NCBI GenBank assembly: GCA_003599505.1
Contig: QZKO01000077.1
Span: 1-41,739, forward strand
Reading direction: 5' to 3'
DNA from: Nitrospiraceae bacterium
GTDB taxonomy: Bacteria > Nitrospirota > Thermodesulfovibrionia > UBA6902
Length of the DNA: 41,739 nucleotides
Shown: positions 1 to 41,739 of the stretch, one piece after another
How the letters are laid out: each line of letters opens with the position of its first letter
Numbering within the stretch: the first letter of the stretch is position 1
Made by a program: the position numbers and the translations under genes
Notes under the pieces: model-generated
What the model saw: only the letters and a program-made list of their open reading frames with translations
The model's database searches: none
What the model was told of the DNA's origin: nothing

Positions 1-335
1 CTCACGGCATCATCTATGAAGACAATGTCTTTGTCTCCATAACCGGCAGGAACGATCCCTTCGGGATTACAGGTTTTTACAGGGAGGATATGGCCTTCGG
101 ACTCAGGTCTTTCGAGATACAGGCCGGATACATGGAGGTCATAACCGCGGATGACATCCTCAGGGAGGCCGGGATTGATGAGAGGGCGGTTTATTACGGC
201 CTCGAGGATATTTCCGCAAAAAATATTTTCTGGAAGGTCTTCGCGTTAATAAAAAGGGTCTCGCCCACGTTCATAAAATTCTATGATTTCCCCGCGGAAA
301 AACTGCACGGTGTTATTACAAAGATAAAGATATGA
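1..335 (+). CDS. kup: Kup-type potassium uptake protein, C-terminal end (5' truncated by window)
   Basis: The reading frame is open from base 3 and stops at 335, so only about 110 C-terminal residues are present. Kup proteins are K+/H+ symporters of the inner membrane with a cytoplasmic C-terminal domain. Visible features fit that domain in Kup proteins: HGIIYEDNVFVSI at the start, RSFEIQAGYMEV in the middle, YYGLEDI, then a W-x-VFALIKR segment and a final FYDFPAEKLHGV-type ending. The first internal ATG (position 90) is not the start, because the frame and the family similarity continue upstream of it. No membrane segment is in the visible part. The assignment rests on recognising the C-terminal domain and is fairly secure; the transmembrane core cannot be checked. 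Confidence 0.78.
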   Translation, partial: HGIIYEDNVFVSITGRNDPFGITGFYREDMAFGLRSFEIQAGYMEVITADDILREAGIDERAVYYGLEDISAKNIFWKVFALIKRVSPTFIKFYDFPAEKLHGVITKIKI

Positions 336-340
336 GCCTT

Positions 341-463
341 TCAGGCGCAGTACCGGTCTTCTTCGTTTTCTTCTTCCTTGACTTCCTTGATGATCGCCCT
401 TATTAATTTTTCAAGTCTTTTCTTTATCTCTTCCGGGTCCAGTTTTTCGTTCGTATCGCTCAT
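341..463 (-). CDS. small charged hypothetical protein, 40 aa
   Basis: An ATG at 463 is preceded by AAGGAA at a good ribosome-binding distance. The 40-residue product starts MSDTNEKLDPEEIKKRLEKL and is dominated by Glu and Lys, which suggests one amphipathic or coiled-coil helix, ending in DRYCA. It lies convergent to the kup end with only five bases between the stop codons. I do not recognise a family. Good start context and a helix-like composition argue for a real gene; the short length argues for caution. Confidence 0.45.
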   Translation of the reverse strand: MSDTNEKLDPEEIKKRLEKLIRAIIKEVKEEENEEDRYCA

Positions 464-691
464 ACGGATTTCCTTGCAGTAAAGTTATATTACTTATCGG
501 CACGTTTATTGTTTTACCTTAGCCGGCCCTGATCATTACATTTCCCCTGACCCCTTAGACCCTTCTGTCGGATAATCCATACATGCGTTACTGTAAAAAC
601 CATACATTAATCACGCGTTAAACAAAAAGCCGGCGTATGCGTCAAGGATTCAACCACGGATAACCGCAGTCCTTTTGAAAACCGGGCCTGG

Positions 692-708
692 TTGGCACTT
701 ATTTTGCT
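692..708 (+). promoter_or_regulatory. sigma-54 (RpoN) promoter
   Basis: TTGGCAC at 692-698 and TTTTGCT at 702-708 match the -24/-12 consensus TGGCAC-N5-TTGCW. The invariant GG (694-695) and GC (706-707) are separated by exactly 10 bases. The predicted transcription start is near 719, giving a leader of about 23 bases before the ATG at 742. Such promoters need an AAA+ enhancer-binding activator of the NtrC type; one is encoded at 37606, but no direct link is visible. No clear activator-binding palindrome was found just upstream. Confidence 0.72.
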
Positions 709-741
709 AAAAACAGAAAGAATTTTTATTGAGGAGGCCTC

Positions 742-897
742 ATGATTACATCAGGTAAAAAATTTATTTCCAAGATCCTCGGGATAAGTTGCCGTTCCAA
801 AGACAACATCCTTCTTGAAGAAAAACAGGAAAAAGAGCAAAAGGAAAAAACGCTCAGGATAGCGTTATTGTCCGGCAGTATCAGGAGGATTAAATAA
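742..897 (+). CDS. small basic protein, 51 aa, under a sigma-54 promoter
   Basis: The ATG at 742 follows a strong GAGGAGG ribosome-binding site (731-737). The product begins MITSGKKFISKILGISC, has a central run rich in Lys, Glu and Gln (about residues 27-37) and ends SGSIRRIK. There is no convincing membrane segment; a short amphipathic helix is likely. It is the only gene directly downstream of the sigma-54 promoter at 692-708 and is followed after nine bases by the convergent end of hypD, so it is probably a monocistronic transcript. I do not recognise a family. The combination of perfect promoter, good ribosome-binding site and small ORF makes a real, regulated small protein plausible. Confidence 0.6.
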   Translation: MITSGKKFISKILGISCRSKDNILLEEKQEKEQKEKTLRIALLSGSIRRIK

Positions 898-905
898 AGG
901 ACAAC

Positions 906-1946
906 TTAATTTGTTTTATACCAGATATTACAGGCCCCCTCAAAGGAAACCATGCAGGGGCCCTTCGGTGCTTTCGGCGTGCAGGCTTTTTTGAATAATT
1001 TACAGGCGGAAGGGTAAGCCTTCCCGAGTATTATCGCGCCGCATATGCAGCCCGGGATTTTCGCTTCCTTTATCTCTTCAAGCTCAAAGACCTCCCTGGC
1101 GTTTCTTTCAGCGTACCTGTCTCTCAGCTCGAGCCCTGAAGCGGGAATGTATCCGACCCCCCTCCAGTTTACGTCAGCGACTTCAAAATACTTTTCCATC
1201 AGTTTCTGCGCCCGGACGTTCCCTTCGGATTTTACGACGCCGCTGTAGACGTTTGAGGTCCTCACGCTGCCGTCTTTAAGCTGTCTGAGGATTTCAAGGA
1301 TTCCGAGCAGGAGGTTGTCCGCTTCAAAACCCGCTACGACTGTCGGGATGCCGTATTTTTCAGAAAATACGTTCCATGCGTTTGAGCCGACTATCGCTGA
1401 AACATGACCGGGAGCAATAAACCCGTCGATGCCTATTTCCGCGTCTTTGACCAGCACTTCCATGATGGTCGGGGTCAACCTGTGCGAGCTGAGAATGAAC
1501 AGATTTTCCGGGACCCCCATCTCCAGGATGCCGGCGGTCGGAGCTGTCGTAGTCTCAAAGCCGATCGAGAAGAAAACTATCTTTTTATCCGGATTTGTTC
1601 TCGCGATATTTATCGCTTCAAATGGAGAGGTGATCATGCGGAAGTTCCTGCCTTCAGCCCTGATCGAGCCCTGCTGCGTAGGTACTCTCAGCATATCGCC
1701 ATAAGTTACCAGAATTATGTCATCTTTTTTTGAAAGGTTTATGGCATTGATGATATCGCTCTCAGGGCATACACAGACCGGGCATCCGGGACCGGGGATG
1801 ATCTCCAGGTTTTCAGGCATGAGGCTCCTCATCCCCGAAAACGCGATCGTGTGCTCGTGCGACCCGCACACGTTCATGATGCGGATTTTTTTATTGTCGG
1901 GGACGAGAGAATGGATGAGTTTGATGATGTCCTGAGTTTTTTTCAT
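906..1946 (-). CDS. hypD: hydrogenase maturation protein HypD
   Basis: HypD is the iron-sulfur scaffold that, with HypC, assembles the Fe(CN)2CO unit of [NiFe]-hydrogenases in the cytoplasm. The 346-aa product shows the family motifs in order: NVCGSHEHT near residue 30, the cysteine-rich PGPGCPVCVCP near residue 55, GFETTTAPTA in the middle, and a C-terminal Cys region (CICGAIILGKAYPSACKLF, then CTPK and GACNIW) that binds the [4Fe-4S] cluster. I chose the ATG at 1946 (MKKTQDIIK) over an upstream ATG at 2027, because the 27 extra residues overlap the end of hypE and look unlike HypD. It is the last gene of hypCABED; the 43-base gap after hypE holds an AGCT-rich dispersed repeat rather than a clear ribosome-binding site. 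Confidence 0.95.
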   Translation of the reverse strand: MKKTQDIIKLIHSLVPDNKKIRIMNVCGSHEHTIAFSGMRSLMPENLEIIPGPGCPVCVCPESDIINAINLSKKDDIILVTYGDMLRVPTQQGSIRAEGRNFRMITSPFEAINIARTNPDKKIVFFSIGFETTTAPTAGILEMGVPENLFILSSHRLTPTIMEVLVKDAEIGIDGFIAPGHVSAIVGSNAWNVFSEKYGIPTVVAGFEADNLLLGILEILRQLKDGSVRTSNVYSGVVKSEGNVRAQKLMEKYFEVADVNWRGVGYIPASGLELRDRYAERNAREVFELEEIKEAKIPGCICGAIILGKAYPSACKLFKKACTPKAPKGPCMVSFEGACNIWYKTN

Positions 1947-1989
1947 ATTTTTAGCTGTAAGCTGATAGCTGTCGGCTATAAGCTCTTTT

Positions 1990-2982
1990 TCAGCAGATCC
2001 TCGGCAGCATGTCCTCTTCAAGCACATCCAGAAGACGCTCGCCGCCTATTCTGGTCCTCAGCCGCGCGCCTTTGAACTTTGAAGAGATGTTCCCGATAAT
2101 GGCCGCGTTATGTCCAAGAGAGTGTTTTCTCAGGATGCCGACAATTTTACCGGCGCTTTCATCTGACGCGATAATAAGCGCCTTGCCTTCATTTGCAAGG
2201 TAGAGGGGATCATAGCCAAGCATATCCGAAATGAAGCGGACATCCTCTCTCACCGGCACCTTATCTTCAAATATTTCCACTCCCAATCCGGTAAGGTCTG
2301 AAAGCTCGGCAAGGACCGTTGCCGCGCCTCCGCGCGTGGGGTCCCGCATCCACTTCAGGCCTTCTATTTCGAAGAGAGGCGTGAGCAGGCCGTTCAAAGG
2401 GGCGCAGTCGCTCTCAACCCGGGACTTAATAGCGAATTCATCCCTTGCCAGCGCAATGGCTGTTCCGTGGTCTCCCAGGGTCCCTGTCGCGATGACCGCG
2501 TCACCTGGTGAAATATTGTCCGGAAACAGCGGCCTGGCGATCTCGCCGATTCCGGTAGTGTTGATATACACGCCGTCGCATTTTCCTTTTTCAACGACCT
2601 TTGTATCGCCTGCCGCGATCCTGACACCGGCATTCCGGGAAGTTTCGCCGATGCTCTTCACGATATCCTCAAGGCTTCCGATGGGGAACCCTTCTTCAAG
2701 TATTATTCCGATGGAAAGATATCCGGGCACGGCCCCGCTGACCGCGAGGTCATTTACTGTTCCGCATACAGAGAGCTTGCCGATATCGCCGCCGGGGAAA
2801 AAAAGCGGACGCACAACATAAGAATCAGTGGTCAAAGCCGTGTTATGATTTTTGAGTCTGATGTAAGCGGCGTCTTCAAGCGGTTTGAGCTCTTCCGAAT
2901 TAAAGTATTTCAAAAATACTTTTTGTATCAACTCCCGCGTGAGCCTCCCGCCGCTGCCGTGACCTATCTCGATTTTTTTCAT
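1990..2982 (-). CDS. hypE: hydrogenase maturation protein HypE (carbamoyl dehydratase)
   Basis: HypE carries a carbamoyl group on its C-terminal cysteine (supplied by HypF) and dehydrates it with ATP to the cyanide ligand of the [NiFe] centre. The 330-aa product begins MKKIEIGHGSGGR, the typical start, and ends exactly in PRIC, so the catalytic C-terminal Cys is present. The PurM-like ATP-binding fold is indicated by GDTKVVEKG and RDPTRGGAATVLAEL. An upstream ATG at 3039 would add 19 unrelated residues and lies in a dispersed-repeat sequence, so 2982 is preferred. It follows hypB after about 95 bases of repeat-filled spacer. No hypF is visible in the window. Confidence 0.95.
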   Translation of the reverse strand: MKKIEIGHGSGGRLTRELIQKVFLKYFNSEELKPLEDAAYIRLKNHNTALTTDSYVVRPLFFPGGDIGKLSVCGTVNDLAVSGAVPGYLSIGIILEEGFPIGSLEDIVKSIGETSRNAGVRIAAGDTKVVEKGKCDGVYINTTGIGEIARPLFPDNISPGDAVIATGTLGDHGTAIALARDEFAIKSRVESDCAPLNGLLTPLFEIEGLKWMRDPTRGGAATVLAELSDLTGLGVEIFEDKVPVREDVRFISDMLGYDPLYLANEGKALIIASDESAGKIVGILRKHSLGHNAAIIGNISSKFKGARLRTRIGGERLLDVLEEDMLPRIC

Positions 2983-3024
2983 AATGTTATTAACCACAGA
3001 TTTCCACGGATTACACAGATTTTT

Positions 3025-3102
3025 TAAACACAGAGACACTGAGGCACAGAGAAAGAAAATTCTTTTTTTATGTCCCTCAGCGTCTCAGTGTCTCTGTGTT
3101 TA
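3025..3102. repeat. inverted pair of a dispersed repeat, 19-bp perfect arms
   Basis: Arms at 3025-3043 and 3084-3102 are exact reverse complements (TAAACACAGAGACACTGAG on the left). Diverged copies of the same sequence occur at about 7377-7408 and 40586-40616. The right arm overlaps the 3' end of hypB and encodes its last residues (NTETLRR). Next to it, 2990-3024 carries a second dispersed motif (ACCACAGATTTCCACGGATT), with a related copy near 653-668. The pair could form a hairpin between hypB and hypE in the transcript. Confidence 0.75.
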
Positions 3103-3796
3103 ATAATCCTTTTATATAATCAACCCAATCATCTATTCCTTCCCCTGTTTTAGCAGACGCGACAATTATTTTTAAAGAAGGGTTAATCGAGAGCGCGTCC
3201 TTTTTTATCTTCCCCATATCAAAATCAAAATACGGCGCGAGATCGGATTTTGAAATGATGAGCGCCTGCGAAGTCTTAATCGCCTTAGGGTATTTCAAAG
3301 GCTTGTCGTGCCCTTCGGGAACAGAGATGAGGACCACCCGAATATGCTCGCCGAGGTCAAAAAATGAAGGACATACCAGGTTCCCGACATTTTCAATAAA
3401 CAGTACGTCCAGCCTGTTTCCGTTCAGGGAGCGCTCCAGCATATGGAGGCCTTTGTGGACCAGGACGGAATCCAGATGGCACGCGCCTCCGGTAGTAAGC
3501 TGGACTGCGGGAACGCCTTTCTTCCTTATCCTCTCGGCGTCGAGGTCTGTTTCAATATCGCCTTCAAGTACGCCGATACTTATTTCATTCTTCAGCAAGT
3601 CAATAGTCTTCTCAAGCAAAGTGGTCTTGCCTGAACCGGGAGAGCTGATGATGTTGATCGCCAAGGCGCCGTCCTCATCGAAATGCTTCCTGTTGCCCGC
3701 GGCAGCCTCTTCGTTGGCTTTAAGCAGGCTCTGGTTCACATCGATGGTCCTGGTTTCCCTGTGATTATGTTCGTGACAACCGCATACATCACACAC
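3077..3796 (-). CDS. hypB: hydrogenase nickel incorporation GTPase HypB
   Basis: HypB is the GTPase that, with HypA, delivers nickel to the hydrogenase large subunit precursor. The 239-aa product starts MCDVCGCHEHNH, a short Cys/His metal-binding head without the long His-rich stretch of some homologues. The G-domain is visible: SSPGSGKTTLL (P-loop, near residue 55), EGDIETDLDAERI, metal-site GACHLD, and KSD near the C-terminal third. Start is GTG at 3796, preceded by GAGGTG; the hypA stop lies three bases upstream, so translation is coupled. The last residues (NTETLRR) are written by the dispersed repeat at 3084-3102 and are probably not ancestral. Confidence 0.95.
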   Translation of the reverse strand: MCDVCGCHEHNHRETRTIDVNQSLLKANEEAAAGNRKHFDEDGALAINIISSPGSGKTTLLEKTIDLLKNEISIGVLEGDIETDLDAERIRKKGVPAVQLTTGGACHLDSVLVHKGLHMLERSLNGNRLDVLFIENVGNLVCPSFFDLGEHIRVVLISVPEGHDKPLKYPKAIKTSQALIISKSDLAPYFDFDMGKIKKDALSINPSLKIIVASAKTGEGIDDWVDYIKGLLNTETLRR

Positions 3797-3799
3797 AGT

Positions 3800-4150
3800 T
3801 TACACCTCCACTTCCACATTCTCTATATGCTGCTCCTCTCCTGACAGGATCTTTAAATTATACGAGTTACAATCAGGACACGAAGCGGGATAAAGGTCAT
3901 CAGTTTCAAATGCCTTCCCGCATTTACTGCACGCGTACACCAGGGGGACTTCATCTACTGAAATCGTTGCAGAAGACAGGAGCGGATGTTCAAGCTTTAC
4001 GGCGTCAAAGGCGAATATCAATGAATCCGTCACTATACCGGACATTTTCCCTATTTTCAGTTTCACGTTTGTCACCTTCTTCGCGTTGTTTTCAGCGGCT
4101 ATCCTCTTCAGCTCTTCAACCATCCCCAGCGCGATTGAAACCTCGTGCAC
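3800..4150 (-). CDS. hypA: hydrogenase maturation nickel chaperone HypA
   Basis: HypA binds nickel through its N-terminal Met-His and zinc through two CxxC pairs, and passes nickel to the hydrogenase with HypB. The 116-aa product starts MHEVSIALGMVEEL (His2 and Glu3 conserved) and contains C-x2-C twice (CSKC and CPDC, residues about 74-94). The length is standard. Its start overlaps the end of hypC by 35 bases in another frame, and its stop is three bases from the hypB GTG, so the three genes form a tightly coupled unit. Confidence 0.95.
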   Translation of the reverse strand: MHEVSIALGMVEELKRIAAENNAKKVTNVKLKIGKMSGIVTDSLIFAFDAVKLEHPLLSSATISVDEVPLVYACSKCGKAFETDDLYPASCPDCNSYNLKILSGEEQHIENVEVEV

Positions 4151-4388
4151 CTTCCTCCTCCCCGTCCATCAAACGCAGGACTTCATCCAGCGCCTCCCAT
4201 ATCTCGTCAGCCATTTTTCTGTCTATCTTTTCAATCGCAAAACCCACATGCACGATAACATGGTCGCCGATTTCAAGCTGGTCCTGAGACAGAAGCTGCA
4301 GGCCTATTTCCCTCCTTACCCCTTTTGCCTCTGCTATCCCCGAAGGATAATTCAGTTCTATAATCTGCATGGGAACGCCGACACACAT
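4116..4388 (-). CDS. hypC: hydrogenase maturation chaperone HypC
   Basis: HypC partners HypD in assembling the Fe(CN)2CO group and delivers it to the hydrogenase large subunit; its Cys2 is essential. The 90-aa product starts MCVGVPMQII, and has the family segment GDHVIVHVGFAIEKID followed by EIWEALDEVLRLM. It is first in the hypCABED unit, behind a predicted sigma-70 promoter at 4484-4512 and a leader of about 90 bases. The last dozen residues (GARGFNRAGDG) run over the start of hypA and may be a neutral extension. The ribosome-binding site is weak. Confidence 0.93.
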   Translation of the reverse strand: MCVGVPMQIIELNYPSGIAEAKGVRREIGLQLLSQDQLEIGDHVIVHVGFAIEKIDRKMADEIWEALDEVLRLMDGEEEGARGFNRAGDG

Positions 4389-4483
4389 ATTACTTTGTAA
4401 ACCTGAATTTTAATTGTTTTAGCGGCATAAGAGCCGGAGAGAATTATTATTATCCGGGTTGGTCGCCTTATCGGTCATAAGGT

Positions 4484-4512
4484 AAAATAGCACAACGCAG
4501 CGCCGTTTTCAA
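4484..4512 (-). promoter_or_regulatory. predicted sigma-70 promoter of the hyp operon
   Basis: On the minus strand TTGAAA (4507-4512) and TATTTT (4484-4489) are separated by 17 bases. The start would be near 4477, about 90 bases before the hypC ATG. Hydrogenase accessory operons are often controlled by anaerobic or nickel regulators, but I see no clear operator here. Confidence 0.5.
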
Positions 4513-4540
4513 TAAACAGCCAAACACCCTGACGCGGTCC

Positions 4541-5047
4541 TTATCTGACAAATTTATCCGTAAATATATAATCATTCTCCTTCATTTTCGCGTGACACCC
4601 GATGCAGTCCCCGACCTTCCCTTCAGTAACAGTTTTGCCGTTAGCATCGTACTGAGCCCAGTACCAGTCGCCTGCCGGAGGGTTATATCCCCTGATTTTG
4701 TACATCACAAATACAGCGGAAAGTTTTTTCCCTCCCGCGTAGTTTTCCGTGACAATAATGGAGCCGTTCGCCGTCTTTTTCCCGGCCTTGATGGAATAGA
4801 GAGCATTGTCATTGACATATGTCGTGATAATGTCGAGGGGGGGTCTTCCCTTCACGAGCTTCCCTTTGCCGGGCCAGAGGTCCCACCTGTTGTAAGGGTC
4901 CTCAGCAGTGATATATTTGAACACAGCTTCGGCGTGCGGGCCCGGAAAAGGGACATACGTCTCGGCAGGAGTTACCTGATGAATAGCATAGGCGACTGTT
5001 GCAGTGACAAATATTAAAACCGATAAGGCTGATAACAGTTTTTTCAT
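4541..5047 (-). CDS. periplasmic c-type cytochrome, cytochrome P460-like, 168 aa
   Basis: The product has a signal peptide (MKKLLSALSVLIFVTATVAYA) and one haem-binding motif, CIGCH, near the C-terminus, followed by ENDYIFTDKF. The body (PFPGPHAEAVFKYITAEDPYNRWDLWPGKGK, then segments on gas-exposure-like loops such as YNPPAGDWYWAQYD) and the late CxxCH followed by a D-Y-x-F-T ending fit the cytochrome P460 / cytochrome c'-beta family, whose members oxidise hydroxylamine or bind NO. Whether the P460-type lysine cross-link exists cannot be told. Start at 5047 has GGAGG six bases upstream (5053-5057), better than an ATG at 5059. It is monocistronic behind its own promoter. Confidence 0.72.
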   Translation of the reverse strand: MKKLLSALSVLIFVTATVAYAIHQVTPAETYVPFPGPHAEAVFKYITAEDPYNRWDLWPGKGKLVKGRPPLDIITTYVNDNALYSIKAGKKTANGSIIVTENYAGGKKLSAVFVMYKIRGYNPPAGDWYWAQYDANGKTVTEGKVGDCIGCHAKMKENDYIFTDKFVR

Positions 5048-5080
5048 GTTTGCCTCCATTGCGTAAATTTTGATAAAACC

Positions 5081-5108
5081 ATTATATCACCGTCCGGGAC
5101 AAACACAA
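5081..5108 (-). promoter_or_regulatory. predicted sigma-70 promoter of the P460-like cytochrome gene
   Basis: Minus-strand TTGTGT (5103-5108) and a perfect TATAAT (5081-5086) are 16 bases apart. The expected start near 5074 leaves a leader of about 27 bases carrying the GGAGG ribosome-binding site. Confidence 0.5.
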
Positions 5109-5173
5109 GGAGGGCATTAAAGGCAGTCAGCCGCTGAAAAGAAATATTTTGGTTCCGGCTATGCCGGGTTAGG

Positions 5174-7324
5174 TTAAATTGCTTTCCCCTGAGCTATCAT
5201 ACGGGGACCATCAGGAGGAAGGCCGTTCATTACGCGGTACTGCCAGTAGCTTCTCAAAACTTTTTTTACATAAAACCGTGTTTCTTTATAAGGTATGTTC
5301 TCGATAAATTCAATGAGGTCGTCCCTGTAGTATTTCTCCTGCCAGATCTTCAGGGCTTCTTCTCCCGCGTTATATGCCGCAAGCGCGAAAGGGACCTCCC
5401 TGAACTCATTAAGAAGCTTTGACAGGTAATGTGTTCCCAGTAATATATTCTTTTGAACATCGTGGATTTCCGAACGGTCTTCAAGACGCAGTTTTATATC
5501 TTCCTTCAACCTGTAAGCGGTAGCGGGCATAAGCTGCATAAGTCCAATGGCCCCCGCCCATGATACCGCGTTCGGGTCAAAGCGGCTCTCCTCCCTGATT
5601 ACCGCGGCAACAAGATACTTGTCCACATCCTGCGGTCCCGCCGCCTCTTCTATGATATTGTTAAAACCGAAAGGGAACGAATAAGGGAGGAATTCCCCGT
5701 CCTCTTCTTTTTCAGCAAAGGCGATTATCTTCCTGTACTCACCAAGCTCCATCGCTATACGTCCAAGATACAGGAAGTCATTCCTGTTCTTATTGCGTCT
5801 CAGGGATTCGATTATCTCATTTACAGCCTCGTCCCTCATGCCTGACAATGCCAGCGCTTCTATCCTGCTATATGTTTCTCCCTCCGGCTTTGCCGGTTTT
5901 GAAGCCTCGACCGTCATGGGCAAGACAGGCGCAGACGAACGCATTCTTATCAGATATCCGTAAAAACTCCTGTCGGAAGGAAGGCCGCTGAAAAAGTCAC
6001 CGCCTTCCCCGTCGCACACAGACTTGTCACTTAATCGCGCAGACAATTTCTGTGTCAAACATTCCCCGGCCGCTCTCTCACGGGCCCTCGCCTTCCAGTA
6101 AAGATATTTATAATAATTATCGCTTTTCTCATATGCGGCAAGCTGAGAAAAATATTGCTGTGCCGCCCTGTAATTGCCGGAGATATAATGCATCCAACCC
6201 GTTCCCCACAGGGCCTCTTCTTTCCTTGAAGGGAAATTACTTATGACCTCTTTATAATTCCCGGCGGCGTCTTCAAAGTCCCTCTGTCTTATGAATTCAT
6301 CAGCCTCCATAAGCAGAAGGAGGGCCAGTTTTTCATTACCGGGATAGCGTTTCCTGAATTCTTTTTTGATTTTCCCGAAATCCCTCCTGTTATCCATCCT
6401 GTGAAAGGCCCAGCCCCGATAATACAGCGCTTCAGGAGTCTTGACCACCCCGAAACTCCGGGCCGCCCTGTCATACTGCTTTAATCTGAATTGACACATG
6501 CCGACAGCGAATCCTACCTTGTCCTTGTCCGCCTTGCCGGTAAATTTCAGGGCCTTCCGGTATTCCGTCTCCGCCCTCTGGAAATTGTTCTTCGCGTACA
6601 GACTGTCGGCCCTTTTCAGGATTTCATCCTTTGTAAATGTGTCCGCCCTGAGCTGTATCAGCTCCTTTAACGCGCTGTCCGATTCCGGCGCCGCATTGAT
6701 ATAGATTTCCTTCATGAGACGGGCTGCCCGCACTGTTTCACCACTGTTTTTAAGGAGTACGGCGAGGTCCCACTTATAATCCCAGTCGGAAGGGTAATCT
6801 CCGATATATTGAAAAAGCGCGTCCACGGCGTCTTTCTCCCTCTTTAATGAAAGCAGCGCGTTTATTTCAGACCGTTTTGCAAACTGCGTCAGGAGTCTGT
6901 TATCAATTTGCCGTGAAACGCTGACGACGCTCTCGAACTTCCCCGCTGCCGTATAAGCTTCAACAAGCAATTTGAGCGCATACTCTCTCAGCAAAGGGTA
7001 TGCGTCAGCGGCCTTCAGCAGATAATTTTCAGCCTCCTCATAAGAGCCCTCTTCCTTATAAAGCCTGCCGAGCAGAAAATACACTTTTTGCTTTTCAGGG
7101 GTTTCATCCCTTTCCATATCAAGCAAAATATCCTCCGCGGCTTTATAAGACCCTCTGCTGATAAATCCCGCCGCTGTTTTAAGCCTGCTCTCAATGTCAA
7201 CGGAGGAAGGGCTGACAGCGGCCCCATCGGTTTCAGCGCCGGAAGCGCCGCAAATACCGTTCAGAGCAAAAAAGATAATGAACGGGAGCAGAATATACTT
7301 ATTTGCTTCCATGAAGAAACGCAT
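5174..7324 (-). CDS. Slt70-like soluble lytic murein transglycosylase with TPR-rich N-terminal region
   Basis: This enzyme cleaves the beta-1,4 bond between MurNAc and GlcNAc in peptidoglycan from the periplasm. The 716-aa product has a signal peptide (about residues 1-28), a long alpha-helical part with TPR-like helices (about 40-480), and a C-terminal GEWL/SLT domain (about 560-690). Catalytic Glu lies in REESRFDPNAVS; further SLT motifs are GAIGLMQLMPATA and AYNAGEEAL, with a final YVKKVLRSYWQY. The start could be Met1 or Met5; neither has a strong ribosome-binding site. It resembles Slt70 in size (E. coli about 645 aa) and layout. The gene stands alone between the cytochrome and the tRNAs. 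Confidence 0.9.
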   Translation of the reverse strand: MRFFMEANKYILLPFIIFFALNGICGASGAETDGAAVSPSSVDIESRLKTAAGFISRGSYKAAEDILLDMERDETPEKQKVYFLLGRLYKEEGSYEEAENYLLKAADAYPLLREYALKLLVEAYTAAGKFESVVSVSRQIDNRLLTQFAKRSEINALLSLKREKDAVDALFQYIGDYPSDWDYKWDLAVLLKNSGETVRAARLMKEIYINAAPESDSALKELIQLRADTFTKDEILKRADSLYAKNNFQRAETEYRKALKFTGKADKDKVGFAVGMCQFRLKQYDRAARSFGVVKTPEALYYRGWAFHRMDNRRDFGKIKKEFRKRYPGNEKLALLLLMEADEFIRQRDFEDAAGNYKEVISNFPSRKEEALWGTGWMHYISGNYRAAQQYFSQLAAYEKSDNYYKYLYWKARARERAAGECLTQKLSARLSDKSVCDGEGGDFFSGLPSDRSFYGYLIRMRSSAPVLPMTVEASKPAKPEGETYSRIEALALSGMRDEAVNEIIESLRRNKNRNDFLYLGRIAMELGEYRKIIAFAEKEEDGEFLPYSFPFGFNNIIEEAAGPQDVDKYLVAAVIREESRFDPNAVSWAGAIGLMQLMPATAYRLKEDIKLRLEDRSEIHDVQKNILLGTHYLSKLLNEFREVPFALAAYNAGEEALKIWQEKYYRDDLIEFIENIPYKETRFYVKKVLRSYWQYRVMNGLPPDGPRMIAQGKAI

Positions 7325-7455
7325 AAATTTATATTAATCCAAAAACTATTTCTAAACAATAGCCCTGTCGTTTAAGTCTTTCTCTGTGTCTCTGTGACCA
7401 CTGTGTTTTTTTTAACAACCAAGGAAAGACAAAAGGAGATCGGGAAAGCGAAAAA

Positions 7456-7530
7456 TGGAGGCGGCGAGCGGATTCGAACCGCTGGATAAAGGTTTTGCAG
7501 ACCTCTCCCTTGCCACTTGGGTACGCCGCC
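7456..7530 (-). tRNA. tRNA-Cys (GCA)
   Basis: The minus strand folds into a cloverleaf with acceptor stem GGCGGCG/CGCCGCC, anticodon loop CTGCAAA (anticodon GCA), T-loop TTCGAAT, discriminator T and an encoded CCA end. It is 75 nt including CCA. It follows tRNA-Gly on the same strand after about 50 bases containing a short inverted repeat (AGTGAGAAGTGAGAA against CACTTCCTGCTTCCTACTT). Confidence 0.96.
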
Positions 7531-7581
7531 GGTTTAAAAGTGAGAAGTGAGAACCCACTTCCTGCTTCCTACTTAATATTA

Positions 7582-7656
7582 TGGAGCGGGCGACGGGATT
7601 CGAACCCGCGACCCCAACCTTGGCAAGGTTGTGCTCTACCACTGAGCTACACCCGC
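7582..7656 (-). tRNA. tRNA-Gly (GCC)
   Basis: The minus strand gives GCGGGTG acceptor arm, D-loop AGTGGTAGAGC, anticodon loop TTGCCAA (anticodon GCC), T-arm GGGTTCGAATCCC and an encoded CCA. Length 75 nt. It is upstream of tRNA-Cys, so the two are probably one transcript starting from the promoter at 7726-7755. Confidence 0.96.
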
Positions 7657-7665
7657 GTTGAACAG

Positions 7666-7687
7666 GGGGCGTATTGCAATACGCCCC
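7666..7687. repeat. REP-like palindrome, copy a
   Basis: A perfect 22-nt palindrome, GGGGCGTATTG and its reverse complement, followed by TAC. It belongs to the family of GTAGGGGC...GCCCCTAC hairpins that recurs at 14284, 15774, 19297, 19346, 19665, 19979, 22338 and 22949. Here it sits between tRNA-Gly and the trpE promoter. Confidence 0.8.
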
Positions 7688-7707
7688 TACAACAATTAAC
7701 TTAAATG

Positions 7708-7720
7708 GTCTATAATAGAC
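7708..7720 (+). promoter_or_regulatory. trpE -10 region embedded in a perfect inverted repeat (possible operator)
   Basis: GTCTATAATAGAC is a 13-nt perfect inverted repeat around one central A, and contains TATAAT (7711-7716) in the right place to be the -10 box of the trpE transcript. The -35 side (TACAAC, 7688-7693) is poor and overlaps the flank of palindrome copy a. A repressor bound here would block both this promoter and the divergent tRNA promoter. The operator role is inference; the repeat itself is plainly visible. It does not resemble the E. coli TrpR box. Confidence 0.4.
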
Positions 7721-7725
7721 TTTTA

Positions 7726-7755
7726 ATAGTAAAGAAAAAAAACGGATTTTGTCAA
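7726..7755 (-). promoter_or_regulatory. predicted sigma-70 promoter for tRNA-Gly/tRNA-Cys, overlapping the trpE start
   Basis: A consensus TTGACA (minus strand, 7750-7755) is 18 bases from TACTAT (7726-7731). It points at the tRNA genes, with tRNA-Gly beginning about 60 bases downstream of the predicted start. The -35 box ends on the first base of the trpE ATG, so tRNA and trp transcription share a very compact divergent control region. Confidence 0.55.
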
Positions 7756-9236
7756 TGATATACCCTGATTTCAGTGAATTCAAAAAGAAAGCGGAAGATG
7801 GGAACCTCATTCCGGTCTGCAGGGAAATCCTTGCGGACCTTGAGACCCCCGTGTCCGCTTTCCTTAAATTAAAAGGCAAAACCGGCTTTCTGCTTGAAAG
7901 CCTCGAAGGTGGAGAAAAATGGGCGCGGTACTCGTTTATCGGGAGCAATTCATCTCTGATAATCGAGGGCAAGGGGAGAAATCTGACAATCAAAAGGGGC
8001 CCCGTTAAAGAAAAGGCCGTATTTGACAAAGACCCCCTGGAAGTCATATCAGCGGAATTAAAAAAATATAAACCTGTCATCATGCCCGGACTGCCGAGGT
8101 TCTTCGGCGGTTTTGTCGGCTATATCGGTTATGATTCTGTGCGTCATTTTGAAAAACTGCCTGACATGCACCACGCGGGACTTAATCTCCCGGATATATT
8201 TTTAATGTTTACGGACACCCTCGTGGTCTTTGACAACCTGACGCATAAAATCAGGGTGATATCAAACGCCTATGTGGAAAACAGCCCTGAAGAGGCATAC
8301 GAAAAAGCCAATGCAAAAATCGATGCAATAGTCAAAAAACTGAGATCGAAAGCCGCGCTGCCGAAAAGAAAGCCGTCTCAGAATAAACCTTCAGATGAGT
8401 CCCCTGCTTTTACATCAAACTTCTCAAAAGATGATTTCCTGAAAGCCGTTGAAAAGACAAAAGAATACGTTCACGCCGGTGATATAATCCAGGCCGTCAT
8501 ATCGCAGAATTTCCAGAAGGACACGGATATTCCACCGATAAACGCTTACAGGGCGCTCCGGGTCATAAACCCTTCTCCCTACATGTACTATATTGAGACG
8601 GGGAAATGCACCCTCGCGGGCTCTTCCCCTGAAATACTCGTCAGGCTTGAAGGGGACACCGTTGAATTACGGCCTATCGCCGGGACCAGGAGAAGGGGTT
8701 ACACAAATGAAGAAGACAGGTCCATGGAAGAAGAGCTGAAGGCCGATCCTAAAGAAATAGCGGAACATATTATGCTTGTAGACCTCGGCAGGAACGACGT
8801 CGGAAGGGTGGCGGAAACCGGCAGTGTCAGGGTCACCGAGCTGATGACTGTTGAAAGATATTCTCATGTCATGCATCTCGTATCAAACGTCGTCGGCAAA
8901 CTCGAAAGTGGTTATGATGCCTTTGATGTCCTCAGGGCCTCTTTCCCCGCGGGGACCGTGACAGGCGCGCCCAAGATCCGCGCCATGGAGATCATTGAAG
9001 AAGTAGAGACGACAAAACGCGGACCCTATGCGGGATCTGTCGGATATTTTGGTTTTTCAGGAAACATGGATATGTGCATCACTATAAGGACAATTATTTT
9101 CAAGGACAGGAAGGCATATATCCAGGCAGGCGCGGGCATAGTAGCGGATTCCGACCCTGAAATGGAATACAAGGAAACAGTCAACAAGGCAAGAGGCATG
9201 TTTAAGGCCATTGAAATGGCTGAACAGGAACTGTAG
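7755..9236 (+). CDS. trpE: anthranilate synthase component I
   Basis: TrpE converts chorismate to anthranilate, using ammonia from TrpG, as the first committed step to tryptophan. The 493-aa product has the N-terminal regulatory part with the LLES motif ([19 protein letters not shown]), which in the family forms the tryptophan feedback site, and the C-terminal chorismate-binding domain: [28 protein letters not shown] and [18 protein letters not shown] start at the ATG at 7755; a TTG six bases earlier is possible. The ribosome-binding site is weak. It is followed by trpG after 16 bases. Confidence 0.97.
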
Positions 9237-9252
9237 GGACAGGAGCAAAATC

Positions 9253-9822
9253 ATGCTATTAATGATCGACAACTATGATTCCTTCACCTATAACCTGGTC
9301 CAGTATCTCGGAGAGCTGGGAGAGGATATACGCGTTTTCAGAAACGATAAAATTACGGTCCCTGAAATAGAAAGATTAAACCCCGGGAGGATCGTCATAT
9401 CCCCCGGACCCTGCACTCCTAAAGAAGCGGGGATATCGATTGAGGCGATCAGACACTTTGCCGGGAAGGTCCCGATCCTGGGCGTCTGCCTCGGGCACCA
9501 GTCCATCGGCGCGGCATACGGAGCGGAGATAATCAACGCGCCCCGGCTGATGCACGGCAAGACCTCGATGATATTCCACGACGGCAAAACAATCTATGAA
9601 AATCTCCCCAACCCCTTTGAGGCGACCCGCTACCATTCACTGATTATTAAGAAGGAGACCCTCTCGGATCAATTTGAAATAACGGCATGGACGGAGCAGG
9701 ACGAAATCATGGGAGTGAGACATAAAAAATTTGTGCTTGAAGGGGTCCAGTTCCATCCTGAGTCGATACTCACAAAAGCGGGCAAGGAGCTGCTGGGGAA
9801 TTTCCTGAAGCTGCGAATATAG
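9253..9822 (+). CDS. trpG: anthranilate synthase component II (glutamine amidotransferase)
   Basis: TrpG hydrolyses glutamine and channels ammonia to TrpE. The 189-aa class I amidotransferase begins [15 protein letters not shown] and has SPGPCTP, nucleophile Cys in [10 protein letters not shown], and the His-Glu pair in GVQFHPESI. The ATG at 9253 has AGGAG at 9241-9245; an ATG at 9211 inside trpE would add 14 unrelated residues. No phosphoribosyltransferase domain is fused; trpD is separate, at 10584. It could also serve aminodeoxychorismate synthase, as in other bacteria with one TrpG/PabA. Confidence 0.96.
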
Positions 9823-9845
9823 GGTCAAGGGTCAAAGGAGGATAT

Positions 9846-10025
9846 ATGTTTGCCGATGTAAAAATTATTGAAGGCGGCCGGCTTTTAAAGACGGAAAAGA
9901 TGAGGTTGAAGCCGGTCAGGGAATTCAGCAACGATATTGTGATTTATGAAAATGAAGAGGGCAACGCGGTCATATATTTTAAACAGAAAAATGAATATAT
10001 CCTGATTTCAATCGACCTGGCGTAG
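9846..10025 (+). CDS. hypothetical protein, 59 aa, in the trp cluster
   Basis: The ATG at 9846 follows AAAGGAGG at ideal spacing, 23 bases after trpG. The product (MFADVKIIEGGRLLKTEKMR at its start) has alternating hydrophobic residues and ends YFKQKNEYILISIDLA, which suggests a small beta-rich domain without a membrane segment or signal peptide. I do not recognise a family. Its position and ribosome-binding site make co-expression with trpEG likely; a link to tryptophan synthesis is not shown. Confidence 0.7.
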   Translation: MFADVKIIEGGRLLKTEKMRLKPVREFSNDIVIYENEEGNAVIYFKQKNEYILISIDLA

Positions 10026-10131
10026 ACGCCGGACAAATGAATTACGGTTTAATTTTCAGGTTAAAGTCTGATTGAGTTAATCCGATAATGATACTGTTAC
10101 GCAGCATATTAATTATGAATATCACAAACAA

Positions 10132-10587
10132 ATGAAACCCGGACATCACATAGCATCTTCAACAATATTGGCGGGAATTTTGTATATGACGTCAAAATCG
10201 TGGGGTATGGCTGCCGCGTGCTTTTTTTCCGGGATATTTATTGATCTGGACCATGTGCTGGATTTTTTTATTTTATATGGCCGGCCTTTCACCTTGAAGA
10301 GATTTTTTCATGTCTTCTATCATGAGCTGCAATTCAAGCGAATATACCTTTTCTTTCACGCCTGGGAATGGCTGCTGCTCCTGTTCACGTCCGCCTGGAT
10401 GACAGACTGGAACCCGTGGCTTATTGGAATGTTCATGGGGGTCGGTCATCATATGGTCCTTGATTACATTAACAACGGCGGTTATCTGTGGAGTTATTCC
10501 CTGATATGCCGGTGGAAAAACAACTTTGACTTTGCAACAACCTTCCCCGGGCTGCTTAAATACAGGGGAAAAGTGACGGGACCATGA
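10132..10587 (+). CDS. integral membrane protein, DUF457/YdjM-like putative metal-dependent hydrolase
   Basis: The 151-aa product has about four hydrophobic segments and a pattern of histidines and aspartates on their edges: GHHIAS at the N-terminus, FIDLDHVLDF near residue 40, FHVFYHE near 62, and GVGHHMVLDYINNGG near 103. The G-H, D-x-D-H and H-x3-D pattern is typical of the YdjM-like inner-membrane family annotated as metal-dependent hydrolases; no substrate is established. The stop overlaps the trpD start as ATGA, so trpD translation is likely coupled to it. The ribosome-binding site of the gene itself is poor. Confidence 0.6.
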   Translation: MKPGHHIASSTILAGILYMTSKSWGMAAACFFSGIFIDLDHVLDFFILYGRPFTLKRFFHVFYHELQFKRIYLFFHAWEWLLLLFTSAWMTDWNPWLIGMFMGVGHHMVLDYINNGGYLWSYSLICRWKNNFDFATTFPGLLKYRGKVTGP

Positions 10588-11594
10588 TTAAAGAAGCGAT
10601 AAATTTACTTGTACAGGGGAAAAACCTTACTGAAAATGAAATGACAGGCTCCATGAGGGACATCATGGAAGGCAATGCAACGGACGCGCAGATAGCGTCA
10701 TTCCTGACCGCTTTACGAATAAAAGGCGAAACCGTTGAAGAAATCACCGGGGCCGCAAAGGTGATGCGCGAAAAGGTCATGAAGATAAAAGCTCCCGCGC
10801 ATACAGTCGACACCTGCGGCACAGGCGGCGACATGTCCCATACCTTCAATATCTCCACCACGAGCGCCCTCGTTGTCGCGGCCTGCGGCGTGCCGGTTGC
10901 AAAGCACGGCAACCGCTCGGTATCAAGCAAGTGCGGCAGCGCCGACGTGCTTGAGGCATTGGGTATAAAAATAGACCTTGAGCCTCAGAAGGTTGAAAAA
11001 TGCCTTGAAGCGACAGGCTTCGGTTTTATGTTCGCGCCGTTGTTTCACCCGGCGATGAAATACGCTGTAGGACCGAGGAGGGAAATGGGAATACGGACCA
11101 TATTCAACATACTGGGCCCGCTTACAAACCCTGCCGGCGCTGAAAGGCAGGTAATGGGCGTATTTCATGATAGGCTGACGGAAAAACTGGCGCAGGTACT
11201 CGCCAATCTCGGCGTCAAGCATGCATTTGTAGTCCATGGTGAAGACGGCCTCGATGAGATTACGAATACGGACAGGACAAAAATTTCCGAGATGAAAGAC
11301 GGCAGGGTGAACACCTTCTTCATCGCTCCTGAAGACCTCGGCTTCAAAAGGGCTGAAAAAACAGCCCTTTCAGGAGGAGACGCTACGGAAAACGCAAAGA
11401 TAACAATTGATATACTGGGGGGACTTAAGGGACCAAAAAGGGATATCGTCATCATGAACTCCGCAGCCGCGCTGATAACCGGAGACAGGGCGGAAGGCCT
11501 GCCCGACGCAATCAAAATCGCGGCAGAGGCCATTGATTCCGGAGCGGCGCTGAAGAAACTAAAAGAAGTAAAGACCATAAGCAGCAGCCTGTAA
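10584..11594 (+). CDS. trpD: anthranilate phosphoribosyltransferase
   Basis: TrpD transfers phosphoribose from PRPP to anthranilate, the second step of tryptophan synthesis. The 336-aa product has the N-terminal helical domain (ATDAQIASFLTALRIKGET), the PRPP loop CGTGGDMSHTFNIST, KHGNRSVSSKCGSADVLEALG, and the DE metal site in HGEDGLDEI. Length is standard. Its ATG overlaps the stop of the membrane gene at 10132. The remaining trp genes (trpC, F, B, A) are not in the window. Confidence 0.97.
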   Translation: MIKEAINLLVQGKNLTENEMTGSMRDIMEGNATDAQIASFLTALRIKGETVEEITGAAKVMREKVMKIKAPAHTVDTCGTGGDMSHTFNISTTSALVVAACGVPVAKHGNRSVSSKCGSADVLEALGIKIDLEPQKVEKCLEATGFGFMFAPLFHPAMKYAVGPRREMGIRTIFNILGPLTNPAGAERQVMGVFHDRLTEKLAQVLANLGVKHAFVVHGEDGLDEITNTDRTKISEMKDGRVNTFFIAPEDLGFKRAEKTALSGGDATENAKITIDILGGLKGPKRDIVIMNSAAALITGDRAEGLPDAIKIAAEAIDSGAALKKLKEVKTISSSL

Positions 11595-11612
11595 GCCCGC
11601 TAAAGATTCTGA

Positions 11613-11642
11613 TTGCTTCCGCAAATCGCGGTATGTTATAAT
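11613..11642 (+). promoter_or_regulatory. predicted sigma-70 promoter of the glycan gene cluster
   Basis: TTGCTT (11613-11618) and a perfect TATAAT (11637-11642) are 18 bases apart. The start would be near 11649, about 58 bases before the GT2 synthase ATG at 11707. Confidence 0.5.
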
Positions 11643-11706
11643 CGCAGGGTTAAAATTATTAATTCGTCGTCATTCGCGTTTCAGTAATTTAATTTAAAAG
11701 GCCGAA

Positions 11707-13230
11707 ATGTTACTTTACCTGTTCCTGGCAGTATACTTTTTTGTCCTGCTTACGGTTTTTATTTACGCGTCCCACCGGTATTATATGGTGTATCTCTATT
11801 TCAGGCACCAGAAAGACAAACCCGTACTGAAATATAAAGCAGACCCCCTGCCGCGAGTTACAATCCAGCTCCCCGTGTATAACGAAATGTATGTTGTAAA
11901 GCGTTTGATAGCCGCGTCGTGCGGCATAGATTACCCCCGGGAGCTTCTCGACATACAGGTACTTGACGATTCCACAGATGAAACCTCGGCAGTCGCGCAG
12001 GAGTGCGTAAAGGAATTCATGGGAAAAGGTTACGATATACAATATATTCATCGGGGCAACAGGGAAGGGTTTAAAAGCGGCGCGCTGGCCCACGGGCTGA
12101 AATCGTCCAAAGGCGAATTTATCGCGGTCTTCGACGCTGATTTTGTGCCGCAGGCGGACATATTGAAAAAGACAATCCATTATTTCGCCGATAAATCCGT
12201 AGGGATGGTGCAGACACGGTGGACGTATATCAACAGGGATTACTCAATGTTGACCAGGATACAGGCTATTATGCTTGACGGACATTTTGTAATAGAGCAT
12301 ACGGCAAGGAACTGGTCGGGAAGGTTTTTCAATTTTAACGGAACAGCGGGCGTATGGAGGAAAGAAGCTATAGAGACCTCGGGCGGATGGCAGCATGACA
12401 CACTGACTGAGGACCTCGACTTAAGCTACCGGGCGCAGTTGAAAGGATGGCGGTTTATCTTTCTGAAGGATGAGACTTCCCCTTCGGAAATCCCTGTGGA
12501 CATCAACGCGTTCAAGAGCCAGCAGCACAGGTGGGCCAAAGGCTCCATCCAGACGGCCAAAAAACTGCTTCTCCCGATTTTCAGGAGCAACTTGCCCCTG
12601 AAGGTAAAGATGGAGGCGTTTTTCCATCTTACAAACAACATGTCTTACCTGCTGATGTTGCTGCTCTCCCTGCTGATGTATCCGTCCATGGTCGCGAGGA
12701 TCAATATAGGATGGTTCCAGATGCTCGTCACCGACGCGCCCTTTTTACTGGTCGCGACTACCGGAATATCATTTTTCTATCTCTGTTCGCAGAAAGAAGC
12801 GTACAAGGACTGGAAATCAAGACTGATTTATATGCCTATGCTTATGTCGCTCGGGATCGGACTTTCCGTCAACAATTCAAAAGCGGTGCTTGAGGCCCTG
12901 TTTAATAAAGAAACGGAATTCAAGCGGACCCCGAAATACATGATCGAAGCGAAAAAAGACAGGTGGATTGAAAAAAGATATCGCGGCGAAATCAATTTCC
13001 TGGTATTGCTCGAATTATTCCTCGGCATCTACTTCACTTTCAACATTTACTTCGCGTATATAAACAGGATTTACGTGTCGATACCGTTTCTCATGATTTT
13101 CCAGGTCGGATTTTTTTATGTTGCTTTTTTATCGATTTATCAAGTAATATTGAGAGGCATATTTTCGAACAGATTCGCACGCCAACTGTTTTCAAAACGA
13201 AATACGGATGAAGTTATTACAGCGCAATAG
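11707..13230 (+). CDS. membrane-bound processive-type family 2 glycosyltransferase (CslA/cellulose-synthase-like)
   Basis: The 507-aa product has an N-terminal membrane helix (about 1-20), a cytoplasmic GT-A domain (about 50-290) and four or more C-terminal helices. Motifs of processive inverting GT2 enzymes are all present: QLPVYNE, VLDDSTDET, the DAD metal site in AVFDADFVPQ, TEDLDLSYR, and QQHRWAKG (QxxRW). The overall pattern is closest to the CslA mannan synthase or ceramide-glucosyltransferase branch; no PilZ domain is attached. It opens a group with a beta-barrel, a TPR protein and a GT-C enzyme, which together suggest synthesis or modification of a surface glycan. The polymer cannot be inferred. 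Confidence 0.85.
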   Translation: MLLYLFLAVYFFVLLTVFIYASHRYYMVYLYFRHQKDKPVLKYKADPLPRVTIQLPVYNEMYVVKRLIAASCGIDYPRELLDIQVLDDSTDETSAVAQECVKEFMGKGYDIQYIHRGNREGFKSGALAHGLKSSKGEFIAVFDADFVPQADILKKTIHYFADKSVGMVQTRWTYINRDYSMLTRIQAIMLDGHFVIEHTARNWSGRFFNFNGTAGVWRKEAIETSGGWQHDTLTEDLDLSYRAQLKGWRFIFLKDETSPSEIPVDINAFKSQQHRWAKGSIQTAKKLLLPIFRSNLPLKVKMEAFFHLTNNMSYLLMLLLSLLMYPSMVARINIGWFQMLVTDAPFLLVATTGISFFYLCSQKEAYKDWKSRLIYMPMLMSLGIGLSVNNSKAVLEALFNKETEFKRTPKYMIEAKKDRWIEKRYRGEINFLVLLELFLGIYFTFNIYFAYINRIYVSIPFLMIFQVGFFYVAFLSIYQVILRGIFSNRFARQLFSKRNTDEVITAQ

Positions 13231-13278
13231 CCTTAACGCTGAAGGGTTGGAAATTAAATAAAAAAGAGGAGATGAACC

Positions 13279-14268
13279 ATGAAAAAAAGGATTTCAGTTG
13301 TTTTTCTTCTGGCAGCGCTTTGTATTTTTTCTTCAAACAATGCCTTTGCGGCCTGGACGCAGGCAAAGGGGCACTCTTACAATCAATTGGGCTTCAGTTA
13401 TTACAAGACAACGGAAAAATTCACTACCCTTCACAGGGATGCATCAGGCACCCTGGAAACAACAAGCGGGAGCATCATCAAGGAAGACCAGGAAAAATTT
13501 ACATCCAAAAAGATTTCGTACTACGGCGAATACGGCATCACGGACAAGGTCACTCTGGTCCTGTCCGTTCCTTATGACTGGCAGCGCTCAAACGACACCC
13601 TGAGGTTTGCGGAAGAAAGAGGGCCGAGCGGCGTTGGAGATATCAACCTTGGCCTGCGTTATCAGCTTGTCCCTAATCTGTTCGGCTCCGGGGTGTTGAT
13701 GTCCGCGCAGGGAGAAGTAAAAATACCGGAAGCGTATAAATTCGGCCATCCGCTTTTAAATTTGAGCCAGGGAGATGGTCAATACGATACGTCTTTTGCC
13801 CTCAAATTCGGCAGGGGACTGCCAAAGGGATACCTCTGGCTTGATGTCGGCTATAAATACAGGTTTGAAAATGACAAGTTTGAGGAATATAAACCTTCAG
13901 ATCAATTCAAGGTTGCGTTCGGCGGCGGATATCCGATCGTATCATGGCTGTCATTGACCGGATATCTTGAATGGTCCAAGGCAGTGGGCAATGCCAGGGT
14001 TTCCGATGAACTGGTAGTGCGGAGTTTTTCTACCGGATTATCGGCAGCTACCGCAAAAGATGAATTGATAAAGGACACTCTGTCCCTTGAAAAGGACGAT
14101 ATGAGCGTATATGTAGGGCTTCAGTTCAATCTGCCGGCAAAGCATAAAGCGGTCCCCAATAGCATTGTAGTATCCTACGCAAGGGATATTGAGGGCTTCG
14201 GTGAATTTAAAACGAAGAATAACGCCCTTGGCAAGACTATCGGCCTGGCGCTTGTTTACATACGTTAA
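13279..14268 (+). CDS. outer-membrane beta-barrel protein, phenol_MetA_deg-like
   Basis: The 329-aa product has a clear signal peptide (MKKRISVVFLLAALCIFSSNNAFA, cut before AWTQAKG) and then alternating strands typical of a porin-like barrel: GVGDINLGLRYQLVPN, LMSAQGEVKIPEAY, LWLDVGYKYRF, and a last strand NALGKTIGLALVYIR ending in an aromatic-isoleucine-arginine. Such patterns occur in the MetA-pathway family of outer-membrane proteins. GAGGAG at 13266-13271 supports the start. It follows the GT2 synthase after about 50 bases and could be the outer-membrane channel or a structural partner of the glycan system; that role is inference. Confidence 0.7.
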   Translation: MKKRISVVFLLAALCIFSSNNAFAAWTQAKGHSYNQLGFSYYKTTEKFTTLHRDASGTLETTSGSIIKEDQEKFTSKKISYYGEYGITDKVTLVLSVPYDWQRSNDTLRFAEERGPSGVGDINLGLRYQLVPNLFGSGVLMSAQGEVKIPEAYKFGHPLLNLSQGDGQYDTSFALKFGRGLPKGYLWLDVGYKYRFENDKFEEYKPSDQFKVAFGGGYPIVSWLSLTGYLEWSKAVGNARVSDELVVRSFSTGLSAATAKDELIKDTLSLEKDDMSVYVGLQFNLPAKHKAVPNSIVVSYARDIEGFGEFKTKNNALGKTIGLALVYIR

Positions 14269-14283
14269 TCAGTTGATGTAATA

Positions 14284-14313
14284 GTAGGGGCGATTCATCG
14301 GAATCGCCCCTAC
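14284..14313. repeat. REP-like palindrome, copy b
   Basis: Arms GTAGGGGCGATTC (14284-14296) and its exact reverse complement (14301-14313) around the loop ATCG. It lies between the beta-barrel gene and the TPR gene, 21 bases before the ATG of the latter. Confidence 0.85.
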
Positions 14314-14334
14314 GTATCCCCGGTTATCTTTATT

Positions 14335-14945
14335 ATGAATAAAAAAAAATTTTCGCTTACCTCATATCAGGCATCCTTTTAGTAATACTGTCTTTATATA
14401 CAGTCGAGAACAGACACACCCTCCTGGCGATTTTCTATCAGACGCTGAAATCAGAAGATAAAGCGATTGAGGAATTTATCAAAGCCGTAAAATCCAACCC
14501 CCGCGACGCCTATTCTTTATATCACCTCGGCATCATATACAAAGAGAAGAAGGATTTTGACCGGGCTGTAGAAATCTATAATAAGTTACTGGAGATCTCA
14601 CCGGACCATCCATATGCCTATTTTGATCTGGGATATATATATATAGAAAAAAGACAATTTGACGAAGCGTTAAGATTGTGCAGAAAAGCGGCCGACATTC
14701 TGCCTGACAGTGTCCACGCGCATCATGCCCTCGGGAATATTTACAGGGACACCGGCCATTATGAAGTCGCCCTCTCGGAGTATAAAAAAGTTCTTGAGAT
14801 CGAGCCCTCTCACAGATACGCGTTATGGGACGTAGGCGTTTTATATGAGAAAATGGGGATGAAAGACAGGGCCGAAGAGCAGTTTAAATATTATCATGAA
14901 ATAACGGACTGCAGTCTCAGGAGATTCTGGAACTGTCTGGATTAA
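14335..14945 (+). CDS. membrane-anchored TPR protein, frame broken at an A9 tract
   Basis: From about 14349 to 14945 one frame encodes a hydrophobic segment (IFAYLISGILLVILSLYTV) followed by four TPR-like repeats (YSLYHLGIIYKEKKDFDRA, YAYFDLGYIYIEKRQFDEA, HAHHALGNIYRDTGHYEVA, YALWDVGVLYEKMGMKDRA). That frame has a stop at 14340-14342 and no ATG, GTG or TTG before 14676. The only suitable start, ATG at 14335 (MNKKK), is in another frame and runs into nine A residues (14341-14349). A -1 slip on the A tract, or one extra A in the transcript, joins them into a sensible 203-aa protein. It may be a real frameshift mutation, a sequencing or assembly homopolymer error, or a slippage-controlled gene. 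It abuts the GT-C gene directly. Confidence 0.7.
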
Positions 14946-16958
14946 TTGAATACCACATCGTATATCATAATAAATCTTCTTTTATTTTCCGCATGGCACA
15001 TCTATCTTTTCAGATATAACACGATTATTTCCTTTGCCGGCAGGCTGACTGGCGCTTTTGTCCTGGGACTGACGCAGATAATAGCGACGGAGATGCTTTT
15101 AGGCGTGGTACTGAAGAGGCTTTACGCGACGCAGCTTTTTTTTCTTAATGTTTTTATCTCGGCGGTTGTTTTGCTGTATGCCGTATTCGCTGTTAAAAGG
15201 CAACCTGGTTATCCCGATGAAAACGATGTCAGTCCATTTCCTTTAAACGTTGCAAAAGAGATATCCTGCAAGGCCGCATGGTTTATTACGGAGCTTAAGA
15301 AAAACGTTGTCCTGTCCGCCATCTTTGCCCTTTTCATTATATCGGTCTGCTGGATAATATTTTCAGGATATCTCTTTCCTTCATACACATGGGACGCCCT
15401 GTGGTATCATCTGCCGATCGCGGGCTATATCATGCAGGGCGGCGCGGTACGGGAAATCGCCAACAATTCATTCATAGACCAGTTTGTCAATATCTTTCCT
15501 AAAAATATCGAGTTGTTTTTTCTCTGGAATATCATATTTTTGAAAAGCGACGCGATCACGGACCTCAGCCAGCTCCTCTTTGCCGTTGCCGGAGTGCTTT
15601 CAATATACGGCCTCGCGATCAAACTGAAGGTCGGTAAAAGACACGCGCTGTATTCGTCCCTCCTGTTTTTTTTCACGCCTATAGTCATCCTTCAGTCCTC
15701 AACGAATTACGTCGATGTCGCCGTGACGGCGCTGTTTCTTGTTGCTGTAAATTTTCTGATGGCAGATATGCCATGCAAAGGCGGGGTTGAAACCCGCCCC
15801 TGCAACATCACAAGTATCCTGGCCGGATTGGCTGCCGGTCTTTTGCTTGGCTCCAAGGGGTCGGGGCCCCTGTTTGCCGGGATATTGTCCGTGGCGCTTA
15901 TTGTCCGGGAATTTGTCCGGCGCTTCAAATCCCCGAAACATGGAAGCCCGGGAGCGATAAAAGCAGCGGTGAAGGGCCTTACATTTTACCTGCTTTTCTT
16001 TTTCATCCCACTTTTTCTGATGGGAGGTTACTGGTACATAAAAAACTGGGTTGTTTACGGTAATCCCGTTCATCCGATGGAAATATCTTTTATGAACATC
16101 ACGATCTTCAAGGGGTTGTATCAGGGCATCATAGAGCCCGCGCCGGAAATCATCAATAAACTGAATCCCTTTACAAGACCGTTATATGTTTGGCTGGAGA
16201 ACGTGGAGTATTACCTCTACGATTCGAGATTGGGCGGACTCGGTCCCATATGGCCCATCCTGTTTTTGCCTGCAACAGTATTCGCTGTTGTGCGTTCCTT
16301 CATAAAGAGGGATTACAACTTCATGGCCGTATTCATAATAGTTGCCGCCGCGTTTTTCATGCATCCAAGGAACTGGAACCCGCGTTATGTAATTTTCATT
16401 GTCGGAATGGGAGCGCTTTCTTTCGGCCTGCTGCTTGATTATTTTCATGACAGGGGCAGGGTATTGGGTTGGACCGCGCTCCTGCTCGCGGTTTATACAT
16501 TCCTTACCGCGAATTCTCCCTGCGTTACGCCCGGGAAGATCCGGGAGTTTATCCATCTCCCGGCCGCGGAGCGCACAATAGGCCGCATGGCGCCTTTTAA
16601 TTTAGACTTATACGCGCGCCAGGAATACGGGCACTGGATATGGATAAGCAGGAACCTGTCTGAAGGAGAGACACTGGCGTACACCTTTGAGCCGCTTTTC
16701 CATTCTCCTTTGTGGAACAGCGCGTATTCCAGTAAAATAGCATACGTCAAGTCAGAGACCTATAGTGACTGGCTTCAGCGGCTGAAAGACAGCAGAGCGA
16801 CGTATATACTGGTCAGAAACGGTTCCGCTGAAGACCAATGGATAGAAAAAGAGAGGAGAGTCTTTTATTTGCTTGGCTGGCTGAGTAATGCTAAAGAAAA
16901 ATTCAAGGTTGAATATTCCGATACTAACTATAAGATAGCGAGGTTCACCCAGGGATGA
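14946..16958 (+). CDS. polytopic GT-C-type glycosyltransferase
   Basis: The 670-aa product has about 11-13 hydrophobic segments and a C-terminal soluble part (about 560-670). GT-C enzymes use polyprenyl-phosphate sugars on the outer face of the inner membrane and carry an acidic motif in the first periplasmic loop; here YTWDALWYHLPIAG (about residues 147-160) matches. The start is a TTG at 14946 placed directly after the TAA of the TPR gene; no nearby ATG fits. Residues about 277-287 (CKGGVETRPCN) are encoded by palindrome copy c and look like an insertion into a loop. The end overlaps the next small gene as ATGA. Confidence 0.72.
   Translation: MNTTSYIIINLLLFSAWHIYLFRYNTIISFAGRLTGAFVLGLTQIIATEMLLGVVLKRLYATQLFFLNVFISAVVLLYAVFAVKRQPGYPDENDVSPFPLNVAKEISCKAAWFITELKKNVVLSAIFALFIISVCWIIFSGYLFPSYTWDALWYHLPIAGYIMQGGAVREIANNSFIDQFVNIFPKNIELFFLWNIIFLKSDAITDLSQLLFAVAGVLSIYGLAIKLKVGKRHALYSSLLFFFTPIVILQSSTNYVDVAVTALFLVAVNFLMADMPCKGGVETRPCNITSILAGLAAGLLLGSKGSGPLFAGILSVALIVREFVRRFKSPKHGSPGAIKAAVKGLTFYLLFFFIPLFLMGGYWYIKNWVVYGNPVHPMEISFMNITIFKGLYQGIIEPAPEIINKLNPFTRPLYVWLENVEYYLYDSRLGGLGPIWPILFLPATVFAVVRSFIKRDYNFMAVFIIVAAAFFMHPRNWNPRYVIFIVGMGALSFGLLLDYFHDRGRVLGWTALLLAVYTFLTANSPCVTPGKIREFIHLPAAERTIGRMAPFNLDLYARQEYGHWIWISRNLSEGETLAYTFEPLFHSPLWNSAYSSKIAYVKSETYSDWLQRLKDSRATYILVRNGSAEDQWIEKERRVFYLLGWLSNAKEKFKVEYSDTNYKIARFTQG
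15774..15804. repeat. diverged palindrome, copy c, inside the GT-C gene
   Basis: TGCA at both ends encloses GGCGGGGTT-GA-AACCCGCCCC, an imperfect inverted repeat of the same hairpin class as the other copies but with a different core. It is in frame with the surrounding gene and adds the peptide CKGGVETRPCN between two membrane segments. Confidence 0.6.
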
Positions 16959-17098
16959 GAAGCGGGGACAGGAAAAACACGTTTTTTGTTTTATTTATAA
17001 TAAGTGTCATTGTGTTGGCGGTCATTTATTTTACCGTTCCTGAAAGGGTGAATTTTCTTGAAAATCAGATAAAGTGGTGGCGGGAATTCTGGGAGTAA
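16955..17098 (+). CDS. small single-pass membrane protein, 47 aa
   Basis: The ATG at 16955 overlaps the TGA of the GT-C gene (ATGA), a sign of coupled translation. The product starts MRSGDRKNTF, has one hydrophobic helix (FFVLFIISVIVLAVIYF, about residues 10-26) with a basic head, and an amphipathic tail with four tryptophans or aromatic residues near the end (KWWREFWE). No family recognised. It may be an accessory or stabilising subunit of the glycosyltransferase; that is inference from coupling. Confidence 0.6.
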   Translation: MRSGDRKNTFFVLFIISVIVLAVIYFTVPERVNFLENQIKWWREFWE

Positions 17099-17225
17099 AG
17101 ATATATTTACGCTCTACTCCATAAGTTCATTTCTTTCTTCCTTCCTTTCTATCTCCTGAACTATTTTCTCCTTGCCGTTTCGTATGATGCTGGATTAAAA
17201 TTAAGCAGTTATTTATAAAGGGAAA

Positions 17226-17598
17226 ATGGTAAACGGACCAGAAGACAAAGCCCGCGAAGTAATTGACGATATGCTTGAAAAGGCAGGATGGCATGTCTGT
17301 GACATGAAGGATGCCAATATTTACTCGAGGGCATGGGGACGGTTTTCAGCGAGCGACGCGGGTCTGCATCTCTACCATTCAGCGGCTGTATTCAATTCTC
17401 AAAGGTGAGGAGATTAATGACGAGCTTGATGAGGAATCAATATTCGACCATACGGACCTTTTTAAAGAGCATCAAAGGTCAGAGGCGCAAGTGCGCAGAA
17501 GATACTTACTGATCTGGTTTCATTGTAAGGCTTATCAGTTGTTTGGGGAAGAGTTGTATTCCATAATGGATGAATTAAATGAGGTGCTGGCGGCGTAA
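17226..17598 (+). pseudogene. remnant of type I restriction HsdR: N-terminal stub and frameshifted C-terminal piece
   Basis: An ATG at 17226 with AAAGGGA upstream opens a 60-codon frame whose first 35 residues (MVNGPEDKAREVIDDMLEKA, then GWHVCDMKDANIY) match the usual N-terminus of type I restriction R subunits (ARxxIDxxLExAGWxVxDxxxxNIY). The similarity ends there. A second frame (17311-17598) continues with a charged piece ending KAYQLFGEELYSIMDELNEVLAA, which resembles an HsdR C-terminal tail; this part is less certain. The roughly 800-residue nuclease-helicase core is missing. The last 67 bases recur at 19201-19267. The original enzyme cannot be functional here. Confidence 0.6.
17530..17596 (+). 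repeat. 67-bp direct repeat, copy 1
   Basis: This copy forms the end of the hsdR-like remnant. It matches 19201-19267 at 65 of 67 positions; the two differences (A/G at third codon positions) are both synonymous. The pair flanks the AAA/DUF4143 gene, with 1,671 bases between equivalent points. Confidence 0.9.
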
Positions 17599-17695
17599 CA
17601 AGTATCGATAGAATTGTTAAATATAGACTTTTAAGTTAATATATGGTAAGTATACTTAGTATATATTGAGCTAAAAATGATAGCGAGGAGAATTA

Positions 17696-19159
17696 TTGAA
17701 GGATTTTTTTAACAGGGATGAGATTCTCAACGTACTCCAGGGATTTAACCCGTGGTGGGCTAATAAATCTTATGCAGTACCGGAATTCCGACGCATCGCA
17801 TTCGAGGCATGCAGAAAATATCTGGAAGATATGGCACTAAAGCGAGCTGTGCTCCTTTCAGGCCCGCGCCGTGTTGGAAAAACTACGGTCCTGCTCCAGA
17901 TTGCAGATGAACTTGTAAAAAGCGGGAAAGATCCGAAGAGCATCTTTTACATCAGCCTTGATCACCCGCTCCTGAAACTGCTCAGCATTAGAAAAGTTCT
18001 GTCTCTGTACGGCGAGTCCGTTTATCCAACAAACAAGCCGACGTATCTTCTCTTCGACGAGATCCAATATTCAAACGAATGGGAGACGGAGATAAAGCTG
18101 CTTGTTGATCACCAGCCGAACTATCGAATCATCGCTACCGGGTCTGCAAGCGTTACCCATCGGGAACAGTTGGCCGAAAGCGGCGTAGGCCGCTGGATAA
18201 CTGTTCCGATTCCGACGCTTTCCTTCTATGAGTTTGTTCATATACGTGGCGAGCATTTGCCTGATATTTTACCGACGCTAAAGCCATCTGACCTTTTTTC
18301 TTTCTCTCAGGAAGCATTTATTGATCTGGCGGTGCGGTGCCGGGAACTCCAGCCTTCTTTTCAGCAGTATCTCCTCGTAGGCGGATTTCCGGAGACGGCC
18401 CTTCTGAAGAATATAGGTCTTTGTCAGCGGCTCCTGCGTGAGGATGTTGTGGAGAGGGTGCTGAAGCGTGACATGACCGCGCTTTTCGGGGTGCGTAAAG
18501 TCGCTGAACTCGAAAAGCTCTTTATTTATCTCTGTCTCCATAGCGGCAGCATCGTTGCCCATAAGACTTGTGCCGATGCTTTGGAAACCTCCCCTGCTAC
18601 GGTATCGAGTCATCTCATCCTGCTCGAACAGGCGAATTTGATTTATCGTCTGACCCCGGCAGAGATTACCGGAAAAAAGATATTAAAGGCGAGAAACAAG
18701 TATTACCTTGTTGATGCGGCGCTCAGGAACGCAGTTTTGCTCCGGGGGGAGGAGATCCTGACCAATCCTGAGGAGATGGGGGTTATTGCAGAGACAACAG
18801 TGCTAAGGCACTTGTATGCCTATTATTATCGGGATGTGCCTGCGATTGTATACTGGCGCGACCCGGTGTCTCAGAAAGAAGTGGACATCATAGTGCGAAG
18901 CCCTAACTTTACATTTCCTTTTGAGGTCAAATATCGGGAAAAACCAAATCTCGGCAGCACAAGCGGGCTTGTCGCCTTCTGCCGTCTCGCAGACGTCAAG
19001 AAGGCCTACTGGGTCACAAAGCTCGATAAGGATTTCGGTGTCACTCAATTCGAGGGATTAGAAGATGAGTATGGGCGACCAACTGAGTTCCTGAAAATAC
19101 CAGCGCATATTTTATGCTATCTTCTCGGCCAGGCTGAAAGACTGTTGTGGAAAGAGTAA
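17696..19159 (+). CDS. AAA-family ATPase with DUF4143 C-terminal domain
   Basis: The 487-aa product has an AAA_14 ATPase domain (Walker A GPRRVGKT at 56-63, Walker B YLLFDEIQY with D121 and E122, sensor-like ATGSAS) and a C-terminal DUF4143 domain with a nuclease-like fold (ALRNAVLLRG, VAETTVLRHL, then YWRDPVSQKEVDIIV and FEVKYRE, which has the D...ExK spacing of PD-(D/E)xK enzymes). Such proteins are widespread, often mobile and of unclear function. Start is TTG at 17696 with GAGGAG five bases upstream. It stands alone between the two 67-bp repeats, so it looks like a passenger. Upstream bases 17645-17670 hold AT-rich inverted sequence that may contain its promoter. Confidence 0.85.
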   Translation: MKDFFNRDEILNVLQGFNPWWANKSYAVPEFRRIAFEACRKYLEDMALKRAVLLSGPRRVGKTTVLLQIADELVKSGKDPKSIFYISLDHPLLKLLSIRKVLSLYGESVYPTNKPTYLLFDEIQYSNEWETEIKLLVDHQPNYRIIATGSASVTHREQLAESGVGRWITVPIPTLSFYEFVHIRGEHLPDILPTLKPSDLFSFSQEAFIDLAVRCRELQPSFQQYLLVGGFPETALLKNIGLCQRLLREDVVERVLKRDMTALFGVRKVAELEKLFIYLCLHSGSIVAHKTCADALETSPATVSSHLILLEQANLIYRLTPAEITGKKILKARNKYYLVDAALRNAVLLRGEEILTNPEEMGVIAETTVLRHLYAYYYRDVPAIVYWRDPVSQKEVDIIVRSPNFTFPFEVKYREKPNLGSTSGLVAFCRLADVKKAYWVTKLDKDFGVTQFEGLEDEYGRPTEFLKIPAHILCYLLGQAERLLWKE

Positions 19160-19200
19160 TGAACGGCAGTAGTGTGCTGCCTGAAGGTGGATTGGGGAAA

Positions 19201-19267
19201 GCTTATCAGTTGTTTGGGGAAGAGTTGTATTCCATAATGGATGAGTTGAATGAGGTGCTGGCGGCGT
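19201..19267 (+). repeat. 67-bp direct repeat, copy 2 (detached hsdR-like tail)
   Basis: It encodes KAYQLFGEELYSIMDELNEV and LAA followed by TGA, in an open frame but without a start. The rest of the gene is absent. The segment 19160-19391 otherwise contains a run of nine G (19280-19288) and palindromes d and e, and no gene of its own. Confidence 0.88.
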
Positions 19268-19296
19268 GAAGCAATCTAAGGGGGGGGGTAATTCGT

Positions 19297-19324
19297 GTAG
19301 GGATAATTCATGAATTATCCCTAC
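19297..19324. repeat. REP-like palindrome, copy d
   Basis: A perfect 28-nt palindrome with arms GTAGGGATAATTCA and its reverse complement. It is 95 bases upstream of the RAYT gene and identical to the copy inside that gene (19665-19692). Confidence 0.9.
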
Positions 19325-19345
19325 GAAAGGGATTTCCGGGGATAT

Positions 19346-19370
19346 GTAGGGACAATTCACGAATTGTCCC
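19346..19370. repeat. REP-like palindrome, copy e
   Basis: GTAGGGACAATTC-AC-GAATTGTCCC: the arms pair except for the central two bases, and the right flank CTAC is replaced by AAAG. It lies 22 bases upstream of the RAYT start, and may affect its expression. Confidence 0.85.
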
Positions 19371-19391
19371 AAAGGGCATGGGCAGGCAAGA

Positions 19392-19943
19392 TTGAAATAC
19401 AATTGTGAAATACATCATCGCCGTTCTATACGGTTAAAGGAATATGATTATTCACAGGAAGGGGCATATTTTGTAACAATATGTGCATGGAACAGAGAAT
19501 GTTTGTTTGGGGAGATTGTGAATGGTGAAATTGAATTGAATGAATATGGCCGAGTCGTGAAGAATTATTTTGAGAACATTGAAGGGCGTTATGACAATGT
19601 TGCTTTAGATGAATTTGTTGTAATGCCCAATCATGTACATGGCATCGTAATGATCGAGCACTCCGTAGGGATAATTCATGAATTATCCCTACAGGCATCG
19701 TTTGCAGAACGATGTAAACAACGCAGAAAGATGTTATTACCCAAAATTCTCGGATGGTTTAAAATGAATTCGGCAAAATCAATAAATCAAATGCGAGACA
19801 GCGAAGGCCGTCCTGTGTGGCAAAAGAATTATTATGAACACGTTGTCCGTAATGAGAAGGAGTTGCGGTCTATTCAGGAATATATTATCAATAATCCATT
19901 ACAATGGGAATTGGACGAAAATAATCCGGTGAATATTAGATGA
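19392..19943 (+). CDS. REP-associated tyrosine transposase (RAYT, Y1/HUH family)
   Basis: RAYTs are single-copy HUH endonucleases of the IS200-like superfamily that cut and are thought to spread REP palindromes. The 183-aa product begins KYNCEIHHRRSIRLKEYDYS, with YFVTICAWNRECLFGEI, the HUH motif MPNHVHGI (His81, His83) and the catalytic region NYYEHVVRNEKELRSI (Tyr147 or Tyr148), ending YIINNPLQWELDE. Start is TTG at 19392. Residues about 92-100 (VGIIHELSL) are encoded by a family palindrome inside the gene, in frame, in the variable loop after the HUH motif. Its stop overlaps the ATG of the hsdS remnant. It is flanked by palindromes d, e and g, the classic RAYT arrangement. Confidence 0.88.
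   Translation: MKYNCEIHHRRSIRLKEYDYSQEGAYFVTICAWNRECLFGEIVNGEIELNEYGRVVKNYFENIEGRYDNVALDEFVVMPNHVHGIVMIEHSVGIIHELSLQASFAERCKQRRKMLLPKILGWFKMNSAKSINQMRDSEGRPVWQKNYYEHVVRNEKELRSIQEYIINNPLQWELDENNPVNIR
19665..19692. repeat. REP-like palindrome, copy f, inside the RAYT gene
   Basis: A perfect 28-nt palindrome identical to copy d. It is within the reading frame of the transposase and contributes the peptide VGIIHELSLQ. Confidence 0.92.
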
Positions 19944-20791
19944 GGACATCTTCACATGCAAGCGATAGCGATGCAAACGTAGGGGCAATTCATGAATTGC
20001 CCCTACGGGAGACGCTGCCGGAGGGGTGGGTCTTAAAAAAATTAAATGATGTCTGCAACATCATAATGGGACAGTCGCCACCGGGGAATACGTACAACAA
20101 AGATAAATCCGGGCTGCCATTTTTTCAAGGGAAAGCAGAATTTGGAGTACGTTACCCAACGGCTGTTAAATGGTGTTCAAAGCCAAAAAAAGTTGCTCAT
20201 AAAAATGATGTGCTGATTTCCGTAAGAGCGCCGGTCGGTCCGACAAATATCGCCTCTTCAGAATGCTGTATTGGTCGAGGATTGGCGGCAATTCGACCTT
20301 TAGAAGGAACAGACTATTTTAACAGAGCCAGAAAGGTATCAGAAAACGTATTGGAGGAACACAAGCACAGATATAGCCTGAAATTGGGTGATTTTATTTT
20401 CGGTAAAATCGGTACAATCGGCAAACCAGTTAAACTATACCCACCCTTTAACTTTGCCTTATCTGCAAATATAGTGTTAATTCAGCCTCAAGATTCGATT
20501 CTTTTACCCGCGTTTTGTTTTAGCTATATGGATAGTCCCTTAATGGATCATGTTATTAGGAAAGAAAGTAGAGCTACAACGCAAGCAGCATTCGGTATTC
20601 AGAAAGTAAGAATAATACCTATCCCTTTGCCACCTCTTTCAGAGCAACAGAATATTATTGAAGAAGTCGAACGACGTCTTTCTGTTGCAGAAGACATTGA
20701 AATCGAAATAGAAACAAATCTTAAACGCGCTGAACGCCTACGGCAGTCGATTCTGAAAAAGGCGTTTTCGGGGAAGTTGCTTAGTCAATAA
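19940..20791 (+). CDS. type I restriction specificity subunit HsdS, internally deleted
   Basis: HsdS normally holds two target-recognition domains (TRD) separated by helices and is about 400 aa or more. This frame has 283 aa: from residue 29 (LPEGWVLKKLNDVCNIIMGQ) it follows TRD1 to SVRAPVGPTNIASSECCIGRGLAAI, then goes directly into a second-domain pattern (YSLKLGDFIFGKIGTIGKPV ... RIIPIPLPPLSEQQNIIEEV) and the C-terminal helix ending RQSILKKAFSGKLL. So roughly one TRD seems to be deleted. The first 28 residues, including VGAIHELPLRE, come from palindrome copy g and its flanks. The ATG overlaps the RAYT stop. Single-TRD HsdS that dimerise do exist, so residual function is not excluded, but no intact HsdM is near. 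Confidence 0.75.
   Translation: MRTSSHASDSDANVGAIHELPLRETLPEGWVLKKLNDVCNIIMGQSPPGNTYNKDKSGLPFFQGKAEFGVRYPTAVKWCSKPKKVAHKNDVLISVRAPVGPTNIASSECCIGRGLAAIRPLEGTDYFNRARKVSENVLEEHKHRYSLKLGDFIFGKIGTIGKPVKLYPPFNFALSANIVLIQPQDSILLPAFCFSYMDSPLMDHVIRKESRATTQAAFGIQKVRIIPIPLPPLSEQQNIIEEVERRLSVAEDIEIEIETNLKRAERLRQSILKKAFSGKLLSQ
19979..20006. repeat. REP-like palindrome, copy g, at the hsdS 5' end
   Basis: A perfect 28-nt palindrome with arms GTAGGGGCAATTCA and reverse complement. It is in frame in the 5' end of the hsdS reading frame and encodes VGAIHELPLR. Confidence 0.92.
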
Positions 20792-20817
20792 CAAAGATGG
20801 GATAAGATTAAGAATGC

Positions 20818-21459
20818 ATGAAAATATTTATTAGTTACTCAATACATGATAAAGAGATAGCAGGTGCATTAAAAAAGTATTTAGAGGAGCATGATGACAT
20901 TGAATGTTTTATTGCACATGATGATATTCCTTATGGTTCTGAGTGGGAAGAAGATATAATCAGCAATTTAAAATCAGCAAATTATTTTATGCCGTTGCAA
21001 ACAGAGCAACTTACTAAATCATATTGGTGTCAGCAAGAAGCTGGTTTTGCGGTTGCGAAGGGCATTAAAATAATTCCGTTAATTCCTGATGAAGGAGGGG
21101 TTGATCCGGTAGGCTTCTATAAGCGCTTTCAGGGATTTAGAGTAAGAAATGATGATTTGAGAAGTTCTGTAAAAAAATGGCTGATAAAAGAAGGGATTAT
21201 TACAGATAATTCTGAAGAAATCGAGAAAAGAATAATGGTGTTTGATAAGTCAAATTCATTTCTTGAAGCAGAAGATAATGCTCGGTCTCTTCTCGATCTA
21301 TCAGAGCATTTCACAGAGGGGGATATCTTACGAATTGTTGAGATTACTTTAAAAAATGATCAAATAAAAAATTCGTTTAATGCTCGTAAGCATTTAAAGA
21401 AATTCTTTATGAGACATTCCACTATTATTCCTAAAAAACAACTGGAAGAATTATTGTAA
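20818..21459 (+). CDS. TIR-domain protein, 213 aa (possible NAD+ hydrolase)
   Basis: The N-terminal half (residues 1-130) is a bacterial TIR domain: MKIFISYSIHDKEIAGALK, box-2-like FIAHDDIPYGSEW, and YWCQQEAGFAVAKG with Glu74 in the position of the catalytic glutamate of TIR NADases. The C-terminal half (about 130-213) is charged and helical, without a recognised domain. TIR proteins serve as NAD+-consuming effectors in several defence systems, usually with a sensor partner; none is obvious next door. The gene is strikingly A+T-rich compared with the housekeeping genes, a sign of transfer. Its last codons and stop lie on a fragment of hsdM in another frame. Confidence 0.8.
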   Translation: MKIFISYSIHDKEIAGALKKYLEEHDDIECFIAHDDIPYGSEWEEDIISNLKSANYFMPLQTEQLTKSYWCQQEAGFAVAKGIKIIPLIPDEGGVDPVGFYKRFQGFRVRNDDLRSSVKKWLIKEGIITDNSEEIEKRIMVFDKSNSFLEAEDNARSLLDLSEHFTEGDILRIVEITLKNDQIKNSFNARKHLKKFFMRHSTIIPKKQLEELL

Positions 21460-21493
21460 CGTCCTTCGGGACGATGGATTGAATTATATATGA
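21443..21493 (+). pseudogene. fragment of HsdM N-terminus, copy 1
   Basis: In the frame beginning at TGG 21443 the sequence reads WKNYCNVLRDDGLNYI and then a stop. It matches the HsdM signature KLWNYCNVLRDDG. The 17 bases 21458-21474 are identical to 23043-23059 in copy 2. The TIR gene stops within it and the Fic ATG (21490) overlaps its TGA. Confidence 0.6.
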
Positions 21494-22143
21494 AAAAATC
21501 TAATCGCTACAATACAGCGCATCTTGTTGAAGATCAATATGAGCCGGGTTCTAACGGCCAAGTGCTAAAAAACAAGCTCGGCATAGCAACCACATCAGAA
21601 ATGAACAAGCTCGAAAAAGAAGAGCAGTTGCGGGCACTGGATGAACTGACTGACATTTTCGAGAAAGACCACCGCTTCAGCGTTGCAGACATCTGCAAAA
21701 TGCACAAAATATGGCTTCGCAATATTTACGAATGGGCCGGTAAATACCGGCAGGTGAAGATGAGCAAGGAAGACTTCACTTTTGCCTTTCCTGAACAGAT
21801 TCCAAAATTAATGACTGAGTTCGAGAAAGGGCCGCTCCGTGAGTTCACTCCCTGTCATTTTAAGACACACGCTGAGATCGCCAAGGCATTGGCAATTGTG
21901 CATACGGAATTGGTTCTTATTCATCCATTCAGGGAAGGTAACGGAAGAGTAGCAAGAATGCTGGCTATATTGATGGCCATTCAGGCAGGTCTCCCGCCGC
22001 TTGATTTTGGTGTTATGATAGACGAAGAAAAAGAGAAATATATCAAGGCAATTCATGCAGGAGTAGAGCGAAACTATGAGCCGATGGGAAAGGTATTTAC
22101 TTCTGTGATTCGTAAGACGCTGAGGGCTCGTGAACAGCAATGA
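21490..22143 (+). CDS. Fic-domain protein (AMP transferase or related), probable toxin
   Basis: Fic enzymes transfer AMP or other phosphate-containing groups to target proteins. The 217-aa product has the full catalytic motif HPFREGNGRVAR (residues 145-156), including the histidine base and the second arginine, and the family N-terminal part (YEPGSNGQVLKNKLG, IYEWAGKYRQVKMSKEDFTF). It has no N- or C-terminal inhibitory helix of its own that I can see, so it looks like a class I enzyme needing a separate antitoxin. A matching antitoxin-like gene lies convergent at 22097-22303, overlapping its 3' end by 47 bases. Start at 21490 has no strong ribosome-binding site. Confidence 0.88.
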   Translation: MKKSNRYNTAHLVEDQYEPGSNGQVLKNKLGIATTSEMNKLEKEEQLRALDELTDIFEKDHRFSVADICKMHKIWLRNIYEWAGKYRQVKMSKEDFTFAFPEQIPKLMTEFEKGPLREFTPCHFKTHAEIAKALAIVHTELVLIHPFREGNGRVARMLAILMAIQAGLPPLDFGVMIDEEKEKYIKAIHAGVERNYEPMGKVFTSVIRKTLRAREQQ

Positions 22144-22303
22144 TCTCTTTCAGCTTCTTTTCTGCTGATTTTGACAACTTGGGATACCTGGTAAGGACAC
22201 CTTCGACGGCTGTTGAAGAGGAGACGGATTGATAGATCAATTCTTTCCTCAGTTCAGGGTCTTTAAGATAAGGATTGGTCTGTTTGAGAGATTTTTTCAA
22301 CAT
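22097..22303 (-). CDS. Fic antitoxin-like protein with (S/T)xxxE(G/N) inhibitory motif, 68 aa
   Basis: The product begins MLKKSLKQTNPYLKDPELRK and contains SSSTAVEG, in which Ser30-xxx-Glu34-Gly35 fits the inhibitory motif that blocks ATP binding in Fic proteins. Small proteins with this N-terminal pattern (NPYLxDPxxRxxxL ... SSTAxEG) are known beside fic genes. Unlike usual fic pairs, it is on the opposite strand, tail to tail with the toxin and overlapping it by 47 bases, so its last 15 residues (HEPSASYESQK end) share DNA with the Fic C-terminus. The ribosome-binding site is weak. Inhibition is inferred from the motif. Confidence 0.72.
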   Translation of the reverse strand: MLKKSLKQTNPYLKDPELRKELIYQSVSSSTAVEGVLTRYPKLSKSAEKKLKEIIAVHEPSASYESQK

Positions 22304-22337
22304 GATTTATTGTAGCATATAACGAACTTGAATTATG

Positions 22338-22379
22338 GCATGTTGTAGGGGCAATTCATGAATTGCCCCTACAACATGC
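22338..22379. repeat. REP-like palindrome, copy h, 42-nt perfect
   Basis: The usual 28-nt core (22345-22372, arms GTAGGGGCAATTCA) is extended by GCATGTT on the left and AACATGC on the right, giving a fully self-complementary 42-nt sequence upstream of the antitoxin-like gene. The rest of 22304-22537 shows no gene. Confidence 0.92.
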
Positions 22380-22537
22380 GTGTACGCACAAACAAAAAAG
22401 ACGGCCCCTACCATGCCGATCATCCCGGGGCTCGTGCCAGCCGATGGATGGGAGCACCCCAGGCACATAATAGGACTTACCCGTCTGTAAATTAGTATAA
22501 TGATACATTGAATTTTTTCAACTATTATTAATATCTG

Positions 22538-22771
22538 ATGATTCAACAACGACCGCATATAATTGTTATTGCGGGGCCGAATGGTTCCGGTAAATCAACT
22601 ACGGCCCCTTCTTTGCTGAAAGGCACTCTCCCATTGTCGGATACATGGAGGCTATATAACAATTCAGATCCTTCGGGCCCTGACTTGATTGCATCAGGGA
22701 GAAAAAAAATGGAGGAAAATATTTACAAGCCTGATTTATGGAATATAATTAGAGAGGGATATCATGAGTGA
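22538..22771 (+). pseudogene. zeta-toxin-like kinase with central deletion
   Basis: Residues 1-28 give the N-terminus of a zeta-like P-loop kinase (HIIVIAGPNGSGKSTTAPSLL), and residues about 32-77 match the C-terminal end of the same family (LPLSDTWRLYNNSDPSGPDL then IASGRKKMEENIY). Intact relatives are about 190-200 aa; the roughly 110 residues with the substrate site and LID arginines are missing. The frame is still open, so the loss looks like an in-frame deletion. It overlaps the small partner gene by eight bases. Confidence 0.65.
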
Positions 22772-22952
22772 AACAAAAAAGAATATTGATGAATTCTTTA
22801 ATAATGGAAGTGAAATAGACGAAGCTCTACAAAAAGCTGTAAAAGAGGCTCTCTTGCAACATAAGAAGGCGGGCAATCCGGTTGTGTCATGGAAAGACGG
22901 GCAGATTGTCTGGATCCAGCCTGATGATATTATTGTTGAAGACAAGACGTAG
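22764..22952 (+). CDS. small partner of zeta-like kinase (putative antitoxin), 62 aa
   Basis: The product starts MSETKKNIDEFFNNGSEIDE and contains the pattern EALLQHKKAGNPVVSWKDGQ followed by IVWIQPDDI, typical of small proteins paired with zeta-like kinases. It appears intact while its partner is gutted, as expected if the antitoxin is kept or lost last. GAGAGGGA lies upstream of the ATG. Its TAG stop is provided by the first bases of palindrome copy i. Confidence 0.6.
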   Translation: MSETKKNIDEFFNNGSEIDEALQKAVKEALLQHKKAGNPVVSWKDGQIVWIQPDDIIVEDKT

Positions 22953-22972
22953 GGGCAATTCATGAATTGCCC
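22949..22972. repeat. REP-like palindrome, copy i, right arm truncated
   Basis: GTAGGGGCAATTC pairs with GAATTGCCC, after which the expected CTAC is replaced by TTTC. The TAG in its left end is the stop codon of the 62-aa gene before it. Confidence 0.85.
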
Positions 22973-23000
22973 TTTCACATGAGAATTCCAATATAAAATT

Positions 23001-23096
23001 ATGAGTCCTGCACAAATCGTCCAAAAACTCTGGAATTACTGCAACGTCCTTCGGGACGACAGAGGATTTGGGAGAGGAGAACGAGGCATAGAATGA
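23001..23096 (+). pseudogene. fragment of HsdM N-terminus, copy 2, 31 codons
   Basis: The frame starts MSPAQIVQKLWNYCNVLRDD, the standard beginning of type I DNA methyltransferase subunits, then leaves the family (RGFGRGERGIE) and stops. The rest of hsdM, including its SAM and NPPF motifs, is absent. Its TGA overlaps the ATG of the glycosyltransferase at 23093, so the fragment may now act as a translated leader for that gene. Confidence 0.68.
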
Positions 23097-23791
23097 AAAT
23101 AGCCGTAATCATTCCTGCACTGAACGAAGAGAAAACATTGCCGCTTGTCCTGAACGATATTCCGAAAAGCATGGTGGATGAGGTTGTGGTAATAGACAAC
23201 GGCAGCAGCGACCGGACGTCTGAGATTGCAAAAGAGCTGGGCGCCGTTGTGCTGCATGAAACAAGAAAAGGCTACGGATACCCCTGCCTCAGAGGCATTG
23301 AATATCTTAAAACAAAGAATCCGGATGTCGTGGTGTTTGTCGACGGCAATTACAGCGACCATCCTGCCGAGATAAGCAAACTCGTGGAGCCGGTCATCAG
23401 GGATGATTATGACCTTGTTCTCGGCTCGCGGGTTCTGGGAAAAGTTGAAAAAGGGGCGCTCCGCCTTCCGGTGCGCTTCGGCAACCGGCTGGCAACAATA
23501 TTAATAAGATTGCTGTACGGGTTTAAATATACCGATGTAGGACCGTTCAGGGCCGTCAGGTTTGATAAGCTCCTGAAGCTCGATATGAACGACAACCTCG
23601 GCTGGACGATTGAGATGCAGGTCAAGGCCATAAAAAGAGGATATAAAATACTGGAAGTGCCCGTCAGTTACCGCAGAGGCACGGGGAAGTCAAAATTGAC
23701 GGGTAATATAAAAGGGATAGCGGTAGTCGGATACAGGATATTGCGCGCTGTCTTCAAAAATCTGTTTTATTCTGCCCGTCAGGAAGCCTGA
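23093..23791 (+). CDS. family 2 glycosyltransferase, dolichyl-phosphate mannose/glucose synthase-like
   Basis: The 232-aa soluble GT-A protein has IIPALNEEKTLPLVL, VVVIDNGSSDRTSEIA, the acidic metal site in VVFVDGNYSDHPAEI, and GSRVLGKVEKGAL followed by GWTIEMQVKAIKRGYKILEV and PVSYRRGTGKSKL. These are typical of enzymes that load mannose or glucose on polyprenyl phosphate, but no C-terminal membrane anchor is present. It could supply a lipid-linked sugar donor for a GT-C enzyme such as the one at 14946; that link is inference. GAGG at 23083-23086 supports the start. It marks the right boundary of the accessory island. Confidence 0.85.
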   Translation: MKIAVIIPALNEEKTLPLVLNDIPKSMVDEVVVIDNGSSDRTSEIAKELGAVVLHETRKGYGYPCLRGIEYLKTKNPDVVVFVDGNYSDHPAEISKLVEPVIRDDYDLVLGSRVLGKVEKGALRLPVRFGNRLATILIRLLYGFKYTDVGPFRAVRFDKLLKLDMNDNLGWTIEMQVKAIKRGYKILEVPVSYRRGTGKSKLTGNIKGIAVVGYRILRAVFKNLFYSARQEA

Positions 23792-24261
23792 CCTCCCATT
23801 TTATTGCACAGGCCTTCAATAAACTTCTGAAGCTCATCCGGGCCGAGCAGTTTGTCCGGCAGTTCAACCTCCGGCATCCCCATAGCCATGAAAGTCTTTC
23901 TCAGGAGGTTTATAACGCAGTGACTTATTATTTCGTCAGGAAGTGAATCCGGCGCGTTTTCTATCACCAGCATTTCCTTGTACCAGCCGTTGCTCGCAGG
24001 GACAAGCCCTGAGCAGTAATCTCCTTTAACTGCTTTGGGAATCGCCCCTTTTGACAGCGCCAGGGCGCGGGCCTCGACATTTACTAACTGGAGCCCCCTC
24101 ATGACAGGGTTCGACATCGGGCGATGCCGGCCTTTTGTAATGGGGAGAAAACGGGACACCTCAACGCCGGAACAGAAAATGTACGACCCTTCTCCCCTGT
24201 CTTTGTCAGGCTTGAATGCAAAATACAGAAATTCATTTATGTATGACTTCCCGGCAAGCAT
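23779..24261 (-). CDS. hypothetical protein, 160 aa
   Basis: I do not recognise the family. The protein has no signal peptide or membrane helix and is mixed alpha/beta, with segments YIFCSGVEVSRFLPI, VMRGLQLVNVEARALALSKG, DYCSGLVPASNGWYKEMLVI and SLPDEIISHCVINLLRKTF. Two conserved-looking cysteines are in CSG contexts. It is convergent with the glycosyltransferase, overlapping by 13 bases, and 60 bases downstream of the methyltransferase gene on the same strand, so it is probably its operon partner. The length and composition support a real gene. Confidence 0.65.
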   Translation of the reverse strand: MLAGKSYINEFLYFAFKPDKDRGEGSYIFCSGVEVSRFLPITKGRHRPMSNPVMRGLQLVNVEARALALSKGAIPKAVKGDYCSGLVPASNGWYKEMLVIENAPDSLPDEIISHCVINLLRKTFMAMGMPEVELPDKLLGPDELQKFIEGLCNKMGGQAS

Positions 24262-24320
24262 AGCGTTAAAGTTTAAGCTGAAATTATATCTTTTTTTAAT
24301 AAATATTGTAATTTGAAATG

Positions 24321-25559
24321 TTACCTGAGCCTGAGAAAGGCCAGGGTCTCTATATGGAATGTCTGCGGAAAGAAATCGATCATCCTTACGGATTCCATGT
24401 CATATTTATTCTGAAGTTTCTTCAGGTCCCTCGCAAAGGTCGCAGGGTTGCACGAAATATACACAATTTTTTCAGGCCCGATAGAAAGGACGCTGTTTAT
24501 AACCCTGTTTGCCAGTCCCTGCCTCGGGGGGTCGAGGATGACAATATCGAAATCTTCCCGCGTATGAAAATTTTCAGCAGAAGAAGTGATGAACCTGTAA
24601 TTTTTAATCCCGTTGATTTCCAGGCTCCTTCTTCCATCCTCTGCCGCGTATGGATTTTCTTCAAGGGCCGTAACCACGGCGTCAGGAGCAAGAGGCATGG
24701 AAAAATTGCCCGCGCCCGAGTACATATCAAGCACCCTTGCGCCTCGCAGCGGCCCCAGGCTGTCTTTAATAAATCCGGCGACCCTCTGATTAAGCCTCCA
24801 GTGACTCTGAATAAAAGTCATCGGGGACACGCTGTATTTCAGGTCCCGCAGGTCTAAAGCAACACACGATTCCCCGTACCGGGATATTTTTTTGTCCGGT
24901 GTCTCGATGCATATTCCGGAAAAACCCAGGTCCAGAAACCTTGAAGATAACGCGTTCATGTCAAACGCGTGTTTAGTCCGGGAAGGAAGTCTGACCAGGG
25001 CCGTAAAACAGTCACCGGCGGTTATGTGTATCTCTGTCATGTCAAAATCCCTGACCGCCGGTTTTATTTTTACCAGCAATGTATTTATTTCTTCCGTCAT
25101 GAGAGGACAACTGTCTATATCAACCACTTCTATTGAGTTGTTTTTACAAAACCCTATGCCTTCACGGGATACTTTAAACTGTCCCCGGACCCTGTAATTC
25201 CACGGGTTGCCGTCGAAGAGAGGTCCGGAAAGACGCGTCTCCTCTTTTGCCAGTCTCCTGAGACAGTCCCTCAGAATTTCTTCTTTCACTTCAAGCTGCA
25301 GGTCATAAGGTATATGCTGCAACTGGCATCCGCCGCATCTTCCTGAATATTTGCACGCGGGCACAATCCTGCGTGGCGAGGGCTCAATAATTTTTTTCAC
25401 CGAGGCGGAAAGGTAATCTTTTTTTTCGTCTTCTATGACTACTTCGGCGGTCTCTCCCGGCATCACGGCGCCTTTTACCATGACAATCTTCCCGTCGTGC
25501 CTCCCGATGGACATGCCCCCGTACGCGGGACGGTCGATTTTTATGACTAATACTGCCAT
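24321..25559 (-). CDS. TrmA/RlmD-family RNA (uracil-C5)-methyltransferase
   Basis: Enzymes of this family methylate C5 of a uracil in 23S rRNA or tRNA using SAM. The 412-aa product has an N-terminal TRAM domain (about 1-60), the [4Fe-4S] cysteines CKYSGRCGGCQLQH (about 69-82), SAM motifs VLDMYSGAGNFSMPLA and ILDPPRQGL, and the nucleophile Cys in VYISCNPATFARDL near the C-terminus. Layout matches RlmCD/RlmD; the exact target uridine cannot be read from sequence. The ATG at 25559 is divergent from the DUF502 gene at 25633, and the 73 bases between hold both promoters. Confidence 0.9.
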   Translation of the reverse strand: MAVLVIKIDRPAYGGMSIGRHDGKIVMVKGAVMPGETAEVVIEDEKKDYLSASVKKIIEPSPRRIVPACKYSGRCGGCQLQHIPYDLQLEVKEEILRDCLRRLAKEETRLSGPLFDGNPWNYRVRGQFKVSREGIGFCKNNSIEVVDIDSCPLMTEEINTLLVKIKPAVRDFDMTEIHITAGDCFTALVRLPSRTKHAFDMNALSSRFLDLGFSGICIETPDKKISRYGESCVALDLRDLKYSVSPMTFIQSHWRLNQRVAGFIKDSLGPLRGARVLDMYSGAGNFSMPLAPDAVVTALEENPYAAEDGRRSLEINGIKNYRFITSSAENFHTREDFDIVILDPPRQGLANRVINSVLSIGPEKIVYISCNPATFARDLKKLQNKYDMESVRMIDFFPQTFHIETLAFLRLR

Positions 25560-25632
25560 ACTTACTGATTGTAAGAAATATACAATACAATTACAATAAC
25601 GCAGGAAATTCTGTCATTCCCGGGAGGTCGTC

Positions 25633-26175
25633 ATGAAAAAAATTACGAAATATTTCCTTGAAGGGCTTTTGGTGCTTGTCCCGCTGGTCGCTACCATTTA
25701 TGTCATTTATATCGTCTTTATCAAGATCGACAGCATATTTGCATTCAAAATACCGGGGGCCGGCTTTGTGTTGACCCTTCTGACAATAACCCTTGCGGGG
25801 TTTATTTCATCGAACCTCCTGACAAAAAGGCTGCTCCGGATTATTGAAGTTACATTCACCCGCCTGCCTTTTGTGAAAATGATCTATACGGCTGTCAGGG
25901 ATTTGATGAACGCTTTTGTCGGAGATAAAAAAAGTTATTACAGGCCTGTGCTCGTGACGGTCTCCGCTGACAGAAGCATACAGGTTATAGGGTTTATCAC
26001 AAAGGACCGTCTTGAAAATATAGGGCTTTCAGGCAAGGTAGCGGTATATCTTCCGCAGTCGTACAATTTTGCGGGCAATCTTATCATTGTATCAAAAGAA
26101 CAGGTAACGCCGTTATCCGCCGACAGCGGGGAAGTCATGGCGTTCATCGTGTCCGGAGGGATTACCGCACATTAA
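25633..26175 (+). CDS. DUF502 family membrane protein
   Basis: The 180-aa product has two N-terminal membrane helices (about residues 9-30 and 45-66) and a soluble C-terminal part with the family patterns KRLLRIIEVTFTRLPFVKMI, YTAVRDLMNAF and GKVAVYLPQSYNFAGNLIIV. DUF502 proteins are widespread in bacteria and plants and have no agreed biochemical function. GGGAGG lies upstream of the ATG. It is followed by the convergent YceI gene. Confidence 0.85.
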   Translation: MKKITKYFLEGLLVLVPLVATIYVIYIVFIKIDSIFAFKIPGAGFVLTLLTITLAGFISSNLLTKRLLRIIEVTFTRLPFVKMIYTAVRDLMNAFVGDKKSYYRPVLVTVSADRSIQVIGFITKDRLENIGLSGKVAVYLPQSYNFAGNLIIVSKEQVTPLSADSGEVMAFIVSGGITAH

Positions 26176-26223
26176 GAAGATGGAAAGCGCGGAAGTCCTG
26201 AAGTGAGAAAGCCGTTTTTCCCG

Positions 26224-26751
26224 TCACTCGGCAAGATCGGCCTCTATGTCCATGAAAACGTGAACGTCCCTGCCGATCATTAATCCGCCGTTTTCAAGCG
26301 GCATATTCCAGATAAGCCCGAAGTCTTCATTGTTGATGACAGTCTTTGCGGCAAACCCCATGCTGGTCTCGGCAAAAGGACTTTTTACCGGACCTAAAAA
26401 CTCTACCTCCGCTGTTAACGGTTTTGTAATGCCGTGAATGGTCAAGTCCCCCGTTACCTTGCAGCCGTTAAAAGCGGTAATCTCGCACTTAGCGCTTCTG
26501 AAAGTAATTACGGGATATTTTCCCACATCAAAAAACTCCCGGCTTTTAAGGTGGTCGTCGCGCTTCTTTATCCCTGTAAAAATGCCTGCCGCGTCTATCT
26601 CTAATTCTATGGATGTCCCGGTAATGTCGGAAGGGTCAAACCTGACTGTTCCCTTTATACTGTTAAACTGGCCGTGCACATCGGTAATCATCATGTGCTT
26701 GACAATAAAAGCCGCCACAGAATGGTCGGAATCAATATTCCATACGGGCAT
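26224..26751 (-). CDS. YceI-family lipid-binding-like protein, cytoplasmic form
   Basis: YceI proteins form a lipocalin-like barrel that binds isoprenoids or similar lipids. The 175-aa product begins MPVWNIDSDHSVAAFIVKHM and continues with HGQFNSIKGTVRFDP, DDHLKSREFFDVGKYP, GDLTIHGITKPL and a closing GRDVHVFMDIEADL, all typical. There is no signal peptide, so it is likely cytoplasmic, unlike many relatives. AGGAG just before the ATG at 26751 makes this start better than an ATG at 26784. Confidence 0.9.
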   Translation of the reverse strand: MPVWNIDSDHSVAAFIVKHMMITDVHGQFNSIKGTVRFDPSDITGTSIELEIDAAGIFTGIKKRDDHLKSREFFDVGKYPVITFRSAKCEITAFNGCKVTGDLTIHGITKPLTAEVEFLGPVKSPFAETSMGFAAKTVINNEDFGLIWNMPLENGGLMIGRDVHVFMDIEADLAE

Positions 26752-26861
26752 TTGCAATCTCCTCCTTTTATCAACGCACGGCAATCTGCCGCTGCTCTAC
26801 ACAGATTGACGGGGATTTTTCAACTCATTACAGGAAGTCCGGAAAACGCTCCCAAAAAACA

Positions 26862-26912
26862 AGCAGATATAACAGGCGCGGATGCTTCTTTTTTCATGCC
26901 GTTATATCTGCT
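26862..26912. repeat. 12-bp inverted repeat with a 27-nt loop
   Basis: AGCAGATATAAC (26862-26873) pairs exactly with GTTATATCTGCT (26901-26912). It lies between the YceI gene and a 34-aa ORF, in 26785-26958, which otherwise has no gene. It might be a terminator or regulatory hairpin; there is no T-run next to it. Confidence 0.45.
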
Positions 26913-26958
26913 GTTGTCATCGCCGCTGACCCAGCGGCTTTCAGCTCTTTCAACTCTT

Positions 26959-27063
26959 TCACTTGCGGCATACCTTGTTAGGATATTCTCCTGAAACCTT
27001 TTTAAGGTTCCCCCAGAAGGCTGCCTCCTGCAAAAGAGCTTTTTTGCTCAAAGGCTTTTTCAT
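26959..27063 (-). CDS. small basic protein, 34 aa, with strong ribosome-binding site
   Basis: The ATG at 27063 is preceded by GGAGGAGG about eight bases upstream. The product is MKKPLSKKALLQEAAFWGNL followed by KKVSGEYPNKVCRK: basic, probably one helix with an aromatic centre and a single Cys. No family is known to me. The strong initiation signal favours translation, although the ORF is very short. Confidence 0.5.
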   Translation of the reverse strand: MKKPLSKKALLQEAAFWGNLKKVSGEYPNKVCRK

Positions 27064-27165
27064 CCTGTCTCACCTCCTCCTCCTTTATATTTAAATCCAT
27101 AATAGCAGGTTTCAGGAGTTTGTCAAGACAGGGACAGGGCTTCCACCAGGGCTTCCGGCGCTTTT

Positions 27166-27621
27166 CTATGTAATTGCGGTTCCCGGGTATCCAATGCCTG
27201 TTATATAGTTTTCGAGGACATTGATTGTTACTTTCTGCTGCTCGATAATCATGGTCGCGATGTCGCCGAGAGTAACAATGCCGGCCAGATGGTTGTCCTC
27301 ATATACAGGCAAATGCCTTATATGCGCGGTGGTCATCAACGCAAGGCACTCTTCAATGGACTTATCGGACCCGATGGAATACACATCCCTTGTCATCAGC
27401 TCGCCAATCAGCGTCTCTTTTGAAGATTTCCCCTTGAGGATTACTTTGCGCGCGTAATCCCGCTCTGAAAAAATACCGGCCACTTTCCCTTCGTCAATGA
27501 CCATCAGCGCGCCTATATCCTTCTCGGCCATGACCTCAAGCGCCTTATGCACTGTCTCGTTCGGCCCGATCGAGCAGATGGTACTGCCTTTTCTCTTCAG
27601 GACGTCCTTGATTTTGAGCAT
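27166..27621 (-). CDS. CBS-domain pair protein, 151 aa
   Basis: Two CBS domains in tandem (about 8-65 and 74-135) make up nearly the whole protein: TVHKALEVMAEKDIGALMVI, GIFSERDYARKVI, then SIEECLALMTTAHIRHLPVY and GIVTLGDIATMII. Such stand-alone pairs bind adenine nucleotides and act as sensors or regulators. GGGGG at a good distance supports the ATG at 27621. There is no fused effector domain, so the partner is unknown. Confidence 0.92.
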   Translation of the reverse strand: MLKIKDVLKRKGSTICSIGPNETVHKALEVMAEKDIGALMVIDEGKVAGIFSERDYARKVILKGKSSKETLIGELMTRDVYSIGSDKSIEECLALMTTAHIRHLPVYEDNHLAGIVTLGDIATMIIEQQKVTINVLENYITGIGYPGTAIT

Positions 27622-27681
27622 GATATACCCCCTTTTTATTCTTTATTCGGGTTTCAGTTAATTATCAATTGGAACCAACGC

Positions 27682-28302
27682 TCACCGGGGGGCTGTTTCC
27701 GGCATCGACCCGGAAAGTCCCAGCTCGTTAAATCCCGGAAGCCGTTTGGCGCCTACAAACCTTTTTAAATAGTACGGGGTGGCAAAGTTGTCTATGGTGA
27801 CTTTTCTGGCAATTGTTGAAGCATGGACAAAAAGATCGTTGCCGAGGTAAATTCCAACGTGAGAAGGGAAAGGCGCGTAGGTCCTAAAAAACACCAGGTC
27901 CCCGGCAGAGAGATTTTCCCTGTCAACGGACAAACCGTGATTGAACTGCTCCCTCGCGCTTCTCGGGAGGTGTATGCCCATAATACTGAAAACCCTCTGC
28001 ACATATCCTGAACAGTCGGTCGCCTTGACCGAGTTGCTTCCGAACCTGTAAGGGATGCCGAGTGTTTGCCTGGCGATATACATCAGAAAATCTTCAGGTT
28101 TCGCATGGCCGGTTTCAGGCGTGTCGTGTTCAGGGTTTTCCAGAGGCTGTATGACCGCAGGCGTGTCCGTTTTGGCTTTCACATCAGGGGTATGCGGCCC
28201 GGCAAGGACAATCTCCGGTTTTCCGGACGGGACAATTAAAACAAGAACGGCAATAAAAACCAGATATCCCTTCACGCTGTCAGGAAGCCTTGAATCACCC
28301 AT
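27682..28302 (-). CDS. NlpC/P60 (C40) cell-wall peptidase, membrane-anchored or secreted
   Basis: C40 enzymes cleave D-Glu-diaminopimelate or similar bonds in peptidoglycan stem peptides. The 206-aa product has an N-terminal hydrophobic segment (GYLVFIAVLVLIVPSG), a linker rich in Pro and Thr, and the catalytic domain (about 88-200) with GIPYRFGSNSVKATDCSGYV (nucleophile Cys), SHVGIYLGNDLFVHAS (two His) and a C-terminal ending YYLKRFVGAKRL. All catalytic residues are visible. No SH3 domain is present. It may work beside the transglycosylase at 5174, but the genes are not linked. Confidence 0.9.
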   Translation of the reverse strand: MGDSRLPDSVKGYLVFIAVLVLIVPSGKPEIVLAGPHTPDVKAKTDTPAVIQPLENPEHDTPETGHAKPEDFLMYIARQTLGIPYRFGSNSVKATDCSGYVQRVFSIMGIHLPRSAREQFNHGLSVDRENLSAGDLVFFRTYAPFPSHVGIYLGNDLFVHASTIARKVTIDNFATPYYLKRFVGAKRLPGFNELGLSGSMPETAPR

Positions 28303-28376
28303 ATAAGGATAAAATATAAATTAATCAGATAAAAATATCAATCAGACTGATTACATCTGAGAATCAGAAAAAAAAA

Positions 28377-30143
28377 CTAAGAGGCTCCGGCTGCGATATT
28401 TTCCGCTGAGGTTTCTTTTGCCTTCTTTTCCTCTTCAAGGAAATGCGGATAGGGTATCTTTGCTATCACTTCTTCCACTGATATAACGCCTTCAGCCACT
28501 TTTGACCAGGCCTGTTCAAAAAGCGACCGTGTGCCGGATTGTCTTGCGGATTCCCATAGATCATCTACGGTAAAATTTTTCGAGATAAGCCGTTTTAATT
28601 TTGTATCCATCAGCAGGAGCTCGTAAATCCCGATCCTGCCTTTAGATCCGGTATTTTTGCACGCTTCGCATCCTGTGCCTTTGTAATATGCCTTTAAAGG
28701 AGGGATGTTAAACCTTGTCAGCTCCTCAGGCGGCGCGACCTCTGTCTTGCAGTTGACACAAATCTTTCTGACAAGCCTCTGGGCTATGACGCCGGAGACA
28801 GCCGCTGTGACGAGGAAAGGCTTTAATCCTATATCTATCAGACGGGTAATGGAAGATACGGTATCATTGGTGTGGAGAGTGCTCAATACGAAGTGGCCTG
28901 TCAGGGCGGCCCGGGACGCGATCTCCGCTGTTTCCATGTCCCTGATTTCCCCGACCATGACGATATCGGGGTCCTGCCTCAGCACTGAACGGAGCGCGTT
29001 GGCAAAGGTAAAACCTATAGCTTCATTTATGTGGACTTGTGTTATGTCCGCAAGCTTGTATTCGACAGGGTCTTCAAGTGTGATAATATTTTTTGTCTCC
29101 GTGCGGAGCTGCTGCAGTATTGAATACAGAGTAGTCGTTTTTCCGCTTCCCGTAGGCCCGGTGACAAGGAGCATTCCCTGCGGCTGGCTGAATATCTCGA
29201 TAAGGGGCCGGAGGATGTTGTCCGATATCCCAAGATAGCTCAACGGTATGAGCCCGGTTGCGGGGTCAAGCAGCCTTATAACGATCTTTTCGCCGTACAC
29301 TGAAGGCAGCGTGGAGATACGGAGGTCTACGGCCTTGTCTTTCAGACGCAGCGCGCTCCTGCCGTCCTGGGGGAACCTCCTGTTTGTGATATCGAGGTTT
29401 GCGGTAATCTTTATCCTTGAAACGACCGAGTCATGGATGTTCGCCGAATACTGATGAATATTTTTCAGGTTCCCGTCTATCCTGTAGCGCACCTGTACAT
29501 ACTTCTCGCGCGGTTCGATGTGAACATCGCTTGAACCGAAGTTTACGGCGTCTGCAATAATCATGGTTACAAGCTTGACAATTGGAGGCGCCTCGCTGTC
29601 ATGGTACAGGGACTGATAATTGATCCCCTTGTTATCTTCTGACGCCTCATCATGTTTAATGAATTCGACCTCTTCATACGACGGTATCTCCCTGAGAAAG
29701 TCCCAGGACTCCTTTGAGGCGCCGTAAAGGTTCTCAATAGAGTTCACTATATTGTTTTCCGACGAAATAGCTACCGACAGCTTCAACCCTGTTTCAAATG
29801 AAATATCCTCAATGGTCTCCCAGTCAAGGGGATTTGCCATCGCGAGCAGCAGGTTTTTCCCTCTCAGCTCAAGCGGCAGCACTATCTTGCTTTCGGCAAT
29901 ATCTTTCGGGACGAGGGCCAATACATCTTTTGAAGGGCTATAATTACTGCAGTCCACCATTGGGAGCGAAAGTTGTTTTGTGAGTGATTCAGCGACCTGC
30001 ATATCGGTTATATACCCCATCTCGATGAGGACTTTTCCGAGTTTCTTGTTTTTCCCCTTCTGCATTGTGAGGGCGGTTTCGAGCTGCTCCTGTGAAATCA
30101 GCTCTTCGTCAAGAAGTATTTCCCCCAGTTTTTTTCTTTTCAT
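28377..30143 (-). CDS. type IV pilus / type II secretion assembly ATPase (PilB/GspE family)
   Basis: This hexameric cytoplasmic ATPase drives pilus or pseudopilus assembly. The 588-aa product has an N-terminal MshEN-type domain (KLGEILLDEELISQEQLETA and a repeat LGKVLIEMGYITDMQVAE; such domains can bind c-di-GMP), Walker A GPTGSGKTTTLYSIL, Asp box EDPVEYK, Walker B DIVMVGEIRDMETAEIA, His box LSTLHTND, and the zinc tetracysteine CVNC/CEAC. PilB and GspE cannot be told apart without neighbours, and no other pilus genes are here. A PilZ protein at 35411 could share the c-di-GMP theme. Confidence 0.93.
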   Translation of the reverse strand: MKRKKLGEILLDEELISQEQLETALTMQKGKNKKLGKVLIEMGYITDMQVAESLTKQLSLPMVDCSNYSPSKDVLALVPKDIAESKIVLPLELRGKNLLLAMANPLDWETIEDISFETGLKLSVAISSENNIVNSIENLYGASKESWDFLREIPSYEEVEFIKHDEASEDNKGINYQSLYHDSEAPPIVKLVTMIIADAVNFGSSDVHIEPREKYVQVRYRIDGNLKNIHQYSANIHDSVVSRIKITANLDITNRRFPQDGRSALRLKDKAVDLRISTLPSVYGEKIVIRLLDPATGLIPLSYLGISDNILRPLIEIFSQPQGMLLVTGPTGSGKTTTLYSILQQLRTETKNIITLEDPVEYKLADITQVHINEAIGFTFANALRSVLRQDPDIVMVGEIRDMETAEIASRAALTGHFVLSTLHTNDTVSSITRLIDIGLKPFLVTAAVSGVIAQRLVRKICVNCKTEVAPPEELTRFNIPPLKAYYKGTGCEACKNTGSKGRIGIYELLLMDTKLKRLISKNFTVDDLWESARQSGTRSLFEQAWSKVAEGVISVEEVIAKIPYPHFLEEEKKAKETSAENIAAGAS

Positions 30144-30362
30144 GCTTTATCGTCCGTTAACAACTCTTAAAGCTACGTATCTTTCCTCATGTATATAATC
30201 GGATTAAAGCAGGGTTAACTTGAGCCCGCGGAATGTACCGCTCCGGGACCCTCAAACCCCTTGAACCCATTGGAACGGCGTCCGCCATAAATGGTAAGTT
30301 TTACTTTCATTCACCATACCCATATGATAGAATACTCAAATTCCAATTAAGGCGAGGTAATT

Positions 30363-32054
30363 ATGCTTTTTTCCAGGTTCTTCATACCCACAGTGCGCGA
30401 AATCCCTGCCGAGGCCGAGGCGGTCAGCCACATTTTGATGCTCCGCGGCGGATACGTCAGGCAGCTCGCGGCCGGCCTCTATATTTATCTCCCCCTCGCG
30501 TGGAGGGTCATGAACAGGATAATGAGGATTATCAGGGAAGAGATGGACGCTGCCGGCGCGCAGGAGATAAGCATGCCCGGACTTCATCCGGCCGACATAT
30601 GGCAGAAAACAGGGAGATGGTTTGATATCGGAGATGAGATGTTCCGGCTGAAGGACAGGGGCGGCAGGGATATGTGCCTCGGCATGACGCACGAAGAGAT
30701 AATCACCTGGCTTGCTTCAACGGAGCTGCGTTCATACCGGCAGTTACCGCAGATGTGGTATCAGATCCAGGCGAAATTCAGGGATGAGGCAAGGCCGAAA
30801 AGCGGCATCCTCAGGACGCGCGAATTCATCATGAAAGACAGCTACAGCTTTGACAGGGACCAGGAAGGGCTCGCGGAAAGTTATCGGAAACATGCCGGAG
30901 CGTATCACAAGATTTTCTCACGGTGCGGGCTCAGGTTTTATCAGGTGCAGAGCGACCCCGGCATGATGGGGGGCGCGGCGGCGCATGAATTCATGGCGCC
31001 GAGCCCGGCCGGTGAAGATACTGTCGTACTCTGCAAACAATGCGGGTATGCGGCAAATACGGAGCTTGCGTTATCAGTTCCACCTCCTCAGAAATCGAAA
31101 GGCGATGAAGTAGGGGAGGCATTGGAAGATATCCCTACCCCGAATAAAAGGACGGTCACTGAGGTATCGGCATTTCTGAAGACAGACCCCTCATGTTTCA
31201 TCAAAAGCCTTCTTTTGATAGGTGACGAGGGACCGTTCCTCGCGCTTGTAAGGGGAGACCGGGAGCTTCACGAAAAAAAGCTCCGGAAGGTCGCTGGTAA
31301 TTTCAGGCCGGCCCGGAAAGACGAGGTAAAAAATATCCTCGGGGTTGAGGCCGGTTTCATAGGGCCGCATAACAACGATCTGAAAAAGATCGCGGATATT
31401 TCCCTGAAAGACGGGATATATATTACAGGGGCAAACAAAGAAGGATTTCATACAAAAGGTATAAAACCGGATGTGCATTTTCAGGCACAGTGGCATGACA
31501 TCCACATTGCAAAAGAAGGAGATGCCTGCGCGAACTGCGGTTCAGCGATAACGCTTGATCAGGCAATAGAGATAGGGAACATCTTTCAGCTCGGCGCCAA
31601 ATATTCGGTGTCGCTGAAAGCGGTATACCTTGATGAAAACGGCAAAGAGCGGCCGATAATCATGGGCAGCTACGGCATCGGTCCCGCGCGTATCGCCGCA
31701 GCGGCAGTGGAGCAGAATAATGACAAAGACGGAATTATATGGCCCCGGAGCATCGCGCCCTTTGACGTTGAGATCATCCCTCTTGATTTTGCTGAAAAGG
31801 AAATACAGGAGACTACTGAGACAATATACCGGGAATTGATTAATGAAGGGTTTGAAATACTTATGGATGACAGGGACGAGCGCCCCGGAATAAAATTCAA
31901 AGACGCTGATCTAATCGGCATACCTTATCAGATCGTCATCGGCAAGAAAGGGCTGAAGGAGGGTGTCGTGGAATTGAAGACGAGAAGGACAAAAGAGACG
32001 GAGCGGGTGAGGCCGTCTGACATTATAAGCAAGGTGAGAGATATATTTAAATAA
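30363..32054 (+). CDS. proS: prolyl-tRNA synthetase, bacterial type
   Basis: ProS charges tRNA-Pro. The 563-aa class II enzyme has SHILMLRGGYVRQLAAGLYI, motif 2 in RDEARPKSGILRTREFIMKD, the bacterial editing insertion (INS, about residues 220-390, with DPSCFIKSLLLIGDEGPFLA), motif 3 GSYGIGPARIAAA and the anticodon-binding domain at the end (KFKDADLIGIPYQIVIGKKG). Length and order match the long bacterial form. GGCGAGG precedes the ATG. selB follows after 20 bases. Confidence 0.97.
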   Translation: MLFSRFFIPTVREIPAEAEAVSHILMLRGGYVRQLAAGLYIYLPLAWRVMNRIMRIIREEMDAAGAQEISMPGLHPADIWQKTGRWFDIGDEMFRLKDRGGRDMCLGMTHEEIITWLASTELRSYRQLPQMWYQIQAKFRDEARPKSGILRTREFIMKDSYSFDRDQEGLAESYRKHAGAYHKIFSRCGLRFYQVQSDPGMMGGAAAHEFMAPSPAGEDTVVLCKQCGYAANTELALSVPPPQKSKGDEVGEALEDIPTPNKRTVTEVSAFLKTDPSCFIKSLLLIGDEGPFLALVRGDRELHEKKLRKVAGNFRPARKDEVKNILGVEAGFIGPHNNDLKKIADISLKDGIYITGANKEGFHTKGIKPDVHFQAQWHDIHIAKEGDACANCGSAITLDQAIEIGNIFQLGAKYSVSLKAVYLDENGKERPIIMGSYGIGPARIAAAAVEQNNDKDGIIWPRSIAPFDVEIIPLDFAEKEIQETTETIYRELINEGFEILMDDRDERPGIKFKDADLIGIPYQIVIGKKGLKEGVVELKTRRTKETERVRPSDIISKVRDIFK

Positions 32055-32074
32055 ACACATTGAGTAGGGAATAA

Positions 32075-33991
32075 ATGCGTTACGTAATTTTAGGCACTGC
32101 CGGTCATATCGATCACGGGAAGAGCTCGCTTGTAAAAGCGCTGACGGGCACGGACCCCGACAGGCTCAAAGAGGAAAAGGAAAGGGGTATCACAATCGAC
32201 CTCGGATTTGCCGATTTAGCCTATCCCGACGGGCTTAGAGTAGGCATAGTCGATGTCCCGGGACATGAGCGTCTGATAAAAAACATGCTCGCGGGCGCCG
32301 GCGGCATAGACATGGTGCTTATGGTCATTTCCGCTGATGAAGGAATAATGCCGCAGAGCAGGGAGCACCTCGATATCTGCGATCTGTTAAAGGTCAAGAG
32401 GGGACTCGTTGTGATAAACAAGTCGGACCTCGTTGAAAAAGACTGGCTCACCCTTATCGAGGACGACATAAGAAAATTCGTGAAGGGGACTTTTCTTGAA
32501 GATGCCGAGATAATCTCTGTCTCTTCAAAGACCGGACACAATATAGACCTCCTGAAAGAAAGGATAAGGGAACTGTCCCTGAGTGTTGAGCCGAAATCCG
32601 TTAACGGAGTCTTCAGGCTTCCGGTAGACAGGATATTCACGCTGAAAGGCTTCGGCACTGTTATAACAGGAACAGCGATTTCGGGAAGCATCTCGGTGGA
32701 TGACGCGGTCGAGATACTTCCCGGGAAAACGGTCACAAAGGTCAGAGGACTGCAGAGTCACGGCGAGACGCTCAAAACAGCGTATGCCGGCCAGAGGGTC
32801 GCCATTAACCTTCAGGGGGTCTCAAAAGATGAGATTCAAAGGGGAGACGTCATAACAGCGCCGGACAGGATAAAGACCACGCGCGTTATCGACGCTGAAA
32901 TAGAGGCGCTGAAAGACCCTTCCATCGAAGCCCTGAAAAACAGGAGCCTGGTCCATTTTCACACGGGCACATCAGAGCTTGTCGCGCGCATCGTTATCTA
33001 TGATAAAGAGGAGCTGAAACCCGGGGAAAAAGGGTACTGTCAGTTCAGGTTTAAAACGCCGGTAACAGTTATGGCGGGAGACAGGTACATCGTCCGGAGA
33101 TTCTCGCCGCTGCTGACGATCGGAGGCGGTGAAATTCTTGACCCTTCTCCCATGCGCAGAAAAAAGAATGAGAAGCTGCAGGACCTCAGAGTATTTGAAC
33201 AGGGCGGCCTGGGAGAAAGGCTTTCCCTGAAAATTCTTCAGAGCGGCCTGGACGGACTGACTCAGGCGGATATCGAAGGCTGGACCAGGGCGGAGATACC
33301 TGAAATACAGAAGGGGCTGAATTCCCTTATATCAGGGGGACAGTTAATCCGGTGCGAAGGAAGGTTTTTTCATAAAGCTGTTTTCGACGGATTTTGCGCC
33401 AGGGTTATTGCCGCCCTTTCCGGTTTTCACAGGGACAATCCCCTTAAGCCCGGCATGCCGAAAGAAAATATCAGGGCCATGTTCAGGGGCGTTGAACCAA
33501 AGCTCTTTGAAGCCCTGCTCGGGCTCATAGGCCAGGCGGCAGTCGAGAAGGAGCTCATCAGGCTGAAGACTTTCACGATTTCCCTGACCGATGATAAAAG
33601 GGCCTTAAAAGACAAAATACATAAAGTCCTCGAGGAGGCGGAATTCCAGCCCCCGTCGACCGACGAACTTGCGCTGGCTGTCAGCCTCAGGAAGCCGGAG
33701 GTGAACGAATTGCTGAAAATCATGGCTTCTGAAAAAAGCCTTGTGCGGATAAACGACTCCCTGTATATACCGATGACGAACTATGTGAAGATGATGGAGC
33801 GGCTGAAGGCCTTTTCCAGCAAAAAGGACGAGATGACTGTCGGCGAATTCCGCGACATTCTCGGCACCACAAGGAAGTACGCCCTCCCTTTCCTTGAATA
33901 CCTTGACAGCAGCAGGATCACGCTGAGAGTGGGTGAAGTCAGGAAGTTTCTCAAAAAGCAGCCGCAGGACCGGGTATTGACAAAAGAATAA
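32075..33991 (+). CDS. selB: selenocysteine-specific elongation factor SelB
   Basis: SelB brings Sec-tRNA to UGA codons followed by a SECIS hairpin. The 638-aa product has the G-domain ([40 protein letters not shown]), EF-Tu-like domains 2 and 3, and a C-terminal half of winged helices (ending [20 protein letters not shown] and YLDSS) that binds SECIS RNA. It implies that the organism makes selenoproteins, for example formate dehydrogenases or certain hydrogenases. No selA, selC or selD, and no recognisable UGA-containing gene, is in this window. Confidence 0.97.
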
Positions 33992-34033
33992 AACTGTTAT
34001 ATATTGTTTTCAGTTCTTCTTTTTTACAAATCC

Positions 34034-34076
34034 CGTTTAAGTTGAAAGGTTAAAACCTTCCAAACGTAATTTTTTC
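34034..34076 (+). terminator. Rho-independent-type hairpin between selB and rho
   Basis: CGTTT (34034-34038) and AAACG (34062-34066) enclose an inner AAGGTT-AA-AACCTT stem, followed by TAATTTTTT. It could end the proS-selB transcript or attenuate rho, a gene that is often autoregulated in its leader. Confidence 0.5.
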
Positions 34077-34149
34077 AACGGCATGTAAATCCCTCTGAAA
34101 AGGAAGTAATAATTTTATGGCAAACAAGAATAAGGTTCAAGGAGACGGT

Positions 34150-35397
34150 ATGAATATTACGGACCTCAAAGAAAAGACCATCGATGAGCTGACGAAAATG
34201 GCAAAAGGACTCAGTGTTGAGGGAGCCAGGGGACTCAGAAAGCAGGACCTTATTTTTTCGATACTGCAGGCGCAGACAGAGAGGACGGGGCTGGTTTTCG
34301 GCGAAGGCGTGCTCGAGATACTGCCGGACGGCTTTGGTTTTCTCCGCTCCCCGAATTACAGTTACCTGCCGGGACCCGATGACATCTATGTGTCCCCTTC
34401 CCAGATAAGACGGTTCAACCTGCGCACAGGAGACCTGGTAACCGGGCAGATACGGCCGCCCAAGGAGAGTGAAAGATATTTCGCGCTCCTGAAAGTCGAG
34501 GCGATCAACCACGAACCGCCTGAAGAAAATATCGAAAGGGCGCTGTTCGACAACCTTACCCCCTACTACCCGACAGAGGCCATAAACCTCGAATACAGCA
34601 AGGACGATTACTCCACAAGGGTCATGGGGCTTGTTACCCCTATAGGGATGGGGCAGAGGGGGATGATCGTTGCGGCCCCGAGGACCGGAAAGACCATGCT
34701 GCTTCAGTCGATCGCAAAGGCCGTTAAAAAGAACCATCCCGATGTCCATCTCATCATACTCCTGATCGACGAAAGACCCGAGGAGGTTACCGACTGGAAG
34801 AGACAGGTCAGCGCGGAGATTATAAGCTCCACGTTTGATGAACCCCCCCAGAGACATATCCAGGTGGCCGAAATGGTTATTGAAAGGTCCAAACGTCTTG
34901 TTGAATCAAAGAGAAACGTTGTAATCCTGCTGGATTCGATCACAAGGCTTGCAAGGGCGTATAACGCGGTAATCCCGGCAAGCGGGAAGGTCCTTTCAGG
35001 CGGTCTTGATTCCAACGCGCTCCAGAAACCGAAGAGGTTCTTCGGGACCGCAAGGAATATCGAAGACGGGGGGAGCCTCACGATCCTCGCTACCGCGCTT
35101 ATCGACACGGGCAGCAGGATGGACGACGTCATCTTCGAAGAGTTCAAAGGCACCGGCAACATGGAGCTGCATCTTGACAGGAAACTCGTCGACAAGCGGA
35201 TATTCCCGAGCATTAATATGAACGCGTCAGGCACGAGAAAAGAAGAGCTCCTCGTGGAAAAGACTGTCCTCCAGAGGATGTGGATCCTGAGGAAAGTGCT
35301 CCATTCACTCAGTACGGTTGAGAGCATGGAGTTTCTGCTCGACAAGATTACCGGGACGAAGAACAACAAAGAGTTCCTCGACATGATGAACAAGTAA
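34150..35397 (+). CDS. rho: transcription termination factor Rho
   Basis: Rho is a hexameric RNA helicase that ends transcription. The 415-aa product has the Rho N-domain ([20 protein letters not shown]), the RNA-binding cold-shock-like domain ([13 protein letters not shown]), Walker A APRTGKTM, Walker [19 protein letters not shown], and the C-terminal [13 protein letters not shown]. Two starts compete: ATG 34117 adds [11 protein letters not shown], while ATG 34150 has a strong AAGGAGA six bases before it and gives the usual Rho N-terminus. I prefer 34150. The stop lies in an AAGGCC-TTCC-GGCCTT hairpin shared with the convergent PilZ gene. Confidence 0.97.
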
Positions 35398-35410
35398 GGC
35401 CTTCCGGCCT

Positions 35411-35722
35411 TCAGACAAAATAAGTGCTCCTGTCCCATGAAGGGTCCAGGATTTCAAGTCCGAGCCTGTCCGTTAAGCGGTGGGGCATTGTTTTGCGGGA
35501 CCACTTTATCCTGCACATCAGGCTCAGCGTTTCTCCGGGGCGGGGTTCGAATTTCAGTTCAATGTTTTCCTGCGGTTTATAATCCGCTCCGGCTGATGAT
35601 ACGGTGACTATATTTACACCTGTTGAAGAAAGGTTTTCTATAACACATTCGCAACGTTTACCGTTACAGGTGATTTCCGCCTTATAGCCGACAGCTATTC
35701 TTTTATGACGCCTTCGCTCCAT
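35411..35722 (-). CDS. PilZ-domain protein, 103 aa (probable c-di-GMP receptor)
   Basis: A stand-alone PilZ domain. The N-terminal RRRHKR supplies the RxxxR motif and ENLSSTGVNI the (D/N)xSxxG motif, both needed to bind cyclic di-GMP. GETLSLMCRIKWSRK forms the later strands. The ATG at 35722 is close after the lipoprotein gene on the same strand (stop at 35730), so the two may be cotranscribed. The output partner is unknown; pilus function is one possibility given the PilB-type ATPase at 28377. Confidence 0.85.
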   Translation of the reverse strand: MERRRHKRIAVGYKAEITCNGKRCECVIENLSSTGVNIVTVSSAGADYKPQENIELKFEPRPGETLSLMCRIKWSRKTMPHRLTDRLGLEILDPSWDRSTYFV

Positions 35723-35729
35723 GTGAATT

Positions 35730-36062
35730 TTATCTTACCATATTTTTGTCCCCGGTTTTATTATATTTCCCTTTATTATTCAGCGGCATTTTATCTTTCA
35801 CACACGTCAGCATCACCTGATAACTGCCGCCCGTGGATTCGGAAAGCTGCCTGCAGCGTTTATCAACCTGCGGAGGGACTGTCATGCGGGACAATTCATG
35901 CTTCGCGCTTTCTTCCTGACGGATACAGGTATTCAGGGATTCAGCATCTGAGTTGCCGGAAATCTTTCGGCAGTACTGTTCAATACCGGATGGAGTGAAC
36001 ACGGCTTCCTGTATCCCGGCGCAACCGGTCAGGATTAAAAACAGGACAAGGAGTATTTTCAT
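35730..36062 (-). CDS. small lipoprotein, 110 aa
   Basis: The product starts MKILLVLFLILTGCAGIQ, a signal peptide with lipobox LTGC, so Cys13 should be lipidated. The mature part has pairs of cysteines (QYCRK, NTCIRQ, RCRQL, LTCVKD) that could form two disulfides in the periplasm, and a Lys/Asn-rich tail. No family recognised. The ATG at 36062 is preferred to one at 36125, which would put 21 residues before the signal peptide. A TATAAT eight bases upstream hints at a very short leader. Confidence 0.7.
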   Translation of the reverse strand: MKILLVLFLILTGCAGIQEAVFTPSGIEQYCRKISGNSDAESLNTCIRQEESAKHELSRMTVPPQVDKRCRQLSESTGGSYQVMLTCVKDKMPLNNKGKYNKTGDKNMVR

Positions 36063-36169
36063 TGCCTGTATTATAATGTATGCAGCATCATGAATCCATA
36101 AATCCCGATACACTTGATTTATCACGATACATTTCTTTTTAATATAACTAATCTCTTTAATAATCAGAC

Positions 36170-37615
36170 ATGAACAAGATTAAATACTACCTGCTGAAGC
36201 CGTCTTTAAATAAAAGGCTCATCGCGATGATGCTCTTTCTGAGCATGAGCCTTATTTCGATGCTTATCTTCCTTTATTATCATACGGAGAAGGCGCTGTA
36301 TAACGAATTCGAACGCCAGACGTACGAGCTTTCCAAGTCAATACAGATCGGGCTGGAAGAGGTAACAAGAGGAGGCCTTTCGGAGAAACGTCTTGAAAAC
36401 TACCTCAAAAAGCTCAATACAAAAGGCGTGAGAGAGATCCAGATTATCAGCACTTCCGACAAGATAATCGCCAGCACAAACTCAAAGGACATCGGCAAAT
36501 GGATAACAAAAAGCCAGAAGACCCTTATGGTGAAGGCCGACATCGGACAGCCCGTGACAGGGGAAGGCCAGGTCTATAATGTCATGATCCCGGTTGTTTC
36601 CGGGGACAAGCATCTGGGATATATCAACCTTACCCTCAACACAGAGGATTTTTCCGTATTTCTTCATACAAGCGCGATGCGGAGGATAGTCGCGGCCCTG
36701 CTGATATTCGGCATCGGCATTGTGCTTGCGATTTTCCTCGCGATGAGATATACAAAGCCTATTGATGAGGTTGTAAACGCCGCCAGGCAGGTGGCGGCAG
36801 GCAATCTGGACCAGGAGCTGGACACAAAGAGAAAAGACGAGATCGGCGTCCTGGCCCGCAGCTTCAATAATATGATAGGGAAACTTAAAGAGGAAAGGGA
36901 GCTCAGGGAAAAACTGAGGAAGGCGGAGCATCTTGCCGGCATCGGACAGGTCGCGCAGAATATCGCGCACGAGATAAAGAACCCGCTGAATTTTATCAGC
37001 CTTTCCATCGACCACATGAAAGAGCATTACAGACCCTGCGACCCGGCCGACATCCGGAAATTCGAATCACTTGTAGTAAATATAAAAAACGAGATACAGC
37101 GTCTGAGTAAATTCGCGGAGAGGTTTTTGGGCCACGGCAAGCCCATTGAACTGAACCTCCGGAAGACGGATATCGGGGAGATACTCGAGGACGTTATAGA
37201 GATCGTCTCAGCCAGGGCTATAGAGGGGAACATTTACATTAAAAAGGAATACGGGGCGCTGCCGGAGCTTTTTGTGGACCCCGAGTTTATTAAAACCTGT
37301 ATTTACAATCTTATAATCAATGCCTTTGAGGCCATGCCCGAAGGCGGGACGCTTTTAGTCAGGACCGTGATGAACGGCCCCAGATTTTCCCTCTCGGTCG
37401 ATGACACCGGCTCCGGCGTCTCCGGAGAGCAGCTCTCAAAGGTTTTTGAGCCCTTTTTTACTACAAAGAGCAAGGGGCTCGGTCTGGGGCTCCCGCTTAC
37501 AAAGCGGATTATCGAAGAGCACGGCGGGAAAGTAATGTTTGAACGGAAGGACACAAAAGGAAGCAGGGCGACTATTATTTTACCTGTTGAAAAGGAGAAG
37601 CCGGCATGCCTGTAA
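36170..37615 (+). CDS. membrane sensor histidine kinase (NtrB/AtoS-like), 481 aa
   Basis: Two membrane helices (about 17-37 and 168-190) enclose a periplasmic sensor domain of about 130 residues, followed by HAMP (RYTKPIDEVVNAARQVAAGN), HisKA with the H-box in NIAHEIKNPLNFISLS, and an ATPase domain with N-box NLIINAFEAMPEGG, G1 DDTGSGVS, F-box FEPFFTTKS and G2 GLGLGLPL. It overlaps the response regulator gene at 37606 by 10 bases, so the two form one system. The signal sensed is unknown. Confidence 0.95.
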   Translation: MNKIKYYLLKPSLNKRLIAMMLFLSMSLISMLIFLYYHTEKALYNEFERQTYELSKSIQIGLEEVTRGGLSEKRLENYLKKLNTKGVREIQIISTSDKIIASTNSKDIGKWITKSQKTLMVKADIGQPVTGEGQVYNVMIPVVSGDKHLGYINLTLNTEDFSVFLHTSAMRRIVAALLIFGIGIVLAIFLAMRYTKPIDEVVNAARQVAAGNLDQELDTKRKDEIGVLARSFNNMIGKLKEERELREKLRKAEHLAGIGQVAQNIAHEIKNPLNFISLSIDHMKEHYRPCDPADIRKFESLVVNIKNEIQRLSKFAERFLGHGKPIELNLRKTDIGEILEDVIEIVSARAIEGNIYIKKEYGALPELFVDPEFIKTCIYNLIINAFEAMPEGGTLLVRTVMNGPRFSLSVDDTGSGVSGEQLSKVFEPFFTTKSKGLGLGLPLTKRIIEEHGGKVMFERKDTKGSRATIILPVEKEKPACL

Positions 37616-38979
37616 TCCTGGTTGTGGACGATGAGCCTCTTCAGAGGGACATCCTCAAGACAATCCTTGATTCCGAGGGTTACGAAACACATACTGCCGC
37701 ATCCGGGAAAGAGGCGTTATCCATTATAGAGAATACGCACCCCGACGTTATCCTGTCCGACCTCAGGATGGAGGGGATGGACGGGATTGAATTGCTCGAC
37801 GCCATACCCAGAAAACCCTTTGAGCCTTCAATCATTATTATAACGGCGCACGGTACGATATCATCAGCTGTAGAAGCGGTAAGAAAAGGGGCGTTTGATT
37901 ATCTGACCAAACCCCTGAACAAAGACACCCTGCTGCTGAACGTGCGCAGGGCTGTTGAACGCGCGACCCTCCTCAGGGAAAACATTCATCTTCAGAAAGA
38001 GCTTTTCGGAAAATTCAACATTGAAGGCATAATCGGCAAGTCGGCGAACATGCAGAGGACCGTTGAGGTCCTGAAAAAGGTCTCGCCTTCTTCGGTGACC
38101 GTGCTCATCACCGGTGAAAGCGGCACGGGGAAGGAGCTTGTAGCGCGCGCCATTCACTACAACAGCCCGAGACGCACAAAACCGTTTACCGCCATCAACT
38201 GCGCGGCCATTCCCGACAACCTTTTTGAGAGCGAGCTCTTCGGACACGAAGCCGGCGCGTTTACAGGGGCCGTATCGAGAAAGGAAGGACTGTTTAAAAT
38301 AACAAACGGCGGCACTCTTTTTCTCGATGAGATCGGAGACCTTTCTCTGCCCATGCAATCAAAACTCCTGCGGGTGCTGCAGGACAAGGAAATAAGAAGG
38401 GTGGGCGGCAAGGAGGCGATAAAGGTTGATGTCAGGATCATTACGGCAACCAACAAGGACCTCGAGAAAGAGCTCGGGGAAGGGCATTTCAGAGAAGACC
38501 TTTATTACAGACTCAAAATAGTCAGTATAAAACTGCCGCCCCTGAGGGAAAGGCTTGGGGATGTTCCCGAACTCGCGACGTTTTTTGTTGATAAATACAA
38601 CAGGGAGTTCGGAAGAAGGATAAGGGGCATAGAGTCCCGGGCTTTAAAATTATTGTGCGGCTACCAGTGGCCCGGCAATATACGTCAGCTTGAGACCGTC
38701 ATAGAACGGGCTGTTCTGATGAATGACAAGGACATAATAACCGCGGGCGATATAGAAAATGACCTCTGGGCCCTGCGCTTGAAGAATTCTTTTGATATGG
38801 ACATACCTGATGAAGGCATTGACTTCGAGAACCTGGAAAAGGAGCTCATGAAGAAGGCGCTGGCAAAGGCAAACGGCGTCGCGTCAAAAGCGGCAAAGCT
38901 CCTCGGCATGAGCTACAAGACTTTCCTGTACAGGCTTGACAAGTTCCGCCTGAACGGTCATTCAAAGAAGATCGAGTAG
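37606..38979 (+). CDS. sigma-54-dependent response regulator (NtrC family), 457 aa
   Basis: The receiver domain (VDDEP, phospho-Asp in VILSDLRM, ITAHGT, YLTKPL) is followed by the AAA+ sigma-54 interaction domain: Walker A GESGTGKE, the GAFTGA loop that contacts sigma-54, Walker B GGTLFLDEIGD and REDLYYRLKI, and a C-terminal Fis-type helix-turn-helix (ASKAAKLLGMSYKTFLYRL). Phosphorylation by the kinase at 36170 is expected. The regulon is unknown; the sigma-54 promoter at 692 is one candidate in this window. A T-rich stretch (39010-39018) after the stop may terminate the transcript. Confidence 0.96.
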   Translation: MPVILVVDDEPLQRDILKTILDSEGYETHTAASGKEALSIIENTHPDVILSDLRMEGMDGIELLDAIPRKPFEPSIIIITAHGTISSAVEAVRKGAFDYLTKPLNKDTLLLNVRRAVERATLLRENIHLQKELFGKFNIEGIIGKSANMQRTVEVLKKVSPSSVTVLITGESGTGKELVARAIHYNSPRRTKPFTAINCAAIPDNLFESELFGHEAGAFTGAVSRKEGLFKITNGGTLFLDEIGDLSLPMQSKLLRVLQDKEIRRVGGKEAIKVDVRIITATNKDLEKELGEGHFREDLYYRLKIVSIKLPPLRERLGDVPELATFFVDKYNREFGRRIRGIESRALKLLCGYQWPGNIRQLETVIERAVLMNDKDIITAGDIENDLWALRLKNSFDMDIPDEGIDFENLEKELMKKALAKANGVASKAAKLLGMSYKTFLYRLDKFRLNGHSKKIE

Positions 38980-39005
38980 CCGGCACTTAACAGGAGCGCG
39001 GCCTC

Positions 39006-39035
39006 TTGCTTTTTTTTATTGTTTGATGTTATTAT
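39006..39035 (+). promoter_or_regulatory. predicted sigma-70 promoter of the 5S rRNA gene
   Basis: TTGCTT (39006-39011) and TATTAT (39030-39035) are 18 bases apart; the start near 39042 would lie about 16 bases before the 5S gene. An own promoter would explain a 5S gene without 16S or 23S neighbours. The T-run inside the spacer could equally be the terminator of the regulator gene. Confidence 0.4.
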
Positions 39036-39057
39036 TTTTCTCGCCGAAAGAATAATC

Positions 39058-39175
39058 TTCCGGTGGCTATGCCGGAGGGGGTACACCCGTTCCCATTTCG
39101 AACACGGAAGTTAAGCCCTCCAGGGCTGATGATACTTGGGTTGTGAGGCCCTGGGAAAGTAAGTCGCCGCCGGAT
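39058..39175 (+). rRNA. rrf: 5S ribosomal RNA
   Basis: The conserved 5S core is plain: CCGGTGGCTATG at the 5' end pairing with the GTCGCCGCCGG 3' end, CCCGTTCCCATTTCGAACAC, GGAAGTTAAGCCC, GATGATACTTGGG and GGGAAAGTA. The ends are set by the terminal stem and may be off by one or two bases. It is separate from any 16S or 23S gene in this window and is followed by a terminator. Confidence 0.93.
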
Positions 39176-39190
39176 TAAATTACAGCAAAA

Positions 39191-39226
39191 AGAAGACCCG
39201 GTTAACCGCCGGGTTTTCTTTTTTCT
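39191..39226 (+). terminator. Rho-independent terminator after 5S rRNA
   Basis: ACCCGG (39196-39201) and CCGGGT (39209-39214) form a stem with the loop TTAACCG, extended by AGA/TCT, and followed by TTTTCTTTTTTCTTT. Confidence 0.8.
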
Positions 39227-39280
39227 TTGGGGTCAGACCCCACCTGCGCTATAAGAAATTTAAATTCATAAATTTACCGC

Positions 39281-39310
39281 TTGACATGAGCTCATGTGCT
39301 CGATTATTAT
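39281..39310 (+). promoter_or_regulatory. atpBE promoter with a palindrome in the spacer
   Basis: A consensus TTGACA (39281-39286) is 17-18 bases from TTATTA/TATTAT (39304-39310). The spacer contains ACATGAGCTCATGT (39284-39297), a perfect 14-nt palindrome that overlaps the -35 box and looks like an operator. The leader to the atpB ATG at 39369 is about 50 bases. Confidence 0.55.
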
Positions 39311-39368
39311 TGTTTTCACTTTTTTATTTCATTTTAATAATTAATTTCTTTTTAACAAAAGGGAATCC

Positions 39369-40055
39369 ATGCACGAAGCACCGATAATTTTTCCTGTAAA
39401 CATCATTATTGCCATGGGCATCCCGCCCTATGTGGCTTTCTCCTGGGTTGCGACCGCGATCATTCTTGTTGTCGCGCTTATGGTAAGGTCCTCGATCAAG
39501 ATGGTCCCGACGGGGGTCCAGAATTTCGTGGAAGTTATCCTGGAATTTTTCGTCAACCTTGCGGAAACCTCTATCGGACATATGGGGATGACCTTTGTTC
39601 CCCTGATCGCGACCCTCGGCATCTATATCCTCGTGAGTAATTTTTTAGGGCTCATACCAGGCTGTGAAGCCCCGACAAGCAATTTGAACACAACCATAGC
39701 GCTTGCGCTCCCTGTATTCCTTACAACGCATTATTACGGCATTAAAGAGCATAAGCTCAGCTATATAAAACACTTTGTGGGGCCCATACGCTCACTTCCC
39801 GCGTTGCCTTTGATGATTCTTATGTTTGTTATCGAGCTTATCGGCCACCTTGCGAGGCCCCTGACGCTGTCGGTCAGGTTATTCGGCAATATGATCGCGA
39901 AGCACAAGATCATATTGATCCTGGGGCTGCTTGCGCCGGCAATTGTGCCGTCGGCGATCCTGGGACTCGGAGTGCTTGTGTCCGTAATACAGGCTTTCGT
40001 TTTTGTACTGCTTACGACATTGTACCTTGCAGGCGCAGTTGAAGAAGCGCACTAA
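39369..40055 (+). CDS. atpB: F-type ATP synthase subunit a
   Basis: Subunit a forms the ion half-channels next to the c-ring in the inner membrane. The 228-aa product has five or six helices, with the conserved arginine helix in HLARPLTLSVRLFGNMIAKH and the terminal QAFVFVLLTTLYLAGAVEEAH. GLIPG marks the earlier loop. atpE follows after 45 bases; atpI and the b, delta, alpha, gamma, beta and epsilon genes are absent here, so F0 and F1 genes are split on this chromosome. Confidence 0.97.
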   Translation: MHEAPIIFPVNIIIAMGIPPYVAFSWVATAIILVVALMVRSSIKMVPTGVQNFVEVILEFFVNLAETSIGHMGMTFVPLIATLGIYILVSNFLGLIPGCEAPTSNLNTTIALALPVFLTTHYYGIKEHKLSYIKHFVGPIRSLPALPLMILMFVIELIGHLARPLTLSVRLFGNMIAKHKIILILGLLAPAIVPSAILGLGVLVSVIQAFVFVLLTTLYLAGAVEEAH

Positions 40056-40100
40056 GGATAAAATCTGTTTGTAATAAAAGTTCAGATGAAAGGAGGAGAA

Positions 40101-40454
40101 ATGAAAAGAATACTAACGGCAATTCTATTGTCTCTCACCCTGATTTGCCTTATGGCTCCTATTGCATTTGCAGAAGAGGCTGCCGCAGCAGAAACTGCAT
40201 CTGATGCAAAAATGGGCTATTTCGGATGGGCGGTCCTCGGGTCAGGATTAGCAATCGGACTCGCCGCGTTTGGAACAGGCATCGGTCAGGGAATCGGTCT
40301 CAGCAAGGCCGCGGAAGGCGTTGCGAGAAATCCGGGCGCTTCGGGGAAAATCACAACGACCCTCATCATAGGTCTCGCGATGATTGAGTCCCTTTGTATT
40401 TACGCCCTCGTCGTGGTTTTGATCGTACTCTTCGCAAAACCCTTCGGCTTCTAA
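40101..40454 (+). CDS. atpE: F-type ATP synthase subunit c
   Basis: Subunit c forms the rotating ion-carrying ring. The 117-aa form has an N-terminal signal-like extension (MKRILTAILLSLTLICLMAP to IAFAEEAAAAETASDA) that is probably removed, then the two-helix hairpin. The ion site Glu96 lies in AMIESLCIYALVV; Gln63 in GTGIGQGIG, Ser97 and Tyr101 are at the spacing of the sodium ligands in Na+-type c-subunits. I start at 40101 because of AAAGGAGGAG just before it; an ATG at 40086 adds five residues. A strong terminator follows. Confidence 0.95.
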   Translation: MKRILTAILLSLTLICLMAPIAFAEEAAAAETASDAKMGYFGWAVLGSGLAIGLAAFGTGIGQGIGLSKAAEGVARNPGASGKITTTLIIGLAMIESLCIYALVVVLIVLFAKPFGF

Positions 40455-40480
40455 CAGACTTTTTTGAAAAATTTTTACGT

Positions 40481-40518
40481 AAAGGAAGGCAGGCAGGCCC
40501 TGCCTTCCTTTATTATTT
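40481..40518 (+). terminator. terminator after atpE, 13-bp stem
   Basis: AAAGGAAGGCAGG (40481-40493) pairs perfectly with CCTGCCTTCCTTT (40499-40511) around the loop CAGGC, followed by ATTATTT. It separates atpBE from ftsY; 40519-40659 then contains a diverged copy of the dispersed CTCAGTGTC repeat (about 40586-40616). Confidence 0.85.
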
Positions 40519-40659
40519 GTGCCTGTTGAAACAGCAATTTTTTGCTTAAAACTGTTAAAATTTCTTTTGTGCTTCGAATTTAAGTCTCTCAGTGTCGCTG
40601 TGCCTCAGTGTTTTTTCTGAAACATATGTATGAAGGCAAATTTTTAAAGGAGAACCATC

Positions 40660-41565
40660 GTGGGATTTTTTGATAAATTAAAACAGGGGCTGGCCAAAAC
40701 GAGAAAGGCGCTTATTGAAAACACTGAAGCCCTTTTCCGGGGAGGAGCCGTTGACGAAAGCCTCCTTGAGGAGCTTGAAGAAATCCTGATTATGGCGGAT
40801 GTGGGCCCGCAGGCTGCCGCGTCCATTACCGGTTCCCTGAGAGAGAAGGTCAAACAGGGGAAGGTGTCCGACTCAAGAGACCTCAGGGCCGCGCTGAAGG
40901 AAGAGATGAGAAAGGGCCTCAGGACCGGACAAAAAATAATGTGCGCCGGAGAAAAGCCGTATGTGGTGCTTACCGTCGGCGTTAACGGGGCAGGCAAAAC
41001 GACAACAATAGGCAAGCTTGCCAGACGGTTTACGGACCACGGCTTTTCCGTGACGCTCGCCGCCGCTGATACTTTCAGGGCCGCGGCCATTGAACAGCTT
41101 GAAATCTGGGCGCAGCGCGCAGGCGCCCAGATCGTCAAACACAGAAGCGGGGCGGACCCTGCCGCGGTAGCGTTTGACGCGGTTGCGTCCGCAAAGGCCA
41201 AGAACATCGACGTGGTAATAATTGATACAGCCGGCCGGCTTCATACAAAAACAAATCTCATGGAGGAGCTGAAAAAAATAAAACGCGTCATAAGCAAAGA
41301 AGCGCCCTCAGCCCCGCATGAAGTCCTCCTTGTAGTCGACGCCGTATCAGGCCAGAACGCCATTAACCAGGCAAAGATATTCAATGAGGCTGTAGGGGTC
41401 ACCGGAATCGCGCTTACGAAACTCGACGGCACCGCAAAGGGAGGCATCATACTGGCCATAAACAAGGAGCTCAATATTCCGGTGAAGCTGATAGGCGTCG
41501 GCGAAGCCGTCGAAGACCTTCAGGATTTCGACGCCAAAGAGTTTGTCGACGCCCTGTTTGATTAA
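40660..41565 (+). CDS. ftsY: signal recognition particle receptor FtsY
   Basis: FtsY is the SRP receptor that docks ribosomes making membrane proteins. The 301-aa product has only a short N-terminal region (no long acidic A-domain) and then the NG core: ESLLEELEEILIMADVG, GVNGAGKTTTIGKLA, AADTFRAAAIEQLE, IDTAGRLHTK, ALTKLDGTAKGG and GVGEAVEDLQDFD. The start is GTG at 40660 with AAAGGAGA upstream. The short form starting MGFFDKLKQGLAKTRKAL carries the conserved amphipathic lipid-binding helix. Confidence 0.97.
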   Translation: MGFFDKLKQGLAKTRKALIENTEALFRGGAVDESLLEELEEILIMADVGPQAAASITGSLREKVKQGKVSDSRDLRAALKEEMRKGLRTGQKIMCAGEKPYVVLTVGVNGAGKTTTIGKLARRFTDHGFSVTLAAADTFRAAAIEQLEIWAQRAGAQIVKHRSGADPAAVAFDAVASAKAKNIDVVIIDTAGRLHTKTNLMEELKKIKRVISKEAPSAPHEVLLVVDAVSGQNAINQAKIFNEAVGVTGIALTKLDGTAKGGIILAINKELNIPVKLIGVGEAVEDLQDFDAKEFVDALFD

Positions 41566-41739
41566 ACGTCCCCGGACTGTTTGCGCGCCCGCGCAACTGT
41601 AAAAGCCTTTTTTATGTCGGCCCAATAGTCCTTGGCTATTATCTGCATAACTAAGCGGTTACAATTCCCGATATTTTTTTATTGCTTTTTTCATTTGTCA
41701 GGCATAAAATTAATCACTATCTCAATAGCGTATCTCTTT
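41566..41739. other. end of window, no firm gene
   Basis: Just after ftsY, TTGCGCG-CC-CGCGCAA (about 41580-41595) forms a strong hairpin, with CTTTTTTA beginning about 11 bases later; it may be a loose terminator. On the minus strand an ORF of 28 codons (41562-41648, MQIIAKDYWADIKKAFTVAR...) overlaps the ftsY stop, but it has no ribosome-binding site. Confidence 0.3.

Follow-up and report, generated by a model that had tools for sequence, protein, structure and literature searches.

Introduction

Unrelated genes embedded in type I restriction-modification operons are already known. The rlo and mlo ORFs of C. jejuni and tgvAB on VPI-2 of V. cholerae lie at hsdR-hsdS in such operons (PMC5183652, PMC11411939), DarTG2 of EPEC lies between hsdS and hsdR, at a site called a potential recombination hotspot (PMC12255303), and prrC is a gene embedded in a type I R-M operon (PMC3874165). 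The loci described here share with these cases that unrelated defence or toxin genes sit between the hsd genes. The accessible parts of these accounts contain no copies of the hsdR 3' end, no tail exchange and no preferred entry codon; to that extent the present loci differ from the known embedded genes in that embedding has left a recognisable scar.

The nearest named mechanism is insertion with long target duplication, which was reportedly described in bacterial genomes by the Kobayashi group (Nobusato et al. in 2000, Furuta et al. in 2010; titles cited in PMC3874152). There, a long direct repeat is said to flank inserted genes without an obvious transposase, the repeat being the duplicated target. 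Our loci also have a long direct repeat flanking the insert and no obvious transposase, but the tails of the copies differ wherever they are comparable, and it is always the same gene end that is hit. At tRNA, guaA, rlmH and similar sites, integrative elements provide their target with a new 3' end and displace the old end to the far side. The supply of a new 3' end and the displacement of the old one are found here as well, whereas an integrase is missing, the cargo amounts to one to three genes, and the junctions are tied to the cargo stop codon. No description of the hsdR 3'-end scar, the tail swap or the preferred entry codon was found in the papers that could be searched, so that scar and tail swap may be new, although an earlier account in the long-target-duplication work is possible.

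A decayed type I operon with two hsdR 3' ends

The window, i.e. the whole stretch of DNA that was analysed (41,739 nucleotides from a Nitrospiraceae bacterium), contains a decayed type I restriction-modification operon with an AAA_14/DUF4143 gene inserted at the hsdR 3' end. Loci and genomes used for comparison are designated L and G, respectively; L058 (genome G004) and L059 (genome G007) belong to the same genus as the window. The features are:

17226..17598, + strand: hsdR pseudogene (tblastn with the intact L023 HsdR; three-frame translations)
17527..17596, + strand: proximal hsdR 3'-end copy, ending in TAA (direct repeat, sequence)
17629..17676, no strand: imperfect palindrome (inverted repeat) 5' of the AAA gene (repeat search)
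17696..19159, + strand: AAA_14/DUF4143 ATPase gene, the cargo, 487 aa (Pfam AAA_14 4e-32, DUF4143 3e-29)
19159..19269, + strand: free hsdR 3'-end copy, a 36-codon mini-ORF ending in TGA (sequence; aligns with the L059 and L058 hsdR 3' ends)
19198..19267, + strand: distal copy of the direct repeat (repeat search, assembly search)
19392..19943, + strand: RAYT-like Y1 transposase gene (Y1_Tnp 2e-7; same place in L059 by synteny)
19940..20791, + strand: hsdS, shortened, 283 aa (Methylase_S 2e-17; PADLOC Specificity_I)
20818..21459, + strand: TIR-domain gene of the same remnant operon (TIR_2 2e-16)
21490..22143, + strand: Fic-domain gene (Fic 2e-21; PADLOC PDC-S04 9e-75)

The original prediction had reported a repeat with 65 of 67 identical positions and two synonymous differences. 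Both are confirmed (the differences are GAA/GAG and TTA/TTG), and a repeat search in the window extends the match to 67 of 70 bases (17527-17596 and 19198-19267). Searched against the window's own assembly, the 70-mer matches at these two places only, with E values of 1e-30 and 2e-26, hence the repeat is not due to chance. As also predicted, both copies end the same reading frame, and they are translated as KAYQLFGEELYSIMDELNEVLAA followed by a stop codon, TAA in the proximal and TGA in the distal copy. This sequence is the C-terminus of the intact HsdR of L059 and L023 (type I restriction, EcoEI_R_C family); the L059 protein matches Pfam EcoEI_R_C at 1e-40, and also ResIII. The distal copy extends beyond the repeat and starts at about LPEGGLG (19180); the left limit of the repeat results from a deletion within the proximal copy, not from the duplication.

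The proximal copy closes the hsdR pseudogene, so the gene attached to it is dead. The remnants of the pseudogene (17226-17324, 17350-17469, 17472-17525 and 17527-17598) lie in order and in more than one frame, and correspond to residues 2-33, 275-314, 824-841 and 921-943 of the intact L023 HsdR. In both the window and L058, hsdR has lost several separate internal stretches while what is left has kept its order; the deletion ends differ between the two. The distal copy had been described as having no gene attached. It is indeed free-standing, but it forms part of the mini-ORF at 19159-19269, which starts on the stop codon of the AAA gene, ATG and TAA overlapping as TAATG. Coding selection on both copies, which had been proposed as well, cannot be derived from two synonymous changes, which are too few, and the proximal copy belongs to a pseudogene.

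The AAA gene of the window lies between hsd genes, but both hsdR and hsdS are remnants, and the hsdS start overlaps the RAYT stop. The gene stands alone, while the cargo of relatives includes toxin-antitoxin pairs, and it matches the PADLOC candidate PDC-S01 at 4e-59. The palindrome preceding it may be a promoter or operator that travels with the cargo; similar AT-rich TATATATA...TATATA stretches were found 5' of AAA_14/DUF4143 orthologues. Further downstream, a 27-bp direct repeat of 93% identity, GAATTATTGTAACGTCCTTCGGGACGA, flanks the Fic region (21448-21474 and 23033-23059); one copy lies at the TIR gene end and the other just 5' of a glycosyltransferase gene. Near-identical REP-like palindromes, GTAGGGRYAATTCATGAATTRYCCCTAC, are located at 19297-19324, 19665-19692, 19979-20006, 22345-22372 and 22949-22973. 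They cluster around the RAYT gene, and L059 has matching units.

The empty site in the same genus

A site with a single copy, as the original prediction had proposed to look for, is present in the same genus. L059 carries an intact, full-length hsdR (80% identical to L023 HsdR) with one 3' end, followed by RAYT and hsdS. Positions 19180-20319 of the window align to L059 at 73%. As this alignment starts inside the distal copy, the distal copy represents the original end, now displaced, to which the AAA gene and the proximal copy were added. Direct repeats thus flank the insert and a single copy marks the empty site, as in insertion with long target duplication.

The proximal tail of the window matches the tails of G007 and G004 at 68 and 67 of 72 positions, the distal tail at 68 and 69 of 72. 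Both copies are therefore equally close to the relatives' tails, and the proximal tail is not visibly foreign. This weighs against the general model proposed below, but the comparison does not tell a native from a foreign tail at this locus. At the same place L058 contains another insert, an antitoxin-toxin pair, without a free copy. In L058 and likewise in L061, a toxin-antitoxin pair separates hsdR from hsdS and no copy of hsdR is detectable beside it; hence, the duplication is not obligatory.

Recurrence with unrelated cargo

Sampled genomes from four groups were searched with a profile that covers the last 64 codons of HsdR, and HsdR loci were tallied by hand from near-complete profile matches only. 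Of ~105 HsdR loci in these sampled genomes, about 15 carry more than one hsdR 3' end, with two or three ends per locus; the second copy is shorter, on the same strand and 0.4-1.7 kb downstream. Further loci were obtained by family-level sampling, and 27 loci were read in all. The arrangement recurs in bacteria of several phyla. Arrays are also present on contigs of 2.72 Mb and 4.62 Mb, the latter a single contig, which are whole or nearly whole chromosomes (G522, G1288); as the arrangement is the same there and the copies differ, an assembly artefact was rejected.

In most relatives read, an unrelated gene on the same strand lies between hsdR and hsdS. The cargo between the copies comprises AAA_14/DUF4143, RhuM, Fic (in L113), MNT with a HepT-like HEPN gene, DUF2281 with PemK, Unstab_antitox with ParE, Phd with YafQ, a Phd-like with a RelE-like gene, and a GIY-YIG gene. 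Families were assigned by Pfam (RhuM, Fic, PemK, ParE, YafQ, HepT-like, DUF2281), and some by sequence reading. The AAA_14/DUF4143, Fic and RhuM cargo genes match the PADLOC candidates PDC-S01, PDC-S04 and PDC-S05.

Orthologues of the AAA gene with 64-77% identity are found in Nitrospirota, Planctomycetota, Proteobacteria and other MAGs. Five of them lie between hsdR 3' ends (L023, L024, L032, L034 and L112), which bears out the proposal that such flanked genes be sought in other genomes. In L035 a single hsdR end is located upstream of the orthologue, and no hsdR 3' end was found at the orthologues in L025-L031 and L033. In L029, an hsdR N-terminal fragment, not a 3' end, follows the orthologue (7535-7755).

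The absence of an integrase near the window locus had been correctly noted, and no recombinase or integrase was found among the cargo ORFs or beside the cassettes in the loci read. RAYT genes are often neighbours of arrays. The RAYT transposase was rejected as a general agent, since the empty site already has it and most arrays lack it. A RAYT gene between hsdR and hsdS is seen in the window (19392-19943), L131, L138 and L059, and that of L131 overlaps the hsdR stop by 4 nt; from this repeated position, RAYT may itself be cargo of the site. A plasmid collection gave six weak matches, and the one inspected contained no array; it is an unannotated hsdR end beside an IS256 element in Vibrio campbellii. 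Among solved structures, no convincing match to the HsdR C-terminal domain was found.

Tail swap and junctions

Nine cassette-bearing loci and six uninterrupted loci of one Nitrospirota family were compared along hsdR. Before the -66 bp point, identity between full-length hsdR genes from cassette loci and the uninterrupted genes is 0.71-0.72, and the uninterrupted genes reach 0.75-0.81 among themselves. In the last 66 bp, the identity between cassette full-length and uninterrupted hsdR falls to 0.46 and 0.60, while the cassette full-length tails are 0.83-0.89 identical among themselves. The free copies behave the other way round, with 0.74-0.78 to the uninterrupted tails and only 0.45-0.60 to the full-length cassette tails. 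At the protein level, tails beside the cargo are FPEGLQNIIEALNMALVA-like, and those of free copies and uninterrupted genes are FGNELNRIIEELNGALAA-like. As the cassettes share tails and the free copies are native-like, a cassette is made up of its cargo and a foreign hsdR tail.

In L032, three hsdR 3' ends alternate with a RhuM gene and an AAA gene. From -108 to -66 there is 100% identity between the middle copy and the upstream hsdR, whereas the last 33 bp of the middle copy resemble the AAA-associated tails of L034 (0.91) and L112 (0.79) and have 0.58 identity with the locus's own upstream hsdR. By this sequence pattern, the AAA cassette went into the free copy left by the RhuM insertion. Since proximal tails are unlike native ones in the Nitrospirota, and also at the AAA cassettes of L032, L034 and L112, the two ends are not copies of one target. 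The original prediction, an integration that restores the 3' end of its target, thus holds in that an insertion left two hsdR 3' ends, but not as a simple target duplication; where a comparison is possible, hsdR ends in a foreign tail next to the cargo, and the native tail is found in the free copy.

The free copy starts at hsdR GAA ATG ATC, ~160 bp before the hsdR stop, for RhuM, AAA, PemK, RelE, HEPN and Fic cargo, and for RhuM, AAA, PemK and RelE the cargo stops are AAATGA overlapping hsdR AAATGATC. That six of about eleven cargo families fall within six bases has a chance of the order of 1e-6 or less, a rough hand estimate which assumes independent cargo families and a uniform entry point over 192 bp. 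None of the free copies starts before about model position 11. Later-starting free copies (positions 15-43) have other cargo, deletions or inserted REP-like repeats, and the right junction varies by codons in YafQ and ParE cargo. Several free copies thus start elsewhere, and the GAA ATG ATC hot spot is a strong preference rather than a rule. The left junction is bracketed only, at about -66 bp. At the right end of the cargo, no conserved sequence beyond the stop codon was found. In the free hsdR copies of L034 (7434-7586), L112 and L101, a REP- or repeat-like sequence, CCCCTCTCCC...GGGAGAGGG, is inserted in frame, and similar sequence is also seen inside full-length hsdR genes.

The free copy as a link to hsdS

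The two genes overlap by 4 nt in uninterrupted loci, with the hsdS start at -4 from the stop of hsdR, and this overlap with hsdS is kept in most free copies. Because the hsdS start lies within the hsdR end, the stop of hsdR and the start of hsdS can both survive an insertion only if the overlap and any upstream ribosome-binding signal are repeated. Most free copies are in-frame mini-ORFs leading from the cargo stop to the hsdS start, with a start codon on the cargo stop or at most ~20 nt from it (ATGA, GTGA or TAATG); those of L023 and L113 form an in-frame fusion with the ORF before them. Between L109 and L110 there is a six-base difference directly after the cargo stop, and the frame is kept. 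Among ~780 free-copy codons scored there are zero stops, while L146, read later, has a stop inside its free copy. The free copies of L115 and L116 have no start near the cargo stop, and together with the internal stop in L146 this indicates that coupling is not universal. Translational coupling would be the natural reading of why the free copies are retained.

Proposed mechanism and alternatives

The best explanation of the data, to which we assign a probability of about two thirds, is an insertion-duplication through recombination guided by homology and microhomology, which would have been retained since it leaves the stop of hsdR and the start of hsdS intact. In such an event, a foreign hsdR tail plus cargo gene would enter ~66 bp short of the hsdR stop, at the conserved GGLGKVHQLF, through either a template switch or pairing of homologous or homeologous sequences. 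Rejoining would take place further upstream in the recipient hsdR, usually at GAAATGATC, ~160 bp before the stop, via microhomology with the cargo's own end, often AAATGA. The outcome would be an hsdR with a working foreign tail, a gained cargo, and the native last ~50 codons left as a free copy, the duplicated native stretch covering about -160 to -66. Since the hsdS start, and by implication its ribosome-binding site, lies within the hsdR 3' end, the free copy would be kept, with its mini-ORF as the translational bridge between the cargo stop and the start of hsdS. In the window, the proximal copy would have come with the insertion or been remade by it, the distal copy being the original, displaced end. 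Homology-facilitated illegitimate recombination, or two template switches during repair synthesis, are possible routes; a search for papers yielded no added evidence for them. Near-identical strain pairs with and without a cassette were not found, and the recombination steps are a reconstruction.

A dedicated site-specific system would instead use the hsdR 3' end as attachment site and the hsdR tail of the cassette as att site, with an unlinked or unrecognised recombinase that inserts and excises in the manner of integrases restoring target 3' ends. Such a system would account for the entry point shared by six unrelated cargo families in several phyla, for a foreign tail that moves with the cargo and restores the gene, and for the use of free copies as new targets (L032). 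We nevertheless consider it unlikely, given that no shared recombinase or integrase is seen in or beside the cassettes, that the right end of the cargo is not conserved past its stop codon, that the YafQ and ParE junctions vary by codons, and that selection for the ATGA overlap also predicts a shared junction. Equally doubtful is its fullest form, in which hsdR ends are attachment sites of integron-like cassettes without a linked integrase, so that hsdR tails with toxin-antitoxin or defence cargo circulate between phyla, enter one fixed site and stack, and the duplicated end relays translation to hsdS. A long target duplication, with the recipient's own sequence duplicated around the insert and no foreign tail, would suit the window, where both copies are close to the same-genus hsdR, and the middle part of the L032 duplication (93-100% identical); the proximal tails that differ from native ones in the Nitrospirota, L032, L034 and L112 make it just as improbable.

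Alternatively, the free copies may encode a small HsdR C-terminal-domain protein that regulates restriction and is selected as a peptide, which would be compatible with insertion. Their pN/pS is near 0.23, compared with 0.22 for full-length pairs, values in which the history before and after insertion is inseparable, and for L109/L110, with the same cargo, it is 0.07. This divergence may, however, largely predate insertion or reflect gene conversion with hsdR. Changes at conserved sites are commoner in free copies (14 of ~230, excluding L023, whose row is misregistered) than in full-length genes (9 of 494, the set which also defined the sites), many copies are down to 20-30 codons, and some contain in-frame repeat insertions, so that we regard a functional peptide, too, as improbable. 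Least credible is a tandem duplication of the whole hsdR, or of a merodiploid region, later deleted down to the 3' end. The large internal deletions in hsdR of the window and L058 would fit it, but free copies begin at the cargo stop in unrelated loci and none reaches upstream of about model position 11, and empty sites with a single copy exist. The related suggestion of recombination between two hsdR-like copies finds no counterpart, since no second full-length hsdR was traced in any locus.

Significance

Taken alone, the window case is a decayed, ordinary-looking insertion; the class to which it belongs is recurrent and crosses phyla. This class bears directly on the way in which defence genes become lodged within other defence systems. 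PDC-S01, PDC-S04 and PDC-S05 are already candidate defence genes in PADLOC, whose models are silent on how the genes arrived. How a gene enters an operon of overlapping genes without breaking it is unexplained in the accessible literature, and the scar answers part of this question: the insertion swaps the hsdR tail, and the native tail stays as a linker to hsdS. The scar is directly searchable and lists embedded candidates together with their entry point, and the mechanism is testable in transformable strains.
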